From Flavihumibacter soli (GTDB lineage Bacteria; Bacteroidota; Bacteroidia; Sphingobacteriales; Sphingobacteriaceae): 64,000 nt of DNA. Below, in pieces: positions 1-64,000 of this stretch (its first letter is position 1; each line of letters begins with the position of its first letter). The translations under genes and the position numbers were made by a program. The notes beneath the pieces were generated by a model. That model was not told the origin of the DNA. It made no database searches and saw only the letters and a list, made by a program, of their open reading frames with translations. The stretch lies in the NCBI RefSeq assembly GCF_010692725.1, contig NZ_JAAFZB010000096.1:434001-498000 (forward strand), read 5' to 3'.

Positions 1-20
1 CACCAATAAAAGCGTGTATA

Positions 21-1109
21 TTACCGGATGACCACTCCCCTGGCAACCGGATGTTCTGCCTTAAATTCGAGACCCAGTAAACCGGCTACGGTTTGAGCAA
101 GTTGCTCCTGGTAGAGTTGCATGTCTTTTCTTATCTCACCCTTTGCGGTAATTCCAGGACCCAATAAAGCAAACCACGTCTCACTTGCGCCAGGAACACT
201 TTGCCCGTGCTCTACCCACAAATTTTTATTCTGATCACCCCGGCCATGATCCACTGTGATCAATAATGCCGTCTTATCTTTGTAGGCCGGATCGTTTTGT
301 ACAAACTTCCATATGTCCCCTACCCACTTATCTACCTGCCTGGCGGCATCAAGATAAGAGCGGTATTGACCAGAATGAGCCCATTCGTCAGTTTCTCCGT
401 AACCGATGTACAATATCTTAGGCTTTCTGGTCTTAAGGTGCTCCATAGCCGCGTAATGAGTAAATACATCCAGGCATTCTCCGCTGCCCCAGGGCCTGAA
501 GCTATCTGCAAGCATCTGGTTGAGCAGAACTTCCCTTTCAGTCGGGTTATTCCCCCCGGTAGGATTAAAAGCTGACACCACGGGAAAACCTGCACGCTCC
601 TCATTCAGTATTCTATCAAATGCGCCCCATGCGCCGAAAGCTGCAACCCTGTCCTTATACTTTGCTTGCTTGTTTAAAAATTCCAATATGGTTGTATGAG
701 GATTTGGAGGATAGTTGTTGGAGTTGATAGCCGAATCCGCGAACCCTGTAAAAAGCTCACTATACCCGGGGTAGGAAAACCAGTGCGGATTCGCATTGTT
801 TACCTTATTTCCGAGTGTCCGGTTACCGTATAGCTGGCCATGCCTGGCCAAGGTCTCCCAAAAGAATGGCAAAAGCCTTTTTCGCCTTTCCAGATGATTG
901 CCGGCTCCGTACTTATCATATATATAACTGCTGTCCCCCTGGTTAAATCTTTCTTTGTTCGCTAACACGGTATCCATGCCTTTAAAGACTTCCTGCCAGC
1001 GCAAGCCATCCGAAGTGATGATGATCAGGTTCTCAATTTTTGTTTGCGCCTGCATCAGGCCACTGGAAAATAAAAAAAACATTAAAAGCAGAACTACCTT
1101 TCTCATCAT
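21..1109 (-). CDS. Secreted alkaline-phosphatase-superfamily hydrolase (phosphodiesterase/sulfatase-like)
   Basis: A signal peptide (residues 1-22, ending MQAQ) precedes a domain of the alkaline phosphatase superfamily. Near the N-terminus is the metal-binding stretch IIITSDGLRWQEVF, where the Asp after TS and nearby Ser/Thr fit the nucleophile region. Further on are GYGETDEWAHSGQY (Asp and His ligands) and LLITVDHGRGDQNKN (D-H ligands), which are typical of type I phosphodiesterase and phosphopentomutase-like enzymes. It probably hydrolyses a phosphate or sulfate ester in the periplasm; the substrate cannot be read. Two adjacent ATG codons make the start ambiguous by one codon. It ends near the window edge and I see no operon partner. 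Confidence 0.8.
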   Translation of the reverse strand: MMRKVVLLLMFFLFSSGLMQAQTKIENLIIITSDGLRWQEVFKGMDTVLANKERFNQGDSSYIYDKYGAGNHLERRKRLLPFFWETLARHGQLYGNRTLGNKVNNANPHWFSYPGYSELFTGFADSAINSNNYPPNPHTTILEFLNKQAKYKDRVAAFGAWGAFDRILNEERAGFPVVSAFNPTGGNNPTEREVLLNQMLADSFRPWGSGECLDVFTHYAAMEHLKTRKPKILYIGYGETDEWAHSGQYRSYLDAARQVDKWVGDIWKFVQNDPAYKDKTALLITVDHGRGDQNKNLWVEHGQSVPGASETWFALLGPGITAKGEIRKDMQLYQEQLAQTVAGLLGLEFKAEHPVARGVVIR

Positions 1110-1388
1110 CGCGTTATTTGGGGGCCAGGCTTACTTCCTGTCCATTCGCCAAATCTATTTATCTTAAGGGGCTAATCAAATTCTTAAGGAGAAATGATTC
1201 AAATTTGTCGCTGTACCCAGGGGAAACGCATTAGAGTCACCACCTGCAATTTGTTTTATCAAAAAAAGAGATAGCTTTAAAAATATCGTTTTGACTGCGG
1301 ATTCTATATTCATTTAATTTCAATTACCTGAATACCAGAATGAAACTCGCAATAAATACTCTATAAGGAATTTTAGAATAACAAATTC

Positions 1389-2051
1389 ATGAAAGCACTT
1401 CTTACGGTTCTATTCTTTTTTAGTATACAATCCGTTTTCGCCCAAACCAAAATAATCAATAGCCAATATGAAAACGGGACTTTAAAAAAAGGATATAAGG
1501 ATAGTATCTGGCGATATTATGATAAGCCGGGAGAACTTGCATTAGAGATTAACTACAGTACCGCCAAACTTTTGTACCTGAAACCCGATACTTCTGAATT
1601 TGTCATAAAAATCAATGATCAATGGGCAAAGTCTAAATTAGACGCTCAGCCTCGATACCTTGGAAGTATGACTGTTTTCATGGGTTCACTTCAACGAAGT
1701 GTAAGATATCCGGCACGGGCTCGAAGCAATGAAACTGCCGGTAAGTTTTATGTGACTTTTGAAATAGATACGATAGGGAGGGCGGGCAATTATCAGGTTA
1801 TTAATGATATCGGTGATGACTGTGGCAAAGAGGCGATTAATGCACTCAAGCAAATCCCCAATTATTGGCTGCCTGCACAGAGGAATGGAAAAGCTTATGC
1901 TTCTAAATTCATTTTACCCCTTAAATTTGAAATGATTGTGGGTAACCGGGAAATTGTTCCCCAGAAAAGTAAATCCACAGAACTTCCCCTTGCAAAGGCG
2001 CTTGACGAACTGTTGATCAGGACAATGAGCGGGCCGGTCTACTTCCGGTAG
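1389..2051 (+). CDS. Secreted protein with TonB C-terminal-like domain
   Basis: 220 aa with a signal peptide (about residues 1-18, ending FAQ). The N-terminal half has a short MORN/toxin-antitoxin-like stretch (YENGTLKKGYKDSIWRYYD), common in Bacteroidota secreted proteins. The C-terminal half (from about residue 100) fits the energy-transducer TonB fold: RYPARARSNETAGKFYVTF, then DTIGRAGNYQVINDIG and AINALKQIPNYWLPAQRNGK. There is no N-terminal TM plus proline-rich arm, so it is not a complete TonB. It may be a periplasmic protein that borrowed the fold. The 280 bp before it (1110-1388) show no other gene. Confidence 0.7.
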   Translation: MKALLTVLFFFSIQSVFAQTKIINSQYENGTLKKGYKDSIWRYYDKPGELALEINYSTAKLLYLKPDTSEFVIKINDQWAKSKLDAQPRYLGSMTVFMGSLQRSVRYPARARSNETAGKFYVTFEIDTIGRAGNYQVINDIGDDCGKEAINALKQIPNYWLPAQRNGKAYASKFILPLKFEMIVGNREIVPQKSKSTELPLAKALDELLIRTMSGPVYFR

Positions 2052-2123
2052 CAATTTTGGCCTATTACAATAACTTTCCTACAGGCTTCTCAAGACAGCT
2101 GGGGTTGATACCCTCTGCAGGAT

Positions 2124-2153
2124 AGATCAGGGTTCTTTAAAAAACCCTGATCT
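2124..2153. terminator. Hairpin between convergent genes, probable bidirectional terminator
   Basis: An 11-bp perfect stem (AGATCAGGGTT / AACCCTGATCT) closes a loop of about 8 nt, between the ends of the convergent genes at 2051 and 2171. The flanking T-runs are short, so termination strength is uncertain. Confidence 0.5.
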
Positions 2154-2170
2154 GACCCGGTTCTGATAAC

Positions 2171-2890
2171 CTATTTACTGCCTAGTTCGGATTTAACAAA
2201 CAGCAACTCCGACCATTGGCGGGTTACCATCTCTCTCACACCCGCCACATATTTATCCCAGCCCTCCTGGCCATGCGCTTTTTTATAACGAACAGGAAAC
2301 GGTTCCCGAAATCCTGTTTCTCTTTCTTTCAGACCCTGCTTATACCGTGTAACTACAGTGAATTGTGGCTCACCTGAGGAACTTGATTCATACACCGCGA
2401 TGCTTTGATTACTTTGTTCCCATACTTTTTTCATTGTCGTAATCGATTCCTGCATCTCATCGTAATAACCCGGCTTGTAAAAAACGTGGTTAACCGCAAT
2501 CTTTTCTGCATAATCCGTTTGCGCCACACTGCTGAGGTCCGCACGAAAAGTCATATAGCTAAAGGAGACTCTGTCGCTGAGAAATGGTTGAACCGAGCCA
2601 TTCCAGTCATCCATATGCGCTTTACCCAGATCACCCCTTTTATCGACCGAATCCCAGGTCTTAGGTCCTTCAACAACCTGGTAACCACCGGCATCGGGAC
2701 CCGTTTCAATACTGAGTACGAGCCATTTTGTATCGCCTTTATGATATTTCTGCGCGTGTGCAGCAAGCGCCTTTTCAAATTGCGGTACTTTGTCGGCTTT
2801 GGGGAAATAACGGTCGACAGAAATGACATTGTTGTTCTGCGCCACGGCAAACAATGGAAGCGCGAATAGTAGTACTAAAAGCTTTCTCAT
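2171..2890 (-). CDS. Secreted protein of unknown function
   Basis: 239 aa with a clear signal peptide (MRKLLVLLFALPLFAVAQ). Two related halves can be guessed (ISVDRYFPKADKVPQFEKAL and VNHVFYKPGYYDEMQESI), each starting with a strand and a phrase about a helix. This resembles tandem dimeric alpha-beta-barrel (ABM-like) domains, but that is inference. No catalytic motif is visible. Single gene, convergent with the TonB-like gene. The 357 bp upstream (2891-3247) are A+T-rich and show no gene. Confidence 0.6.
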   Translation of the reverse strand: MRKLLVLLFALPLFAVAQNNNVISVDRYFPKADKVPQFEKALAAHAQKYHKGDTKWLVLSIETGPDAGGYQVVEGPKTWDSVDKRGDLGKAHMDDWNGSVQPFLSDRVSFSYMTFRADLSSVAQTDYAEKIAVNHVFYKPGYYDEMQESITTMKKVWEQSNQSIAVYESSSSGEPQFTVVTRYKQGLKERETGFREPFPVRYKKAHGQEGWDKYVAGVREMVTRQWSELLFVKSELGSK

Positions 2891-3247
2891 GTCGGTTGGG
2901 TTTTAAGCCCGACCACCTTCCAGCAGTACGGGCAGGTGAATTATGTAGACTGAATATACAAAAGTAAAGGGACTAAATAAAATAATTTTTTAACTATTGT
3001 TTTAATTTCTTCCAGTGATAGTTCTAGTTTAAATCGACGCTGAAAAATTTTTCTCTACCGGGATTCTTTACTGGTATATATAAATTCCCTATGCTTTAAT
3101 TCATATCTATTTAATTATCAAATATTTCAGCACTGAAATTCGCTCTTTGCTTAATTATAATTTTTAAATTTGGGTGAATTAACATTAAAAACTTCTTCTC
3201 TCATTAATGTCGTTCTTCCCACCTTAATCTTTTAAACACTCACCGCT

Positions 3248-3796
3248 ATGAAAAAGCAACCCGTTATCACGCTTGCGCGATCAATAATTTTATTTTCATT
3301 ATTATTCATTGGAACTGCCGCACTGGCTCAATCGTCCAAGGACAACAAAATTATTGCTGATTGTGATAGTGCCAAAGCAGAATTTATTCAAACAGATCCC
3401 TTATTGAAAAACTTGTTTGAAAGCGCCTATGGCTATGTCATCTTCCCCAACGTAGGTAAGGGAGCTGTTGGTGTGGGCGGCGCCACCGGAAATGGTATGG
3501 TCTATGAAAAAGGTAAAATTATAGGAAAAGCGAAGATGTCGCAGGTAACCGTCGGTTTTCAATTCGGCGGACAGGCATATCGGGAACTCATTTTTTTTGA
3601 AAGCAAGGCAGCACTGGATAAATTCAAGGGGAACGATTTTGAATTCTCAGCACAGGCGTCAGCTGTGGCGGCCACGAAAGGCGCTTCAGCAAATGTCAAG
3701 TTTACAAATGGTGTCCTGATATTCACCCAACAAAAAGGGGGTGTGATGTACGAAGCATCGGTGGGCGGCCAGAAATTTAAGTATACCCCGAATTAA
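3248..3796 (+). CDS. Lipid-binding SYLF/YSC84-domain protein
   Basis: 182 aa, signal peptide to about residue 27 (ALAQ). The rest is a typical SYLF domain: AYGYVIFPNVGKGAVGVGGA, then GQAYRELIFFES, FSAQASAVAA and the terminal GVMYEASVGGQKFKY. Family knowledge: SYLF domains bind phosphoinositides in eukaryotes; bacterial exported forms are of unclear role, probably membrane- or envelope-associated. The start is the only ATG that gives the signal peptide. It stands alone. Confidence 0.85.
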   Translation: MKKQPVITLARSIILFSLLFIGTAALAQSSKDNKIIADCDSAKAEFIQTDPLLKNLFESAYGYVIFPNVGKGAVGVGGATGNGMVYEKGKIIGKAKMSQVTVGFQFGGQAYRELIFFESKAALDKFKGNDFEFSAQASAVAATKGASANVKFTNGVLIFTQQKGGVMYEASVGGQKFKYTPN

Positions 3797-3932
3797 CGAC
3801 CATTAGCTTAAGCGGCTAATCAGCTGTCAGCCGGACGTTCATTTAAACAGCACCTGGCTTTTAGGCTCGACTGCGATCTTTTCAACTGAAGGTTAAAAGG
3901 AATATGATCATAGCACAGTAATGCTATAAAAC

Positions 3933-3960
3933 AAAAAATCCCCGAAGTAAAACTTCGAGG
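3933..3960 (-). terminator. Rho-independent terminator of tRNA-Phe
   Basis: Read on the minus strand, a stem CCTCGAAG / CTTCGGGG (one mismatch) is followed by a run of T, directly after the tRNA 3' end. Confidence 0.75.
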
Positions 3961-3969
3961 ATTTTTTTG

Positions 3970-4042
3970 TGGTGCCACCTGGATTCGAACCAGGGACACA
4001 AGGATTTTCAGTCCTTTGCTCTACCGACTGAGCTATGGCACC
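3970..4042 (-). tRNA. tRNA-Phe (anticodon GAA)
   Basis: 73-nt cloverleaf on the minus strand. The acceptor stem GGTGCCA pairs with TGGCACC, the D arm is AGCTCAGTCGGTAGAGC, the anticodon loop CTGAAAA carries GAA, and the T arm CCTGGTTCGAATCCAGG is perfect. The discriminator base is A and CCA is not encoded. Confidence 0.96.
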
Positions 4043-4214
4043 ATTCCCTTTCTTTCGTCTTGGGACTGCAAATGTAGCGTCTTTTTTCATTTATGAAAAT
4101 CTTTTTTCAAAAAACTTCCCGGCAGCTTAAAATCGCCTTGAAATCACTATTAAGTAGTGCTGAGACCGGCAGATTTAAACTTATTACTTAATTTAGCCAT
4201 CCTATACAAAATAT

Positions 4215-5513
4215 ATGATACCTCAACTTATATTTTTAATCATTGCCATCGCGGCTATTGCCCTGTTTACCATTAACATACGCAAGATCATCCGCAATAT
4301 TAACCTGGGACGGCCTGAAGATCGCTCCGACCGACCTGCCGAACGATTCATGGTCATGCTCAAAGTAGCCTTCGGTCAAACCAAAATGACCAAGCGCCCC
4401 GTTGCTGCGGTCCTCCACTTTTTTGTCTATGTGGGTTTCATCATCATTAACCTGGAAGTACTGGAGATCATCATCGACGGGCTTTTCGGAACCCACCGGA
4501 TCTTCGCGTCCCCGCTCGGCGGCTTGTATAATGTACTCATCGGCTCATTTGAAATATTGGCTGCGCTGGTTCTGATTGGTGTGATCGCTTTCTATGCCCG
4601 CCGGAACTTTCTCAGGCTAAAAAGATTCACGGGCGTCGAAATGACCAAATGGCCACTTTCGGATGCCAACAATATTTTGATCATCGAAACACTGTTAATG
4701 ATCGCCTTTCTGACCATGAATGCAGCCGATTACCGGCTTCAGCAACTTGGTGCCCAGCATTATATCACTGCCGGCTCCTTCCCTGTCAGCAGCCTGATCG
4801 CACCCTTACTGCCAAATTCAGAATCCGCGCTCATCCTCATCGAACGGGCTGCATGGTGGTTTCACATCATCGGAATCCTCGCATTTTTAAATTACCTGCC
4901 ATATTCGAAACACTTCCACATCATAATGGCCTTCCCCAATACCTACTATTCGAACCTGGAGCCCAAAGGTGAATTTTCGAATATGGCCAGTGTTACCAAC
5001 GAAGTTAAAGCCATGCTGGATCCGACATTCACACCCGAACCGGTGGCCGAGGGCGGAAAATTCGGAGCCAAAGACGTTACTGACCTGAGCTGGAAAAACC
5101 TGATGGAGGCATACACCTGTACCGAATGCGGCCGGTGTACCTCGGTCTGCCCGGCCAACATTACGGGTAAGCTTCTCTCGCCACGTAAGATCATGATGGA
5201 TACCCGCGACAGAATGGAAGAGATCGGGCGGAATATCGACAAGCATGGAAAAGATTTTAAAGACGAAAGATCCTTGCTGAACGATTACATCACCCAGGAA
5301 GAGATCTGGGCCTGTACGACCTGTAATGCCTGTACTGAAGCCTGCCCGATCAACATTGATCCCCTGGCGATCATCGTTGAGCTTAGACGCTATTCCGTAA
5401 TGGAAGATGCACAGGCTCCATCCAGCTTGAATAATATGTTCGGAAATACCGAGAACAACGGCGCGCCATGGAAATATTCCCCAAGCGACAGGTTTAACTG
5501 GGCTAACGATTAG
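4215..5513 (+). CDS. Membrane-bound (Fe-S) oxidoreductase subunit, heterodisulfide-reductase-like
   Basis: 432 aa. The N-terminal half has about five membrane segments (from residue 1, and around 75-130, 155-185 and 205-235), like a NarI/HdrE-type cytochrome-b module. The C-terminal half has two 4Fe-4S motifs, CTECGRCTSVCP and CTTCNACTEACP. It probably moves electrons between a membrane quinone and the CCG-domain partner encoded just downstream. This two-gene pair is conserved in Bacteroidota, but its donor and acceptor are not established. The ATG at 4215 begins a hydrophobic helix. Confidence 0.85.
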   Translation: MIPQLIFLIIAIAAIALFTINIRKIIRNINLGRPEDRSDRPAERFMVMLKVAFGQTKMTKRPVAAVLHFFVYVGFIIINLEVLEIIIDGLFGTHRIFASPLGGLYNVLIGSFEILAALVLIGVIAFYARRNFLRLKRFTGVEMTKWPLSDANNILIIETLLMIAFLTMNAADYRLQQLGAQHYITAGSFPVSSLIAPLLPNSESALILIERAAWWFHIIGILAFLNYLPYSKHFHIIMAFPNTYYSNLEPKGEFSNMASVTNEVKAMLDPTFTPEPVAEGGKFGAKDVTDLSWKNLMEAYTCTECGRCTSVCPANITGKLLSPRKIMMDTRDRMEEIGRNIDKHGKDFKDERSLLNDYITQEEIWACTTCNACTEACPINIDPLAIIVELRRYSVMEDAQAPSSLNNMFGNTENNGAPWKYSPSDRFNWAND

Positions 5514-5569
5514 TCGATTTGTCAATGAGCTGATTTGCCAATTATGGTGACACTTAAAAATCGTCGCAG

Positions 5570-5636
5570 AAATTGACTAATCGACAAATTGACTAATCGA
5601 CAAATTGAACAAATTGACTAATTGACAAATGGACAA
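5570..5636 (+). repeat. Short imperfect tandem repeat ahead of the second Fe-S gene
   Basis: Repeats of the type ATTGACTAATCGACAA and shorter variants run through the gap between the two Fe-S genes and into the first codons of the second one (ATGGACAAATTT matches the repeat ACAAATTGACAAAT). This replaces any recognisable ribosome-binding site. Confidence 0.7.
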
Positions 5637-6420
5637 ATTTAACATACCAACCATGGCCCAGATGGCCGCTAATGGCGAAGAGCCTGAGATCCTGTTTTGG
5701 GTAGGCTGTGCGGGAAGCTTCGATGAACGGGCACAAAAGATCACCCGGGATATATGCAAGATACTGCATCATGTAGGCATTAAATTCGCCGTTTTGGGTA
5801 CCGAAGAAAGCTGCACCGGTGATCCCGCCAAAAGAGCCGGCAATGAATTCCTGTTCCAAATGCAGGCGATGACCAATATCCAGGTCCTGGATGGTTATAA
5901 TATCAAGAAGATCGTGACTGGCTGTCCGCATTGCTTTAACACCATCCGTAATGAATACCCGGGACTGGGAGGCAATTATGATGTGATCCATCACTCGCAG
6001 CTTATCCAGCAGCTGATCGACGATGGCAAGCTGAAGGCCGAAGGCGGCGAGTCATTTAAAGGAAGAAAGATCACGTTTCATGATCCCTGCTATTTAGGTC
6101 GTGGCAACGGGGTATATGAAGCGCCTAGAAGAGCCCTGGAGATCCTGGATGCGGAGCTTGTGGAGATGAAGCGCTGCAAGTCGAACGGTCTGTGCTGTGG
6201 AGCGGGCGGTGCGCAGATGTTTAAGGAACCTGAAAAGGGCGCTAAAGACATCAATATAGAACGCATCGAAGAAGCCCTTGACCTGAAACCGAATGTAATT
6301 GCCGCAGGCTGTCCTTTCTGCATGACCATGCTGAGCGACGGCGTCAAGAATTTCGATAAGGAGCAGGAAGTGCAGGTATTGGATATCGCCGAGATAACCG
6401 CCCGTGCTAATGGTCTTTAG
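5629..6420 (+). CDS. (Fe-S)-binding CCG-domain protein, HdrB-like subunit
   Basis: 263 aa soluble protein with two cysteine-rich CCG-type domains: WVGCAGSFDERAQK then TGCPHCFNTIRNEYP, and HDPCYLGRGNGVYEAPR then NGLCCGAGGAQMF with AAGCPFCMTML. It is likely the catalytic or electron-accepting partner of the membrane Fe-S protein upstream. The ATG at 5629 lies inside a tandem repeat; a second ATG at 5653 (before AQMAANGEEPE) would give a protein 8 residues shorter and may be the true start. It ends 22 bp before the convergent gene at 6443. Confidence 0.88.
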   Translation: MDKFNIPTMAQMAANGEEPEILFWVGCAGSFDERAQKITRDICKILHHVGIKFAVLGTEESCTGDPAKRAGNEFLFQMQAMTNIQVLDGYNIKKIVTGCPHCFNTIRNEYPGLGGNYDVIHHSQLIQQLIDDGKLKAEGGESFKGRKITFHDPCYLGRGNGVYEAPRRALEILDAELVEMKRCKSNGLCCGAGGAQMFKEPEKGAKDINIERIEEALDLKPNVIAAGCPFCMTMLSDGVKNFDKEQEVQVLDIAEITARANGL

Positions 6421-6442
6421 GATGGTATTATAAAGCGCGGGA

Positions 6443-6925
6443 CTATTCAAGCTCCCGTCTGATCTGCAGGAGGTTTTCGCGTATAAGGTGAAGGTCTTCT
6501 GCTTCTATATCTTTAACGGGGAGCTGTAGCTGGTAAGCCATTGAGTCGATATTGCCTTTAGGATCATTGTAGGTTTGCACAATGACATCCTCACTCCGCG
6601 TTCGCAATATCAGCGTGCCCGATGCGGAATTACCAAGGAAATCAAGGTCCTTAAAGCGAATTACATTGAAGGAATAATACTCCTGCTTACCATTCTGCAG
6701 GTATTTGCGGTACCTGAAAAATCCGTCCTTGTTTATAAGCAGCTCATATTTCTTAAGCTTTGCACCGGCGGCATCCGCCTGGTATACCGAATTCAGTTTG
6801 ATCATCGTCTGCTCTGCCAACTCACGAAGCCCTGCAGATTCCTTAAATGCCAGCGTACCGCACAGGGCAGCGCAGCAAAAGATCGCTGTCAGCAGTTTAA
6901 CTAGATGAAATTTCCTGAGATGCAT
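6443..6925 (-). CDS. Secreted protein of unknown function
   Basis: About 160 aa from the start chosen here (MHLRKFHLVKL), which gives a signal peptide ending near TLAFKES. The frame stays open to 7108, but that extension overlaps the divergent gene at 6983 and has no signal. The mature part has alternating strands (YELLINKDGFFRYRKYLQNG, YYSFNVIRFKDLDFLG, GTLILRTRSEDVIVQTYND) suggesting a beta-sandwich. I do not recognise the family. Confidence 0.6.
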   Translation of the reverse strand: MHLRKFHLVKLLTAIFCCAALCGTLAFKESAGLRELAEQTMIKLNSVYQADAAGAKLKKYELLINKDGFFRYRKYLQNGKQEYYSFNVIRFKDLDFLGNSASGTLILRTRSEDVIVQTYNDPKGNIDSMAYQLQLPVKDIEAEDLHLIRENLLQIRRELE

Positions 6926-6970
6926 GCTCGTACCTGTTAAGATATGACGTTTTAAAAATAATAAATTCAA

Positions 6971-6978
6971 TAACTTTG
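6971..6978 (+). promoter_or_regulatory. -7 promoter element, likely leaderless transcript
   Basis: TAACTTTG fits the Bacteroidota -7 consensus TAnnTTTG. It ends only 5 nt before the ATG at 6983, so the transcript would begin at or very close to the start codon. No clear TTG is seen 19 nt upstream. Confidence 0.4.
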
Positions 6979-6982
6979 CGGC

Positions 6983-7465
6983 ATGAATATTTCTGAACAT
7001 TCCAGGATATGGATCTACCAGTCTGACCGGGTCTTTACCCCCGGTGAAACCGAACTGATTAAGGAAAGACTCGACGCTTTTACCGCGCAGTGGCTGGCAC
7101 ACGGTCAAGAACTATTAGCGCAGGCCGAGATACGTTATAACCAGTTCATTATCCTTGGGGTAGATGAGCAGCAGGCCGGAGCCACAGGTTGTTCAATAGA
7201 TAAATCTGTTAAACTTATGCTCGACCTGGAAAAGGAGTTCAACATCAGCCTTTTTGATCGTTTTCAATTAGCTTATCGTGATGGTGAGGAGATCAGAACA
7301 TGTAATCGGGAAGAATTCCAGGAGCTTTTGAGCACTGGAAAGATTAACGGCGATACGATTGTTTTCAATAACCTGGTATCCACTATAAAAGCGTTGGAAA
7401 CCAAGTGGCAAATCCCGATGCGGGAAAGCTGGCATACGAATCTCTTTATTTTAAGCGAAGTTTAA
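6983..7465 (+). CDS. Conserved Bacteroidota protein (often labelled ABC transporter ATPase), function unknown
   Basis: 160 aa, soluble, no signal. Characteristic segments are RIWIYQSDRVFTPGE, AQWLAHGQELLAQAEIRYNQF and GATGCSIDKSVKLMLDLEKE. This is a single-domain protein found across Bacteroidota. It has no Walker A or signature motif, so the common name ABC transporter ATPase is not supported by the sequence. The TGCSID motif could hold a functional Cys. The next gene starts 6 bp after its stop. Confidence 0.75.
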   Translation: MNISEHSRIWIYQSDRVFTPGETELIKERLDAFTAQWLAHGQELLAQAEIRYNQFIILGVDEQQAGATGCSIDKSVKLMLDLEKEFNISLFDRFQLAYRDGEEIRTCNREEFQELLSTGKINGDTIVFNNLVSTIKALETKWQIPMRESWHTNLFILSEV

Positions 7466-7471
7466 ACCCGC

Positions 7472-7693
7472 ATGACCCTTTCTGTTATTCTCTTATTCTT
7501 CGAGATCATTCTTGCGCCCTTTATTTTAACGCTGATTGCTCCCCAGCTTATCGCTGCCTTTTTTGCCCGAAGCATCGGAAGGAGTTTCTGGTTCTGGTTC
7601 TGGATCTCGTTCCTGATCCCGATCATCTCCATAATCATCCTGATGACCCTGCCTGATAAGCCGGCGCAAACAGTTGTTAGCACAGACCAGTGA
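7472..7693 (+). CDS. Small two-helix membrane protein
   Basis: 73 aa with two hydrophobic segments (about residues 4-28 and 38-60), separated by FFARSIGRSFWFWFW. It starts 6 bp after the previous gene, so it is probably co-transcribed. No recognised family. Confidence 0.55.
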   Translation: MTLSVILLFFEIILAPFILTLIAPQLIAAFFARSIGRSFWFWFWISFLIPIISIIILMTLPDKPAQTVVSTDQ

Positions 7694-7747
7694 TCGTCCG
7701 GGCTTGGCCGAAATGATGAACCCCTTTTAAGTGCCTCAGCCTATCAT

Positions 7748-8458
7748 CTAAATAGCCAGGTCGCCAATTCGCCGCATATTCCGTAAGATCAGGCCCTGTT
7801 TGAAATAAATATAGCGTGTGGGCTTTGCCGGGGACCAGCGGCGGGGATTAGGTAACACGGCAATAAGCAGGGCTGCCTGCCCGCGTGTTAAGCGCTCCGC
7901 TGATTTGCCATAGTAGGCACGGGCGGCTGCATCAGCCCCGTAAATGCCATCGCCGGTTTCAATAACGTTCAGGTAGACCTCCAGTATTCTTTCCTTACCC
8001 CAGAGTAACTCGATCAGGATGGTGAAATAGGCTTCAAAGCCTTTCCGGATATAAGAACGGCCGGGCCAAAGGAAAACATTTTTCGCTGTCTGCTGACTGA
8101 TCGTACTCCCGCCCCGCATTTTCTTGCCCGCCTGGTTTTTCGCGTAAGCCGTTTCGATCGCCTTAAAGTCAAAGCCGTTATGACTCAAAAAGTTGGCATC
8201 CTCACCCGCGATCGCCGCTTTCTTGAGGTTCGACGACAGTTCATCCAGCGACAGCCAGTTCTTTTCCATCTTCCATTTCTTCCCCTCTGCTTCCCGCTCA
8301 TAACCCCGTTGTACCATCAGCCAGCTTACCGGCGGATCAATAAAACGATAAGCCAGTACCCATAAGATCGTAACAGCAAAGAACCACAGGAATACCCGAC
8401 TAATAGTCCGCAGGTAGGAGTTTTTTCTTTTTGGCTTGGTCTTTTTTCTGCGAGTCAT
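7748..8458 (-). CDS. mtgA: Monofunctional peptidoglycan glycosyltransferase
   Basis: 236 aa, the usual length. One N-terminal TM helix (about 20-42) follows a very basic start. The GT51 motifs are present: AGEDANFLSHNGFDF (catalytic Glu in the first motif), GGSTISQQTAKNVFLWPGR, ELLWGKERILEVYLN with the second Glu, and GADAAARAYYGK. It polymerises lipid II into glycan strands at the outer face of the inner membrane. It lies downstream of the ribosomal protein operon but behind a terminator. Confidence 0.95.
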   Translation of the reverse strand: MTRRKKTKPKRKNSYLRTISRVFLWFFAVTILWVLAYRFIDPPVSWLMVQRGYEREAEGKKWKMEKNWLSLDELSSNLKKAAIAGEDANFLSHNGFDFKAIETAYAKNQAGKKMRGGSTISQQTAKNVFLWPGRSYIRKGFEAYFTILIELLWGKERILEVYLNVIETGDGIYGADAAARAYYGKSAERLTRGQAALLIAVLPNPRRWSPAKPTRYIYFKQGLILRNMRRIGDLAI

Positions 8459-8481
8459 TAATGAATGAGAATAATATCAAA

Positions 8482-8514
8482 TAAAAAATGCCTCCTGAAT
8501 TTCAGGAAGCATTT
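8482..8514 (-). terminator. Terminator of the rpsF-rpsR-rplI operon
   Basis: On the minus strand the stem AAATGCTTCCTGAA / TTCAGGAGGCATTT is followed by T residues, about 37 nt after the rplI stop. Confidence 0.85.
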
Positions 8515-8550
8515 CAAACTTATAACGTATGATTTATAACCTACTACTTA

Positions 8551-8994
8551 CTACTCGGCTACAACTTCGAAAGCAACCTGAACCTTCACTTCTTTGTGCA
8601 GGTTTAAGTTTACGATGTACTCACCGATGAACTTAGGCTCAGTTTCGAAAGTGATGCGACGACGGTCAACATCAAATCCTTCTTTCTTCAAGGCGTCAGC
8701 AACCTGGATGGTGTTAACGGATCCGAAGATCTTACCGCTTTCACCAGCCTTAGCGCCAATAGTCAATTTAACACCTTCCAAACGGGCTGCGATAGCATCC
8801 GCGTCTTTCTTGATCTTATCTTGTTTGAAAGCAGCCTGCTTTAAGTTCTCAGCCAATACTTTCTTTGCAGAGGTAGTAGCCATGGTTGCAAAACCCTGGG
8901 GGATCAGGTAATTACGTCCGTAACCTGGTTTTACATTTACAACATCATCCTTCTCTCCGAGATTCTTGATGTCTTGCTTTAATATTAGTTCCAT
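8551..8994 (-). CDS. rplI: 50S ribosomal protein L9
   Basis: 147 aa. The N-terminal L9 signature is exact: MELILKQDIKNLGEKDDVVN followed by PGYGRNYLIPQGFA. Then come a long helix and the C-terminal RNA-binding domain (GKIFGSVNTIQVADAL, VDRRRITFE). Last gene of a three-gene operon with S18 and S6; 17 bp separate it from rpsR. Confidence 0.98.
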   Translation of the reverse strand: MELILKQDIKNLGEKDDVVNVKPGYGRNYLIPQGFATMATTSAKKVLAENLKQAAFKQDKIKKDADAIAARLEGVKLTIGAKAGESGKIFGSVNTIQVADALKKEGFDVDRRRITFETEPKFIGEYIVNLNLHKEVKVQVAFEVVAE

Positions 8995-9011
8995 TTTCGC
9001 TTATCTCCCTC

Positions 9012-9275
9012 TTATTTTAATGAATCAGTAACATAAGGTAATAAACCGATGTGGCGGGCACGCTTGATAGCCTGGGCCACTTTACGCTGAAATTTCAGTG
9101 AAGTTCCGGTTAAGCGACGTGGTAAAACTTTACCCTGGTCGTTCACAAACTTTAATAAGAAGTTAGCGTCTTTGTAATCAATAAACTTGATACCGTTCTT
9201 TCTGAAACGGCAATATTTTTTACGGCTATCGTCCACCTTGGGAGCGGTAACGTACTGAATTGTATCTTTTGCCAT
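9012..9275 (-). CDS. rpsR: 30S ribosomal protein S18
   Basis: 87 aa with the family core [20 protein letters not shown], then [20 protein letters not shown] and the C-terminal [12 protein letters not shown]18 binds the S6 partner on the platform of the 30S subunit. Its ATG overlaps the rpsF stop by one base (TAATG), a translational-coupling arrangement. Confidence 0.98.
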
Positions 9276-9640
9276 TATGCTACTCCCTCTGTTTTAGTTT
9301 CTTTCTTCTTGTTGAAAGCGCCGCTGCGTTTTTTCTCGCTGTAAGCCATTGCATGCTTATCTAAGGCAATTGTTAAGAAGCGCATCACACGTTCGTCACG
9401 TCTGTACTCAATCTCAATTTTGTTAATTAACTCACCCGGAGCGTTAAATGTAGTTAGGTGATAGTAACCGGTTGTTTTCTTTTCAATCGGATACGCTAGT
9501 TTTTTCAGACCCCAATTATCTTCATGGATAATTTCGGCTCCGTTATCGCTCATAAGCTTGCTAAATTTGGTGATAACCTCTTTAGCAGCTTCTTCTGATA
9601 ACAACGGGGTAAGAATGATCACTGTTTCGTACTGTTGCAT
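9275..9640 (-). CDS. rpsF: 30S ribosomal protein S6
   Basis: 121 aa. Typical S6 motifs are [39 protein letters not shown] and the [20 protein letters not shown] tail. First gene of the S6-S18-L9 operon, about 45 nt downstream of a consensus promoter. Confidence 0.98.
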
Positions 9641-9685
9641 TGTGCTTTAATTATTTTTTAATAAATCCGCTTTTGTAGCGGAGCG

Positions 9686-9715
9686 CAAAAATAGGGATAT
9701 TTTTCTATTTATCAA
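9686..9715 (-). promoter_or_regulatory. Consensus Bacteroidota promoter for rpsF-rpsR-rplI
   Basis: On the minus strand, TTG (9713-9715), exactly 19 nt, then TATTTTTG (9686-9693). This is a complete match to TTG-N19-TAnnTTTG and puts the start site near 9680. The rest of 9641-10051 contains no convincing gene. Confidence 0.85.
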
Positions 9716-10051
9716 GGGATTTTGTAAAAGCTTGTTACTGCTTTGAGCATAAAGGCGGCTCCCTCTATTTGCTCAAGTCTTGCCTGCCAGCAACCCCCCC
9801 TGCCGAATAATTCAAATAGTCAAAAACCCTCCGGGGCCGGGGAATTCCGTCAAGTCCGAATAGTCCGTTTATCGGGTCAAGATAAAACCGGAATATTGAA
9901 ATACCGTCCGTATCATCCTATCCCAGAAAACATATTCCCAAGGAGAAATATTCAACTACAGTTTAATAATTACCAGTAAATTATTTATATTTTTAATACA
10001 GGATATCTTTATTCGAACAGGTTTATTCTTTCATTTAGAAAAATTGAAATT

Positions 10052-10399
10052 ATGAAACATGAAATTCTGATAGAAACTGCTGATGAGGGCACCGGCAACC
10101 TGGGCTTAACAATAGGAGCGGTTAATGCCGACGTCGTTGAAGTGAAAAGACTGCACCGGGTGACCTGGTCTATCGCTACCGATAAGGTCTATTCATTCAG
10201 GATCGAGCAAAAAAAAGATTCTGAGCAGATATTTTTTTTCTTTAGCAAACCATCCTCGAAGCATACTGACGACGGCACGAAAGCATGGGTCAGCGTAACC
10301 GCTAAAAAAGGCGCTGACTATAACTATTCAATTTGGTGGAGAGGGCAAAAGGATGGTAAGGAGTTTGAGTACGATCCGAAGATCTCTGTCAAGCCATAA
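10052..10399 (+). CDS. Small beta-rich protein of unknown function, copy 1 of a pair
   Basis: 115 aa, no signal peptide. It ends NYSIWWRGQKDGKEFEYDPK, and the next gene has the equivalent NYYISWQSAVGPREHDPKIS, so the two are paralogues. Alternating hydrophobic strands suggest an Ig-like or beta-sandwich fold. No catalytic motif. Spacing of 80 bp to the paralogue and the same strand suggest one unit. Confidence 0.6.
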   Translation: MKHEILIETADEGTGNLGLTIGAVNADVVEVKRLHRVTWSIATDKVYSFRIEQKKDSEQIFFFFSKPSSKHTDDGTKAWVSVTAKKGADYNYSIWWRGQKDGKEFEYDPKISVKP

Positions 10400-10479
10400 A
10401 TCGTCGAAGAGCTGATATCCATACCATCCTGGTTCAAAATAAGTTTGAACTACTATCACTTCACATTAAAATCGGAACT

Positions 10480-10932
10480 ATGTTAAAAATTAAAATTACG
10501 GATGGCGATCCGGCAACCGGGCTTTTAAAGTTTAAAGTGAATGGATGGCCAAGTAAAGAAGGTAATGGCCGGGCGAAAAAGAACGCTCCTGTACGATGGA
10601 CGTTCAAATCTGGCACCCGAGTTCTATCCATATTAGATATCAATATGAAAACAGGAAATGGTGCTCCGCCAAGCACTGATATATTTTCAGCGGATCCACC
10701 GACCCCCCAGACCGATGGCAGTTGGGCGGCAACAGTAAATCAGGGAGCCACTGTTGGTGAGGAATATAATTATTATATAAGTTGGCAAAGCGCCGTGGGC
10801 CCAAGAGAACACGATCCCAAAATCTCAGTCATGCCATCATCTAGTCCTTTTAAAAAATTGCTGATTGGGGTTTCCACTTTCGTTGGCATACTAGTAACTC
10901 TAAGGTTTTTGAACAAAAAGATAAAAAAATAG
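10480..10932 (+). CDS. Paralogue of the preceding protein with a C-terminal membrane anchor
   Basis: 150 aa. Residues 1-115 parallel the upstream protein (shared YN-Y-I-W and DPKISV-P near the end). Residues 122-145 form one TM helix (KLLIGVSTFVGILVTLRFL) followed by a lysine-rich tail, so the globular part would be tail-anchored. Function unknown; a soluble and an anchored version of one domain side by side is the informative feature. Confidence 0.6.
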   Translation: MLKIKITDGDPATGLLKFKVNGWPSKEGNGRAKKNAPVRWTFKSGTRVLSILDINMKTGNGAPPSTDIFSADPPTPQTDGSWAATVNQGATVGEEYNYYISWQSAVGPREHDPKISVMPSSSPFKKLLIGVSTFVGILVTLRFLNKKIKK

Positions 10933-11044
10933 TGCTGTAGCGAATTCCGAACACACCTACTGAAGCATGATGATTGCCCAGAAATGGGTTTTGAAATGAA
11001 ACCTCTACCTCATTAGTATATAAAAAAATTTATCCGCCATTAGC

Positions 11045-13108
11045 ATGGCTCACAAAAAGGTTTACTTCTTTCTTTATGCTTTTTTTTTGATGAGCATATC
11101 TACGGTTTTTGCACAGGAGCAGAAGATCGCAGACAGCCTCGCGCTTATCTATCAGCAAAAAAGCCTGACCGATTCAGCAAAATTAGACTTGCTGGGAAAT
11201 CTGTCTTTCAACGAACTCAGGGATTCAAAGAAAGGCCTAATGTATGCCGAAGAACTGATCAGGCTGGCTAAACAAAACGGGGACAGTAAATATTTACGTA
11301 CCGGGTATTTTCTGAAGGGTAATAAAAAAAGATCCCTTGGCAGGCTGGATGAAGCCCTGGAGGCTTACTTTAAGAGCGCCGAAATAGCCCGGGAGTCAAG
11401 ACACCTGAATGCGGAAGGCGAGTCGTACGGTGCCATTGCTGATATTTACTCCATTGGGAACAATCACAGCAATGCGATAACATATTATGATAAGGCAATC
11501 AATATTCTCCGTAAAACTAACGACTCAATCAGCCTGGCCTCCTATCTTCTAAATGCCGGGGATGAACTGCGCAAAACCGGGAAATATCGATCTTCCCTGA
11601 AGTATACACAAGAGGCAAAGCTTATTTTTGATACGGTCAACTACCGGAGCGGCCAGGCTTATAGCCTGGGTAATATGGGCATGGTATACGCCAATATGGG
11701 CCGCCATGACCGCGCTGAGCAATACATGAATGAAGGCATCCGCATCCTGGAGCAAATGCAGGATTACCATCCCATCTGTGATTACCTCATTTCCATGGCC
11801 GATGTGTACCTGAATAAGGGCGATTATCCTGCTGCCTTAAGCTACGCATCCAGAAGCCTGCACCTGGCAGAACAGTATGGCTTGAATGACCAGATTGGGA
11901 GTGCCAGCTTTAAATTATCGGAACTCTACGAAAAAACCGGTAACCGGGAGGAGGCCCTAAACTATTATAAAAAGCATATAGCCTACCGCGACAGCGTCAA
12001 CAACCTCAACAGCGTAAAGAAAATGGCTGATCTGCGCACCGACTATGAAGTTTCTCAAAAACAGGCAGAGGTGAATATGCTTAACAGGCAAAAACGAAAT
12101 GAGCGGTATTTAACTGTTTCACTGGGCATCATCCTTGGTTTAAGCATCATCATTCTGAGCATCCTAATAAGGAATAACCAAAATAAACAAAAAGCTTATA
12201 AGATCCTGAATTTACAAAAGCAGGAAACAGATGCGCAAAAAGCAAAGGCCGAAGAAGCTCTTAGCGAGTTGCAATTAACCCAGAAACAACTTATCCAGGC
12301 AGCAAAAATGGCCTCTCTGGGGGAACTGACAGCGGGCATAGCCCACGAAATACAGAACCCTTTAAATTTCGTGAATAACTTCGCGGAAGTAACTGTCGAG
12401 CTGCTCGGCGAATTGCGGGAAGGGGTAATGAATAAATTAACAGCCCCGGACAAAGCCGAAGCGGATGACATTATCAACAACCTGGCGGACAATCTTAAAA
12501 AAATAGGTAATCATGGTAAACGGGCAGATTCCATCATTAAAGGAATGCTGCAGCATTCAAGGTCAGGCACCGGCAAAAAAGAACTAACAGATATTAATGC
12601 TTTGGCTAATGAGTATCTGCGCTTAAGCTACCATGGATTAAGAGCTAAAGACAATAATTTTGACGCATCTTATACCACAGAATTCGACCAGAACATTGGT
12701 AAGGTGGAGATTCTGCCGCAGGATATCGGAAGAGTATTATTAAACCTGTACAATAATGCATTCTATGCTGTTGAAGAGAAGCGGAAGCAGGGAAACTGTG
12801 CTTACGAACCTCATATCTGCGTAAGGACCAAAAAAGTTGACAGTAAAATAGAGTTATCTGTTAAAGATAATGGCATGGGAATTCCTCAAAAGGTACTTGA
12901 TAAAATTTTTCAGCCTTTCTTCACCACCAAACCTGCCGGACTGGGAACGGGCCTCGGATTGTCGCTAAGTTATGACATCATAAAAGCACACGGCGGAGAA
13001 TTAAATGTGGAAACAAAGGAAGGCGAGTTTGCCGAGTTTACTATTCAGCTGCCGATCGGCGGAATAATGAGCAGGGAACAAAGAGCAAGGATAAAGGAGC
13101 AAGGATGA
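11045..13108 (+). CDS. TPR-repeat membrane sensor histidine kinase
   Basis: 687 aa. Signal peptide (ends VFAQ), then about six or seven tetratricopeptide repeats (residues about 55-330), one TM helix (about 357-378, LGIILGLSIIILSILI) and a coiled coil. The HisKA box is SLGELTAGIAHEIQNPLNF with the phospho-accepting His, and the HATPase boxes are NLYNNAFYAV, DNGMGIP and GTGLGLSLSYDI. Typical of Bacteroidota kinases that sense through periplasmic TPRs. No response regulator is adjacent, so it is an orphan. The last codons run into the low-complexity stretch after it. Confidence 0.93.
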   Translation: MAHKKVYFFLYAFFLMSISTVFAQEQKIADSLALIYQQKSLTDSAKLDLLGNLSFNELRDSKKGLMYAEELIRLAKQNGDSKYLRTGYFLKGNKKRSLGRLDEALEAYFKSAEIARESRHLNAEGESYGAIADIYSIGNNHSNAITYYDKAINILRKTNDSISLASYLLNAGDELRKTGKYRSSLKYTQEAKLIFDTVNYRSGQAYSLGNMGMVYANMGRHDRAEQYMNEGIRILEQMQDYHPICDYLISMADVYLNKGDYPAALSYASRSLHLAEQYGLNDQIGSASFKLSELYEKTGNREEALNYYKKHIAYRDSVNNLNSVKKMADLRTDYEVSQKQAEVNMLNRQKRNERYLTVSLGIILGLSIIILSILIRNNQNKQKAYKILNLQKQETDAQKAKAEEALSELQLTQKQLIQAAKMASLGELTAGIAHEIQNPLNFVNNFAEVTVELLGELREGVMNKLTAPDKAEADDIINNLADNLKKIGNHGKRADSIIKGMLQHSRSGTGKKELTDINALANEYLRLSYHGLRAKDNNFDASYTTEFDQNIGKVEILPQDIGRVLLNLYNNAFYAVEEKRKQGNCAYEPHICVRTKKVDSKIELSVKDNGMGIPQKVLDKIFQPFFTTKPAGLGTGLGLSLSYDIIKAHGGELNVETKEGEFAEFTIQLPIGGIMSREQRARIKEQG

Positions 13109-13276
13109 AGGATGAAGGATTAAAAATTAAGAATTACGAATTAAGAATTACGAATTAAGGATCTGGGATCGGGAGAAAGGATGAAGGGAGAAGGATGAAG
13201 GGTGAAGGATGAAGGATACATACTTCTACCTACTAATACTAGATACTAGATACTAGATACTAGATACTAGATACCA
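13105..13276 (+). repeat. Low-complexity tandem repeats
   Basis: Three kinds follow one another: GGATGAA(G) repeats, an ATTAAGAATTACGA repeat, and at 13240-13274 about five copies of the 7-mer ACTAGAT. This separates the kinase from the Uma2-family gene. No coding potential. Confidence 0.8.
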
Positions 13277-13280
13277 AGTA

Positions 13281-13892
13281 CTACCTGAAAACCTCATCAA
13301 GCCTCAGTTTAAAACCCGGCAATACAGAACTGCTCACCTCGTCTCCAAGGGTTAATAACTTTGTTGGCTGAAACCTGCCTTTGTCGAGAATATATCTAAA
13401 AAATGTTTTTTCTTCAGGATGTAATATCCAGTATTCCAAAACACCGGCTTCTTCATAAACTTCAAATTTATTCTTAAGCTCCTTTCTGCTATTGCCCGGA
13501 GAAAGTATCTCCACCACGATCTCGGGAGCGCCGATGCAACCTCTTACATCTAATTTGGATTTATCGCAAATCACACAGAGATCAGGCTGAACGACAGTGT
13601 ATATTTCTTTGTCTTCGAATGAATTCAGTGGCAAACGAACATCAAAAGGGGCAACGAATACTTCACAGGATTTTCTTCTAAGAAAATGGTGCATTTGATA
13701 ACTTAATTCCAGCAAGACCCGCTGATGTAGAGTAGCCGGCCCCGGGCTCATGCGAAAGACCTTGCCTCTAATCAACTCAAGCCGCTCATTAAACTCCCAT
13801 CTCAAATAATCAGCATAGGTATACGTACCTGAAAGATCAATATCCTCAAAGCTGTAAACTTTATCTTCTGACGTATACTCCTTCATTGGCAA
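13281..13892 (-). CDS. Uma2-family (DUF820) putative endonuclease
   Basis: 203 aa with the Uma2/PD-(D/E)XK-like layout. YADYLRWEFNERLELIRGKV carries the conserved Glu, VQPDLCVICDKSKLD is the central Asp motif, and PEIVVEILSPGNSRKELKNKFEVYEEAGVLEYWI contains the E-x-L and downstream Lys. The nuclease fold is known from family members, but the cellular role is not. The start could be the second Met at 13886. Single gene. Confidence 0.85.
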   Translation of the reverse strand: MPMKEYTSEDKVYSFEDIDLSGTYTYADYLRWEFNERLELIRGKVFRMSPGPATLHQRVLLELSYQMHHFLRRKSCEVFVAPFDVRLPLNSFEDKEIYTVVQPDLCVICDKSKLDVRGCIGAPEIVVEILSPGNSRKELKNKFEVYEEAGVLEYWILHPEEKTFFRYILDKGRFQPTKLLTLGDEVSSSVLPGFKLRLDEVFR

Positions 13893-14031
13893 AACCTACT
13901 AACAGGCTAAAAGACACTCATTTAATATACTAAAAATAATGGCAATTTAACTCCTTCTAATGATCAAAACTTTTGACTTCCTGTTGAAATTTTACAGTCT
14001 GTAACCAGTTAAAAGTCACAACTAAAAATAC

Positions 14032-14039
14032 TATTTTTG
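14032..14039 (+). promoter_or_regulatory. -7 promoter element of dnaX
   Basis: TATTTTTG matches TAnnTTTG and ends 6 nt before the ATG at 14046, implying a nearly leaderless dnaX mRNA. The -33 region (around 14010) lacks a clear TTG. Confidence 0.4.
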
Positions 14040-14045
14040 CCAGCA

Positions 14046-15878
14046 ATGGATAATTTTATAGTATCAGCACGCAAGTACCGCCCGGCAACCTTCCAAACCG
14101 TTGTAGGGCAGCAACATATTACCAATACGCTGAAAAATGCTATTAAAAACAACCAACTGGCCCAGGCTTTCTTATTCTGCGGCCCAAGAGGGGTTGGTAA
14201 AACCACCTGCGCGCGGATCCTGGCAAAGACCATTAACTGCGAGAACTTAAGCCCCCAGGCTGAAGCATGCGGCGTCTGCCATTCTTGCCAGAGTTTCCAG
14301 AACGGCAATTCTTTCAATATCCATGAACTTGATGCCGCGTCTAACAATTCCGTTGATGACATCCGCAGCCTGATTGAGCAGGTACGCATACCGCCGCAGG
14401 CCGGAAAATACAAGATCTATATTATCGATGAGGTTCATATGTTGTCGCAGGCTGCATTCAATGCCTTCCTGAAGACACTGGAAGAACCGCCCAACTATGC
14501 TATATTCATCCTGGCGACGACCGAAAAGCATAAAATACTACCGACCATCCTGTCCCGATGCCAGATCTTCGATTTTAACCGCATCAAGGTAGAAGATATG
14601 GCCGGACACCTCGCCGATATCGCGGGTAAAGAAAGTGTCAGCTTCGACTCAGATGGTCTGCACCTGATCGCTCAAAAGGCCGACGGTGGCTTAAGGGATG
14701 CGCTTTCGATGTTTGACCAGATCGTCAGCTTCTCAAATAAGAACGTTACCTACAGGTCGGTCATCGACAACCTGAACATACTCGATTACGACTATTATTT
14801 CAGGCTGACCGATTCGCTCCTTGCTGAAGAGGTAGCCGAGGCTCTTGTCATTTTTGATGAGATATTAAGCCACGGGTTTGATGGCAATCATTTTATCACC
14901 GGACTTGCTTCGCATTTCAGGAACCTGCTGGTCGGCAAAGACCCGGTGACCCTGAAGCTATTGGAAGTGAGCGAGGGTATCAGGCAGCGCTATCAGCAGC
15001 AGTCGCAGGAAACTTCAACGTCGTTTCTTATATCTGCGTTAAACATAGCAAACCAATGCGACCTTAATTACCGGACAAGTAAAAATCAGCGTCTGCAAGT
15101 CGAACTGGCACTGATCAAACTTTGCCATATCCAGTCGGCGCTTAACTTATCCCAGATGCCTGTTAACGGCAGCTCATCGCCGGAAGGCTTATTAAAAAAA
15201 AAAACTGATGCAGTAACTGCCGGAGCTCATTCGAGCAAACAAACACCTGCAACTCAGCCCGTTACTTACCAGGAGCCGGCAAAGCCTGCCCCGGCAGTAG
15301 CTGAACCGCAGCCAGTCCCGGTTCAAAAAGAGGAACCGCCTGTCACTGCGAAAGAACCAGCCAGTTCCCCGGCAGAAAAGCCAAAGGTCAGCATGCCCAA
15401 ACCGGGCTTAATGACTGGTACCTCGCTGATCCCAAACCTGAACGATCTGAGCGCCAGCTATTCAAAGAAGGAAGAGGAAAAGGTTGATTATGTCAGCGGC
15501 GACAGCAGGCAGGATTTCAATGCAGAAACGATGCTAAAGCTGTGGAACCAGTACGCCCAGAAGATCAAGCAGGATGGGAAGATTAACATTTTCACCCTGA
15601 TGACCGCCAATGCACCTACCCTGCTGCCCGATTATCAGATCGAACTGATCATTGAGAATAAGATCCAGGAGAATCAGCTCAGCAACGAAAAAATTGATCT
15701 GCTGAACTTCTTGCGGGTTGAACTTCAAAACTTCAGCGTGGATATCGTAACCAAGCAGATTGAACTGACCAATAAAAAACGATTGTACACCTCGGCCGAA
15801 AAATACCAGCATATGGTAGAAAAAAACCCCAGCCTTGAAGAATTCCGGCGGAGGTTTAACCTGGATCTTGATTATTAA
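14046..15878 (+). CDS. dnaX: DNA polymerase III subunit gamma/tau
   Basis: 610 aa. Clamp-loader AAA+ ATPase: Walker A GPRGVGKTT (about residues 46-54), four zinc-binding cysteines (C-x8-CGVCHSC), Walker B IIDEVHML and sensor LATTEKHKILPTILSRC. A proline- and lysine-rich linker (about 390-450) leads to the C-terminal tau region. I chose the ATG at 14046 (MDNFIVSARKYRP). The frame is open from a TTG three codons earlier, but that overlaps the -7 promoter box. The run GGCTTATTAAAAAAAAAAAC at about 15187 (ten A) could allow the ribosomal or transcriptional slippage that makes gamma in other bacteria; this is inference. Confidence 0.95.
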   Translation: MDNFIVSARKYRPATFQTVVGQQHITNTLKNAIKNNQLAQAFLFCGPRGVGKTTCARILAKTINCENLSPQAEACGVCHSCQSFQNGNSFNIHELDAASNNSVDDIRSLIEQVRIPPQAGKYKIYIIDEVHMLSQAAFNAFLKTLEEPPNYAIFILATTEKHKILPTILSRCQIFDFNRIKVEDMAGHLADIAGKESVSFDSDGLHLIAQKADGGLRDALSMFDQIVSFSNKNVTYRSVIDNLNILDYDYYFRLTDSLLAEEVAEALVIFDEILSHGFDGNHFITGLASHFRNLLVGKDPVTLKLLEVSEGIRQRYQQQSQETSTSFLISALNIANQCDLNYRTSKNQRLQVELALIKLCHIQSALNLSQMPVNGSSSPEGLLKKKTDAVTAGAHSSKQTPATQPVTYQEPAKPAPAVAEPQPVPVQKEEPPVTAKEPASSPAEKPKVSMPKPGLMTGTSLIPNLNDLSASYSKKEEEKVDYVSGDSRQDFNAETMLKLWNQYAQKIKQDGKINIFTLMTANAPTLLPDYQIELIIENKIQENQLSNEKIDLLNFLRVELQNFSVDIVTKQIELTNKKRLYTSAEKYQHMVEKNPSLEEFRRRFNLDLDY

Positions 15879-16047
15879 TAAACGGCTTTTCAGAAACCTT
15901 CGGCATCGGCCCCGTTAGCAATAAATGATTGACCTAATCAACCATCGTCATCCAGCCAGACAGGTTTAGCAGAAGCAAACAAGGGTGGAAACCAACATAT
16001 TACCGCCCGGCCCGTCTTAATGAATCTCGTCTTAAACAGCCTGTTGT

Positions 16048-16503
16048 TTACCTCATAAGATCACCGCTGTCCTTGTCCATATCATTTTTAGGATAGCCCT
16101 CTTCATCGAGATCATCACGGTCGTCTTCCGGAGTTTTTGACAGTTCCTCATCTACGGGGCTCACTTCCACAATACCACCATTATCTATGTGCATCCCGAG
16201 ATCTTCGAGTTCCTCGTCGATCAGTTCATCTTTTTGGTCATACTCATCAACTGCGGTCGGATTGGCTTCATCATAGTCTGAATTAATGTCGCCCCCGTTC
16301 TTAACCGCGGTTTTGTAGGGATCGGGATGGTCATATTCTTTATCCGCTGATACCACATCGTACTCAAAACTATTTTCTTCCTTATTATAAACCAGGTTGT
16401 GAATACCTGCCCCTGATTCCAGGTCTTCCCTTAATGTTTGGTCTCCGTCCTGCTCCTCGTTCTCATTATTAAGCCCGGGAAATTTACTTTGTTGTTTGCT
16501 CAT
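16048..16503 (-). CDS. Very acidic small protein of unknown function
   Basis: 151 aa, dominated by Asp/Glu (for example EEDGYPKND-like and ELSKTPEDDRDDLDEE stretches), with no signal peptide and low complexity, probably disordered. Similar short acidic proteins are frequent in Sphingobacteriaceae; no function is known to me. 15879-16047 contains nothing else. Confidence 0.55.
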   Translation of the reverse strand: MSKQQSKFPGLNNENEEQDGDQTLREDLESGAGIHNLVYNKEENSFEYDVVSADKEYDHPDPYKTAVKNGGDINSDYDEANPTAVDEYDQKDELIDEELEDLGMHIDNGGIVEVSPVDEELSKTPEDDRDDLDEEGYPKNDMDKDSGDLMR

Positions 16504-16623
16504 GACCTTCAGGTTAAATGGTGATATCTTATAAAACCGGCAGTGCGACTTTTAGTTTTCAGCCGCGGATCGTTTCAGTATTTTCTTAAGCAGATATGTA
16601 ATAATTAAACTAACGAATGGTAT

Positions 16624-16687
16624 AGGTCAGGTAGTACTCAGGTAAAGGTTAGTCCGCTAAATTAGTGGACTAACCTCTAGCAGACCT
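16624..16687. other. Nested inverted repeats in an intergenic region
   Basis: The outer arms AGGTC (16624) / GACCT (16683) enclose a 9-bp perfect stem, GGTTAGTCC (16647-16655) / GGACTAACC (16667-16675). It lies between the divergent acidic-protein gene and icd, so it could be an operator or an RNA structure in either leader. Nothing else is seen in 16504-16830 apart from a weak -7 box, TATCTTTG, at 16790. Confidence 0.45.
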
Positions 16688-16830
16688 AAACAAGTCCGCT
16701 GCCTGTTTCCGCCAGTAACTAATTTCTCTTCACGGGCGATTAAGTCTCAGCTTGTTACTGATTTAATCATCGCATAAATTCAAATTTTATATCTTTGGGG
16801 CTCAATTTTAATTAAAAAATTACAAGCCAT

Positions 16831-18069
16831 ATGTCAGCAGAAAAAATCAAAGTAGCCAATCCGGTTGTAGAGTTGGATGGGGATGAGATGACCCGTATCA
16901 TCTGGAAATTTATTAAAGACAAATTGATTTTTCCATACCTGGATTTGGACATTAAATATTTTGACCTGGGAATGGAGCACCGCGATGAGACCAATGACCA
17001 GGTAACGATTGATGCGGCAAACGCGATCAAAGAGCATGGCGTTGGAATCAAATGTGCCACTATTACTCCTGATGAGCAGCGTGTTGAGGAATTTGGCCTG
17101 AAGCAGATGTGGAAATCGCCTAACGGAACGATCCGGAATATACTGGACGGAACTGTTTTTCGCGAACCGATCGTTATGAGCAACGTACCGCGCCTGGTAC
17201 CTAACTGGACGGCTCCTATTTGTATCGGTCGTCATGCATTCGGCGATCAGTACCGTGCTACAGACTTCCTTACTAAAGGAAAAGGGAAATTAAAGATCAC
17301 CTTTACTCCTGAAGACGGCGGAGAAGAGCAATCATTTGAAGTTTATAACTTTAAAGGTGATGGTGTGGCCCTGGCGATGTATAATACCGACGAGAGTATC
17401 CGCGGTTTCGCTCATGCATGTTTCAATCAGGCTTTATTAAAAAAATGGCCTTTGTATCTTTCAACAAAGAATACCATCCTGAAAAAATACGATGGTCGCT
17501 TCAAAGACATTTTCGAAGAGATCTACCAGGCGGAATTCAAAGCTGAATTCGAAGCCAATGGTTTAACATACGAACACCGCCTGATCGACGATATGGTTGC
17601 ATCAGCTTTAAAATGGCATGGTAATTTTGTATGGGCCTGTAAAAACTACGATGGTGATGTTCAGTCGGATACGGTAGCTCAGGGCTTCGGCTCATTAGGT
17701 CTGATGACCTCTACCCTGGTTACTCCTGATGGCAAGACCATGGAAGCAGAAGCGGCTCATGGTACTGTAACCCGTCACTATCGTGATCACCAGGCTGGTA
17801 AGCCAACTTCGACAAATCCGATTGCTTCTATTTTCGCGTGGACACGCGGGCTGGAATTCCGCGGAATGCTGGATAACAACGAGGAACTAATCAATTTCTG
17901 CAAAACACTGGAGCAGGTTTGCGTTGAAACCGTTGAAAGCGGTAAAATGACGAAAGATCTTGCTGTGAACATCCATGGAAACAAAGTGAAGCATGGTGAA
18001 CACTACCTGTATACTGAAGAGTTTTTGGAAGCTATAGACACTAATCTGAAAGCTAAACTGGCTAAATAA
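16831..18069 (+). CDS. icd: NADP-dependent isocitrate dehydrogenase, eukaryotic-type
   Basis: 412 aa, the length of the homodimeric eukaryotic-like subfamily. Recognisable parts are [17 protein letters not shown] at the N-terminus, [20 protein letters not shown], the substrate Ser/Asn loop [18 protein letters not shown], the metal-binding [19 protein letters not shown] and the coenzyme region [15 protein letters not shown]. It converts isocitrate to 2-oxoglutarate with NADPH production in the citric acid cycle. Monocistronic, closed by a strong terminator. Confidence 0.97.
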
Positions 18070-18090
18070 GCCCAAAAGACAATTTCTTAA

Positions 18091-18119
18091 AACCGCCGGC
18101 AGTTCCGGCGGTTTTTTTG
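18091..18119 (+). terminator. Terminator of icd
   Basis: Perfect stem AACCGCCGG / CCGGCGGTT with a 4-nt loop, followed by TTTTTTT; 22 nt after the icd stop. Confidence 0.92.
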
Positions 18120-18165
18120 TTTCAGGGGATATTCATCAACGATCATAAATCAAAAAATTAAGGTC

Positions 18166-19008
18166 ATGATTAATTTTTCAAAGGTCTGGCTTATTACAGG
18201 CGTTTCAGGCGGATTAGGCAGGGCTCTCGCACATGAGGCTGCCCGGCAGGGAGATATTGTATTTGGCACCGTAAGAAAGCCTGAACAGGTAGAGGAATTT
18301 AACCAGCTGGTGCACGGTAAGACGTTTGGGCTGGAGCTCGACGTAAATGACCATTCCAGGATAGATATTTTAATAGCCCATATACGGGACCAGTTCGGCC
18401 AGCTGGACGTCCTGGTGAATAACGCGGGTTATGGCCTGTTCGGAGCGATTGAAGAAGTCACTATGGAAGAAGCACGTGGGCAGATGGAAACAAACTTTTT
18501 CAGTGCGCTGGCACTGACACAGGCCGTGTTACCGGTTATGCGCAGGCAGCGCTCAGGTCATATCGTCCAGATCTCATCTATGGCAGGGATTCGCTCCAAT
18601 CCCGGTATGGGCTTATACAATGCCAGTAAGTTCGCCCTTGAAGGTTTCAGCGAAGCGCTGGCTTTGGAAACAGCCCACCTGAACATTAAGGTCACCCTGG
18701 TTGAACCAGGTCCCTTCCGCACCTTGTGGGCAGGTGCTTCCTCCGTACGCTCGAAAAAGATCATCGAGGATTATGAATCTACAGCGGGACTAATGATACG
18801 AACCGTAAACGGCTATACGGGAACACAGCCAGGCGACCCTGTTAAGGGGGCTCGGGCAATTATCAAGGCGGTAAACAGCGACAATCCACCATTGAGACTG
18901 GCCCTGGGTAAGATCGCGCTGGAAGCAATTCGTAAAAAACTAACATCCCTGCAGCAGAATTACGACGAATGGGAAGAAGTGAGTGTTAATACCTCTTTTG
19001 ACGAATAA
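18166..19008 (+). CDS. Short-chain dehydrogenase/reductase
   Basis: 280 aa classical SDR. Cofactor motif TGVSGGLGRALA at residues 11-22, NNAGYGLFG, catalytic Ser in QISSMAG and the catalytic YNASK motif. It is the type often labelled oxidoreductase with preference for NADP; the substrate is unknown. The ATG at 18166 follows AAGGTC, a weak Shine-Dalgarno-like sequence. Confidence 0.92.
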   Translation: MINFSKVWLITGVSGGLGRALAHEAARQGDIVFGTVRKPEQVEEFNQLVHGKTFGLELDVNDHSRIDILIAHIRDQFGQLDVLVNNAGYGLFGAIEEVTMEEARGQMETNFFSALALTQAVLPVMRRQRSGHIVQISSMAGIRSNPGMGLYNASKFALEGFSEALALETAHLNIKVTLVEPGPFRTLWAGASSVRSKKIIEDYESTAGLMIRTVNGYTGTQPGDPVKGARAIIKAVNSDNPPLRLALGKIALEAIRKKLTSLQQNYDEWEEVSVNTSFDE

Positions 19009-19093
19009 TTACAGTTTGACAAGCCGTTTTTTAAGCTTGTTCCGGTATCCTAAGCATACTTCTCTAATTACTGGCGGTCGCTCTTCGACTCTC

Positions 19094-19111
19094 CCGATAG
19101 ATCGGGACAGG
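19094..19111. repeat. Palindromic intergenic repeat
   Basis: TCCCGATAGATCGGGA is a hairpin inside a longer stretch (CTTCGACTCTCCC...GGGACAGGCTGCTCAGAGTGACA) of a kind that recurs in Sphingobacteriaceae intergenic DNA. A related stem, TCCCGATGGAAATCGGGA, sits in the tRNA remnant at 31010. Nothing else in 19009-19147. Confidence 0.5.
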
Positions 19112-19147
19112 CTGCTCAGAGTGACATATTCCCAGGCAGCACATTAC

Positions 19148-19600
19148 TCAGTCGATCGAAATGATGGTTGACTGCCTTGCGATCAGCCACCACCGGTTAT
19201 TTTCCTTTAACCAGATGTTCGTAAATCGCCTGGTGACCGTTTTGCCAGCATTGCTGGTTGATCCCTTTGGCTTTATTATCTCCTTTCCCATCACGATCGC
19301 CGTATTATTGTTAAAGGTCACTCTTTCAATCAACCGCTCGAATTTCTCGTAATCAATCTTTCCTTGCTTAACCCGGTTAATGACTTCCCTCAGGCCGACA
19401 ATCTTGTTTTCGGGATTATGGACAACGATCTTAGGCGACATCATACGGAGCAGCGCAGTCGTATCTGCATTCAGAATTGCTTCCCGCTCGGCGTTCTCAA
19501 TCCGCCTTATTTCTGTTTCCTGAGTATTCTGTGCTAAAACACCTTTACAGGCTAAAAAACAACAGATAAACAGGGTGGTAAATTTAAATTTGACCAGCAT
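19148..19600 (-). CDS. Secreted NTF2-like (DUF4440/SnoaL) protein
   Basis: 150 aa with a signal peptide (ends GVLAQ). The rest is the DUF4440 pattern: ENAEREAILNADTTALLRMM, IVVHNPENKIVGLREVIN and a C-terminal FTNIWLKENNRWWLIARQST. Cone-shaped NTF2-like fold; members bind or hydrolyse diverse small ligands, and no specific role is visible. Confidence 0.8.
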   Translation of the reverse strand: MLVKFKFTTLFICCFLACKGVLAQNTQETEIRRIENAEREAILNADTTALLRMMSPKIVVHNPENKIVGLREVINRVKQGKIDYEKFERLIERVTFNNNTAIVMGKEIIKPKGSTSNAGKTVTRRFTNIWLKENNRWWLIARQSTIISID

Positions 19601-19783
19601 GACAAATCAGTTTAAAATAAAAAGATCCGATAGAAGATGGCTATAAGCCAGATTGTGGAAGCAAAAGCCTGCGAATTAATGAAGACTATTTAAAGATAGC
19701 CATAAATAGCTTATCAAACCTCTAACAATTGACGTTGCCAGCCTTTTAGGTGCTCTCTAAAGAATTGCTGCCGGTGTTGCGTA

Positions 19784-20989
19784 TTATTTATATTGAGAGG
19801 TGTTTGGGTGAAAGGTTTTCCATGAGTGCCAGAATTCCTGGTAAGACTGCACGGTTTTCAGTTTCTGCCCTTTCAACGGTCCGGCCAGGCAAAGTCCCTC
19901 CATACTCCATTCCGATCCTGTTTCTCTGTCCCTCAACAGGTTTTTTCCCCTTATTTTGGAAAACGTAAGCGCATCGCCCTTAACCCTTCTGTCATAGGCA
20001 TGGAAAGTCACCCGGTCATTCTCCAGGACGACCATCAGGGGTAAGGTGAAGAGAGAATCCTGGATGAGCTTTTGTTTTCGCAGCTGATTCCAGTCGTATG
20101 CCCGCGCCGCAGTCTGATGAGTGACACCGACCACCCATGACTTAAACTTCCACGATCCCCGGTCCCGTTTTACAAGACCGCCTTTTGAGGTACCCTTATC
20201 GTAGCTGGCCAGGTGCTTATACTCCTCCTTGAAATTCGAGTCGGCCTGGAGGACCTCAGAATTCGGATACTGGCGGAGCCATGTCTTCAGGGCCGCCTGC
20301 TGGGATGGTATCTCTTTCAGCTCCCTTCCTTTCAGCGGGCCGGCAACCGCTCTGCCTGTGGCCTGCTGCCACCAGCTGCCCGTTGCTTTATCTTCGAACA
20401 TGGCATTAAAATGATCCATACCCACCAGCCGGAATTCTTCATTAAGATCGTTTACCATCGGGCTGAACACACGACCTGTGCGGCAAACCGTACAGTAAGT
20501 AACCATCACGGGGGTATTGCCTACCGTGTCCCGTACCTGGTGATGGTAACCGATCAGTTGGATCGGGTAAGCCTTCGCCTCGCCGTTGATCTCCACGCCC
20601 AGGACCAACTTATCAGGCTTAATCTTATTCTCACGCCCGGCTGCGAAATCCTTGTTCACCGGCTGATAGAACATTTTATCAGCCTGGAAACGAAAATTAA
20701 AGAAGAAAAATATGACCGCATAAGCCACCACTAATACGGAGCATACGACAGTAGTTAACTTTTGCCGGGACCGGAAAACGCTGATCAATGGATAGATCAG
20801 CAGCAATATGGCCACCAATCTGAGCCATATAATGTTATTATGCAGCCAGTACGCTAAGGCGATGGTATCCAGTTTCTGACTCCCGGGAAAGGGCATAATA
20901 AAATATACCCGCAGTATTTCAAATCCAAACAAAAGCAGAAAGCCTATAATTAGCAGGGGAAGTCTCATAAAAAGATTCAGGTTTCTCAA
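19784..20989 (-). CDS. DUF3179-domain membrane protein
   Basis: 401 aa. Three N-terminal TM helices (about 10-30, 48-68, 78-98), then a DUF3179 domain. Typical segments are LGVEINGEAKAYPIQLIGYHH, VMVTYCTVCRTGRVFSP with two cysteines, the DHFNAMFEDKATGSWWQQATG stretch and LAGPLKGQKL near the end. The two cysteines and His residues hint at a metal or redox site, but the function is not known. Single gene. Confidence 0.85.
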   Translation of the reverse strand: MRNLNLFMRLPLLIIGFLLLFGFEILRVYFIMPFPGSQKLDTIALAYWLHNNIIWLRLVAILLLIYPLISVFRSRQKLTTVVCSVLVVAYAVIFFFFNFRFQADKMFYQPVNKDFAAGRENKIKPDKLVLGVEINGEAKAYPIQLIGYHHQVRDTVGNTPVMVTYCTVCRTGRVFSPMVNDLNEEFRLVGMDHFNAMFEDKATGSWWQQATGRAVAGPLKGRELKEIPSQQAALKTWLRQYPNSEVLQADSNFKEEYKHLASYDKGTSKGGLVKRDRGSWKFKSWVVGVTHQTAARAYDWNQLRKQKLIQDSLFTLPLMVVLENDRVTFHAYDRRVKGDALTFSKIRGKNLLRDRETGSEWSMEGLCLAGPLKGQKLKTVQSYQEFWHSWKTFHPNTSQYK

Positions 20990-21096
20990 ATCTATATTTA
21001 TTTATGAAAATCCGGCAATAAAGACTACTCTCATTATAAATATTAATTTCAATTTAACATCAAATTTGCCGAGCCATTCCTTATTAAGAACCGATC

Positions 21097-21249
21097 ATGA
21101 CGAAAAACGCGAATCTGCTGATTGCAGGCATCCTGGCTACCATGCTGTCCGGATGTATTTTACTTGAAGATACACGGGTTTCAAGCCAAGCCTTCATGAA
21201 AGACTCCAAAAAGTGGAACAACAAGGATGAAGCTTTCAAAAAGTCATGA
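21097..21249 (+). CDS. Small lipoprotein, possibly the 5' part of a frameshifted gene
   Basis: 50 aa: MTKNANLLIAGILATMLSGC gives a lipobox (LSGC), followed by ILLEDTRVSSQAF and a lysine-rich end. Too short for routine ORF calling. Its stop TGA overlaps the ATG of the next small frame (ATGA at 21246-21249). Either these are two coupled peptides or a one-base indel has split a lipoprotein of about 78 aa. Confidence 0.5.
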   Translation: MTKNANLLIAGILATMLSGCILLEDTRVSSQAFMKDSKKWNNKDEAFKKS

Positions 21250-21332
21250 ATAAGGGAGCATACTTTGATTCGCTTAGCCGGGCACAGAATGGCAAAACAA
21301 GCTATGAGCCTCCGAAGCCGTTCGACTTTTAG
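21246..21332 (+). CDS. 28-residue frame overlapping the lipoprotein stop
   Basis: MNKGAYFDSLSRAQNGKTSY continues EPPKPFDF, stop. The composition reads like a natural C-terminus for the upstream lipoprotein (its end ...DEAFKK would run into MNKGAYFDSL). This favours a frameshift or programmed slippage over an independent gene. Confidence 0.35.
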   Translation: MNKGAYFDSLSRAQNGKTSYEPPKPFDF

Positions 21333-21364
21333 TGCGTATTGCTGATCAACACCCGAAAGGCTTG

Positions 21365-22723
21365 TTACTGCTTACCTGCTTTAAGCCTTTTCCATTCCAT
21401 CACCTGCTGACCCTTTACAAGTTTGAATGAACCGACGGTGCCGTCGCTTTCGCGAATAAACTTTATCAGCGCATTATTCGACTTATTAAAAAAATCAGTA
21501 TCTGTCATGGGTTTGAATCCGACAACCGGCTGCCCTTTAATGGTACTGAGAAGTACGCCCGATTCGGAACTGAGGTTCATGGTCATCGCCCCGTTAAAAC
21601 TATAGTCACCTTCATATGCTTTCAGCTGCTCTGCGGAAAATGATATAAAACTCCTGGCTTCAGGCATTTTATATGGCTCCCCGAAGCTAATCGCTTTCAG
21701 GCTTTCGCAGATCGCCGGACCCGGGGTATTCCAGTAATTGGAAAGGAAGATGATGGTGGTTTCAGACTCCGGGTAACGAAGCATCATTGCTTTAAAACCC
21801 TCTATCGATCCCGAATGCCCCAATTCAATCCTATTTTTATAGGCACCTGTCTCCCAGCCCAGGGCGTAATCTCCTTTACGGGCACGGAACATGTCCTGCT
21901 TTGATTCCCTGCTAAGTATCCCCTTCGAATATAAGGCTCTGTCCAGTTTGAGCAGATCGGTCGCAGTACTATAAATACCGCCAGCACCTGTTATAATCAA
22001 GACATTATTGTCGGCCACAGGCACATAATCCTGCAATGCGCCGGCCTCATAACCCACTGCCTTGTTCCGGTCAGTCCGGCCGTCGTAATCCATTCCCGTT
22101 TTTTTTAAGCCCTGCTTTTTAGCAAGCTCACTTACCAGCTCACTCATAGACCGCCCGCTTACCTTTTCGGCAATATAGCTCAGCAGCATGTAATTCGAGT
22201 TGCTGTACTGCCAGGAACTGCCGGGAGAGAAAGCGAATGGTTCAGCGCGCAGGATCTCAAGAACATCTGCCTGGCCTTTGATACCCATCCGGTCAGTCCG
22301 GTAACGGGCGGTGGATGTCAGACTCCGGATCCCGGAAGTATGGTTTAAGAGATCTTCAACGGTCACGGAATCACCTTTAGTGAAACCGGGAAGGTATTTA
22401 CTGAGGGGGTCGCTAAATTTAAGCATGCCTTTCTCCCTCAATTGCATCATGATGATCGCCGTAACAGGCTTCGACAGGGAACCGATCCTGTATTGGGTGC
22501 CGGAAGCATTTGGCATTCCTGCATCCCGGTTAGCCATACCGTATGATCTTTCGAAAAGAACCTTGCCGCGCCGGGCAATGATCACCGTGCCGGTGAACAG
22601 GTCCTGCTTATGATAGGCTGAAAGAAGCGAATCAGCTTTATCGGCAATTGTCTGCGCATCCGCTAAGGCGGGAAAAAGAAGCAGGCAGCAATGGAATAGT
22701 GTCCTGAAATTTGTGGTTTTCAT
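21365..22723 (-). CDS. Secreted serine hydrolase, class C beta-lactamase/DD-peptidase fold
   Basis: 452 aa. Signal peptide (ends ADAQ). Motifs of the beta-lactamase-like transpeptidase fold: SLSKPVTAI (catalytic S-x-x-K), YSNSNYML (Y-x-N) and LGHSGSIEGF (H-S-G, the third element). A C-terminal beta domain of about 100 aa follows. Such proteins are usually esterases or D-amino-acid peptidases and not antibiotic-resistance enzymes. Monocistronic. Confidence 0.9.
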   Translation of the reverse strand: MKTTNFRTLFHCCLLLFPALADAQTIADKADSLLSAYHKQDLFTGTVIIARRGKVLFERSYGMANRDAGMPNASGTQYRIGSLSKPVTAIIMMQLREKGMLKFSDPLSKYLPGFTKGDSVTVEDLLNHTSGIRSLTSTARYRTDRMGIKGQADVLEILRAEPFAFSPGSSWQYSNSNYMLLSYIAEKVSGRSMSELVSELAKKQGLKKTGMDYDGRTDRNKAVGYEAGALQDYVPVADNNVLIITGAGGIYSTATDLLKLDRALYSKGILSRESKQDMFRARKGDYALGWETGAYKNRIELGHSGSIEGFKAMMLRYPESETTIIFLSNYWNTPGPAICESLKAISFGEPYKMPEARSFISFSAEQLKAYEGDYSFNGAMTMNLSSESGVLLSTIKGQPVVGFKPMTDTDFFNKSNNALIKFIRESDGTVGSFKLVKGQQVMEWKRLKAGKQ

Positions 22724-22800
22724 AGCCGGTTGGACTACTCCTTTTTGGAGCAGGTTACACCGGCAAAAATTCGCAGGAGGCGATTCTAATCGGGTGGAAA

Positions 22801-22938
22801 GAAGGAAAACTTATAAGTTCTCTGGGCCTTTTTCGAAAAAATGGTAACTATTCCTTTGCAGCTCAGGTATAAAGACATATCCCTGAGAGCGATAATTGAT
22901 AAAAGCCGGTATTCAAAGATGAATACCGGCTTTTTTTT
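22801..22938 (+). ncRNA. sRNA-like element, copy 1
   Basis: A stretch of about 138 nt repeated at 23191. It contains a palindrome (AACTTATAAGTT), a TTTTTCGAAAAA stem, a hairpin GCTCAGG (22861) / CCTGAG (22882), and ends in a perfect 12-bp terminator stem, AAGCCGGTATTC / GAATACCGGCTT, with an 8-T tail. The tail is on the plus strand, while both neighbouring genes are on the minus strand, so it would be an independent transcript. No promoter is evident. Confidence 0.5.
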
Positions 22939-23190
22939 GAACCATATAATGCATGTGCGTTTCTGTGTGAAGACACGATAACACTGTGGCTTTTTAGGTG
23001 CTTTGAAGCTTTTCCTTTTCCAGATCTTCTTCCTATTCCAAATATTTACCTTCGTCGCTTTTGCGAGTTTTTTAACAATGGTATAAAGGGTGTAAAGGTC
23101 CAGGCATTTTATAACCGATTTCCCGACAAGTACTTCGAACAATTGACACCGACAAAATGAGTACTGATTGTGTTCAATGTGATTTTAATT

Positions 23191-23330
23191 GAAGGAAAAC
23201 TTATAAGCTTTCTGAGCCTTTTTCGAAAAAAAGGTAACTTTTCCTTTGGAGCTCAGGTATAAAGACATATCCCTGAGAGCGATAAATTGATAAAAGCCGG
23301 TATTCAAAGATGAATACCGGCTTTTTTTTT
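23191..23330 (+). ncRNA. sRNA-like element, copy 2
   Basis: Second copy of the element at 22801, with the same hairpins and the same 12-bp terminator with a 9-T tail. Substitutions are scattered but the stems are kept. A weak promoter can be proposed: TTG at about 23144, then 19 nt, then TGATTGTG. On the minus strand the hairpin could also terminate the gene ending at 23407. Similarity to copy 1 continues weakly beyond the terminator. Confidence 0.5.
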
Positions 23331-23406
23331 GAGCGGTATAATGCAGCGAATTTCAGCAAATAAGAGCTGTGGGGTTTTTAGTTATTTCCCCTTTGCCCAG
23401 CTTAAC

Positions 23407-23931
23407 TTAACTATTATTACTTCCGATCCAAATTTCAGTTATAAGACCCTTCGTATCGTAACTGAAAATAATAAGTGCGTCGGTGAAAACCTTCTGATGG
23501 GTGATGTCCAAACGAATCATCCCCTGACCGTAGCTCCATTCCCTTTTTTTAAAGGATACAGGAAAGTCTTTGTTGAGCTTAGAGATATTCTCTCCTGTTT
23601 TATAAGCTTTCCCATTGAGCAGAACCTTAAATTTTGCGTTGCTTAAAGTAATGGAATTGAAACGCCTTTCATGGAAGTACACCTCCAGGCCTTCGTACTT
23701 ATAGTAGTAACCGTATCCACCCTGAACTTCATCCCCCACTTTTTCGATCGCCGCTTTACCAAATGCCTTTTGCAGTTCTTCAGCAGAACCCAGTGTATAG
23801 AAGCTGTTTTTGGCATTAGTAACCCGGATGTTCTTAGACTCTACATAATTCGACTCTATTAATGCCGGGACGAAAGAAATATTGGTGGTATTGAAGAGTA
23901 ATGCTGTCAGGGTGAATAAGTGATGGATCAT
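23407..23931 (-). CDS. Secreted protein of unknown function, cassette gene B, copy 2
   Basis: 174 aa with an N-terminal signal-like helix. It is closely related over its whole length to the protein at 24640: shared FYTLGSAEELQKAFGKA, YKYEGLEVYFHE, LLNGKAYKTGE and the ending GLITEIWIG. No known domain recognised. Last gene of a tandem A-B-A-B arrangement. Confidence 0.65.
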   Translation of the reverse strand: MIHHLFTLTALLFNTTNISFVPALIESNYVESKNIRVTNAKNSFYTLGSAEELQKAFGKAAIEKVGDEVQGGYGYYYKYEGLEVYFHERRFNSITLSNAKFKVLLNGKAYKTGENISKLNKDFPVSFKKREWSYGQGMIRLDITHQKVFTDALIIFSYDTKGLITEIWIGSNNS

Positions 23932-24035
23932 TGATGGGTTAATTGAAATGAAGGCGGATTAGGTTTTGAAATGATCTAACTATCAAATTAATGGAGGCAT
24001 CTTAAAAGGCAACAATCAACACTAAATAAGATTCG

Positions 24036-24434
24036 TCAATTATAATGATTGATCGGTGTATCCATTAAATTCACATTTATCTCTACGGTATTTCCGTAAA
24101 GATCTTTTAGCGGAATATCGACAAATGTATAGCCAATCAATCTAACTCTGACAGCTGAAAAGTCACCTCCCCATAATTCAACATATATCGTCCCATCTGG
24201 CCCGGAATAAGACAGAAAAACCAATTTTCCACTTTTATCTACCAATCCATATTGTACGATATTAGGAGCAGACTGGAGTGTCGCTTTAATTTTCAGCTGG
24301 GTAGTTCTGGGATTTTTCTCAGGTGTTTTAGATACAACTACATAACCTGTGGTATCCGTATTGCTGGGTGTCGCCGATGCATAGCTATGGAAAGTGAGCC
24401 CAGTTAAAACGATAAAAACGATGAGAAACTTCAT
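24036..24434 (-). CDS. Secreted protein of unknown function, cassette gene A, copy 2
   Basis: 132 aa. Signal peptide (about 1-20), then a single beta-rich domain with LKIKATLQSAPN, GLVDKSGKLVFLSYSG and VRVRLIGYTFVDIPLKDLYG. The last part resembles the carboxypeptidase-regulatory-like fold (strand, GY turn, strand), which is inference. Paralogue at 25284 shares most residues. Confidence 0.62.
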   Translation of the reverse strand: MKFLIVFIVLTGLTFHSYASATPSNTDTTGYVVVSKTPEKNPRTTQLKIKATLQSAPNIVQYGLVDKSGKLVFLSYSGPDGTIYVELWGGDFSAVRVRLIGYTFVDIPLKDLYGNTVEINVNLMDTPINHYN

Positions 24435-24639
24435 AAACTTATTTTAAGATCTAAATATAAATGCTATAGCTCTTCCGCTAATTCTTACTTTGGACAACAT
24501 GAATAAAGTAAAAGCGAATGTTACGGCAGGCAGCTTTTTTACGTTACTTCCTTTCTAATATTTGCGGATGTCTATGTGGTGGACATTTTATCTGTTCGCA
24601 GGCTTAACATAAGGTAATGATTTTGGTACCGTCAGACAC

Positions 24640-25164
24640 TTAACTATTATTATTTCCGATCCAAATCTCCGTTATCAGGCCTTTATTATTGTAACTGAAT
24701 ATGATAAATGCGTCGGTCAAGACCTTTTTATAAGTGATACCTAAACGGATCATTCCCTGATCATACTCCCACTTCTTTTCTTTAAATGATTCAGGAAAGT
24801 CTTTTTTTAGCCTAGAGATACCCTCTCCTGTTTTATAAGCTTTTCCATTTAGTAAAACTTGAAATTTAGCATTGCTTATTGTAACACAATCGAACTTCTT
24901 TTCATGAAAATAGACTTCCAGGCCTTCATACTTATATTCATAGCCATGCCCTCCCTGGACTTCATCCTCCACTTTTTCGATCGATGCTTTGCCAAATGCT
25001 TTTTGCAATTCTTCAGCCGAACCCAATGAGTAGAAGCTGTTTTTGGCGTTTGTAACCCGGATGTTCTTATACTCTATATCATTCCACTCTTGTAATGGCA
25101 GGCTGAAAGAAATGTTTGTGGTATTGAAGAGCAATACTGTCAATATGAATAAATGATGGATCAT
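24640..25164 (-). CDS. Secreted protein of unknown function, cassette gene B, copy 1
   Basis: 174 aa, the same length as its paralogue at 23407 and aligned without gaps except near the signal peptide. Conserved features are FYSLGSAEELQKAFGKASIE and the terminal IIFSYNNKGLITEIWIG. It follows gene A copy 1 by 119 bp, as copy 2 follows its own A gene by 104 bp. Confidence 0.65.
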   Translation of the reverse strand: MIHHLFILTVLLFNTTNISFSLPLQEWNDIEYKNIRVTNAKNSFYSLGSAEELQKAFGKASIEKVEDEVQGGHGYEYKYEGLEVYFHEKKFDCVTISNAKFQVLLNGKAYKTGEGISRLKKDFPESFKEKKWEYDQGMIRLGITYKKVLTDAFIIFSYNNKGLITEIWIGNNNS

Positions 25165-25283
25165 TGTTGATCGGGTTAGAGAAGTAAATGAAAGGCAGAT
25201 CGGACTGTAGAAATGATGTTAATTAATCAAATTAATTGCATGCTTGAATGGCTATAATCAACACTATATAAGATTCGTCCACT

Positions 25284-25676
25284 CTAATGATTGATTGGTG
25301 TATCCATTAAATTCACATTTATTTCTACAGTATATCCGTAGAGATCTTTTAGCGGAATATCGACAGTTGCATACCCAACTAAGCTAACTCTAACAACTGA
25401 AAAGTCACCGCCCCACAGGTGAAAATCTATTTTACCGTTTGGACTAGAAGACGCAAGAAAAACCAATTTTCCGTTTTTATCCACCAATCCGTAGGGCACG
25501 GTATTAGGAGCAGATTGGAGAGTTGCTTTAATTTTAATATGGGCGCCTATTGGACTCTTAGCAGGTTTTTTAGATACAATGACATAGCCTGTGGTATCCT
25601 TGTTGTTAACGATCGGGGCAGCATAGCTATTGGCAGCGAGTCCTGTTAACACGAGTAAAATGCATAATAATTTCAT
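25284..25676 (-). CDS. Secreted protein of unknown function, cassette gene A, copy 1
   Basis: 130 aa. Signal peptide (ends SYAA), and the same domain as the 24036 protein: DTTGYVIVSKKPAKSP, IKIKATLQSAPN, YGLVDKNGKLVFLASS, VRVSLVGYATVDIPLKD and the identical ending VEINVNLMDTPINH. First gene of the duplicated unit. Confidence 0.62.
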   Translation of the reverse strand: MKLLCILLVLTGLAANSYAAPIVNNKDTTGYVIVSKKPAKSPIGAHIKIKATLQSAPNTVPYGLVDKNGKLVFLASSSPNGKIDFHLWGGDFSVVRVSLVGYATVDIPLKDLYGYTVEINVNLMDTPINH

Positions 25677-25795
25677 ATGTTAGTTTTTAATAGTTAAGGG
25701 CAAGGTTTTATTCCAATTTTAGTAGGAACAACAGCTATCGCAGTTTAATAATTTCGTACTTCTGCTGCGTAATCCTGTAAGTCTGATCTTAAGAT

Positions 25796-26737
25796 CTATT
25801 TTCTTTTAAAGGATCGTGTCACTCTTTTTATTTCCGAAATGTTCATTTCAAAATCCTGATTCGTCGTACCGATCATCAGGTAGTATAAAGAGTCGCTAAA
25901 CAATATCACTTGATATATCTTTTCTGCGTCTCCGGTTTTCTTGCCTTTGCCGTCTGCCAGAATTTCAAAACCGGAAATGCCATCAATATCGATCGCTTCG
26001 ACCGAATTTATTTTTAAAATTTCTACAGGTAAGTTCTTAATTCTGTTTAAAGCGAAGAGCTTTTTATCTGAAATAGCGACATTTGAGAAGGCTTTAGCGA
26101 CTATCAGTGAAGTCCTGTCAGGAGATTGGTTTGGAGTTTTGCCATCCAGGTTAAATGTCAAAACATTTGCCACACTGCTGGCAAATTTCAGTTTGCTTCC
26201 TTTCAGGTCTATTTCATAGTCAACTGTTTCAAGCGGATCTATTTTCTTTCCCGGCTCATAAAAAACGGTTAATAATGAGGCCTTTACTTCCTTACCTATC
26301 TCTCCTAAGTTCTTTGGAACGGCACAGTTTATCATTATGGTTTCCGTTTCCGTTCCAAAGGCCAGTACGTACTTCGTATATGCCTTTCCATTAGCGTTCT
26401 GCTCTCCTGTCACTAAGATGGCAGGCAGGCTATTGACGGTCAAATTTTGGATTTCCTTAACTTCTACGCCCTGACTTAGCAAACCTTCCTTTGTTAAACC
26501 GCTGGACACCTGGGAAAATGGGCCTGGAAAGGCAATTACCATCATGGTCGACCCGCTTTGGTCTTGCTGTAAGCCTAAGAAGTTTGCCGCTTTATGGAAC
26601 CCCTTCGGTGAAATTAAACTTATTTTAGTACCAGCTACATTTTGGTGTTCAGGAGTTAATTTATTGTTAACTACCTGCTGTCCAAATACTATCGTTAGGT
26701 TTAGAAAGAATAATGCTGCTAAAGGGAATGGTCTCAT
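25796..26737 (-). CDS. Secreted protein of unknown function
   Basis: 313 aa with signal peptide (ends VFGQ). Segments such as GTKISLISPKGFHKAANFLG, MMVIAFPGPFSQVSSGL and VSLIVAKAFSNVAISDKK suggest two related alpha/beta halves like lipoprotein LpqN or PsbP-type folds, but I cannot assign a family. Upstream of the A-B cassette on the same strand, with a 119-bp gap. Confidence 0.55.
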   Translation of the reverse strand: MRPFPLAALFFLNLTIVFGQQVVNNKLTPEHQNVAGTKISLISPKGFHKAANFLGLQQDQSGSTMMVIAFPGPFSQVSSGLTKEGLLSQGVEVKEIQNLTVNSLPAILVTGEQNANGKAYTKYVLAFGTETETIMINCAVPKNLGEIGKEVKASLLTVFYEPGKKIDPLETVDYEIDLKGSKLKFASSVANVLTFNLDGKTPNQSPDRTSLIVAKAFSNVAISDKKLFALNRIKNLPVEILKINSVEAIDIDGISGFEILADGKGKKTGDAEKIYQVILFSDSLYYLMIGTTNQDFEMNISEIKRVTRSFKRK

Positions 26738-26824
26738 TTATTTGAACTCTATTTTGCTGATAAAAGGTAAGGATTGATGTCGTTGGATATATAAAACTTT
26801 TATCCCACATGGCGGAAGTGGACG

Positions 26825-27205
26825 TTAATTCTTGAACCTCCAAAATCTGGACATCTCATCTTCCGACGTCATTATTAAAGTGTCATCTACGAAGTGGATT
26901 TTCCCCTGATAGATATAATCTTTATAATCAATTTTAATAGAGTCTCTTTCAATGATGTAACTATAACTCTCGAAATTGTCAACATAATAGATTGAATCCG
27001 GCCTGATTTCAAAAGTCGCATTTTCCGTACTACCATCGGCCCATACACCTAATACTTTGCTTCTGGTGCCTGTAAGTCTATTACCCTGACTTTGAGAGGT
27101 AATACCGGCAGCCTCGGAATCATTTATTAAAGTTGTCCGGTCAACGGATGCACTAGAACAGGATGAAAATAATAAAAGCAGGACAGGTAAAAGGTTTCGG
27201 TGCAT
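26825..27205 (-). CDS. Lipoprotein of unknown function under a putative LytTR-type promoter
   Basis: 126 aa. MHRNLLPVLLLLFSSCSSAS is a lipoprotein signal with Cys16 as the anchor. The mature domain is small and beta-rich (GVWADGSTENATFEIRPDSI, IYQGKIHFVDDTLIMTSEDE), like a lipocalin-type or calycin-like tail domain. The promoter region carries tandem AACGGTA-type boxes. Confidence 0.6.
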   Translation of the reverse strand: MHRNLLPVLLLLFSSCSSASVDRTTLINDSEAAGITSQSQGNRLTGTRSKVLGVWADGSTENATFEIRPDSIYYVDNFESYSYIIERDSIKIDYKDYIYQGKIHFVDDTLIMTSEDEMSRFWRFKN

Positions 27206-27251
27206 TATTAATGATCTATAGTTCGACCTAGATATTATTTCTTACTCGAAT

Positions 27252-27322
27252 CAAATCTATTCTAATTCCCAACAACAGCTTAATATTTAGGGTGAACGGT
27301 AGGTTTTATTGAGGGAGCGGTA
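27252..27322 (-). promoter_or_regulatory. Putative LytTR-type activator site plus -7 box
   Basis: Read on the plus strand, AACGGTA (27295-27301) and AGCGGTA (27316-27322) are exactly 21 bp apart. Downstream on the minus strand, after 35 bp, is TAGATTTG (27252-27259), a good -7 box with no good -33. LytTR regulators are known to bind direct repeats of about 9 bp spaced by about 12 bp. The same layout recurs at 29841 and 36222. Confidence 0.55.
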
Positions 27323-27447
27323 AGCTAATGTGCTAATATGCTAATGAGTGAACCTGCAAATGGGGAATGAGTATTCACCTGGATAAACCAGGCTACCTCG
27401 TTTTTAATTGTACTTTAGTCAGAATTTTACTACAAGATATTCCTTAA

Positions 27448-28494
27448 ATGAACAGTAGCGTTAAGCCAGGAAAAATAAATAAACGAAGATTAGTTTTAGC
27501 CTTTCATCTGTACCTAAAAGTCCTATTCCTTTTTACTGTATTAGCCGGTGCTTCTTTCTTTTCTGAGGCCCAGGTACTGCCCGGCTTTAAAGCGACCGAA
27601 CTATTTAACGAGCAGGAATTAACAATAAAAGATCAGTGGCAAAATGTGCAGATAAACATCAACGCACCCATTCAGCTTCAAGCAAAAGGAAAAACTTATT
27701 TAATTATTTATGCTTTACCAAACGGCAATAGTATTGAATGGACAAAAGGGAAGAAAACAAAACCCGGTGATGACTGGCATTTCGATATTCAGCACATAGC
27801 CGCACAAACCCGGTATGTGCGAGATCTCGATAAGAAAAATACGTATATCGTAGCCTATTTAATGGCAGAACCTAAGAGCTGGCCTGCCTGGAAACGAACA
27901 ACCCCCAATTCGATTCCTTTGATTAAAGATATGGTTGACAGCTTAACGAATCTTTTTAAAGCATATAACCCTAAACTGGTACTAAACGGTCATAGCGGTG
28001 GTGGAAGTTTAATTTTCGGATTCCTGGATGCCGCAAAAGAGATTCCGGGAAACGTTGAACGAATAGCTTTTTTGGATAGTGATTACGGCTACGTGGATAG
28101 TCTGCATGCTAAGAAATTAACCGGATGGCTGAGTCAAAGCAAAACCAATAAACTGGTCGTGCTGGCTTATAACGACAGCCTGGTCATCTTTAATGGCAAA
28201 CCTTTGGTAAGCCCTACCGGTGGTACCTGGTACCGGAGCCGGCTGATGCAAAGAAATCTGTCTGCTGCATTCCGGTTTTCCACCGTTTCCGACACAGCAT
28301 TTATTACACATAAAGCCTTAAATGGAAGAGTACAATTTATACTGAAAGAAAATCCCGGCGGACTGATCTTCCATACGGAACAGGTGGCAAGGAACGGCTT
28401 TATTCTGTCTCTCCTGTCATCGACCGCGTATGACAGGAAAAAGTACTTTACCTATTTTGGTGAAAGAGCCTATGAAAAGTATGTAGGGGATTAA
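27448..28494 (+). CDS. Secreted alpha/beta-hydrolase-like protein
   Basis: 348 aa. The N-terminal signal ends near SEAQ. Around residue 175 is LVLNGHSGGGSLIFGFLD, the nucleophile elbow G-x-S-x-G of alpha/beta hydrolases, after a strand and followed by VERIAFLDSDYGYVDS. A candidate acid and a late His (FITHKALNGR or IFHTEQ) can be proposed. Substrate unknown; peptidase or esterase activity is possible. Confidence 0.65.
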   Translation: MNSSVKPGKINKRRLVLAFHLYLKVLFLFTVLAGASFFSEAQVLPGFKATELFNEQELTIKDQWQNVQININAPIQLQAKGKTYLIIYALPNGNSIEWTKGKKTKPGDDWHFDIQHIAAQTRYVRDLDKKNTYIVAYLMAEPKSWPAWKRTTPNSIPLIKDMVDSLTNLFKAYNPKLVLNGHSGGGSLIFGFLDAAKEIPGNVERIAFLDSDYGYVDSLHAKKLTGWLSQSKTNKLVVLAYNDSLVIFNGKPLVSPTGGTWYRSRLMQRNLSAAFRFSTVSDTAFITHKALNGRVQFILKENPGGLIFHTEQVARNGFILSLLSSTAYDRKKYFTYFGERAYEKYVGD

Positions 28495-28543
28495 GCAAAA
28501 TTTGTGTCCAAAGAAGGTTAATTCTAAGCTTAATCATACTCTT

Positions 28544-29686
28544 TCATTTCTCATCACCTTTATATGTAAAGGGTTTTTCAAATATCTTCTTCGCTTTAGA
28601 AAGCAGCGGAAGAAAAATGTGTCCGGTATTATAGCCGAAAGTGTAAACTGAAAGGAAAATTCCCAATATCCACATAAAAACTGAAAGCTCACTCCTTCCG
28701 ATAAAGTTTATTATATCGTCGAAATCAATTTTTTCGTTACCAATAACTCTCATCATGTATACATCTGTGCTATAGTTGTTTTTTGTAGAGTCAACTATTT
28801 TTATTATGCTTTCGTTATGATTATAAGAGTTCAAATAAGTCTGTGTAAAAGGTTCAAGTCGTGTAATATTAAATAATGGATTTCTAATTAAACTAGTATC
28901 TGAGAATAGTTTGAATATTAAATCATTTAATTTGGTTTCATAAGGAATCAGATTTTTAGAAATACAGATTACATCTTGGGGTAGAACCATATTTACTAAT
29001 TTTACTTCAACATTTAAATCACCAAATGATTCTTCACCAGTGGCTCCCATAGAATATTCTACAATACTTACAGAATCAATTACTTCTTTGGAATTTTTGC
29101 AAATGATAACATCCTTGTGCAGATCATCTTGTAATGATCTAACCGACGGGTTTTTAATTAACCCCATTTCCCAAAATCTATACAATGCAGCATAGTAACC
29201 TGACATTGAACTATCCTGTAAATATATTTTTTTTATAGTTTTAAAATCATTAAATGTATTGAACCTTGATGGTTGTTTACGTGCAATAAAATATGAATAA
29301 TAATAAGGTGTTTGCCAGTTTTTTTTATGAACTATAAACTTAGGGACAAGAAACTCTTTTTGTTTTGCAGTTATATATTTGTACGAACTGTACATTTTTA
29401 TATAATTATCATTCGTTCCTAGCTCTTTCTTGCTGTGAACAAAAGGAACGAACAGATTTGATAAGTTAAATTCAACTAACAATAGTTTTATACGTTTTTT
29501 TAATTCAGCATTTGCAGAGTCTACATTGACAAGCTTCTCATCATACATTTTATCAGTTATAAAATATAGTGGTTGTTGAGCTTTAACAAGGTTCGTTATC
29601 AGAAGCAATAGAAAAATTAGAGCACACCTATATGACCAAACTTCGCTTATAGTGAAAGAACAATACTTGCTTTGCTTCATGAACAT
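28544..29686 (-). CDS. Periplasmic binding-protein-like (PhnD-like) protein with a C-terminal TM helix
   Basis: About 380 aa from the start used here (MFMKQSKYC); the frame is open to 29761. Signal peptide ends VKAQ. The middle has the two-lobed pattern of PhnD/SsuA-type receptors: KTIKKIYLQDSSMSGYYAAL, DVIICKNSKEVIDSVSIVEY and VLPQDVICISKNLIP. One TM helix (LSVFMWILGIFLSVYTFGYN) near the end anchors it. No transporter genes are beside it, so a sensory or scavenging role is more likely than ABC transport. Low-GC compared with its neighbours. Confidence 0.55.
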   Translation of the reverse strand: MFMKQSKYCSFTISEVWSYRCALIFLLLLITNLVKAQQPLYFITDKMYDEKLVNVDSANAELKKRIKLLLVEFNLSNLFVPFVHSKKELGTNDNYIKMYSSYKYITAKQKEFLVPKFIVHKKNWQTPYYYSYFIARKQPSRFNTFNDFKTIKKIYLQDSSMSGYYAALYRFWEMGLIKNPSVRSLQDDLHKDVIICKNSKEVIDSVSIVEYSMGATGEESFGDLNVEVKLVNMVLPQDVICISKNLIPYETKLNDLIFKLFSDTSLIRNPLFNITRLEPFTQTYLNSYNHNESIIKIVDSTKNNYSTDVYMMRVIGNEKIDFDDIINFIGRSELSVFMWILGIFLSVYTFGYNTGHIFLPLLSKAKKIFEKPFTYKGDEK

Positions 29687-29840
29687 TTTTTTTAAATTAT
29701 ATATCTTAATTCCAATCAACAGAAGACCTTTTGAGTCTAGCGGCATATTTACTAAACTCACCTACACTCTTCGGCTGATGATTGGATATAGTGCACAACA
29801 TCACCTGCAAATGCAGTTTTTACACTTTGACCATTTGATA

Positions 29841-29911
29841 TTAAGATAATCTTTTTAGTGAAGCATTTCGCAGAAAAAGGGTGAACGGTAGGAATTTTTG
29901 AGCGAACGGTA
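29841..29911 (-). promoter_or_regulatory. Putative LytTR-type activator site plus -7-like box
   Basis: AACGGTA at 29884-29890 and 29905-29911 (21 bp period). 35 bp further on the minus strand is TATCTTAA (29841-29848), partly matching TAnnTTTG. It lies about 150 bp upstream of the PhnD-like gene. Same geometry as at 27252 and 36222. Confidence 0.5.
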
Positions 29912-29982
29912 AGATATATCTGAATATAACTCTTAAGTTACCTGATTTCATCGAACAGGTTAAATGACCAATTAAATGTTAA

Positions 29983-30742
29983 CTACCGGCAACGATCAGC
30001 ATAAGACAGACATTATCTAAACGCAGTGCATTGACAACTGGCCTTGCATTAAATTTTGGGTTATCTCCCATTAGAAAGGGAGCTCTTTATGTTTCGAACG
30101 GAATACCATGGATCATATAATACCAGGTCCTCTTTTGCAGGGCTTGATTTAAGGTATAGTTACAGCATGGGGCAAACCATAAACGGCATAACTAAAGCCC
30201 GAACCAATTCAGGATCACACAAAAAGGCTATATTTTTTGAATTGCTCGGAAGCGGGATGCTCTATTCTTTAAACTATGATTTTCGACTTAAACCCAATAG
30301 TAATCAAGGTTTTGGTTTAAGAGTTGGACTTGGAAAAGGCACATATACATCAAATGAAACCTTTGGAAGTCGCTATACAACTCTTCCCGTAAACTTTAAT
30401 TATATACTTGGGAACAAAAGAAGTGGATTGGAAGCCGGGGTTTCTTTCACCCCTGAATTTTCCTTTCAACGTTTTGATGACCAGTTTAATTTTTATAGCA
30501 TCTTAAATTTAGGTTATAGATACCAACCGATAAATAGCGGCCTGTTGTTTAGGCTTGCATACACACCTATTTTGATTGGTGAAAGGTCTCATCCACCGAT
30601 AGGCATTTCTGTTGGCTATGAATTAAATAAAATTTTGAAAACAGTTTTTCCATGTTTATTAATTTCTGTTCATAGTCAGGTTCTGGCACAATACAAGGAA
30701 ATTAGCTATGATATCAAAGTGGTCTACGGCAATAAATTCTAA
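29983..30742 (+). pseudogene. Broken outer-membrane beta-barrel gene
   Basis: The frame at 30056-30742 begins with a TTG after a stop, lacks a signal peptide, and reads as beta-barrel strands (SSFAGLDLRYSYSMGQ, SLNYDFRLKPNSNQGFGLRVGLG, SGLEAGVSFTPEFSFQRF, GISVGYELNKIL). In another frame, 29983-30120 encodes TISIRQTLSKRSALTTGLAL then NFGLSPIRKGALY, which reads like the preceding strands of the same barrel. This suggests a frameshift and a lost 5' end. The C-terminal LLISVHSQVLAQYK also looks out of place. Confidence 0.45.
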
Positions 30743-30773
30743 TTTTCTGATCTGCCAGCGTAGCGTATATATT

Positions 30774-30815
30774 AGCAAGGAGTGGATTAATGTCTTATTT
30801 CCTGCGTCTAACACT
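30774..30815 (+). repeat. Fragment of the island's structured RNA element
   Basis: 39 of 42 bases match 43271-43312 inside the island (AGCAAGGAGTGGAT...CTTATTTCCTGCGTCTAAC). It lies outside the present island boundary, next to a CCTTTTAAA island-type motif (30859-30867), and marks older island debris. Confidence 0.7.
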
Positions 30816-30983
30816 GATACCCTACACAGATCCTACCCAAGAACGAATAGTCCGCTTGCCTTTTAAATAGAGAACTTCGGTATCCCAAGCACCAGACAAG
30901 TGCTGTTCCTAAATAGATTTTCAAAAATCCCTTCCAGAACTTGCATTAAGAAATAAAAATGATGATTATTGCACCTCTAAAAC

Positions 30984-31045
30984 TGGGATTAGCTCAGCTG
31001 GCTAGAGTGTCCCGATGGAAATCGGGAAGGTCAGCGGTTCGAATC
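30984..31045 (+). pseudogene. Degenerate tRNA remnant
   Basis: GGGATTAGCTCAGCTGGCTA plus GAG matches the 5' half of tRNA-Ala/Ile. Then come an anticodon-like stem-loop TCCCG-ATGGAAAT-CGGGA (8-nt loop, GGA in the middle) and a T-loop (AGCGGTTCGAATC) whose 3' stem partner is missing. There is no acceptor 3' strand. Probably a scar of an earlier integration. Confidence 0.6.
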
Positions 31046-31061
31046 ACATAAATTGCCAAAC

Positions 31062-31104
<43 letters not shown>

Positions 31105-31229
31105 AACTAAATCTGCTCCTCCCCTTTCAAAATCAACTTTTTTAACCTTTTTAACCTAGTGTACGTGTCACGTGCGTGCAACTGACCGGTTTAATAATCT
31201 GTTTTCTAAATTTAATAATATTAGATTAT

Positions 31230-31685
31230 TTAAATCATCCCTTCATCCGTGAAGCTGAAAAAGCTTTCACTAGTTATAATGATATGATCTAAGACTCCAA
31301 TGTCGAGGATCTGTCCTCCAGTCTTGATCTTCCTCGTCAAATCGATATCAGCTTGACTTGGTTTCAAGTTACCTGAAGGATGGTTATGTACCAAGATGAT
31401 TCCGCAGGCATTGGATTTTATAGCTGCTGCAAAGATCACTTTGGGATCTGCAACCGTTCCTGTGGTACCTCCCAAGCTAATATCAATGAGTCCTAAAACT
31501 CTATTAGCTCGATTGAGAAGCATTACTTTAAATTCCTCAATAAACTCAATAATTTCGTAGTTCCAATGTTTCTTAAGTACTTCAAATGCGTCTCTGGATG
31601 AGTTGATCTTCGGCCTGAGTGAGGATTTAACTGTTGATCTGTAGATAAGTTGCACTTCGGCAACGGTCATGATTTGATTTTCCAT
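31230..31685 (-). CDS. RadC-like JAB-domain protein
   Basis: 151 aa, a JAB/MPN metalloprotease-fold domain with the motif HNHPSGNLKPSQADIDLT and the upstream Glu in EFKVMLLNRANRVLG. It lacks the N-terminal HhH region of chromosomal RadC (about 220 aa). Short RadC proteins are typical cargo of mobile elements in Bacteroidota; the molecular role is unclear. First gene inside the left end. Confidence 0.9.
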   Translation of the reverse strand: MENQIMTVAEVQLIYRSTVKSSLRPKINSSRDAFEVLKKHWNYEIIEFIEEFKVMLLNRANRVLGLIDISLGGTTGTVADPKVIFAAAIKSNACGIILVHNHPSGNLKPSQADIDLTRKIKTGGQILDIGVLDHIIITSESFFSFTDEGMI

Positions 31686-31964
31686 AATATTTAGAATTAA
31701 TTATAGAGCATGACCAAGCTTTAAGCTGAACTAAGCAAAGAAGCAACGGAATAAATGGGCTAGTGGGCTGTAATGTGGGTTTATGCCGGAATTTCTTTAA
31801 GCGTGTTCAGGCTACAAGCTTAAATTGGCGTGAATGATTAATGATGATATTATATTTCTAATCTTTCGTTTATAAACTTGAGGAGATACCTACACTTTTT
31901 TGATTTGAGAGGGTTATATACCCCGTTTTAATGAAGTGTAGGAATTTGATTCGGTAGATATACT

Positions 31965-32010
31965 TTTTAAAAGTTACTTCACCTATCTACCTTTTAAAGA
32001 ATGAGTTTGA
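31965..32010 (+). repeat. Island-specific intergenic repeat, CCTTTTAAA type
   Basis: ACTTTTTAAAAGTTACTTCA then CCTATCTACCTTTTAAAG; related copies at 33530-33565 and 36483-36520 keep the two TTTTAAA boxes about 25 bp apart, and single or inverted boxes occur at 30859, 48285 and 53063. The region 31686-32189 holds this repeat and no gene. Confidence 0.6.
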
Positions 32011-32189
32011 ATACTGGTTCCTAATGTTTAAGCTTTCAGCAGCTCATAGCCTAACTCTTACTGAATGAAAATTGCGATATAATGTTCAGCAATGAAGCCA
32101 GAAACATCCTGACTGCTATCAGTTTTACATTATCCTTGTTTAGATATTCGTGAAAAGCTAATATTGAGACTTTAAAGCCCTACTTATTT

Positions 32190-32750
32190 ATGACAGAAAA
32201 GGTAATGATTATTGGTTTATTGGGAGGTTCTAAACGAGTTGAGTGCGTTTGCGAAACGATAGAAGAAGCTCGCGAGAAGGTTGCATATCTTTCATCCTGT
32301 AGTATTCAAATCCCCACAAGAGATGATAAAATTTGGCGGCAATTAGGTGTTGGTTTTTTTGAAGCTGAGATATTGATTAATGAACTTGAAAAATTAAAGG
32401 ACATAAGAGAATCTAACCCCATATCGTATACTATTTTAAAAGACAATAAATTAGCAGAGAAGGCACCTAACACAATTAGGGTGCAAGTTATTGGTGTTTC
32501 ATCAAAGAACTACAAACAAGAATACGTACATACAATTAGAGACTTGGATTGGGATGGATCCCCAGACACAATGAAGGTTTACAAAGTTACTTTACCGGCT
32601 AAATCCAAGATGAACAGCGTGCACGAAGTAAATATGGATGATTTTAAGGTTGTTACGCGGCCGGCTAACTTCAGCTATGAGGTTCAAGGAGAAACTCATT
32701 ACACAAGTAAACAAGAGACTTGGCTCTTCATAAAACATCCTCACGAATAG
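32190..32750 (+). CDS. Island protein of unknown function
   Basis: 186 aa, soluble, no recognised motif. The first 30 residues (MIIGLLGGSKRVECVCETIE) could be a nucleotide-binding-like strand-loop. The middle has IRVQVIGVSSKNYKQEYVHT. The only plus-strand gene in the left part of the island; transcribed away from the radC-like gene. Confidence 0.5.
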   Translation: MTEKVMIIGLLGGSKRVECVCETIEEAREKVAYLSSCSIQIPTRDDKIWRQLGVGFFEAEILINELEKLKDIRESNPISYTILKDNKLAEKAPNTIRVQVIGVSSKNYKQEYVHTIRDLDWDGSPDTMKVYKVTLPAKSKMNSVHEVNMDDFKVVTRPANFSYEVQGETHYTSKQETWLFIKHPHE

Positions 32751-32823
32751 AACTACACTAATAATCTTAGAGTGCTGTTATTCCTCAGTAAACTGAGTAC
32801 ACCTCACAGCCTTATACTAATGA

Positions 32824-33411
32824 TCACTGCCTTCCGATAATGGGATTATATCTGTTCCTAAGCGCACTTTCAATAGCCGGCACTATCATGTTATAGTTTC
32901 GAACATCCATTGGAATCCAACTTATTCTAAAGGTGTTACCATATAAATTTGTGCGTTCTTTTAGTTTCATCGCGAAGGTAGTTGCTGCAGAGCTTTTTAA
33001 TAAATGATCATTAACTCTCGAGGCAACCCTTTTACTCTTTCCGATGTAAATAGGCATCCAGTCTTTGAGCTCTTTATGTGATTTTACCCTAACATTTTTA
33101 ATTCCTGGTACCCAACTGAAAGTAACGTCTCTCCATAAGTTGGTAAAATCAGTCATCCATGCAATAATGTTGGTGCTAACTACTACCTTGATCTCAAAGA
33201 GATAAACTCCGGGTAAGTTGTATTCGTCATGGCAAATACATTTGGTCTGACTATCTAATGTAAACTCTTGTATTGGTATAAACTCCATGCATTCAGCCAT
33301 CAGATGGAGCTTCTTAGCTTCTTCGATTAGAGAAATATCAACTTGGTTCAGAAGCTGATTTATCTCATTACTACTTAAAGTAGTTGTATTTGGCCCCTCT
33401 GGATTAATCAT
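32824..33411 (-). CDS. GIY-YIG-fold nuclease-like protein
   Basis: 195 aa. The GIY-YIG elements are present but spread out: PGVYLFEIK (GVY at 68-70), PIYIGKSKRVASRVNDHLL (YIG at 122-124, Arg 129 as the catalytic Arg) and AIESALRNRYNPIIG (Glu 181, Asn 189). An insertion of about 45 residues separates the two halves of the motif, longer than usual. Probably a DNA nuclease or a domain of a restriction-like system; single gene flanked by repeats. Confidence 0.72.
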   Translation of the reverse strand: MINPEGPNTTTLSSNEINQLLNQVDISLIEEAKKLHLMAECMEFIPIQEFTLDSQTKCICHDEYNLPGVYLFEIKVVVSTNIIAWMTDFTNLWRDVTFSWVPGIKNVRVKSHKELKDWMPIYIGKSKRVASRVNDHLLKSSAATTFAMKLKERTNLYGNTFRISWIPMDVRNYNMIVPAIESALRNRYNPIIGRQ

Positions 33412-33601
33412 TTTAGTTCGACAAAGTTGTCAATATCATTAAGTTTTGACAATTATTACTTACAAAATTGGATTTATAAACCCCTTGTTAGTTAAGGCAG
33501 GAAATGTCTTGAGCGATAAGGGTACCTATTTTGAAAAGGCAGCTTCACCAATCTACCTTTTAAAAAGAGGAACATCCTTATTAAGCTTTGAACGTTATGG
33601 A

Positions 33602-34084
33602 TTAGATCGATTCTACTACTATTGCCCTTGATTGCAATTGCTTTGTATTTAGCTGGGCCTTCTTTGCTATGCGGCTTCCAATTCGTACACAAAAAGCATC
33701 AAATTCAGCATTGGCACTGTTTTCACTCTTCAGAAAATCAGAAAGTGACATCCAAGCTTCAACTTTTTCCTCATGGGAGAGATTTTCAAAGTAGCCTTCA
33801 ATAGCTATATATATATTGTCAGCAAGTCTATCTGAGTAACTTATATCCCAATTTCGTGTTCCTTGCAATACTTCTGGCCTCCAAATCCCAAGCACAATCA
33901 CAATTAAAGTAAAAACGGCGAAGAAGGAAATTATTACCCAAACAAGCTGTTCTCTAATTCCCTCGAATTTAAAAGCCATGGCCCCCAGCAGTATCTCTAC
34001 CATTAATAACACAAGCACCATAAAGTTAATGGGTCTCTTTACAGCTTCTATTATTTCTGTTCTATTAATTTCAGACTGGCTCAT
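33602..34084 (-). CDS. Two-TM membrane protein of the Abi-alpha/EVE operon
   Basis: 160 aa. Two TM helices near the N-terminus (about 18-40 and 46-68) are followed by RPEVLQGTRNW and a soluble C-terminal domain (helical, YFENLSHEEKVEAWMSLSDF). This layout (short 2TM, then cytoplasmic domain) is common in membrane effectors of anti-phage systems. The start overlaps the EVE-gene stop by 4 bp, indicating coupled translation. Confidence 0.65.
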   Translation of the reverse strand: MSQSEINRTEIIEAVKRPINFMVLVLLMVEILLGAMAFKFEGIREQLVWVIISFFAVFTLIVIVLGIWRPEVLQGTRNWDISYSDRLADNIYIAIEGYFENLSHEEKVEAWMSLSDFLKSENSANAEFDAFCVRIGSRIAKKAQLNTKQLQSRAIVVESI

Positions 34085-34503
34085 ATCATCATCTGTTTGG
34101 GTACTTGTTCATCCAAAGATTTAATTGCTTTGACTAACTTTTTATGTTGTTGATCTTCTACTAAAAAATTGGTTGCTTGTGGAGCTCTAATTATTAAAAG
34201 ATCTCTCAAATCATTATCATTCTTTAGAAACGATGAGGTAATTGGGTGGGAAAATTTATGTAGGTACTGCACGTCTACGCCATAACTATCCCAATCATTT
34301 TTTTTATACGGTTCGCTAATCAGTGTGCCCCAGCCATAAATCCCGCGAAATCGATCATCGCCACCCATCCAAAAATAAACCAAGTCACCGATCTTCATTT
34401 CATTACGATACCTAGTGGCATACCAAGTATCCTTTTTACCTACAACTAACTTACTTCTTAAGTCGTACCTTTCTGGCAGAGATTGAAAAATGAATGTGTT
34501 CAT
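34081..34503 (-). CDS. EVE-domain protein
   Basis: 140 aa, a single EVE (PUA/YTH-like) domain: WYATRYRNEMKIGDLVYFWM then GGDDRFRGIYGWGTLISEP, with the aromatic residues that line the pocket for modified bases. Family knowledge: EVE domains read modified cytosine or N6-methyl-type marks and are enriched in restriction and anti-phage loci. Here it sits between an Abi-alpha-type gene and a membrane protein. Confidence 0.82.
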   Translation of the reverse strand: MNTFIFQSLPERYDLRSKLVVGKKDTWYATRYRNEMKIGDLVYFWMGGDDRFRGIYGWGTLISEPYKKNDWDSYGVDVQYLHKFSHPITSSFLKNDNDLRDLLIIRAPQATNFLVEDQQHKKLVKAIKSLDEQVPKQMMI

Positions 34504-34512
34504 ATAAGCGCG

Positions 34513-35328
34513 TTAAGCTGGTTCTGTATTCGATAAGCATGCTAGCTTAAATTGTTTGCCAAAGTCAGTCATTATCAGCATCTTTTCTTCAATAATAATA
34601 TCTGATCTGTTATTATATCTTGACATGATTTGACTTTTTAACGTATCATAGTTTGATTTTTTGGTATAAGCCATTCCCGATGGAATTTCAATCAAACCTA
34701 ATCGTGATAAATTTACGATAGCGGCACTTAAATTGAGTCTAAAGTCAAGCTTCTCATCTAATTCGGGGGGGATTATCATTAGGTTAGATTCAAGTAAATG
34801 TTGTCCCCTATCCTGATCGAGTTCAATTGAAACATCCACTAAAGGGTTTATTATTGAAGATGCTAAAAAATCAAAGATAATTGCCTCATCAGTCGACAAA
34901 TTTTTAATTATTTCAACAAACCCCGGATGAGCTAGTTGAGAACTGTTTTTGTTCATCGCATTTGCGATAAGGTTCGCGTAGAGTTCCCTCAAATTTACAT
35001 CGTTTGCTGTAAAGCGAAGGGCCTCCAAAGATGGACCAGCAACAGCCGGGTTTGGGGTCTGAATATCATCGGGGCTCACGCCTTTTAATTTTTCTTCCAA
35101 ATTCTCAGCCAGCCAATCTCCAATTCTTTCGTACCCCCAGACCATAGCCTGTAAAGGCGATAGAGCCACATTAATTACGCCTGCTAATGTTCCTAATGCC
35201 TTACCAACCTGTTGAGTTGCTGGCTTTAGCAAGTCAGGGTAGACAGGTGGGACAATCTGTTTCGATAACCCTTCTGCAACTCCTTGAGCAGCACTTTTGG
35301 CTAGATCATTCAGTTCCTCGCTCATCAA
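34513..35328 (-). CDS. DUF4393/Abi-alpha-family protein
   Basis: 271 aa. It carries the family signature in the centre: AGPSLEALRFTANDVNLREL followed by YANLIANAMNKN, then AHPGFVEIIKNLSTDEAIIF. The N-terminal third has an amphipathic or membrane-interacting stretch (GKALGTLAGVINVALSPLQA). As I recall, this family is named Abi-alpha in Pfam for a link with abortive infection. First gene of a three-gene operon; 9 bp to the EVE gene. Confidence 0.78.
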   Translation of the reverse strand: MMSEELNDLAKSAAQGVAEGLSKQIVPPVYPDLLKPATQQVGKALGTLAGVINVALSPLQAMVWGYERIGDWLAENLEEKLKGVSPDDIQTPNPAVAGPSLEALRFTANDVNLRELYANLIANAMNKNSSQLAHPGFVEIIKNLSTDEAIIFDFLASSIINPLVDVSIELDQDRGQHLLESNLMIIPPELDEKLDFRLNLSAAIVNLSRLGLIEIPSGMAYTKKSNYDTLKSQIMSRYNNRSDIIIEEKMLIMTDFGKQFKLACLSNTEPA

Positions 35329-35400
35329 ATGTTAGTAATAGTTGTAATTATGAAGTTGATTAAATGATATCGTTTAGTTAATTATTAGTAACTACAGTGC

Positions 35401-35700
35401 TTATTTAGCATGCTGCCAACAGTAAACACCATTAGCTGCAGTTCTTGAGCATCTTGGACCTTTCTTGGTTTTTGATGCGCACTGAGTTGCTTTATTTGAA
35501 GCGCTCTTTACAGACTCCTTCTTTGAAGTCGCGCAGACACTGCAAGTACCACCAGAATTACAGTTTTTACACCCTGAACAATTAGAGCAAGCCGTACAGC
35601 TTCCAGTGGGAGAACACTTACCTATACAGCACTTATCTATAGTATTAGTACCAGGGTAAAAGAATATAAAGACAACAAAGATTAATTTGTGTACTATCAT
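35401..35700 (-). CDS. Cys-rich exported or membrane-anchored protein
   Basis: 99 aa from ATG 35700 (MIVHKLIFVVFIFFYPG), which gives an N-terminal hydrophobic segment; the longer reading frame overlaps the upstream gene. Thirteen cysteines, arranged CC-x3-C-x5-C-x2-C-x2-C-x2-C-x2-C..., followed by a C-terminal QCASKTKKGPRCSRTAANG then YCWQH motif that recurs in Bacteroidota proteins and probably binds zinc. Ten bp after the lipoprotein gene stop, so co-transcribed. Confidence 0.6.
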   Translation of the reverse strand: MIVHKLIFVVFIFFYPGTNTIDKCCIGKCSPTGSCTACSNCSGCKNCNSGGTCSVCATSKKESVKSASNKATQCASKTKKGPRCSRTAANGVYCWQHAK

Positions 35701-35710
35701 TACTAATGAG

Positions 35711-36202
35711 TTAATAGTCAATTTCTTCCTCGGTTTCTTCTTGCTCCTCCTGATCCTCATCTGTGTAAGAATCTTCGATAGGCTGCTCCTCATCCATTGA
35801 ATTAGATGAGTAACTGCAATTTCCTTCGCCTTCTATTTTAACATCATATTCCAGTCCTTCGTACGTGGTAAAGCTGCAAATACCGTCCTCATCAAATCCC
35901 ACGGGCGTGAAGTGACTATCATCTAACCATCCACCATTTGGCCAATTTATTTGAATAACTTCTCCATCCTCCACAAGCACTGTTAACGTGTAGGTGGACC
36001 GTGTCCCAGTAGATGGATTATAGTAATCAATCGTCGCGCAGTATTCATTATCGCTGTATTCAACGGCCTTCTCTTCATAATCACTAACTACAGTCTGTTG
36101 CTCATCAATTTCGTTATTACTATCATCACTGCGAGTCGAACATGCTAGGCAACAGACGAGGAGAATTCCACACGAACAACCGAATAGTCGCCAAAGGAGC
36201 AT
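35711..36202 (-). CDS. Lipoprotein under a putative LytTR-type promoter
   Basis: 163 aa from ATG 36202 (MLLWRLFGCSCGILLVCCLA then CSTRS), giving a lipobox LACS; the longer frame to 36307 would start inside the LytTR boxes. The mature part is acidic, with a beta-rich centre (ATIDYYNPSTGTRSTYTLTV, VIQINWPNGGWLDDSHF) and a Glu/Asp-rich tail. Function unknown. Its promoter has the same boxes as two host genes. Confidence 0.6.
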   Translation of the reverse strand: MLLWRLFGCSCGILLVCCLACSTRSDDSNNEIDEQQTVVSDYEEKAVEYSDNEYCATIDYYNPSTGTRSTYTLTVLVEDGEVIQINWPNGGWLDDSHFTPVGFDEDGICSFTTYEGLEYDVKIEGEGNCSYSSNSMDEEQPIEDSYTDEDQEEQEETEEEIDY

Positions 36203-36221
36203 ATGATTTTTGTTATTAGTG

Positions 36222-36292
36222 TTAATATAATCTAATAAGCGAAACATTCTCAAGGAAAAGGGTAAACGGTAGGAACTATTGAGGGAACGGTA
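36222..36292 (-). promoter_or_regulatory. Putative LytTR-type activator site plus -7-like box, inside the island
   Basis: AACGGTA at 36265-36271 and 36286-36292, 21 bp apart. 35 bp further on the minus strand is TATATTAA (36222-36229). The start site would fall about 14 nt before the lipoprotein ATG. Matches the host-side sites at 27252 and 29841 in sequence, period and spacing. Confidence 0.55.
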
Positions 36293-36381
36293 GCTAACCA
36301 AAGACATTAGCTGATTTAATTGCTAAAACGCTGTTTTAGCTTAGATCTTGGCAAACCCTAGTTTTTGTATCCGATCGGGGT

Positions 36382-36448
36382 TGTCCTAAAATTTTGAGAA
36401 TGACTTTGGTTTATCTATAGAGAAGGTTTCCTAGTATTTTTTAGGACA
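36382..36448. repeat. 67-bp inverted-repeat element, copy 1
   Basis: Terminal inverted repeats TGTCCTAAAA / TTTTAGGACA around a 47-bp centre. A second copy of exactly the same length is at 53222-53288. Preceded by a GCTAAAAC / GTTTTAGC hairpin (36323-36341). 36308-36591 holds these repeats and no gene. Confidence 0.7.
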
Positions 36449-36591
36449 AAGTGATAATTCGAATAGAACCTGATTCTTACCTTTTTAAAAGGCCACACGA
36501 CTCGTTTACCTTTTAAAAATGTATTTGAGAAGGACTGTTGTTATTGCTTTAACGCTTCAATAGCTATCACCTTAACTTTGATTAATCATAG

Positions 36592-36948
36592 TCAAATGCC
36601 TAGTTCTGGTTTAAATTCTTTATGAAGGGAAGATTTCTCTTTCTTAATTATAAGTACTGACTCTTTTTTGAACTCAGGGAACTGATCAGCAGTAATATCA
36701 ATTATAAATCCTTTATACTCTAGCCACCCATGTGACGAATCTCCTCTCCACCCATAAACGTATTTTACTCCTTCATAACCAACCCCAATCAGCCTAAGCT
36801 TCAATTTATCAGATGCAGGCCCACATCCTCCTTCAGGAAAGCATTGGCTATACTCATATTGAACTAGTCCACCAAAAATGTCTGCTCTGAGTTTAAGAGC
36901 AATCTCCCTAATGATGTCTAATTCTAACTCTAGACTTGATAATGTCAT
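36592..36948 (-). CDS. Small putative Cys-His-Asp enzyme (transglutaminase/papain-like pattern)
   Basis: 118 aa. The order C42 (FPEGGCGPASDKL), H73 (SSHGWLEYKG) and D84 (IIDITADQF) fits the Cys-His-Asp triad of transglutaminase-like folds; such small proteins with the ending IDITADQF recur next to phage and defence genes. It starts 4 bp after the stop of the restriction-modification gene, so it is probably translated with it. Protease, amidase or deaminase-like activity cannot be distinguished. Confidence 0.62.
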   Translation of the reverse strand: MTLSSLELELDIIREIALKLRADIFGGLVQYEYSQCFPEGGCGPASDKLKLRLIGVGYEGVKYVYGWRGDSSHGWLEYKGFIIDITADQFPEFKKESVLIIKKEKSSLHKEFKPELGI

Positions 36949-36952
36949 AGAG

Positions 36953-39832
36953 TTAGCGTGTAATCGAAGATATTAGTTCGGTCTTCTTTAACGTAGATTT
37001 GGTTTTATTCACTTTCTCGTCGACAAACAGACCACTGGTATATTTCTCATATAGCTCAAATAGAAACTCCATCCTCTTAGCTTCGCTCGTGAAAGGTTGT
37101 GATCTATAAGCTAGATCCACAGCTTTGTCAAGTTCATTATGAGCCTTAACTAAGTCTGGTGGCATTGTGATTGGATCATATAAATCCGCTAATGAAGCAC
37201 CCTTTTGTATTATATCTTCTTCCTCACCTTTCCAAGCAGCATTATTAAACTGCTCTTCGGTGGGTGGTGATGATCGAATTGTACCGATTACTTTATCGGT
37301 CTGATAAGTTTTTCGTACCTCCAAGACCTTTTGTGCTGCCAACTCTACAGCTGCCACTTGTTTAGTACTAGAACCTTCAGGCCATGGGTAATTGTTGTAA
37401 ACAATTGTATTTGAATAGCTGTAGTCACTCTTCATTCTGCCGCAGGTATGACGCATCCATGTGTTATGCATCAAAGAAGTCAATATTCCGAAATGAAATA
37501 AAGTGGCATTGGGAATAATAAAAGTCTTGTCAGTTACAATATTTTCTTTAGTAAGATAAGCTATTGGAATGTACTTTCTATTCTCGGATGATACTTTGGG
37601 AACGAGTAAAAAATCATTCTCCGGTTGTCTTTCTTCGGCAAATAGATATGGAAGGTCGGCCATCTTACGGGTGCCAATTCTGGAACTTGACTCTCGAAAC
37701 GACCTTACCCTCTTAAATATTGCTATAAACTGAGGAATATTTCTGAATTCAACAGGGTTTACGTTCTTTAGCCATATGCACCATCTCGTAACGTTATTGA
37801 TAAAGTCATCGCCACTAATAAGTCTTCTTAAATACTGACTGATTGATGGATTTTCATTTATTAGATCTTGTTTATCCTTATCCTTTAGAATCAAATAACC
37901 ACCATCTCTTGCCGCACTTCCCGATTGCATCCTTGGTACATTACAGATTGGCTTTTGTATTGACGTTAAAACTATATCATTACCTTGGATTAGATAAGGA
38001 CTAATGTTCTTCACAAATATCTCCTGAGGATCCGATGTTATTGAGTTGTATTCATAAATTGATTTTCGGTCAACATCGAAGTTGGCAAAACCTATGATAA
38101 CCACATGCACAGCTGCGTTACCCTTAGCTTCATTATTCCACTTAAAGGTTTTATGAGCAAAGTGAATTTTGATTTGGTATTGGTTGTACAAACTATTCCA
38201 TAAAATTCCAGGCTGTTCACCTTGTACAATCGAATTAGTAGATACGAAAGCTACTTTTATTCGTGTGTCTTGTACAAGCTGAGCTGCTTTAATGTACCAG
38301 CCGGTGACATAGTCTAACATTCCCCATGAGCCGATGCCAGTTGAAACTAAGGCCATGTCACGCTTTTGTTGAGCGCTTTGATATGAAGTTCCCAGAAAAG
38401 GAGGATTACCTAATATGTATGATAATTCACCTTTGTTGACTACACTTTCCCAATCAGTTTGAAGGGCATTGGCATGGACAATGGTTGCAGCTTTTTTTAG
38501 AGGCAATCTGACAAAATACTGCCCAAACTCATTACTAATGAGCATGTTCATTTGATGATCCATCAGCCACATGGCAACTTCAGCAATACGAGCAGGGAAC
38601 TCTTCATATTCGATTCCGTACATCATATCGACATCAAGCCATATAATCTCCCGCACATCTAAAAACCCTTGTCCACCTTTGTTTAAAGCTCGAAGAATCT
38701 CGATTTCCAATAAACGCAGCTCTCGGTAGGTAATAACCAAGAAGTTTCCACAACCACAAGCCGGATCTAAGAACTTTAGCTTGCTTATTCGTTTATGAAA
38801 CTCTCCCAACTTGCCCTTATTGGTTTTTATCGAATTAAACTCCTGCCAGAGGTCATCCAGGAACAAAGGTTTGATCAGCTTCAAAATGTTCTTCTCACTC
38901 GTATAGTGTGCACCAAGGTTCCTCCGCTCTTTCGGGTTCATCACACTTTGAAACATTGAACCGAAGATCGCAGGTGAGATTTTACTCCAATCTATATAAC
39001 AGCAGTCCAACAGTGATCTTCGCATCTTTGCATCGAAGCTGGCTGAGGGCAACGTTTCTTCAAACAACTTTCCATTTACATATGGGAAGCCATTTAGCTG
39101 TTCATCAATGTTTTTGAAGCGCTTTTCATTAGGAGTGTTAAGAACCTGAAATAACTCTTGGATTTTAGAGGCTAGATCGCTTCCGTCTTCGTTGGTCCGA
39201 TCTTCTATATAATTTTGAAATTGTTGTTTCTCAAAGATGGTCGTATCCTCTGCGAATAAGCAAAATAGAATACGGACTAGATACACTTCAAGTGGATGAC
39301 CCTCGTAACCAATTTCCTCTAACCTATCATGGAGTTTGCCCATCAGGTCAGCTGCCTTTATATTAACAGGGTCCTGTTCTTTGTAGATGCGTTTTTGGTA
39401 ACCTGCTATGAAACCAAAATTCTGAACGTTATGAACTAGATCTTTTAGCTTGAACTCAAGAGTTTTGTTTTCTTCAGTGTCAAATAACCTGAAGTTTTCG
39501 AAGTCTGAAACTAGGATGTATTTTGGAAGTTCGTGTTCCTTAAGACCGTGGATGTATTCTTTTGCCTGTGTAAAAGCCTTGTCAAGGTTTTTACCCTTGC
39601 TTTTCATCTCTATCAGGATATTGCCCTTCCAGAGTAGATCTATGTATCCATCAGCTTCACTGAGTTTTTTAACTCTGTGTTCAAATGTTCCGACACGCTT
39701 CCGGGTAATCCCGAAAACATTAAAAAAGGCTTCAATGAATGATTTAGCTTCCGCTTCTTCGTTGTAAGTATCCTCCCACTCTTTAGAAAAGGTAACTGCT
39801 CTTTCTTTAATTTCATTCCAGCTTAAAGCCAT
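36953..39832 (-). CDS. MmeI-like (type IIL) restriction-modification enzyme
   Basis: 959 aa single-chain enzyme. N-terminal nuclease: D65 in DGYIDLLWKG and ILIEMKSKGKN with E75 and K77, giving D-x9-E-x-K as in MmeI. A helical connector is followed by the methyltransferase: motif I DPACGCGNFL (about 355) and motif IV GNPPFLG (about 477), the latter for N6-adenine methylation. A target-recognition region (about 620-830) and a C-terminal helical tail follow. Such enzymes methylate one strand of an asymmetric site and cut about 20 bp away. Recognition specificity cannot be read. Confidence 0.9.
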   Translation of the reverse strand: MALSWNEIKERAVTFSKEWEDTYNEEAEAKSFIEAFFNVFGITRKRVGTFEHRVKKLSEADGYIDLLWKGNILIEMKSKGKNLDKAFTQAKEYIHGLKEHELPKYILVSDFENFRLFDTEENKTLEFKLKDLVHNVQNFGFIAGYQKRIYKEQDPVNIKAADLMGKLHDRLEEIGYEGHPLEVYLVRILFCLFAEDTTIFEKQQFQNYIEDRTNEDGSDLASKIQELFQVLNTPNEKRFKNIDEQLNGFPYVNGKLFEETLPSASFDAKMRRSLLDCCYIDWSKISPAIFGSMFQSVMNPKERRNLGAHYTSEKNILKLIKPLFLDDLWQEFNSIKTNKGKLGEFHKRISKLKFLDPACGCGNFLVITYRELRLLEIEILRALNKGGQGFLDVREIIWLDVDMMYGIEYEEFPARIAEVAMWLMDHQMNMLISNEFGQYFVRLPLKKAATIVHANALQTDWESVVNKGELSYILGNPPFLGTSYQSAQQKRDMALVSTGIGSWGMLDYVTGWYIKAAQLVQDTRIKVAFVSTNSIVQGEQPGILWNSLYNQYQIKIHFAHKTFKWNNEAKGNAAVHVVIIGFANFDVDRKSIYEYNSITSDPQEIFVKNISPYLIQGNDIVLTSIQKPICNVPRMQSGSAARDGGYLILKDKDKQDLINENPSISQYLRRLISGDDFINNVTRWCIWLKNVNPVEFRNIPQFIAIFKRVRSFRESSSRIGTRKMADLPYLFAEERQPENDFLLVPKVSSENRKYIPIAYLTKENIVTDKTFIIPNATLFHFGILTSLMHNTWMRHTCGRMKSDYSYSNTIVYNNYPWPEGSSTKQVAAVELAAQKVLEVRKTYQTDKVIGTIRSSPPTEEQFNNAAWKGEEEDIIQKGASLADLYDPITMPPDLVKAHNELDKAVDLAYRSQPFTSEAKRMEFLFELYEKYTSGLFVDEKVNKTKSTLKKTELISSITR

Positions 39833-39885
39833 GAGCCTAGGAGATCGTACAGTTTAAAAAGTAAGTGGTTTATTGTGCCTTTTGG

Positions 39886-40188
39886 TTAGAAGTCATCCGA
39901 GTAGGGAGTTTTTGGGTTGGGCCAGTTTTTAGAGATTACATTGTAAACTCGAGTCACCCATTCTAGATCTTTTGAGGCCTCTTCACCAACGTAGTCATTA
40001 CCAGCGCCATTCGTCTCCAACCGAAAGGCGGTATCCTCTAAGTTTGTGTTACCTACCTCCTTGGATAAATATAAGATCCCACTTTTTGTTACTCTAAACT
40101 GAGTATCTTTTGAATCGTCTTCTGATGCTATTAGCTCTGCAAGGCTCTCTAAAGTGAATTCGCCAGGGTTATTCAAATCAATTTCCAT
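39886..40188 (-). CDS. Small acidic protein upstream of the MmeI-like gene
   Basis: 100 aa, acidic (EIDLNNPGEFTLESLAELIA), with no recognised motif. It lies 53 bp before the restriction-modification gene on the same strand. Could be a regulator or inhibitor of the enzyme, by position only. 40189-40450 contains a motif shared with 41563 (GGAGTTTGGGT). Confidence 0.5.
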   Translation of the reverse strand: MEIDLNNPGEFTLESLAELIASEDDSKDTQFRVTKSGILYLSKEVGNTNLEDTAFRLETNGAGNDYVGEEASKDLEWVTRVYNVISKNWPNPKTPYSDDF

Positions 40189-40450
40189 TATATATCAACA
40201 GTTAAGGTTAGCTCATTGGTAAAAAGCTAAGGTAAATAATAAAACTTCAGCTAACCAAATCCAGAAGAGGAATGAAGGTTAGCTCGTCAAGTGGCTACTT
40301 AGTACTTCTCTATGTATTAGTTAGATTATCCGGTAACAGCAGACGAATGGAGTTTGGGTGTCATCGGAGGATGTAGCTATCCATTTAACCATCTTTTAAA
40401 AGAGTCTTTGGAACAATTTCATCTACAAAAGCCGCCGAAAATTGATTGGT

Positions 40451-41386
40451 TTATTGATCAAAACTCTTGGCCGACAATAGGCCTTGCATCATGAGGTCGC
40501 CAGGCTGATCCGGTCGCATATAATAGCTATATGCAAACTTGAGTATAAATGTTCGTGAGTATACATTATTGGCCATATCTAAATACCTGACATTTAAGCG
40601 ACATTCAGGAAAGTCAGCAAGGTAGCTAGCTGTGTCTAGTACTTTTATTGCAGCAAGTTGAAATGCAACTACATACAACTCTAAATAGCCAATAGGGTAA
40701 ACAATGTACGCTAAATCCTCTTTTTGTTTGTATGGAAGAATGTAATTGTGGGTTTGGTCGTGCGTGAATGGTTTGAACCAACGTTGAGACGTACCAGGGT
40801 AGCTGAGTGAAACACCACCCCACGCCTCCCTTTTCAATGTCAATTCAAAATCTTCTGATGACAGTCTGCTCTCAATATATTCATAGACTTTATCAATATC
40901 GTACTCCCAGTTTGATTTCACTTCTTTTGCTGTCCCCACCCCAACATTAATTAATCTCAAATCTAAAAGTTTGCCTCCTTCTACATTTGCTTTTTGAGTC
41001 GAAAGCGCGGGATAAGTCACTCCATTCTTTATTGTTTCCGCATAGACATACAATGATGCATCATTGAAATACAGTTCGGGTTTCATCCCTAATTCCATCT
41101 GGAGCCTGGTAAGCTTCTTTGTTTCTTCTACCTCCCTCTTTTGCGCTTGATAAGTTAGATACAAAAAAATGATTGCTGTGAAGTTAATAAGGGTGCCAGC
41201 AACGCCTGCAATGAAGTCTCCGAATTGCCCAAAGATATTCGGATCAATACCGTTTGTATTAAATCTCCCGTCAATAATAAAAACTACAAATGTAGCCACG
41301 ATAATGCCAACTACACATGTAACAACGGTCCAAAAGAACCCTTTAATTGTGGAGCTAACAGAAGAAACGGAACCTTGATTAGACAT
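40451..41386 (-). CDS. Two-TM protein resembling phage abortive-infection (putAbiC-type) proteins
   Basis: 311 aa. Two TM helices (about 15-38 and 55-77) surround the motif FGQFGDFIAGVAGTLINFTA followed by IIFLYLTYQAQKREVEETKK, the pattern of putative phage abortive infection membrane proteins. The C-terminal cytoplasmic domain (about 90-300) is beta-rich and not recognised. Single gene. Assignment rests on the TM module only. Confidence 0.55.
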   Translation of the reverse strand: MSNQGSVSSVSSTIKGFFWTVVTCVVGIIVATFVVFIIDGRFNTNGIDPNIFGQFGDFIAGVAGTLINFTAIIFLYLTYQAQKREVEETKKLTRLQMELGMKPELYFNDASLYVYAETIKNGVTYPALSTQKANVEGGKLLDLRLINVGVGTAKEVKSNWEYDIDKVYEYIESRLSSEDFELTLKREAWGGVSLSYPGTSQRWFKPFTHDQTHNYILPYKQKEDLAYIVYPIGYLELYVVAFQLAAIKVLDTASYLADFPECRLNVRYLDMANNVYSRTFILKFAYSYYMRPDQPGDLMMQGLLSAKSFDQ

Positions 41387-41742
41387 TATCTAAAATAACT
41401 TGGCTTTTGATAAATAATATTTAAAAATGACGACTTCTAAAGTATGAAATTAAAATAGGTAAGCGAATATGGCTCACAACTCTTCTCTCGTTATGACTAA
41501 TTGCAATGTTTAGGATGATCAATTCCCAGTTATACCTAAAAAAGGTATATGTACCTCACCAGCATGCGAAGGGAGTTTGGGTCTCAAAGGAGCCTTGAAA
41601 AGGCGATTCTTAAATATCCAGATAGCATAGGATTTATTAAATCAGAGACTTGCTTATTACTCGATTCTTCCAACCAAACCTGAGCTTTCGACTTGTAATC
41701 AAGGTTAAACAGAATACTGCCCTCTTTTCAACCGAGTTGCAG

Positions 41743-42201
41743 TTAAAACTGTTTATCACCTTTTTCAATTGCCTCGGTAAGCTGGTCACTCAGTTGTTTA
41801 CAGCTCTTTCCCAGTTTATTGTTTTGATAGAAGTCGTCCTGATGTAAGAGGCTGTTCTTGATGTCCTTTTGGACTGACAACATTCGCAACATTAATAGCG
41901 AGTCCTTGCCACCTGCAAGTTTCATATCACCACTCAGATGGGATTCAAACTCCAATAGATATATACGCAGTAAGGAATCATTGTCTCTAGCAGCATAAAT
42001 TCTTCCTGAGAGTGTTTGGACGTCTGCTAAAATCTCCTTCTTAAGTATCCAGGACTGTTCTTCAGCGATTGTGTTCTTATGTTCGACAACAAGTCTATAT
42101 CCTGCAAATAGTAGTCCGACGAAACTTAAAAGTATGGGAATGATCTTGAGAATCAGTTCAAATTTTCCTGGCTGTCCCCTAGTGCTTCTTTTGATGCCCA
42201 T
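41743..42201 (-). CDS. Single-TM protein of unknown function
   Basis: 152 aa. Basic N-terminus, one TM helix (about 15-38, ILKIIPILLSFVGLLFAGY), then a charged helical domain (about 45-150) with coiled-coil character. Its start overlaps the end of the next upstream gene by 23 bp (42179-42201), so they are likely coupled. Confidence 0.5.
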   Translation of the reverse strand: MGIKRSTRGQPGKFELILKIIPILLSFVGLLFAGYRLVVEHKNTIAEEQSWILKKEILADVQTLSGRIYAARDNDSLLRIYLLEFESHLSGDMKLAGGKDSLLMLRMLSVQKDIKNSLLHQDDFYQNNKLGKSCKQLSDQLTEAIEKGDKQF

Positions 42202-42613
42202 CGCTAATCATGGTGTAGGATTCTCTTCCCTTGATGTTAAAATATGTTAGCTCTGTTTTAAACCTTCCATTGCCACCAAGCAATTGAACTTCCAATAAGC
42301 CGACAGTATTAGTTTTAGGATCCAGAAGATCCACATAATGATTACCATCCGCGGCTCTTACGCGAAATGTAAGCATAAGCTCCTTCCAAGCTCCTTGTTC
42401 GCATTCCCGCACTCGAACTTTACTGCCCTCTTTGTAAAACGTCAGTTCCATACCAAAAGAGCAATTATCCTTCACTCTAGTGAAACGAGCACCGTTTACG
42501 GTATGCCAAGTCCGGTTGCTACTAAGCGTTAATGAGTCTCGAAACCTACCGATTTTTTGTGAATAGCCGTTTATTGATCCAAGCGAGAGTATTAAAATAA
42601 TTAATGCTTTCAT
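42179..42613 (-). CDS. Secreted protein of unknown function
   Basis: 144 aa with a signal peptide (ends GYSQ). Beta-rich mature part (SFGMELTFYKEGSKVRVREC, LTFRVRAADGNHYVDLLD, GLLEVQLLGGNG). Two-gene unit with the TM protein downstream. No family recognised. Confidence 0.52.
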   Translation of the reverse strand: MKALIILILSLGSINGYSQKIGRFRDSLTLSSNRTWHTVNGARFTRVKDNCSFGMELTFYKEGSKVRVRECEQGAWKELMLTFRVRAADGNHYVDLLDPKTNTVGLLEVQLLGGNGRFKTELTYFNIKGRESYTMISDGHQKKH

Positions 42614-42787
42614 CCGTGCAAATTCTAATGTATCTACTACAGTATTAATTTAACGATTAACATTGAATTGTGCGTAGCGATTAAATATTTTCTATAATGT
42701 CATTGCTTATTAGTCACGATCGAGTTAATTCCAACGGATAAAAGCTTACTTTTTGAATGGACTTTGCGAGCCGCCCTGCGAGTTTGA

Positions 42788-43453
42788 GGTCAAGGTGGGA
42801 GCTACGGTAGCAGGAGGTACGAGTGCGGTAGCGACCTATGTAGAAAGGACGAGTCTTTTGGAAGCAGAGGTAAGGAACGGGCAAAAGACTAACGTCCTGC
42901 ACTACACAAGAGCTTGGCGAACTTTTTGACCCGAGGGTAATGAGCTACGGTTCTCAAAAAGTGTGACAAGCTCGAAGCCTGGACCGATTCGCAGGCGAGC
43001 ACAAGAACTAAGAGAAGCGGGAAGATTTTATAGGGTTGAGCGCAGCGAGACTTTATAAAAGATTTAGGAGCTTCTCAATGAAGTAACGGATTACTTAGAT
43101 CAAGCTGGGTGACAGATTGCGAAGCCAGGGTGAGACTGCACATTTTTTTAGCGATGGGTATATAGAGTATAGGCTATAAAAAATATGTGCAGACTAGTGT
43201 GTTGGAGCAAGTGGAGTTAATGTGCTTGCAAAGCTTATTAACGAAACGACATCTGGCGACCTGGTTGATAAGCAAGGAGTGGATGAATGCCTTATTTCCT
43301 GCGTCTAACGCTCAAGTTAGTACTAAACGCTCATTGATGAGACTGCTGGCAGTGAGCGAAGTAGAAAGCACTGCGGCCTATTTACCCAGAAAGAAAAGAC
43401 CAAACCATCCCTTTCTCGCTCTAAGCCACAAAGAGAGGAAGGGATGAGTTTGG
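42788..43453. ncRNA. Large non-coding region with many long hairpins
   Basis: At least seven stem-loops lie end to end. GGTC(42788)/GACC(42833) with GCTAC/GTAGC inside. AGGACG+AGTCTTTTG(42846-42860)/CAAAAGACT+CGTCCT(42882-42898). GAGCTTG(42910)+CTTTTTGA(42922)/TCAAAAAG(42954)+CAAGCTC(42967). GAGAAGC(43012)+TTTTATA(43026)/TATAAAA(43054)+GCTTCTC(43070). CTGCACAT(43136)/ATGTGCAG(43185). GCAGTG(43349)/CACTGC(43369). CCAAAC+CATCCCTT(43400-43413)/AAGGGATG+GTTTGG(43439-43453). No plausible gene is present. The transcribed strand is not certain. Confidence 0.6.
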
Positions 43454-43599
43454 GAATGATGTATCTGCTCATGTTGCCGTTGTTGTTGCCGTCGTTGTTT
43501 CCGTTTTTGTTTCTTGCTGAACAATGGACCCAAAAGCGCTCTAAAATCACGATTCAATAAAAAGCTAACAGGATGTTGAAAACTTATTTACTGCACGTC

Positions 43600-43629
43600 T
43601 TGTATTTCGTCTTACTTCATTTATATTTG
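43600..43629 (+). promoter_or_regulatory. Consensus promoter of the coiled-coil/wHTH gene
   Basis: TTG (43600-43602), 19 nt, TATATTTG (43622-43629): full match to the Bacteroidota consensus, about 22 nt before the ATG at 43652. This shows that the structured region to the left is not the leader of this gene. Confidence 0.8.
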
Positions 43630-43651
43630 TTGTGTTCTATAAATCATAGTC

Positions 43652-44164
43652 ATGAAAGACGGAAACAATACACTTAAGGAGCTAAATGAGTTAAAAGGCA
43701 AACTTGAATCACAACTTCAAGCTATCAATGAAACTATTAGGCTATATGAACTTAACTCTCAACTTATTCTAATTCACCAAACGGCATTCCATGCGAATGC
43801 GGGCACCACCACTAGCCCAAGAAGAATTGAGAACAGCAATGACTACAATCGAAATGGCAGCTTTAAGTATAAGATTACCTATGTCTTGTCGAAAGCGAAT
43901 AGGTTTTTATCACTTAAAGAGATAGCCGATATGGTTTCTCAACTAGAACCTGAATCTGATATCGAAGCGATAAAACGTGGAGTAGGCAGCGCGAAGTCAA
44001 ATCTATTAAAAGAAAAAAAGATTGTAAAGTACGTGGTTGGCAAGTCCAACAATAATAGCTTTTACGGTAGGGAAATATGGCTTGATGTGAACGGTGTCCC
44101 GCACGACCAACATAATATCAATGAGTCCGCATTAACGAAGAAGGAGGAGACTGAATTGTTTTAA
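43652..44164 (+). CDS. Coiled-coil protein with a winged-helix-like domain
   Basis: 170 aa. Residues 5-40 form a coiled coil (ELNELKGKLESQLQAINETI). Residues 70-140 look like a winged helix (YKITYVLSKANRFLSLKEIA, then the recognition-helix-like AIKRGVGSAKSNLLKEKKI and the wing NNNSFYGREIWL). Probably a DNA-binding regulator that dimerises through its N-terminus. Single gene with its own promoter and terminator. Confidence 0.55.
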   Translation: MKDGNNTLKELNELKGKLESQLQAINETIRLYELNSQLILIHQTAFHANAGTTTSPRRIENSNDYNRNGSFKYKITYVLSKANRFLSLKEIADMVSQLEPESDIEAIKRGVGSAKSNLLKEKKIVKYVVGKSNNNSFYGREIWLDVNGVPHDQHNINESALTKKEETELF

Positions 44165-44169
44165 AAGCA

Positions 44170-44189
44170 AAAGCCGGTTACCCGGCTTT
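44170..44189 (+). terminator. Terminator after the wHTH gene
   Basis: AAAGCCGG / CCGGCTTT, 5 nt after the stop, short T tail. A second hairpin, AAGGCTATC / GGTAGCCTT, lies at 44333-44358. 44190-44671 has no gene. Confidence 0.6.
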
Positions 44190-44671
44190 CTCAATGATTG
44201 CAAATTTGAGTGGTGTATCAAGTATATCATACAGACCACATTAGAGTTGCGATGGCTTATTGGTCTCATTAGCCAAATAAGGATTTCGCTCACTCAAGTT
44301 TCAATACAGGATTGATGTTCCAGATCAATAACGAAGGCTATCTATTATAGGTAGCCTTTCCTGTTGATGCTAATATACAACGTTTGTTATTAATAGCAAA
44401 ATATGACTAGACAAGTCGCGGCACTCTGAATTGTCTTCTATTAGTGAATTGTGAGCAAGCTGGCTGTGGCGTTTCAATATCCCGGCAGCTTCAATAAACT
44501 TTTAAATAAGAACCCTTCGTCGCGATAAGCCGCTAAAGAGGAAAGGATTGGAATGATGATTTGAAAAGTTCCAGTTGAGCTTCTCTTCCAGTGATCAAAC
44601 TGAAAAATCGTTTCCAATTTCTTAATAAATTTTATAATTTACTGATATAAAGATCTACAATACACTTTGGA

Positions 44672-45169
44672 ATGTTAATTATGAGATCATTGCTTTCCCT
44701 GCTGTTCATAATTATTACTGGAACAGCGCATGCGCAGTTGCTGTCACTCGCTGAGCTTATATCATTCACCAAAAAGGATGCATCATCGATAAATGAAGAG
44801 TTGATTGCTAAAAACTGGAAATTCATTTCTTCTAGCCCAGCTTCAGATGATGAATTAGAGAAATTAACATGGGCACTTAGTTTCAGCGAATTTGATTCCA
44901 CCGCAATTGCATGGCTACACATTCGTAGGCAAAAGAATGGACCAAACAGGGTGGCGTTCCAATTTCATGACAATAAAGATTATATGTCACTTATTAAGGT
45001 CGTTAAAGCTTTGCCTGCAAAAAAGGAATTGTCAAATGCCATCAATAATACCTTCTATACTACTTATTCAAGTAAAAACTATACTTACCTTTTCAATGTC
45101 GATAGCGATACCTTTACTTTAAAGGTGTATGAATACGCGGATTTTACAAATTGGATATTCGGACACTAA
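44672..45169 (+). CDS. Secreted protein of unknown function
   Basis: 165 aa with signal peptide (ends AHAQ); ATG at 44681 is an equally good start. Mature part has LSLAELISFTKKDASSINEE and a C-terminal YLFNVDSDTFTLKVYEYADF. This pattern is common among short exported Sphingobacteriaceae proteins; no assigned function. Confidence 0.55.
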   Translation: MLIMRSLLSLLFIIITGTAHAQLLSLAELISFTKKDASSINEELIAKNWKFISSSPASDDELEKLTWALSFSEFDSTAIAWLHIRRQKNGPNRVAFQFHDNKDYMSLIKVVKALPAKKELSNAINNTFYTTYSSKNYTYLFNVDSDTFTLKVYEYADFTNWIFGH

Positions 45170-45307
45170 AAGGACAAATAATTGAGTCACTGTGGTTTAA
45201 AAATGTGTTATAATGCCTCTAAGTCTAGTACAAGTTTAAGGTGTTGATGATATCTAAAATTACAGCCATTTAAGAGGCATGACTTAATGCCATGCCTCAT
45301 GCGGATG

Positions 45308-45778
45308 TTAATTACTAAAGGTTGCGAATTCCCGATTAGATTCAGTATTCCAAACAGCTTTGATCTCGTCGAATTTGATTTCATAAGCAAGGCTGTGAAT
45401 CCATACTCGCTGTTCAACTACAGTATCTGTAAAATTATTCATCGTAAATCGGTAGATATTCCTCAAAAGGCTTGTTAACGCATATTCTCCAATCATTTCC
45501 GTAGCTCTATAATCAATGGAGTAATTGATATTGTAATATCCGGTGTCATCAGCACCTAAAGAAACACAGCAGTACGGAGTAATACACTCAAAAATAGTGG
45601 CTTCAGTACCTGGAAACTCTCTGTGATCTGTTTTGATGATACCCTTAACAGATTCATTATCCAAGAGGTTGGATATCCTGCTAACAGTTTCAACGATATA
45701 GGAATAGCACTTCTCTAACTCGCGGTTCTTAAGTTGTTGTTCAACAAGTAAGGTTTCTTCTAATAAGTAGTTTTTCAT
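45308..45778 (-). CDS. Island paralogue family, member 1
   Basis: 156 aa, soluble. It shares a layout with the proteins at 48333 and 48858: an N-terminal helix (LKNRELEKCYSYIVETVSRI), a central strand pair around ECITPYCCVSLGADDTGYYN, then a helix with LLRNIYRFT. No family known to me. Confidence 0.55.
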   Translation of the reverse strand: MKNYLLEETLLVEQQLKNRELEKCYSYIVETVSRISNLLDNESVKGIIKTDHREFPGTEATIFECITPYCCVSLGADDTGYYNINYSIDYRATEMIGEYALTSLLRNIYRFTMNNFTDTVVEQRVWIHSLAYEIKFDEIKAVWNTESNREFATFSN

Positions 45779-45955
45779 TATCGAGTATTTGAAATATAAT
45801 TGCGGTTTTTCGCTTTTAAAAAAACTGGTAATGGATTGAAGAGTTGCTTCATTAGTTTTTCCTACTATATTAGGTAGGGAGCTGCCTTACCCACTAAACC
45901 GCGATAGAAATTAAGGTTTTGAATTAGAATTTAATAGATTGTAGTCTATTGATTA

Positions 45956-46375
45956 TTAAATACCTATGCAAAACCCCAGTGATAGCTCAGACAAGCGTTC
46001 GCTCTGTCCCTTGGCTGTAAAAGAATAAACTTCCAATTTAGATCTGTCCATAACGCAGTAGTTATCTTTAGAATGAGTAGAACTGGTAAATTTACCTATC
46101 ACTACCAAGTCAATTTTATTAGAAGTTAGGAAAGAAGTTACCTGATATTTGTTATCCAAAAAGACATAAAGCTTTATTGCTTTACTTCGGGTTGACTTCT
46201 CGAACTTGTAAACGGCATTATCAGGTTCTAGTGGCGAAGTGATTTCTTGAAGGTGAATCAGTAATGTAGTTTGTCCTTCTTCGGAAATTACGAACGGTCG
46301 AATTCTCTGTTGATTTAAAGAACTTGAAAGAAGTTCTGTTATTTTCGTTGTTAACCCTAAGTGTAAATTATCCAA
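45956..46375 (-). CDS. Island protein of unknown function
   Basis: 139 aa, soluble, alternating strands and helices (RPFVISEEGQTTLLIHLQEI, KLYVFLDNKYQVTSFLTSNK, LVVIGKFTSSTHSKDNYCVM). No recognised motif. Lies downstream of a terminator, so separately transcribed from the small-protein operon. Confidence 0.5.
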   Translation of the reverse strand: MDNLHLGLTTKITELLSSSLNQQRIRPFVISEEGQTTLLIHLQEITSPLEPDNAVYKFEKSTRSKAIKLYVFLDNKYQVTSFLTSNKIDLVVIGKFTSSTHSKDNYCVMDRSKLEVYSFTAKGQSERLSELSLGFCIGI

Positions 46376-46401
46376 TTGCTTAAGTGCTTAATATATTAAT
46401 G

Positions 46402-46432
46402 CAAAAAGTAAAAGAGCGTAACGCCCTTTTAC
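46402..46432 (-). terminator. Terminator of the tiny-membrane-protein operon
   Basis: On the minus strand GTAAAAGGGCG / CGCTCTTTTAC (one mismatch) is followed by TTTTT, 5 nt after the stop at 46437. Confidence 0.65.
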
Positions 46433-46436
46433 CTAG

Positions 46437-46544
46437 TCAGTCTCTATAATTTCCGTTCTTATCATACTTATCCTGTTGGAAAATGACACTCCAAGCAAAT
46501 TTTAAGACGATTAGTGCCACTAAGGCACCGATGATGATTTCCAT
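46437..46544 (-). CDS. 35-residue membrane protein
   Basis: MEIIIGALVALIVLKFAWSV then IFQQDKYDKNGNYRD: one TM helix with a short charged tail. It starts 4 bp after the stop of the 32-residue frame, which itself starts 4 bp after the stop of the 46652 gene. Tight spacing and a terminator right after it argue that it is a real gene. Confidence 0.5.
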   Translation of the reverse strand: MEIIIGALVALIVLKFAWSVIFQQDKYDKNGNYRD

Positions 46545-46548
46545 ATAC

Positions 46549-46647
46549 TTATTTGTTTTTGATCTCGTTTCCAGTCGCAATTAGGCCTTTAATTATCAGC
46601 ATAATAGCAATCCCTGCTATTATGATTAACAATACTTTTAATATCAT
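46549..46647 (-). CDS. 32-residue membrane protein
   Basis: MILKVLLIIIAGIAIMLIIK then GLIATGNEIKNK: a single TM helix with a basic end. Second of three closely packed minus-strand frames (gaps of 4 bp on both sides). Resembles small hydrophobic peptides such as type I toxins or accessory membrane subunits; role not known. Confidence 0.5.
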   Translation of the reverse strand: MILKVLLIIIAGIAIMLIIKGLIATGNEIKNK

Positions 46648-46651
46648 GGTG

Positions 46652-47092
46652 CTAATTCGGAAGTTCACAAACGTTATAGACCCACTGCGTCTTTCGATCG
46701 GCACTCATTAATTTTAATTGAACACATCCGTCTGGTGACATGAGCTTAATTACCGTCAACTGTACCTTATTCATACTTTCCACGTTCCAGTGCAAAAAGC
46801 TCTTACCTTCATAGGTTTCTAGCTTCATGGGAGTAACTCTTTTATACTCTGTTTGATTTCTGTCATCACCGATTATAAAACTTTCAGCGTTCTTGGAAAT
46901 TTCGATCATCTTCTGATCGCTGAATGGTTCTGTTTGATGTACAACCTTTAAACTTTCCATTCTAGCTTCGGATAAAACGTAGAAAGATATTGATCCATTA
47001 TGATGTTTATTATAGTCCGAATTGGTGACAGATTTCTGCCGGAGTTGATAAAATCCACTGATCATGTTAATAAATGGTTGGGTTGGTTTCAT
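46652..47092 (-). CDS. Island protein of unknown function heading the small-protein operon
   Basis: 146 aa from ATG 47092 (MKPTQPFINMISGFYQLRQK); the frame continues to a TTG at 47116. Beta-rich (GSISFYVLSEARMESLKVVH, GCVQLKLMSADRKTQWVYNV). Divergent from the Xre regulator; the 188-bp gap carries a 20-bp perfect palindrome. Confidence 0.52.
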   Translation of the reverse strand: MKPTQPFINMISGFYQLRQKSVTNSDYNKHHNGSISFYVLSEARMESLKVVHQTEPFSDQKMIEISKNAESFIIGDDRNQTEYKRVTPMKLETYEGKSFLHWNVESMNKVQLTVIKLMSPDGCVQLKLMSADRKTQWVYNVCELPN

Positions 47093-47226
47093 AGCTAATT
47101 GGTTTTCGTTAAACAAATATTTTTGCTTGTAAGTATATTTTGTAATTTAAATTAAAATTTTGTTTTCTAAAAGTCACTTCAAATGAAACTTTTGTGACCG
47201 CTTCAGTTAGGGACTAAAATAACAAA

Positions 47227-47246
47227 CACTTAGTTATAACTAAGTG
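47227..47246. promoter_or_regulatory. 20-bp perfect palindrome, probable Xre operator
   Basis: CACTTAGTTATAACTAAGTG, perfectly symmetric, lies between the divergent xre gene and the small-protein operon. This is the normal place for an autoregulatory site of an Xre/Cro-type repressor. Confidence 0.65.
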
Positions 47247-47280
47247 AAGAGTGGAATTTCTTTTTATTCTTTCGTATCTG

Positions 47281-47526
47281 ATGGATAAGCCTCTTAAATC
47301 AGATATTGAATTCTATGTAATCAATAAGGTTAAAGAGAAAAGAGAGAACGCCAACATCTCACAATCTGAATTAGCGGTTAGGCTGGAAGTCTCAAACGGA
47401 TTCATTGGTCAAGTGGAAAGTTCGAAGTATCCAGCTAAATACAATCTCAATCATATCAATAAGCTTTCAATTATCTTCAACTGTTCACCGAAGGACTTTA
47501 TGCCAGATAACCACCTCAATGAGTAA
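47281..47526 (+). CDS. Xre-family transcriptional regulator
   Basis: 81 aa from ATG 47281 (MDKPLKSDIEFYVINKVKEK). The HTH is RENANISQSELAVRLEVSNG then FIGQVESSKYPAKYNLNHIN, followed by CSPKDFMPDN. A GTG at 47251 is possible, but it begins 4 bp after the palindrome and encodes an atypical start. Probably represses itself and the facing operon. Confidence 0.82.
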   Translation: MDKPLKSDIEFYVINKVKEKRENANISQSELAVRLEVSNGFIGQVESSKYPAKYNLNHINKLSIIFNCSPKDFMPDNHLNE

Positions 47527-47584
47527 AAAACGCTGTTAGAACTTAAGATAAGTTACAAGTTAGGCACACGTAGTGCCTAACTCG

Positions 47585-47779
47585 CTAGAAACAGGCTTTG
47601 AAGAGAGCCATTAAGATCAAAATTGGAACAACCACTTTTACAAGAAGGCCAAGCAAAGTCAGAATTCCCATAAAGGCACCTCCTAAAGCTTTTTTCTTCA
47701 TTGATGTCTCATCTCCAACAGCCATTACGACAATAGCTCCTATTACCGCGAACACAATAACAATAATGATGATATTCAT
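47585..47779 (-). CDS. Small two-TM membrane protein
   Basis: 64 aa, with hydrophobic helices at 1-20 and 33-62 separated by GDETSMKKKALGGAF. It overlaps the preceding gene by 4 bp (47776-47779), indicating an operon with the paralogue family members. No family recognised. Confidence 0.55.
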   Translation of the reverse strand: MNIIIIVIVFAVIGAIVVMAVGDETSMKKKALGGAFMGILTLLGLLVKVVVPILILMALFKACF

Positions 47780-48273
47780 AGTTGGATGTTCTTCAGAGTA
47801 TAAGTCTGCTCTGGATAGGTATCGACTAGATTGTTGAAATATTTCTCATAGTCACGAATATTTAACCTTGTCATATATCGGTTGATCAATCCACAATCGC
47901 TGAACAGGTCAATAATCTCCTTCTCAAATGGACAGTTATTAAAGTCGTAATTAATCCAGTATTGGCTCAATGGATCACATGTCAAGTTCATCGTAAAGGT
48001 CGGTGTAGCAAAGTTCCAGATAGATTCTGGGCATGATCGGTCAACCCTTCTGTTTCGTTCGCAGACTATTCGTTCTGTTGAGTCAGGTAACTTCGAATAG
48101 AAATCCTTAACCGTTTTCAAGAATCTAACATAGACCATGTCTACAATCTGGTTTCGCATTCTCTTAGCTGGATCATTGCTGTTTATTGCCTTGGTAAAGT
48201 ATTTATTGGGCCAACGTTGAGGCCTATTTTCAGGTTTGACGGGTGCTGTTTCTTCAGTCTTGAATTCTCTCAT
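47776..48273 (-). CDS. Island paralogue family, divergent member
   Basis: 165 aa, soluble. The middle (MVYVRFLKTVKDFYSKL, SIWNFATPTFTMNLTCDPLS, QYWINYDFNN) follows the same order as the 48333 and 48858 proteins but with a longer basic N-terminus. A CCTTTTAAA box lies 12 bp before the ATG. Homology is an inference from pattern. Confidence 0.48.
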   Translation of the reverse strand: MREFKTEETAPVKPENRPQRWPNKYFTKAINSNDPAKRMRNQIVDMVYVRFLKTVKDFYSKLPDSTERIVCERNRRVDRSCPESIWNFATPTFTMNLTCDPLSQYWINYDFNNCPFEKEIIDLFSDCGLINRYMTRLNIRDYEKYFNNLVDTYPEQTYTLKNIQL

Positions 48274-48300
48274 GACGCATTTATTTAAAAGGTAAGAAGT

Positions 48301-48331
48301 TAAAGAGCCTACCGAATAGCAGGCTCTAAAA
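48301..48331 (-). terminator. Terminator after the 48333 gene
   Basis: AGAGCCTGC / GCAGGCTCT-type stem (AGAGCCT...AGGCTCT) just after the stop of the 48333 gene on the minus strand, followed by TTTAAC. A weak T tail. Confidence 0.5.
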
Positions 48332-48332
48332 G

Positions 48333-48815
48333 TTAGTCGTTATCCTGAACAGAGATGGTTATAAAGTCGTTCTCTCCTTGTGCCAGCCGGTTAAGAAAGA
48401 ACGATTGGATCTTGCCAGGATTGGTTACTCGAACGCAATCTTCAATGTTCGGCTTGTTCTTCTCCTGCATCGTGTGCTTAAAAAGCTGCCTGATCGCTCG
48501 GTTATAAAGTCTAGCTCCAAATCGGTTCAAGGCCTCCTCGTCATAGCAGAAGTAGATCATCTTATAGCCCACCTTATTTGAAGTCAGCGTGATGTTCCAG
48601 AAGCAGCAGATGCTTTCATTGATCAGGTTCGTTTCCTTCCCGCTCTTCGCGTGTTCAACCTGTATCCAAGTTCTGTACTTCTTGCTGTCAAACGGTGAGA
48701 GCAACGCTTTGGCTCCTTTAACTATCCGCGAATAAGCTTTTTCTACTTCTGCGTTCCTTGCTTCAAGTTCCTGTGCAGTTTTTAAATCGGTTTGTTCTTG
48801 AGTTTCTACATTCAT
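48333..48815 (-). CDS. Island paralogue family, member 2
   Basis: 160 aa. Helix LEARNAEVEKAYSRIVKGAK, strands SICCFWNITLTSNKVGYKMI, helix RFGARLYNRAIRQLFKHTM. Similar in length and layout to the 45308 and 48858 proteins. No known domain. Same strand and close to the neighbouring members, so probably duplicated in place. Confidence 0.55.
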   Translation of the reverse strand: MNVETQEQTDLKTAQELEARNAEVEKAYSRIVKGAKALLSPFDSKKYRTWIQVEHAKSGKETNLINESICCFWNITLTSNKVGYKMIYFCYDEEALNRFGARLYNRAIRQLFKHTMQEKNKPNIEDCVRVTNPGKIQSFFLNRLAQGENDFITISVQDND

Positions 48816-48844
48816 GATTTTGAGTTTAAATGGTGATTTATTAA

Positions 48845-48867
48845 ATGAAAAAGGCCCTCATCGGGCC
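48845..48867 (-). terminator. Terminator overlapping the end of the 48858 gene
   Basis: AAGGCCC / GGGCCTT with a TCAT-type loop, followed on the minus strand by TTTTTCATTT; the stem includes the stop codon. Confidence 0.7.
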
Positions 48868-49334
48868 TTATAGTCTTCTAATACTAGCTTGTAGTGTGGA
48901 TCTTCTTCTTCCAAGCCACTTGCGAAGTGCCTGGCTTCTTCATAAATGTCGCTGTAGTAGGGAAAGACTTCTAAGCATTCGTCACTTCCTGGTTTCGGTT
49001 TCGTGTTTGCATAAATGATTCTCAGGAGCTTGTTATAGTGAAGATGTCCAAGGTGTCTGATAGCTGTGTCATTGACAGCATAACCAATTTTTAGCTGACC
49101 GCCATCGTTCCGATTCAGTACTAAGTACATATAAGAGGTGAGCAGCTCAAAGACTTCATTCTCCTCTTTTGGATAATGTTTTAAGTCTATTTCGATCCGA
49201 AACCTAAGGTCAGGATCCTCGAAGCTCTTCGATAGCTCAGCGATTTCTTTTAGGATTTTAAAGTAGACTTTTTCGATTGCTTTGTTCGTTGCCTGCAACT
49301 CTTCGGACAGGCTAGTGGCGTTTGAGTGAGTCAT
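48858..49334 (-). CDS. Island paralogue family, member 3
   Basis: 158 aa. Helix LQATNKAIEKVYFKILKEIA, then EIDLKHYPKEENEVFELLTS, YMYLVLNRNDGGQLKIGYAV and LHYNKLLRIIY. The N-terminal helix is near-superimposable on the member at 48333. First gene of this minus-strand series. Upstream, 49335-50086 has no gene. Confidence 0.55.
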   Translation of the reverse strand: MTHSNATSLSEELQATNKAIEKVYFKILKEIAELSKSFEDPDLRFRIEIDLKHYPKEENEVFELLTSYMYLVLNRNDGGQLKIGYAVNDTAIRHLGHLHYNKLLRIIYANTKPKPGSDECLEVFPYYSDIYEEARHFASGLEEEDPHYKLVLEDYKAR

Positions 49335-49740
49335 AACAGAGTTTTTAAGTGAGTTAATGGACCAGATGCTAGAAAGAGGGTGATTGATAGGTAATCAAAC
49401 GAAGGTTAGCTTATAAAAAAATAGCTTGAAGTGCCAGTAAAATGCATGGGGAATACAATCGAGTTGAAATGTAAGGCACTAGTCATTGACAGAAATGACA
49501 GGAATTTAAGTTTCCATTTTAGAGGAGATTTTTTAGGAATGGTTCTGATCCCTACGAGTGAAACACTCTCAAATCTTTTGCTTACTAGCGAGATACGGTG
49601 GGGCGGTATATCTAAGCGACCCAGGGGTGGTTATTAGGCTCAAAATATTTCTTGGAAGAAATAGAGCTAAAATAAAGAAGTAAACGATGCTTGGAGGGAG
49701 GGGTGGTCAGTATATCAGAGAGTACCCCAATAAACAACAA

Positions 49741-49768
49741 AAGCACCTTTTTAGGGGTGCTTCGGTTT
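49741..49768 (+). terminator. Stem-loop with T tail in a gene-free stretch
   Basis: AAGCACC / GGTGCTT with an 8-nt loop and CGGTTTT tail, in the 752-bp gap 49335-50086. It implies a plus-strand transcript ending here, but I find no gene or promoter for it. The gap otherwise shows a GTTGTTGTTGG triplet run at 49781. Confidence 0.5.
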
Positions 49769-50052
49769 TCCATTTGTTGTTGTTGGTTGTTGTTGTCTTT
49801 AATCACCTGCACAACCTAAAACAATACACTTAAGAGATGTTTTAGGATGATTAAACCAGCTTTTCTACTCCAGTCTAACCATTTTGTTTTTTCCTTATCC
49901 TTCATAATTACAACAACGACACTTTTTCTTGTAAGACAACATTGAATACAAGGGTGTCTTAACTCGAAGATAAGCACCCGGTTGATATAGTTAAGTTTAT
50001 GTTTTCCACACTATTTTGAATGTGTGGATATAAAAAATGGTAAAACATTCCT

Positions 50053-50069
50053 TGCTAAGAAACTTAGCA
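50053..50069. promoter_or_regulatory. Small inverted repeat ahead of the 50087 gene
   Basis: TGCTAAG-AAA-CTTAGCA ends 17 bp before the ATG at 50087. The core CTAAG is shared with the Xre operator palindrome at 47227, so it might be a second target of that regulator. Confidence 0.4.
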
Positions 50070-50086
50070 TAGCTTAACTTTGCCTA

Positions 50087-50317
50087 ATGCCGACTATCCA
50101 AATAGCATACAAAGGTATGAAGTACAGTAGAGAGGTAACCAGAAATCCACAGGGTATCTATATACTGAATTCTAAGGGTAGGGAATACTGGTTCCGGAAG
50201 GATTTTGAGAGCCAGAAGAAAAACTATGGTTGGGTACTGATTAACGGTACAAGTTTACCGGAAGAGTTTTTAGAACAGATTTGTAGCGCCCTTCAGACCA
50301 TCTATATCTACGGGTAA
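50087..50317 (+). CDS. Small island protein of unknown function
   Basis: 76 aa, soluble: MPTIQIAYKGMKYSREVTRN, then GIYILNSKGREYWFRKDFES and a C-terminal helix. Two or three strands with basic and aromatic residues. No recognised family. Confidence 0.5.
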   Translation: MPTIQIAYKGMKYSREVTRNPQGIYILNSKGREYWFRKDFESQKKNYGWVLINGTSLPEEFLEQICSALQTIYIYG

Positions 50318-50405
50318 AAGGGGTGATTCTAATCAATTGAATAGGAATAGCGGAGCAGCTTGAGATGTTGGAAGGTCGATAAATTCTTTGCTTAGAAACC
50401 TACAG

Positions 50406-50588
50406 CTAGCTTTCGTTCTTAAGCATTTCTGCCATCAGACGAGTCTGCTTTCTCAGCAATTCGCCTATGTCTTTATTTGCTCCGTGCGCTTTAAAGCGCT
50501 TATGCCATACCGAAATTCTAAGGAATGCTATACCAACTAGAAACGCAATGAAGGAGAGGATGAAAACCATTAGCTCTGAAAAGTCCAT
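50406..50588 (-). CDS. 60-residue single-TM protein
   Basis: MDFSELMVFILSFIAFLVGI then AFLRISVWHKRF: one TM helix, then a charged helix (IGELLRKQTRLMAEMLKNES). Small and not recognised, but the composition and the clean start support a gene. Confidence 0.42.
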   Translation of the reverse strand: MDFSELMVFILSFIAFLVGIAFLRISVWHKRFKAHGANKDIGELLRKQTRLMAEMLKNES

Positions 50589-50761
50589 TAATCAATTAAA
50601 CTCGATGGATGCAACCATTAATAAATATGGCACTAATATACGTATGGTCATTTAAATCCACATTTCGTCTGTCGGGTTAAGTCTAACAGTTCGGAACAAT
50701 GGACTGGAACACTGTGTAGTTACAGTAACTTTTGTATTTTCGATAAATTAGTAAATATCTT

Positions 50762-51445
50762 ATGTGTGGACGAATCACGTTGCCAAGAACCCAAGAGATA
50801 GTTGAAGAAACCGGTTTAAAGTTTGAGCAAGAGCATATGCCGGCTCATATTAATGTACCTCCAACTCTTAAGATCCCACTAATCACAAATACCAAACCCG
50901 ATCATCTACAGTATTTCACCTGGAGTCTAATTCCACCGTTTTCAAAGACGGGTAAGCCAGACTTCAAGATGAGTACGTTCAATGCTACCATCGAGCGCCT
51001 GGAAGAGTCACAGATGTGGAAACCGTTATTAGGAAAGAGGCATTGTGTGATCATCACATCAGGATTCTATGAATGGCAATATGAGGATCCTATTAAAAAG
51101 AAGAACAGCAAGCCTCACCTTATAAAAGCAAAGAATAGCAAGTTCACTTATATGGCTGGGTTATGGTCTGTATGGACTGATCGGGAAACTGGTGAGATGG
51201 TTCCCAGTTGTACATTAATCACTCTCCCTGCTAATTCCTTGATGGCTCAGATTCATAATACTAAAGGACGTATGCCTGCTTTTCTTACTGAGGAAACTGC
51301 TAAAATCTGGTTAGATCAAGAACTAAGCTATGATGAGAGAAAGAAACAAGCGTTAAATCCAGTACCAGACGAGTTTCTGGATGCATATCCTATTATTAAG
51401 GTTGGAGATGAAGAGGAGTATAGTAAGTTAATGGAGATTTGCTAA
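50762..51445 (+). CDS. SRAP-domain DNA-protein crosslink protein (YedK/HMCES-like)
   Basis: 227 aa. Catalytic Cys2 directly after the initiator Met (MCGRITLPR), Glu in SGFYEWQYED and His in AQIHNTKGRMPAFL. Such proteins bond covalently to abasic sites in single-stranded DNA and are frequent on plasmids, phages and islands. Start is fixed by the need for Cys at position 2. 26 bp to the next gene. Confidence 0.93.
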   Translation: MCGRITLPRTQEIVEETGLKFEQEHMPAHINVPPTLKIPLITNTKPDHLQYFTWSLIPPFSKTGKPDFKMSTFNATIERLEESQMWKPLLGKRHCVIITSGFYEWQYEDPIKKKNSKPHLIKAKNSKFTYMAGLWSVWTDRETGEMVPSCTLITLPANSLMAQIHNTKGRMPAFLTEETAKIWLDQELSYDERKKQALNPVPDEFLDAYPIIKVGDEEEYSKLMEIC

Positions 51446-51470
51446 TACGAATAAAAGATTATATTCAAGG

Positions 51471-51950
51471 ATGTTATCGAAATTCCGTTCACCTAAAGTT
51501 AGAAAGATAGTTGCAAGAGAGATTCTTTACCTAACAGCTGTACTTATTATTATCTCACTAAGCTGGGCTGTGTTTAAAACGAATAATCATTTTGCAATTG
51601 AGTACAATAGTAAGTTTAATCGTTGGGTGAAGCAGGAACGTGAGAAAGCTAGCTCATTCGATTATTATGGGCAGAGGTTATCCCGACGAGGTTACGCGTT
51701 GCGAGCTGGTGAAGACCCAGGCACAGACGATGGGAAATGGACAGTGAACGATCATATTGGTAGGAAGAGTGCTGATTCAATAAGTTCTATTATTAATATA
51801 GCAGAAGCGAAGCATAAACCGAGGTTCGTAATAAACCCGATTTACTGGAATTACTTTTTGATAGGTTTACTATTGCTTGTATTTCCAATCAGGTACCTTT
51901 TCCGAATAACAACATGGGCTTATAATGAAATATTTGTTGCCGAGAATTAA
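51471..51950 (+). CDS. Two-TM protein with a periplasmic loop
   Basis: 159 aa. TM helices at about 17-37 and 126-147 bracket a polar loop (FNRWVKQEREKASSFDYYGQ, then RLSRRGYALRAGEDPGTDDG). Probably co-transcribed with the SRAP gene. Not recognised. Confidence 0.5.
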   Translation: MLSKFRSPKVRKIVAREILYLTAVLIIISLSWAVFKTNNHFAIEYNSKFNRWVKQEREKASSFDYYGQRLSRRGYALRAGEDPGTDDGKWTVNDHIGRKSADSISSIINIAEAKHKPRFVINPIYWNYFLIGLLLLVFPIRYLFRITTWAYNEIFVAEN

Positions 51951-52070
51951 GGATCTATTGTAGCTCTAGTTTAATAAAATCCAATGTGCTTTTACCTTAT
52001 AAAAAATATGCAAGGTGAGTTAACCTTCGGTCACTTTTCAAGGTAAATCTATTCTTGCTTACAATATAGA

Positions 52071-52110
52071 TTTCCTACACCTATCACCTTCTTACAGGCA
52101 ATTTCCTACA
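52071..52110 (+). repeat. Direct repeats TTTCCTACA ahead of the initiator-like gene
   Basis: TTTCCTACA at 52071-52079 and 52102-52110, 31 bp apart, within the A+T-rich gap 51951-52290 that also has AAGGT-GAGTT-AACCTT. This layout could be an iteron-like or operator region for the downstream protein. Two copies are too few to prove an origin. Confidence 0.35.
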
Positions 52111-52290
52111 ATAATCCAAATTGAAAAGTTTCAGATACTTTCATAGTCACCTAGGAAAGACGCCTGCTTTTTGGTATCTTTAAGTAGTTCCAGCAACACA
52201 CGAAGTTCTTTCGTAGTGTCAATAGATAAGCAAAGAGGTATCCCTCATTTCCAAGATTTACCTTATCAATAACAAACTTTTTATTACTTA

Positions 52291-52983
52291 ATGGATAATG
52301 CCAAGCGCTTCATTTTGAAGCCAACTTTCAACAACCTAACAGAACAAGGGTTGAACTACAAAGATATACTGACCTACGTTGCTATAAGGTCATACTATAA
52401 CACAAGAGATAAATACTGTTACCCAAGCTATAAGACACTAGAAAAAAGAACCGGTCTCAGTTCTAAATTCATTTCACAATCGATCATGCGCTTAGATAAA
52501 GCTGGATACTTACACGTTTGGAAACTTGGTAAAGGCAGGGTACAGCATTGTTATAAATTTCCAGATAATGGAACTTACCATAAGATACCTTATGACCTTT
52601 TAGAGGATAAGTCCTTGAATCCTCACGAAAAGTCTATGCTATTGTTGCTAAGAGAGTACTGTAGTGATGACCTGGTAAGCGATAATTCGATTAGGGAGAT
52701 TGCATCCTTATCTGGTTTGACTTATCGAACTATCCACAAGCAGTTTCAAGCACTTACTTTAAAAGGTTTCATTCGCTATGAGGAGATTGAAAATACTGAA
52801 TCAAAGACGATCTCGAAGGTCTTTGGGTTTACGGACAAGATCAACTGGCAATTTAATGATGGCTCGATAAAGATAGTGGGAAACTCGGCATTCAATGTTG
52901 ATTCCATCATAGATATGTGGGCCAACTCAGTAAGGTGTAGATATGCGAATAATAAACTGATAGCTCAATTACAATCCGGTTAG
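52291..52983 (+). CDS. Two-winged-helix protein, replication-initiator-like
   Basis: 230 aa. First wHTH at about 20-95 (KDILTYVAIRSYYNTRDKYC then YPSYKTLEKRTGLSSKFISQ), second at about 115-175 (EKSMLLLLREYCSDDLVSDN, then IREIASLSGLTYRTIHKQFQ). Tandem wHTH proteins starting this way are common replication initiators or regulators of plasmids, phages and satellites. It follows a repeat-bearing A+T-rich gap and ends with a terminator. Initiator or regulator remains open. Confidence 0.65.
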   Translation: MDNAKRFILKPTFNNLTEQGLNYKDILTYVAIRSYYNTRDKYCYPSYKTLEKRTGLSSKFISQSIMRLDKAGYLHVWKLGKGRVQHCYKFPDNGTYHKIPYDLLEDKSLNPHEKSMLLLLREYCSDDLVSDNSIREIASLSGLTYRTIHKQFQALTLKGFIRYEEIENTESKTISKVFGFTDKINWQFNDGSIKIVGNSAFNVDSIIDMWANSVRCRYANNKLIAQLQSG

Positions 52984-53018
52984 ATGGTCTACCGTATAAA
53001 AAATAGCTTACGACATAA

Positions 53019-53044
53019 AAAGGCACCTTAGAGGGTGCCTTTCG
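53019..53044 (+). terminator. Terminator after the two-wHTH gene
   Basis: Perfect stem AAAGGCACC / GGTGCCTTT, 6-nt loop, 36 nt after the stop; T tail is short (TTTCGTG). Confidence 0.75.
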
Positions 53045-53221
53045 TGTTTATCGCAAGTACTTACTTTAAAAGGTAAATTGCTAACATGCCTCTTAATCGA
53101 GATCGACCGATGGTTTTACGTTACTCATTAAGCTAAAACCTGGCTTTGATCAATTTTAACGCTAAAAGGCTCGTTTACCAACAAATTGAGTAATAACGTC
53201 GTTTTAGCTTAAACTGGAGTC

Positions 53222-53288
53222 TGTCCTAAAATTTCACAAGTGACTGGTCGTTACCTATAAAGGGTATTGATTTCAATATTTTAGGACA
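53222..53288. repeat. 67-bp inverted-repeat element, copy 2
   Basis: TGTCCTAAAA ... TTTTAGGACA, the same 67 bp length as at 36382 with an internally related centre (TGACT, CTATA). Lies just after the helicase-like gene; a half copy (TTTTAGGACA, 55247-55256) lies upstream of the same gene. Confidence 0.7.
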
Positions 53289-53306
53289 AATGGTCCTTCT
53301 CTAATT

Positions 53307-55151
53307 TTATGCAGCATTATCGATTGAGTAAAGGGCTTTTACTATTTTGATTTGTTCGGCTCTTGTCCCTGTAGCTGTACGTTCCTTCACTAATTCAATT
53401 TTAAACAACCCGAGCCTATCCAAATCGTCTGCAAACGCAGTTTTTTTTGAACCGTCAGCTTTTTTTAACCCTAGTTCATTATAAATACCCTGTAATATCG
53501 ACTTAACCTCTTTTTTTGAGTACACTCTTATCTCAAAACGTTCAGTGACGAGTATGTGTAATCTTGCTTCTTGATTTTTATTGCTTTTTTCTATCAGTTT
53601 TGCTTTCATTTTATCGTTATTGTATCCCAACTCCTCTAATGTTTTAACACCTAAAACGTGGTATGCCTCAAAGAGAATTGGGCTTGCTTCTTTCCATTTC
53701 TTTATCTGTCGCTGAGCTTTACCAAATTCATAGGACCGAGGAGAACTATTATACAATTCGACTTGTTCAATTATTTCCCTGTTAATTTCAGCCGCGGACC
53801 TTCCTCTCTTTATAGTTTTGAGGCTAAACTTTATTATCTCCGTCTCATAGTTGCAGTTTTGCCAGGCTTCTTCAATTGACTCTTTTGATCTATATTGGAG
53901 CTTAAACGATTTTTTATATACGATTTGATCTATCTTTTCGTAGTCGATGATAGTTTTTGCATCAATTACTGAACTGACATTATTAACAAAATCTCCAAAG
54001 CCTAGGATGTCTGTCATATCCTCCTCCCTACAGTCGGTCTTAAACTTAATATAATCAGCGATGTGCTTCTTGGCACTATAAATAACGTTTTCTTCAATCG
54101 ATTCTCGAGTTCGCATAGTCGTTGGTTCAATGGTGTTTGTTATGTGAATTATCTGATTTGGTCTTTCTTCAGGATCTAACCTGATCCTTCCGACAGCTTG
54201 AAGACCTCTGAAGTTTATACCAACTATCGAATGAGGTATAGATTCGTCTGTTACTAGTACCATTGTATCTAACGGCTCACCACGTAAATCCCAACCCTCG
54301 TTATACCTACAGGTAAAAAAGTTAAATTTTTTAAATTGAGCTGCGTTCGTGTCGCTTTGATAATATAAGGAAGCTTCCTCCAAGTTTATCATATTCTTTT
54401 CATCATCTCTACAATAGATATTGACATCAGTAATCCCTGCCGTTGCTATAGCATTACCTATTGCAGTTACTGAGTTGTAAAAAATGAACACGTTACCGGG
54501 GTACGATTCAGGATGGGTCAAAACGTAATGTAATGCTGACTTAGGATCATCATCCACTACTAACGAAATCTTACCTAATTTTTGATCGAACTCGATTTTG
54601 TAATACGTTAACTCTTTAAATTTAGGATTAGATGAAGGATATGGAGTAGCTGAGCCCATAGCTTTGTTTTTAAAGGACCAAAAATATTTAAACGGAGTCA
54701 AGATGTCTTCTCTGAACATGTCACAGGCATAGCAGTGACATTCATCCAAAAAACAGAAGAAATCATCATAAAGTGTGTCTTCAATACCTAGACTCTTAGC
54801 TGCTTCAATTATTTTCCAGAACCCTTCAGGAGTTACAACTAGCTTCTTAAACTGAATTTCAGCATTTGCTAAGTATTCAGCGACGTCCGCGGGGGTTACC
54901 CTTTCCGCAACTTTGAATGGGGAGAAGTCCGCATGTTCCGTAACCTTATCATCTATGATGGGTAGGTAGGGAATTGTCATGATGCTATGTCTTAGAGATC
55001 TAAATTCCGAGTACGTCAAGCCGAAGCCCGGTTTGCCCTTATCTACAACTGAGTTATTCGGTATGAGTCCGTCTGGATTATTTTTATCTGGGAAAGCGTC
55101 TTTGAAACCTGCAGTCAATGGCAGGTTTATTCTTACTGTACTGTTTAACAT
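53307..55151 (-). CDS. SF2 helicase-like protein with an atypical P-loop
   Basis: 614 aa. Motif order fits an SF2 helicase: a P-loop-like VVDKGKPGFGLTYSEFRSLR at about residue 35, walker B-like FFCFLDECHCYACD (DECH), motif III-like MGSATPYPS, and VGINFRGLQAVGRIRLDPE (motif VI with QAVGRIR). In the P-loop the canonical Lys of GKT is Leu (GFGLT), which I believe is a property of this Bacteroidota family. C-terminal 250 aa are helical and unassigned. Perhaps a nucleic-acid-remodelling defence or replication protein. Confidence 0.62.
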   Translation of the reverse strand: MLNSTVRINLPLTAGFKDAFPDKNNPDGLIPNNSVVDKGKPGFGLTYSEFRSLRHSIMTIPYLPIIDDKVTEHADFSPFKVAERVTPADVAEYLANAEIQFKKLVVTPEGFWKIIEAAKSLGIEDTLYDDFFCFLDECHCYACDMFREDILTPFKYFWSFKNKAMGSATPYPSSNPKFKELTYYKIEFDQKLGKISLVVDDDPKSALHYVLTHPESYPGNVFIFYNSVTAIGNAIATAGITDVNIYCRDDEKNMINLEEASLYYQSDTNAAQFKKFNFFTCRYNEGWDLRGEPLDTMVLVTDESIPHSIVGINFRGLQAVGRIRLDPEERPNQIIHITNTIEPTTMRTRESIEENVIYSAKKHIADYIKFKTDCREEDMTDILGFGDFVNNVSSVIDAKTIIDYEKIDQIVYKKSFKLQYRSKESIEEAWQNCNYETEIIKFSLKTIKRGRSAAEINREIIEQVELYNSSPRSYEFGKAQRQIKKWKEASPILFEAYHVLGVKTLEELGYNNDKMKAKLIEKSNKNQEARLHILVTERFEIRVYSKKEVKSILQGIYNELGLKKADGSKKTAFADDLDRLGLFKIELVKERTATGTRAEQIKIVKALYSIDNAA

Positions 55152-55404
55152 TAAACATATGATTAGGCTTTAAAATGAGGATGGATCTTTGGGTTCGGTA
55201 TGCAGAGATGCAGACCTTTGAGCCTATCTTGAGTTTCATCCAAAATTTTAGGACACTGGAGGGAAAATAAAAAGATCAGTCCGAAAACTGATCCTGTAAG
55301 TCATTCATTTTGTTGGTGCCTAATCCTGAAATGATATGTAAATATACTCATTTTCAGCGGTTTATGCAAGTATATTAATTTTTTATTAAAATCTTCTGCA
55401 CCAG

Positions 55405-55435
55405 TTTGCAAAATGTAAATAAATACATAATTTTG
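55405..55435 (+). promoter_or_regulatory. Perfect Bacteroidota promoter driving a structured transcript
   Basis: TTTG (55405-55408), 19 nt, TAATTTTG (55428-55435). Complete consensus, placing the start near 55441, about 390 nt before the next gene. Confidence 0.85.
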
Positions 55436-55440
55436 GCATC

Positions 55441-55829
55441 AGCTACTATTCGCTAAGAGACTGCTCCAGAATAGATAACTCAGCGTGCAGGCCCGACTTA
55501 CCAGTGGTGTAAGTTCTTTTAAGCTACTCCTTCGATAATGGGGCTGTACCCGGGTAGTTTCAGTTACAGAGTCGCAACAAACATTGGTTTTGTTGCAAAA
55601 CTAATTTCACACAGATTGGACTCCTATGGAGTTACGACAGTATTCTTTGTAGAAGCTTATCAAAGCCTCTTGAAGTTGTCTGTGAGATTGGATTTGGCTC
55701 TGTGACGACGTCCCAATTCCATGTTCTTTGAAATGTTGGCAATCATGAAAAACTATAGATACACTATAGAGCCAGTCTGTGTGATTTTATATTATCATAA
55801 CTTTTATAAAATCAAAAAAAAAATTAATC
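55441..55829 (+). ncRNA. Structured long leader or independent RNA
   Basis: Begins at the promoter above and shows CTATTC(55446)/GAATAG(55469), ACTTAC(55496)/GTAAGT(55509), CTGTA(55544)/TACAG(55565), GCAACAAA(55574)/TTTGTTGC(55589), ACTCC(55620)/GGAGT(55628), and near the end GATTTTAT/ATAAAATC. No frame of useful length. It could be a regulatory leader of the 55830 gene or a separate RNA; no obvious terminator separates them. Confidence 0.5.
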
Positions 55830-56261
55830 ATGGAAATTACAGTAAATGAAGGGTCTGAGTTAGCCTTATTAACTCCAAAACAAAAAGAAAGATATAACTA
55901 CTTCCTCCCTTTTTATGGTGAAGAAGCAATGGATGTAATTAAAAATCTATCAACTAAGGGTGAGAACTCTTTTCCATCAGTGCAGAAGAAACTTAATTCT
56001 CTTCTTCATGCTCCCTATCACGAGAAGGAGTATATAAATGCCCTATATGAAGCATTCGAAACAGGGAGTATCTACACTCCAGATCAGATAATTCAAGAAG
56101 TTAGTCAAGTTCGGAGTTCCCTTGGACTTGAACCATACCTCAATGTGAAGTCTTCCAGTCTAGCGGATTTCTTCAGATTATTCTTATTTGAACGAATCAC
56201 GGATGACTCGAATCGTAAGCTCCAAGCTTACAAGCCCGTATTTAGATTAAAACCTGAATAA
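55830..56261 (+). CDS. Island protein of unknown function behind a structured leader
   Basis: 143 aa, soluble, mostly helical (LLTPKQKERYNYFLPFYGEE, ENSFPSVQKKLNSLLHAPYH, SSLADFFRLFLFERIT). No motif recognised. Located between the helicase-like gene and the integrase; could be a directionality or regulatory factor by position only. Followed by a terminator. Confidence 0.55.
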   Translation: MEITVNEGSELALLTPKQKERYNYFLPFYGEEAMDVIKNLSTKGENSFPSVQKKLNSLLHAPYHEKEYINALYEAFETGSIYTPDQIIQEVSQVRSSLGLEPYLNVKSSSLADFFRLFLFERITDDSNRKLQAYKPVFRLKPE

Positions 56262-56291
56262 CATCAATTGCGATTGCCAACTTAAAATGAT

Positions 56292-56320
56292 AAAAGCCCG
56301 TTCCAAAAGGATGGGCTTTT
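56292..56320 (+). terminator. Terminator of the 55830 gene
   Basis: AAAAGCCC / GGGCTTTT with a 13-nt loop and further T, 30 nt after the stop. On the minus strand it could also serve the integrase. Confidence 0.75.
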
Positions 56321-56420
56321 TATATTATAATCAGTCATGACTTTCTTTCAGCCTAGGTCGAGATAACAACTACCTAAGTTTTATGTGCTAATTTTAATCC
56401 AGCACTTGGCTGGATCTAAA

Positions 56421-57638
56421 CTAATCCAGACTTGAGCAAACTCTTTCATTTGCTTCATCAACAACTTGTTTATCAAATTTGTCTAGATAGACGTTAGTTA
56501 TCGCATTTCCATACTCGTGGCCTAAAGCTTCGGCAATCACTTCATTGCTATACCCCATCTTCTTAGCAGTTGTGGCCCATGAATGTCTAACAGTATATGA
56601 AGTAATGTCCCCATCATATTCGATCAGCTCCCCTAATCTCTTAATATATTTATTGATAAGCTTAGTTCTACTCTTCACTATACGCATTAAGTTTTCCTCT
56701 GATTTAGGTTTAGAATTAATAATAGGTAAAATATAGTCTTTTACTTGACGCTCTGAGGCGATGTAAACCTGGATAATCTCAGATGCTTGAGGTACCACCT
56801 TGATGTCGTACCACTTGCCGGTCTTTTTCCGTTTATACTCTATCCTACCGTTATGAACATTTTTGGGACCGAGTAGTGCTAAATCAATTATCGAGATTCC
56901 AATGAGATAGAATGATAGTAGAAACCAATTCCTTACATGCCATATTGTTGTATTTTTTATAAGGTCTAAGTTCTTAATCTGTTTAATAAGGTCCTTATTA
57001 ACAGCTCGCTTTCGTGTTCGTTCAGGCTTCAATTTAAAGTCATCAAAGGGGTATAATGACTTATCTACTAGCTTCTGCCTAATCGCTTTATTATAAAAGA
57101 TTCTTATTGTTCTTATATATAGATAAATAGAGTTTGGCTTAATTTCCCTTAGCAGTAAATACTTTTGGTACGAATCCAAAAACAAATAATTGATTTGCTC
57201 GAATGCTAAGTCATCCTTAGGATAAAACCCTTTAAGCGCGTTTACTGTAGATTCATACACCCAAGCGTTCCCAACTTTATCAATAGATTTCAGGTCTGCA
57301 ATAAGATTATAGGCGAATTGATAGACAGTGATCTTAGGAGGGATCGCTAACACTATTTTGTTTGGATATTTTAAATAGGAGTTAACATCGCTCTCTGTTC
57401 CTAACAGTAACTCAGACTGCATATCGGCAAGGTCCTTCTTAAGCTTAGAATTAAGCACCTTATAGTTGTGATGGCCCTTCTTAATAACTTGTAGTTTTTC
57501 GTCCCAGTCATCAACTCTAACTGAGAGTCCAGCATATCTGGTCCGTGTTTTCCTGTTAAAGTAGATCTGGTAGTTTAGTGGATAAGTTCCGTCTGACTTA
57601 ACTCTTCTTTTGTCTAGAATAATCTTAATTGATACCAT
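56421..57638 (-). CDS. Tyrosine recombinase (integrase) of the island
   Basis: 405 aa from ATG 57638 (MVSIKIILDKRRVKSDGTYP); the frame is open to 57713, but that extension looks untranslated. N-terminal arm-binding and SAM-like domains, then the catalytic domain: FLLSFYLIGISIIDLALLGP (the usual first Arg is not seen; this Bacteroidota subfamily has Ile/Asn there), GRIEYKRKKTGKWY, SYTVRHSWATTAKK (H-x-x-R-type box), ALGHEYGNAITNVYLDKF with the Tyr nucleophile. It ends with a direction away from tRNA-Ala, 137 bp from it, as expected for an att-adjacent integrase. Confidence 0.9.
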   Translation of the reverse strand: MVSIKIILDKRRVKSDGTYPLNYQIYFNRKTRTRYAGLSVRVDDWDEKLQVIKKGHHNYKVLNSKLKKDLADMQSELLLGTESDVNSYLKYPNKIVLAIPPKITVYQFAYNLIADLKSIDKVGNAWVYESTVNALKGFYPKDDLAFEQINYLFLDSYQKYLLLREIKPNSIYLYIRTIRIFYNKAIRQKLVDKSLYPFDDFKLKPERTRKRAVNKDLIKQIKNLDLIKNTTIWHVRNWFLLSFYLIGISIIDLALLGPKNVHNGRIEYKRKKTGKWYDIKVVPQASEIIQVYIASERQVKDYILPIINSKPKSEENLMRIVKSRTKLINKYIKRLGELIEYDGDITSYTVRHSWATTAKKMGYSNEVIAEALGHEYGNAITNVYLDKFDKQVVDEANERVCSSLD

Positions 57639-57699
57639 TGTGCTTAGCTTAATGGTCAATTGCATACCCTCATGTACGTGCGATGTACGTGCAGTTAGT

Positions 57700-57900
<201 letters not shown>

Positions 57901-58008
57901 TACATCATCTTCAGAATGCGTCTGTTCCAAAAGTAATGCAGGCGCAAAAATTAAATCTGAGAGATGGTAGCTTAGCACATTCAAATGTTATATTAATTAA
58001 CCAATCTG

Positions 58009-58470
58009 ATGAACTACCGTTATAGTAAACTCGCTCTCACCGATTCACTTTGGTCCTTGATTCCGATTTTCCCCTTATGGACGATCTTCTTTGGTGTTTT
58101 TATAGCAGAAGGACTACGGACCAAAATTGATTGCGAAAAGGCCTATTGGGTAACGGAATGGGGTTTATTTGGAATTGCAATTGGTCTTATTGTAATATTC
58201 GTTTTTCGTCTTTTAAAATGGGAAAAGACTTGGAAAGAAAGACAAAATAAAAGGTATTACAGACTTTTTAATCTAGCCATTTATACCTTAATTAATAACT
58301 CCCTTCTAATTCTTATCGTTAGTCCAAATATTGCTTGCTATGGTCAATCTGACTCCATATTAGCCGTAATCATCAGCGGCCCGATATCATCAGTAGTTGT
58401 TTTAATAGTTGGACTATCGATAGACTTATTAAGAAAATCAAGTGCCAATAGGAACTTGCTGCCTGCATAA
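58009..58470 (+). CDS. Four-TM membrane protein of unknown function
   Basis: 153 aa. Hydrophobic segments at about 15-35, 48-68, 88-108 and 118-140. No motif. Outside the island but low-GC and just past the att site, so it may be accessory DNA. 57891-58008 has no other gene. Confidence 0.5.
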   Translation: MNYRYSKLALTDSLWSLIPIFPLWTIFFGVFIAEGLRTKIDCEKAYWVTEWGLFGIAIGLIVIFVFRLLKWEKTWKERQNKRYYRLFNLAIYTLINNSLLILIVSPNIACYGQSDSILAVIISGPISSVVVLIVGLSIDLLRKSSANRNLLPA

Positions 58471-58520
58471 CCGAACAATCCTCATTAAGTAGCTGTAGTG
58501 TGTGAAAGCACACGCTCCAA

Positions 58521-59312
58521 GTGAAAAAAGCAATATTAAAACGTCTTCTCGAAAAAGATATTCAGGCAATCGCACAGGCTTTAGATGCCTTCCTGGCAAC
58601 GCGGGAACAGGATGCTTTACATCAGCTTCGGGTGCAGATCAAAAAATTAAAAGCTCTCCTGGTACTGTTCGCGATTAACAAAAAAAATATTAAGCTATGG
58701 AAGGTCTTTCAACCGATCCGGAAGATCTTTCATGACGCAGGCCTTATCCGCGATGCCCACATCCATCTTCAGCTGGCAGATGAATTCGGAATAAAGCATT
58801 CCGCTTTTAACCAGCAGCAAGCCCAATTAATGTCGGATGAAACGGCTAAGTTCTGCGAGGCCGGTCGGAAGTACTTTAAGGATATTAAGCGAACGGGAAA
58901 GAAGCTTCGATCAGAACTAAGAAGGATCGACTCCAATCATATCACCAATTTCTACCGGTCCGAGTTGGACGCGATAGCTCTCACCCTGGAAAAACGGGAA
59001 TTTAATGAGGAGATGCACGAGTGCCGTAAACAGGTCAAAACCCTGCTTTATAATCAGAAACGGGTAGCTAAGGTCGTGAACGGCAATTTCGATATAAATG
59101 CTCCTTACCTAAACCAGGTGCAGGAAGCACTTGGCCGGTGGCACGACAGCATCCTGGCACGCGACCTGTTTTCGACGCAATTGCCTGATGAAAGACATGC
59201 GATCAATCAGCTGAACAGGCAGATCAGTGTACAGGAAAAAGCTATTGCAAGAATATCAGGAAATTTTTGGAAGAAAGTTACTGATGTCACACCTGAACTG
59301 AACAAGACCTGA
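58521..59312 (+). CDS. CHAD-domain protein
   Basis: 263 aa with the conserved His-rich helical pattern of CHAD: DALHQLRVQIKKLKALLVLF, HDAGLIRDAHIHLQ, EMHECRKQVKTLLYN, LGRWHDSILARDLF. Family knowledge: CHAD binds polyphosphate through histidines and basic residues. GTG start at 58521 chosen because it gives the N-terminal helix. Convergent with lpxB. Confidence 0.9.
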   Translation: MKKAILKRLLEKDIQAIAQALDAFLATREQDALHQLRVQIKKLKALLVLFAINKKNIKLWKVFQPIRKIFHDAGLIRDAHIHLQLADEFGIKHSAFNQQQAQLMSDETAKFCEAGRKYFKDIKRTGKKLRSELRRIDSNHITNFYRSELDAIALTLEKREFNEEMHECRKQVKTLLYNQKRVAKVVNGNFDINAPYLNQVQEALGRWHDSILARDLFSTQLPDERHAINQLNRQISVQEKAIARISGNFWKKVTDVTPELNKT

Positions 59313-59335
59313 TCATCCCGGCAAGTCGTTAAATA

Positions 59336-60445
59336 TTACGCTCCCAGGTAATTCCTCATCAGCCTGGCGGTCCTTGAGGATGCTCCGGGCTGACCCATCC
59401 TGGCGGCCAGTTCGTCGTAATTAATCAGCATACGGGTCCTGTACAGGGGATCATGCAGAATATTATTTAGTTCTTCTTCAATTTTATCCGGGTTGCAATC
59501 ATCCTGTATCAATTCTTTAACAACCTCCTCATCCATGATGAGGTTGACGAGTGATATGAACCGGATCTTCACCACCAGCCTGGCAATAGCGATAGATATG
59601 GCGTTTCCCTTATATACCACCACCTGGGGCACCTTAAGCAGCGCTGTTTCGAGTGTGGCGGTTCCGGATGTAACCACGGCACCCATAGAGTTCAGCAGCA
59701 GGTTGTAGGTTTCATTAAAGATCACCTGGATGTTGCGGTCGCCGATAAAGGGTTTATACTCCTCAGGAGAAAGGCCGGGAGCACCCGCTATGACGAACTG
59801 GTAGTTGGGAAAGCGGTCGCTCACTGCTATCATATCGGGAAGAACCTTCATAAGTTCCTGCCGCCGGCTTCCGGGAAGCAAAGCGATAACCGGGTTTACT
59901 GCAAGATTATGCCGCAATATGAAACTCTCATCTTCGATATTTCCTTCGATAGCGTCCAGCAGCGGGTTGCCAACATAGTCCACTTCCATACCCCAGGTTT
60001 TGTAAAAATCGACTTCAAAAGGCAGAATACAGAACATCCGGTCAACTACCTTTTTGATCCTGAGAACCCGTTTCTGGTTCCAGGCCCAGACTTTCGGGGA
60101 GATATAATAAAATACCGTGATATGATGCTTCTTTGCGAAGTCAGCGATCTTCAGGTTAAAGCCGGGAAAGTCAATCAGGATAAGAACATCCGGTTTATAC
60201 CCGATGATATCTTTTTTAGCTAGCTGAAGATTTTTATAGATCGTCACGATATTCGTAACTACTTCAACAAAACCCATAAAAGCCATCTCTGAATAATGCT
60301 TTACAAGGGTTCCGCCCTGCGCCTCCATCAGGTCACCTCCAAAATACCGGAATTCTGCAGCGGGGTCTTCAGCTTTAAGCGACTTCATAAGGTTTGCCCC
60401 ATGCAAATCACCGGAAGCTTCGCCAGCTACGATATAGTACTTCAT
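59336..60445 (-). CDS. lpxB: Lipid-A-disaccharide synthase
   Basis: 369 aa, the normal length. GT19 motifs are YYIVAGEASGDLHGANLMKS at the N-terminus, IDFPGFNLKIADFAKK, YYISPKVWAWNQKRVLRIKK, LPGSRRQELMKVLPDM and the C-terminal SGTATLETALLKVPQVVVYK. It couples UDP-diacylglucosamine and lipid X in lipid A synthesis at the inner face of the membrane. Downstream of surE and a small membrane-protein gene on the same strand. Confidence 0.97.
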   Translation of the reverse strand: MKYYIVAGEASGDLHGANLMKSLKAEDPAAEFRYFGGDLMEAQGGTLVKHYSEMAFMGFVEVVTNIVTIYKNLQLAKKDIIGYKPDVLILIDFPGFNLKIADFAKKHHITVFYYISPKVWAWNQKRVLRIKKVVDRMFCILPFEVDFYKTWGMEVDYVGNPLLDAIEGNIEDESFILRHNLAVNPVIALLPGSRRQELMKVLPDMIAVSDRFPNYQFVIAGAPGLSPEEYKPFIGDRNIQVIFNETYNLLLNSMGAVVTSGTATLETALLKVPQVVVYKGNAISIAIARLVVKIRFISLVNLIMDEEVVKELIQDDCNPDKIEEELNNILHDPLYRTRMLINYDELAARMGQPGASSRTARLMRNYLGA

Positions 60446-60495
60446 ATTATAGCTGAATTAATAGATTTCCAACAACATTAAATTAAGACAAATAC

Positions 60496-60756
60496 TTAGT
60501 TAATCCTGCTTAAAATTACAAAGAGCAACGCAGAGATAAAAGTTGAAAAGATCACACCTCTGGCGGTCTCCGGCCGGTCATTCAGGAAGAAATAGCGTAA
60601 CAGGAGCAGGTTTATGACCACACTTGCTATATATAAAAGATGCTTCTTTCCGAAAATTTCAGCATCGAATTTCAATATTTCGATGATGAACCAGGCCAGT
60701 GCCGGAGGTATGAGCCCCAGAAGCGCTCCTGCAAGGAATTTGTCTTTCTTAAACAT
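60496..60756 (-). CDS. Small three-TM membrane protein between surE and lpxB
   Basis: 86 aa, with hydrophobic segments at about 7-25, 38-56 and 68-85 (FLAGALLGLIPPALAWFIIE, HLLYIASVVINLLLLRYFFL). It overlaps the surE gene by 8 bp, so the three genes form an operon. No family recognised. Confidence 0.7.
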   Translation of the reverse strand: MFKKDKFLAGALLGLIPPALAWFIIEILKFDAEIFGKKHLLYIASVVINLLLLRYFFLNDRPETARGVIFSTFISALLFVILSRIN

Positions 60757-61522
60757 CCAGGTCCCAGCTGTTCAGTACCGGTATCGCATGATGGGCCGTC
60801 ATATCAAATTGCACCGGCACCATAGATATATAACCATTCTCAAGCGCCCATACGTCAGTATCTTCGCCCTGGTCATAGTTCTGAAAAACACCCGTTAGCC
60901 AGTAATAGTTCCGCTTGTGTGGATCGAGCCGCTCATCAAACTCTTCGGCCCATTTCGCGTTCGCCTGGCGACAGATCTTGATACCTTTTATGTCTGCACC
61001 CTTCGGGAAGTTGACATTCAGTAAGGTGCCTATCTGCAGCCCATGTTCAAGAACCCGGCTTGCAATAATTTTAATGAATTTCTTACAATGGCTGAAGTCG
61101 GCATCGTACTTAAAATCGTCCAGTGAAAACCCGATAGATGGGATACTTTCGATGGCTCCTTCAACAGCCGCCGACATCGTACCTGAATAGATAACATTGA
61201 TCGAGTTGTTCAGGCCGTGATTGATACCGGAAACACAGAGATCCGGCTTTTGCCCCTTAAAAACCTGGTTCACCGCCAGCTTTACACAGTCAACGGGCGT
61301 ACCTGATGATTTATACATCTCAACACCTTCATAAAGGTTAACCTTATCGAGGCGCAGTGGCTTGGCGATTGTTATGGCATGGCCCATGCCGGATTGCGGT
61401 CCGTCGGGAGCTACCACGGTAACATCCCCCAGTTCCTTCATTACTTCTATCAGAGCCCTGATGCCGGGAGCATCGATGCCATCGTCGTTTACTACTAAAA
61501 TTCTTGGTCTCGTTTTCTTCAC
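60749..61522 (-). CDS. surE: 5'/3'-nucleotidase SurE
   Basis: 257 aa. The SurE metal-binding motif ILVVNDDGIDAPGIRAL at the start, the SGMGHAITI loop, SGTPVDCVKLA, VSGINHGLNNSINVIYSGTM. It dephosphorylates nucleoside monophosphates in the cytoplasm. First gene of surE-(membrane protein)-lpxB. Confidence 0.97.
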   Translation of the reverse strand: MKKTRPRILVVNDDGIDAPGIRALIEVMKELGDVTVVAPDGPQSGMGHAITIAKPLRLDKVNLYEGVEMYKSSGTPVDCVKLAVNQVFKGQKPDLCVSGINHGLNNSINVIYSGTMSAAVEGAIESIPSIGFSLDDFKYDADFSHCKKFIKIIASRVLEHGLQIGTLLNVNFPKGADIKGIKICRQANAKWAEEFDERLDPHKRNYYWLTGVFQNYDQGEDTDVWALENGYISMVPVQFDMTAHHAIPVLNSWDLDV

Positions 61523-61745
61523 ACGGCGAAATTACGTAAAAAGGCCGAAAAGGGGGATGGATGAAAGTGAGAACTAAGAAGACATGCAAAAGTTGCTATT
61601 TTGCTGTGGTTCGGTTACAGTCAGCTTAAGCTCAAATTCCATTAATTTACGGACTTACCCTAACATGATGTAAAGAAGTCCTCCACCGAGGGTGAACGAT
61701 CTTGAATTAGTTTTGCAGGGCTGGCAAACAGCTTATGCTTTGCCA

Positions 61746-61780
61746 TAAAAAAAAGAGCTGATCTCTCAGCTCTTTTTTTT
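61746..61780. terminator. Strong bidirectional terminator
   Basis: A run of A, then GAGCTGA / TCAGCTC with a 4-nt loop, then 8 T. Both orientations give a T tail. Lies between the surE start side and the CsbD gene end. 61523-61745 has no gene. Confidence 0.9.
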
Positions 61781-61792
61781 ATGTTTCCCGGT

Positions 61793-61978
61793 CTATAAGC
61801 TTCTCAGCCAATCGATAACACCTTCGCGGGTCTTGCCGGTCTTTTGTTGCAGACGGCCGTACAGCTCATCCTCCTTACCTTCTTCATACATAAGATCATC
61901 ATCAGTCAGGTCGCCGTATTCTTGTTTTACCTTGCCTTTAAGCTCATTCCATGTGCCTTTTAATTCTAATCTGTCCAT
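61793..61978 (-). CDS. CsbD-like stress protein
   Basis: 61 aa: [20 protein letters not shown] then [20 protein letters not shown]. Very close to the CsbD family pattern (K-G-x-W-N-E-x-K-G-x-x-K-x-x-x-G-x-L-T-D-D-D). Family members are stress-induced in other bacteria; biochemical role unknown. Confidence 0.93.
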
Positions 61979-62062
61979 AGTAGTAGATTTATTGGTTTAT
62001 GATTAGAAAACCGTTCAATTGCCTGAAAGTTTTAGCCGGGTAGCAATTTTAGCCGGTTCAGC

Positions 62063-63979
62063 CTATTTCACTCTACCTGCACCAACCTTGATCTCCTCTA
62101 CCACGGTCGGATCAAGCAGTGTTGAGATATCTCCAAAATTGGACGTCTCGCCTTCAGCGATCTTCCGCAGTATACGGCGCATGATCTTGCCGGAACGCGT
62201 TTTCGGCAGGCCTGAAACAAACTGGATTTTATCCGGCCGGGCAATAGCACCGATAATGCGGCTTACTGTCTGCAATATATCCCGACGAGTGAGTTCGATA
62301 TCATGTTCTGAGCTTCCCAGGATAACATAAGCATATATTCCCTGGCCCTTGATATCATGAGGATAGCCAACTACAGCACTTTCCACCACATCAGCGTGCA
62401 TGTTAATAGCGTTTTCAACCTCAGCGGTCCCGATCCTGTGACCGGATACATTGATCACATCATCGACGCGCCCTGTAATACGATAGTAACCGTCCTCATC
62501 ACGCAGACAGCCGTCGCCGGTGAAATACTTGTCTTCGTAGGTACTGAAATAGGTTGTCCGGCAGCGTTCATGATCGCCATATGTGGTCCGTATAATTCCC
62601 GGCCATGGAAATTTGATACACAAATTGCCGTTTACTCCGTTGCCTTCTATTTCCGCTCCGTTCTCGTCAACCAGCACAGGCTGAATTCCCGGGAGGGGAA
62701 GAGTGGCATAGCCCGGCTTCGTTGGGGTAATTCCTGCGATCGGAGAGATCATGATCCCGCCGTTCTCCGTCTGCCACCAGGTATCTACGATAGGGCACCT
62801 GCCCTTACCAATCTTCTCATCATACCAGTGCCAGGCCTCTTCATTAATAGGCTCCCCTACAGAACCAAGTTTCTTCAGGGAGCTGAGATCCTTGTTTTGC
62901 AATGGTTCATCACCGAAGCTCATTAATGAGCGGATAGCGGTCGGCGCAGTATAAATAATGTCGACTTTATATTTGTCAACGATCTCCCAGAAACGCCCGG
63001 CATCCGGCCAGGTAGGAACTCCCTCGAACATCAGGGAAGTAGCGCCCTGCGAGAGCGGGCCGTAGACAATATAGGAATGACCGGTGATCCAACCGATATC
63101 AGCCGTACAGAAATGGATCTCACCTGGCTGATACTGGAAGACGGTCTTAAAGGTATAGCCCGTGTAAACCATATAACCGCCGCAGGTATGTACTACCCCC
63201 TTGGGTTTACCTGTTGATCCGGAGGTATATAGAATAAAGAGTGGATCCTCTGCATCCATTTCGACAGCCGGGAAGTCGGGGTTACCCTGTGTCTCGACTT
63301 TTCTGATCTCATCCTCCCACCAGACATCACGGCCTTTGATCATAGACACCGGTGTCCGGCTTCGGGTAAGTACGATCACTCTCTGGACGGAGCGGCATTG
63401 TACCAACGCATCATCAATAACTTCCTTTAAGGGGATGTCTTTAGGTCCGCGGAAGCCGCCATCTGCCGTGATCACCACCGTACATTGTGCGTCATTGATC
63501 CGGTCGGCAATAGACTGCGCGGAGAAACCTCCGAACACTACTGAATGGATAGCTCCTACCCGCGCACAGGCAAGTACCGCAATGGCCAGCTCGGGTACCA
63601 TAGGCATGTAGATACAAACCCGGTCGCCCTTTTTAACCCCGTTATTTACCAGGACATTGGAGAACTGGCAAACCTTGAAATGCAGTTCCTTATAGCTGAA
63701 TTTACGATAATGCTCTTCCGGATCATTGGCTTCCCAGATCAGGGCATCGCTATCCGCATTATTCTCCAGGTGCCTGTCCAGGCAATTCTCAGTTATGTTG
63801 AGCTTAGCACCCTGGAACCATTTTACATCAGGCTCCCTGAAATTCCAGTCCAAAACACGGTCCCATTTCTTACGCCAGTAAAAGTCACCGGCTACGGCAG
63901 CCCAGAAGTTTTCCGGCTCGGCAACGCTGTAATCATATACACGCCTATAATCGTCAAACGACTTTATCTCAAGATTCAT
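62063..63979 (-). CDS. acs: Acetate--CoA ligase
   Basis: 638 aa. Adenylate-forming motifs: ILYTSGSTGKPKGVVHTCGG (P-loop), TWWQTENGGIMISP, YFTGDGCLRDEDGYYRITGR, VSGHRIGTAEVENAI and C-terminal PKTRSGKIMRRILRKIA with the catalytic and acetylatable Lys. It makes acetyl-CoA from acetate, ATP and CoA through acetyl-AMP. Complete within the window; 21 bp remain beyond its start. Confidence 0.98.
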   Translation of the reverse strand: MNLEIKSFDDYRRVYDYSVAEPENFWAAVAGDFYWRKKWDRVLDWNFREPDVKWFQGAKLNITENCLDRHLENNADSDALIWEANDPEEHYRKFSYKELHFKVCQFSNVLVNNGVKKGDRVCIYMPMVPELAIAVLACARVGAIHSVVFGGFSAQSIADRINDAQCTVVITADGGFRGPKDIPLKEVIDDALVQCRSVQRVIVLTRSRTPVSMIKGRDVWWEDEIRKVETQGNPDFPAVEMDAEDPLFILYTSGSTGKPKGVVHTCGGYMVYTGYTFKTVFQYQPGEIHFCTADIGWITGHSYIVYGPLSQGATSLMFEGVPTWPDAGRFWEIVDKYKVDIIYTAPTAIRSLMSFGDEPLQNKDLSSLKKLGSVGEPINEEAWHWYDEKIGKGRCPIVDTWWQTENGGIMISPIAGITPTKPGYATLPLPGIQPVLVDENGAEIEGNGVNGNLCIKFPWPGIIRTTYGDHERCRTTYFSTYEDKYFTGDGCLRDEDGYYRITGRVDDVINVSGHRIGTAEVENAINMHADVVESAVVGYPHDIKGQGIYAYVILGSSEHDIELTRRDILQTVSRIIGAIARPDKIQFVSGLPKTRSGKIMRRILRKIAEGETSNFGDISTLLDPTVVEEIKVGAGRVK

Positions 63980-64000
63980 ACTATAAATTTATTCTGATTA

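Follow-up and report, generated by a model that had tools for sequence, protein, structure and literature searches.

In integrons, each cassette gene is followed by an attC, a short inverted-repeat site associated with an integron integrase. There are few large structured RNAs without a known function, and no role has been assigned to the known phage-linked examples. Among the latter, GOLLD and ROOL are carried in phages and prophages and form RNA-only complexes (PMC12286853, accessible part). Genomic islands of Pseudomonas combine a tyrosine integrase, RadC, and phage-defence cargo at tmRNA/tRNA genes (PMC12595487, in the portion available), and a microbiome survey reported thousands of candidate RNAs, including the Bacteroidetes candidate HMP_4078, a palindromic sequence of 109 bp located near phage integrase domains (PMC8040213, partial text).

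Here we analyzed a 64,000-nt stretch of Flavihumibacter soli (NZ_JAAFZB010000096.1, positions 434,001-498,000, forward strand), hereafter "the window", to which all unqualified coordinates refer. A stretch of this window, 42788-43453, had been predicted from its letters to be a gene-free, hairpin-packed, and possibly large structured RNA belonging to a class of islands.

A gene-free and strongly folded element

The element (Table 1) sits in a gap of about 1 kb, between open reading frames (ORFs) ending at 42613 and starting at 43652. The sole ORF of at least 80 aa within this gap is an 86-aa frame with a GTG start, and no credible gene is found there, in line with the predicted absence of genes. 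The closest relative, at locus L009, aligns over the whole element with 510 of 687 aligned positions identical. Stops interrupt all six frames of both the window element (7-17 per frame) and L009 (4-16 per frame), and the gaps in their alignment are 1-3 nt long. A protein-coding reading was rejected since no frame is conserved between the two sequences, and a frame conserved as protein is what the original prediction had named as evidence against itself.

Table 1 Features of the window around the structured element and its host island
Feature	Position	Strand	Basis or remark
Structured RNA element, ~690 nt	42766-43456	+	82% identity over 574 nt to L009; 696-to-693-nt alignment; folding
Main body of the RNA element	42766-43300	+	3' extension onward to ~43456
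Core domain	42903-43002	+	Long hairpin with symmetric internal loop GCGA/GUGA, then AGCCTG...CAGGCGAGC hairpin
Second, long-range hairpin	43101-43270	+	Arms ~43101-43117 and 43251-43270, GCGA/GUGA loop again; sequence, fold
Conserved 3' motif GGATGAATGCCTTATTTCC	43281-43299	+	Aligned in homologues
Terminal 3' hairpin of the extension	43400-43453	+	Fold; kept in genomes G004, G007, G010
Partial diverged 3'-domain copy, just outside the left repeat of the island	~30767-30905	+	Limits by eye
Left direct repeat, 5' part of tRNA-Ala, island end	31062-31104	+	43 nt identical to 57775-57817
RadC-like protein	31230-31685	-	PF04002, E 3e-38
Abortive-infection protein Abi_alpha, island cargo	34513-35328	-	PF14337, E 2e-48
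MmeI-like restriction-modification enzyme, island cargo	36953-39832	-	Five MmeI domains
170-aa gene next downstream of the RNA	43652-44164	+	No family over its cut-off
Replication-initiator-like protein, downstream of the RNA	52291-52983		
614-aa helicase-like backbone protein	53307-55151	-	28% over 514 aa to Sphingobacterium 606-aa protein, E 6e-36
Tyrosine integrase of the island	56421-57713	-	Pfam PF00589, PF13102, PF17293
tRNA-Ala; first 43 nt are the right repeat	57775-57849	+	ARAGORN

Folding energies on the plus strand were far below those of shuffled controls, the comparison that the original prediction had proposed. Over 42640-43470, the minimum free energy was -276.6 kcal/mol on the plus strand (z -10.9; 0 of 20 shuffles as low) and -204.8 kcal/mol on the minus strand (z -3.8), while a tighter 560-nt stretch compared with 60 shuffles gave z-scores of -5.5 (plus) and -4.1 (minus). 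We also scanned the whole window in 212 segments of 300 nt on both strands (424 segment-strands). Here, 42767-43066 on the plus strand ranked 3rd of 424 (z -5.1), whereas 43067-43366 (z -1.2) and 43367-43666 (z -1.6) were ordinary; the 3' half of the element pairs over long range. By this measure, the claim that hairpin density far exceeds that of other intergenic regions is borne out for the 5' part only, and single-window folding is weak as proof of an RNA for the 3' half. A separate hairpin-rich tract, at 52967-53306, occupies the interval that separates the genes for the replication-initiator-like and 614-aa proteins in this island; its minus strand held the lowest z-score of the scan (-6.7 at 52967-53266; -4.4 over 340 nt), and the tract perhaps corresponds to terminators plus an origin, or to a second RNA.

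The main body is organized around two hairpins with the same type of internal loop (Table 1). The core domain scores 89.5 bits (E 9e-22) with R1, the covariance model of this core, for which the window is one of 24 training rows. It includes an inverted repeat (42910-42929/42954-42973), and the TGGxG and TGxCA of its internal loop are invariant in 24 of 24 rows. Some Solitalea copies, L010 and L020 being among the copies examined, carry a short palindromic repeat (CCCTTCGACTGCGCTCAGGGTGACG) in the core-hairpin loop, and the query positions that cover this repeat (~173-220) have many matches in other genomes of the family. The second hairpin is the equivalent of helix 14 in the alignment of Sphingobacterium copies, and the Sphingobacterium RNA ends at the equivalent of the 3' motif, where its cargo starts. 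Beyond this motif, the 3' extension with its strong terminal hairpin is found in the window's genus, and pieces of it recur without the body on contig 84 of the same genome, which holds broken relatives of the element, and at 30771 in the window. The recurrence at 30774 noted by the original prediction is indeed present: 45 nt at 30771-30815 match the element at 91%, within a diverged copy of the 3' domain. On contig 40 of genome G010, the core (2248-2346 of L284) and the terminal hairpin (5592-5653) stand 3.2 kb apart, as if cargo lay between them.

The element resides in an integrative island of about 26.8 kb, delimited by the 43-nt repeat and the integrase beside tRNA-Ala, i.e. by the tRNA direct repeat and end-adjacent integrase of a tRNA-targeting integrative element. 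It lies 11.7 kb inside the left end of the island, with RadC, Abi_alpha, and the MmeI-like enzyme upstream, and the initiator-like and 614-aa proteins downstream. With the RNA so far inside the left repeat and the named defence genes upstream of it, the gene order seen in Sphingobacterium (see below) is not kept here. The 614-aa protein has no Pfam or PHROG match, and its 606-aa Sphingobacterium counterpart has weak relatives in five phage records, one of which is labelled DEAD-like helicase. Directly before the left repeat, a degenerate tRNA-Ala-like sequence (30985-31050) is probably the relic of an earlier integration.

Distribution across Bacteroidota

Among 100 relatives, own genome included, DNA matches to the element were found in 10 genomes. 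Searching genome contigs with a 20-base core pattern yielded 117 stretches; from these and from loci collected before, 71 places passed a filter (A-rich sequence before TGACA, identical ones removed), and 66 loci were left once five had been removed by eye (L061, L069, L084, L151, and L154). Every kept locus with a listed organism title belongs to Bacteroidota (35 of 35; titles were listed for 80 of the 117 stretches, and 21 kept loci have none). Carriers include Sphingobacterium, Solitalea, Mucilaginibacter, Flavobacteriales (including Fluviicola and Crocinitomicaceae), Phocaeicola, a Porphyromonadaceae bacterium, and others. The search of Bacteroidota with a covariance model, another check proposed beforehand, detected the core with R1 under stricter filters in 17 of 395 genomes across the class, representing 13 of 196 genera and nine families, and a query made from the 5' half matched 27 of 80 Sphingobacterium genomes. 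The element is widespread but sporadic across Bacteroidota.

Copies differ in length by clade, with 305-395 nt in 25 Sphingobacterium copies, ~525 nt in Solitalea, and 573-741 nt in 18 Flavobacteriales-type copies, the latter being those of 25 chosen loci that have the 3' motif, a few of them titled Chitinophaga or Emticicia. Most Sphingobacterium copies are alike from about -141 to +245 around the core and divergent beyond, unless they have a cargo in common, and their RNA is bordered by GCTCGCC at the 5' end and by ...GGAATGCC(T/A)TATxxCC at the 3' end. These comparisons show the element to be a discrete unit in different surroundings. At seven Flavobacteriales-type loci (L155, L156, L166, L149, L126, L079, and L144), an extra kb upstream (about -1300 to -300) is partly conserved and devoid of long ORFs; in several it follows a conserved gene of ~139 aa, and in L149, L155, and L156 it repeats part of the RNA sequence. 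The RNA may be longer or double in loci of this type.

Outside cellular genomes, the exact 20-base core pattern, by which diverged copies could be missed, matched 13 stretches of viral contigs, none of them a real copy on reading, and BLAST against 50,697 phage records gave no match to the element. Plasmid records gave one 40-nt match at 87.5% (E 6e-3). We further compared the sequences with the 4227 families of Rfam 15, including GOLLD, ROOL, OLE, HEARO, introns, and tmRNA. At the gathering threshold, only two tRNAs were found in the window and one tRNA in 17 homologous loci, and a known RNA family was rejected for these sequences; when the stretch itself was searched at E <= 5, four matches were returned, all far below threshold.

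Compensatory evolution and working strand

Evolution is better evidence for structure than single-sequence folding. In an alignment of 21 Sphingobacterium copies (400 columns) folded by RNAalifold, 42 of 110 pairs are changed on both sides while 95.6% of cells pair. The covariation score of this alignment was 0.248, compared to 0.109 when shuffled (0 of 500 shuffles reach it, a control that ignores kinship among sequences) and at most 0.059 with slid partners. A broader alignment of the core (24 rows, including the window, its paralogue, Solitalea, Mucilaginibacter, and one Flavobacteriales sequence) has 11 of 21 pairs changed on both sides, with 95.2% of cells pairing and, likewise leaving kinship aside, 0 of 500 shuffles reaching its score. 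The pairs predicted for the window itself could be followed in L009, in which 18 double changes keep pairing (mean 6.3 and maximum 12 in 200 random placements) and 49 pairs are broken (random mean 73.1, minimum 59).

Compensatory changes thus exceed chance across homologues, and they show a deeply covarying fold around two long hairpins with a common GCGA/GUGA-type internal loop. The original prediction was right on both the fold and the island, and the covariation that it had proposed to look for is strong; that the folded sequence acts as a large structured RNA is probable on the folding and covariation results.

Which strand and which molecule work was addressed in three ways. Consensus energies favor the plus strand, both in Sphingobacterium (-84.5, vs -49.2 for the minus strand) and in the 18 Flavobacteriales-type copies (-67.7 vs -54.1), with column-shuffled means of -7.8 and -0.8. 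We then forbade G-U pairs in the prediction, so that the structure would be neutral between strands, and counted columns with any G-U against columns with any A-C. These stood at 17:11 and 7:3 in pairs predicted on both strands and at 20:11 and 10:3 in the union, in a test whose excess is inflated by sequence relatedness. Finally, single-sequence z-scores of 12 copies ranged from -1.0 to -7.2 on the plus strand, with weak values for L149 (-1.8) and L105 (-1.0), and the minus strand was lower in 5 of 12. Based on these consensus energies, G-U excess, and mixed z-scores, a plus-strand RNA is moderately favored over a DNA site as the working form.

A regular resident of integrative elements

To place the element in its genetic context independently of the RNA, loci were also collected from the protein side. 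A search with the 614-aa protein returned 13 loci in 11 of 60 genomes, the window's included, and R1 found the RNA at 11 of these 13, which confirms the predicted membership in an island class. As far as they could be matched, six of the 11 positives had supplied rows to R1, so that the figure outside the training set is 5 of 7. At the other two loci, R1 did not detect the RNA within the 20 kb searched (G025:C6) or on a 7-kb contig (G032). RNA and 614-aa gene are convergent in 11 of 11 loci, 2-18 kb apart, and with two query proteins an integrase was found beyond the 614-aa gene, on the strand of that gene, in 7 of 11 (L284 has one on the other strand).

Neighbourhoods chosen by the RNA give a similar set of genes. 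Among 20 from Sphingobacterium, genes on the opposite strand and downstream of the RNA encode RadC in 10 and the 606-aa protein in 7, and a tRNA gene is present in 12, always on the strand of the RNA and 5' of it (12 of 12, 0.2-8.6 kb away). In 18 genomes searched in full for integrases, comparison of coordinates placed one 8-13.5 kb beyond the RNA for 8 of 21 copies. Gene order around the RNA is not fixed, as RadC is upstream in the window, G023, G025:C25, and G010:C4. Overall, the Sphingobacteriaceae RNA is shown to be a regular resident of integrative elements with the 606/614-aa protein, a tyrosine integrase, often a RadC-like protein, and often a nearby tRNA.

This linkage bears on the notion that the RNA itself is a non-autonomous mobile element, intron-like or retroelement-like, spreading with attached genes. 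The presence of several copies dispersed within one genome (Solitalea longa has at least six) and of 5'-truncated copies with the 3' end kept would be expected of such an element, yet the copies are more simply explained by linkage to one backbone, seen at 11 of 13 loci. Rfam scans found no intron family, no reverse transcriptase occurs among the listed families (first 25 of 61) of 59 neighbouring proteins, and no insertion inside a gene was noticed, which leaves this reading very improbable.

Several observations concern the ends of these elements. Locus L278 (G003:C1:240000-259999) has two back-to-back integrases with R1 matches at both outer sides (1186-1288, plus strand, 39.8 bits; 19383-19480, minus strand, 26.7 bits), as if two elements stood head to head. 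When the left flanks of L118 and L162 were used to look for empty sites in 93 genomes, none was found. This search turned up a palindromic att-like site near tRNA genes. With a GGGGGTATA centre, it lies upstream of several Sphingobacterium RNAs, at times adjoining tRNA genes (L147, L116, L057, L118, L237, L238, and L242-L244). Locus L147 has two of these sites, at -201 and +2654 relative to the core, which bracket the RNA, two genes, and a terminal hairpin within ~2.9 kb. A site of this kind at every copy was rejected, since a regular expression finds one only in a minority of Sphingobacterium loci.

Genes at the 3' end and possible roles

Downstream genes have a distinct arrangement in Sphingobacterium. 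Of 28 next ORFs of at least 75 aa found among 29 non-redundant loci, 26 are on the plus strand. For 27 loci with a recognizable 3' motif, 24 have a plus-strand ATG ORF of at least 90 aa near it. In 10 of the 21 distinct cargo N-termini, three of which come from one family, the first ATG falls 9-28 nt after the RNA 3' end, in a count that looks at the plus strand only. A promoter would not fit between RNA and gene at this spacing, and the cargo mRNA is therefore expected to include at least the 3' part of the RNA, unless transcription starts from a promoter inside the RNA; a leader or adaptor role is thereby favored in Sphingobacterium. Outside this genus, the first downstream ORF of at least 100 aa runs in the direction of the RNA in only 12 of 35 cases (14 of 41 when the window and five more loci are counted), hence a leader role cannot be general and the RNA must also be able to act alone. 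In the window, ~196 nt separate the RNA from the next start codon, and the original statement that the element is not the leader of the adjacent gene may hold there; it does not extend to Sphingobacterium, in which the 3' end of the RNA is often directly followed by the next gene.

We therefore propose a new family of large structured RNAs of mobile islands, functioning as plus-strand RNA and, in Sphingobacterium, as an exchangeable leader or adaptor, a combined reading that we rate about evenly between right and wrong. Its least certain part is the latter, in which the Sphingobacterium RNA would be a cis-acting, exchangeable 5' leader and adaptor. Transcription would proceed through the fold into whichever cargo gene sits at the conserved 3' end (GGAATGCC-xTATxxCC), and the fold would set cargo expression in step with the state of the element, e.g. 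silencing it as long as neither the element nor a helper is active. In Flavobacteriales-type copies, with neighbours mostly pointing the other way, the same RNA would be made as a separate transcript and, by analogy with GOLLD and ROOL, perhaps acts alone outside Sphingobacterium as an RNA-only complex. If the leader reading is true, many unrelated immune systems would share RNA control. A bolder version, possible though doubtful, is a universal adaptor, i.e. a large self-folding leader to which the element attaches any acquired defence gene, placing unrelated immune genes under one RNA-based control; a single regulatory fold would then operate across unrelated immune systems and be spread over a phylum.

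The orientation of neighbours outside Sphingobacterium could instead suggest a free-standing ornate RNA of the GOLLD/ROOL kind, abundant and forming an RNA-only complex that serves the element, with the nearness of cargo incidental. The 23 of 35 next ORFs that point the other way are arranged as beside an independent gene, and size, complexity, the link to mobile elements and tRNA, and the lack of an obvious dedicated protein partner are all shared with these RNAs in the available text of PMC12286853. Against this stand the Sphingobacterium cargo start codons that abut the RNA 3' end, and the 25 sequences upstream of Sphingobacterium 5' ends, in which a few pairs are alike and no shared promoter was seen by eye. 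The lack of an Rfam match, and of a real copy in the viral contigs and phage records searched, also contrasts with GOLLD and ROOL, which that text places in phages and prophages, and we consider this reading unlikely, if a serious contender.

The RNA 3' end is also where loci part. In five related Flavobacteriia loci (L149, L155, L156, L166, and L089), the RNA and a following nuclease gene are conserved, and between them lies either nothing (60 nt) or ~1.3, 2.3, 4.6, or 1.4 kb of different genes, the inserts starting right at the RNA 3' end. In L077, a single cargo gene is followed by an identical repeat of the terminal 34 nt of the RNA, and in L057 more than 70 identical 3' nt are repeated past three ORFs. 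Cargo that varies exactly at this end, such repeats beyond it, and the many partial copies that keep the 3' end would all be explained by a DNA-level site, at which the folded strand or the 3' end serves as a recombination site for cargo entry, like attC or tRNA 3' ends. We nonetheless judge this quite improbable: repeats of the 3' end were found at about four of 66 loci, a recombination site would need far less sequence than this element has, the helices of the element covary throughout, and the excess of G-U over A-C is not predicted by DNA folding. Moreover, two of the contig-84 fragments lack the 3' end, and the window island has its own ends elsewhere, at the 43-bp tRNA-Ala repeat.

The cargo itself is diverse. 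Pfam and PADLOC annotation of 59 downstream genes, out of 136 downstream ORFs, identified SAVED, Abi_2/AbiD, KAP/PifA, GmrSD, NACHT, AlbA, a CBASS E2-like protein, and others, each named defence family occurring in only one or two of the 59 (first 25 of 61 families listed). As a side-by-side control, 20 of the 41 eligible loci were picked at random and searched with PADLOC (E <= 1e-8). The first gene downstream of the RNA had a hit in 3 of 20 and the first gene upstream in 4 of 20, compared with 1 of 10 other window genes; these numbers are too few to show any enrichment, and defence cargo specific to the 3' side of the RNA is not supported. In 12 Sphingobacterium loci (L102, L147, L159, L162, L164, L184, L190, L191, L192, L251, L259, and L264), the RNA or its cargo is followed by a hairpin different from that of the window's 3' extension, in which the stems vary and the interior, GAAACCCTCxAAxGTTTC, is conserved; it resembles either a dedicated terminator or a second small RNA motif.

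Comparison with known systems

The genetic context of the present RNA is firm: the backbone recurs, the RNA keeps a fixed orientation towards it, and what lies at the 3' end of the RNA changes between loci, so the function of the RNA is testable by deletion. The covariance model can also serve as a marker for such Bacteroidota islands, for which the cargo need not be known. No description of this RNA was found in the titles and abstracts of the literature searched, which is weak evidence of novelty.

We judge the family to be new, and of the same sort as the large mobile-element RNAs GOLLD and ROOL. Like these, as portrayed in the accessible part of PMC12286853, it spans several hundred nt, has an elaborate conserved secondary structure and a neighbourhood of mobile elements and tRNA, and comes with no known protein partner and no assigned function. 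Unlike GOLLD and ROOL, and without an Rfam match to either, it is found in integrative islands of Bacteroidota, its cargo genes abut the RNA 3' end in Sphingobacterium, and carriage by phages or prophages was not observed in viral contigs (exact pattern) or phage records (BLAST).

The joining of variable genes at a conserved folded element is reminiscent of integron cassettes and their attC. The present RNA differs in its size of 305-741 nt (305-395 nt in Sphingobacterium and 573-741 nt in Flavobacteriales-type copies) with covarying pairs, and in a gene orientation that is not constant between clades; the integrases seen lie kb away. An identity with attC was rejected on these grounds.

HMP_4078 shares with the present RNA its occurrence in Bacteroidetes and a mobile-element neighbourhood, and is set apart from it by description only, being a palindromic sequence of 109 bp (PMC8040213, partial text). 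The closest parallel for the host elements is provided by the Pseudomonas islands of PMC12595487, which in the portion available likewise have a tyrosine integrase, a tRNA gene with direct repeat, a RadC homologue, and defence cargo. That portion does not mention a structured RNA, whereas the present islands, found in Bacteroidota, carry the 606/614-aa helicase-like protein and a large structured RNA. To the extent that this portion allows a comparison, the present elements look like a Bacteroidota counterpart of the Pseudomonas islands, with the 606/614-aa protein and the RNA as their distinctive parts.
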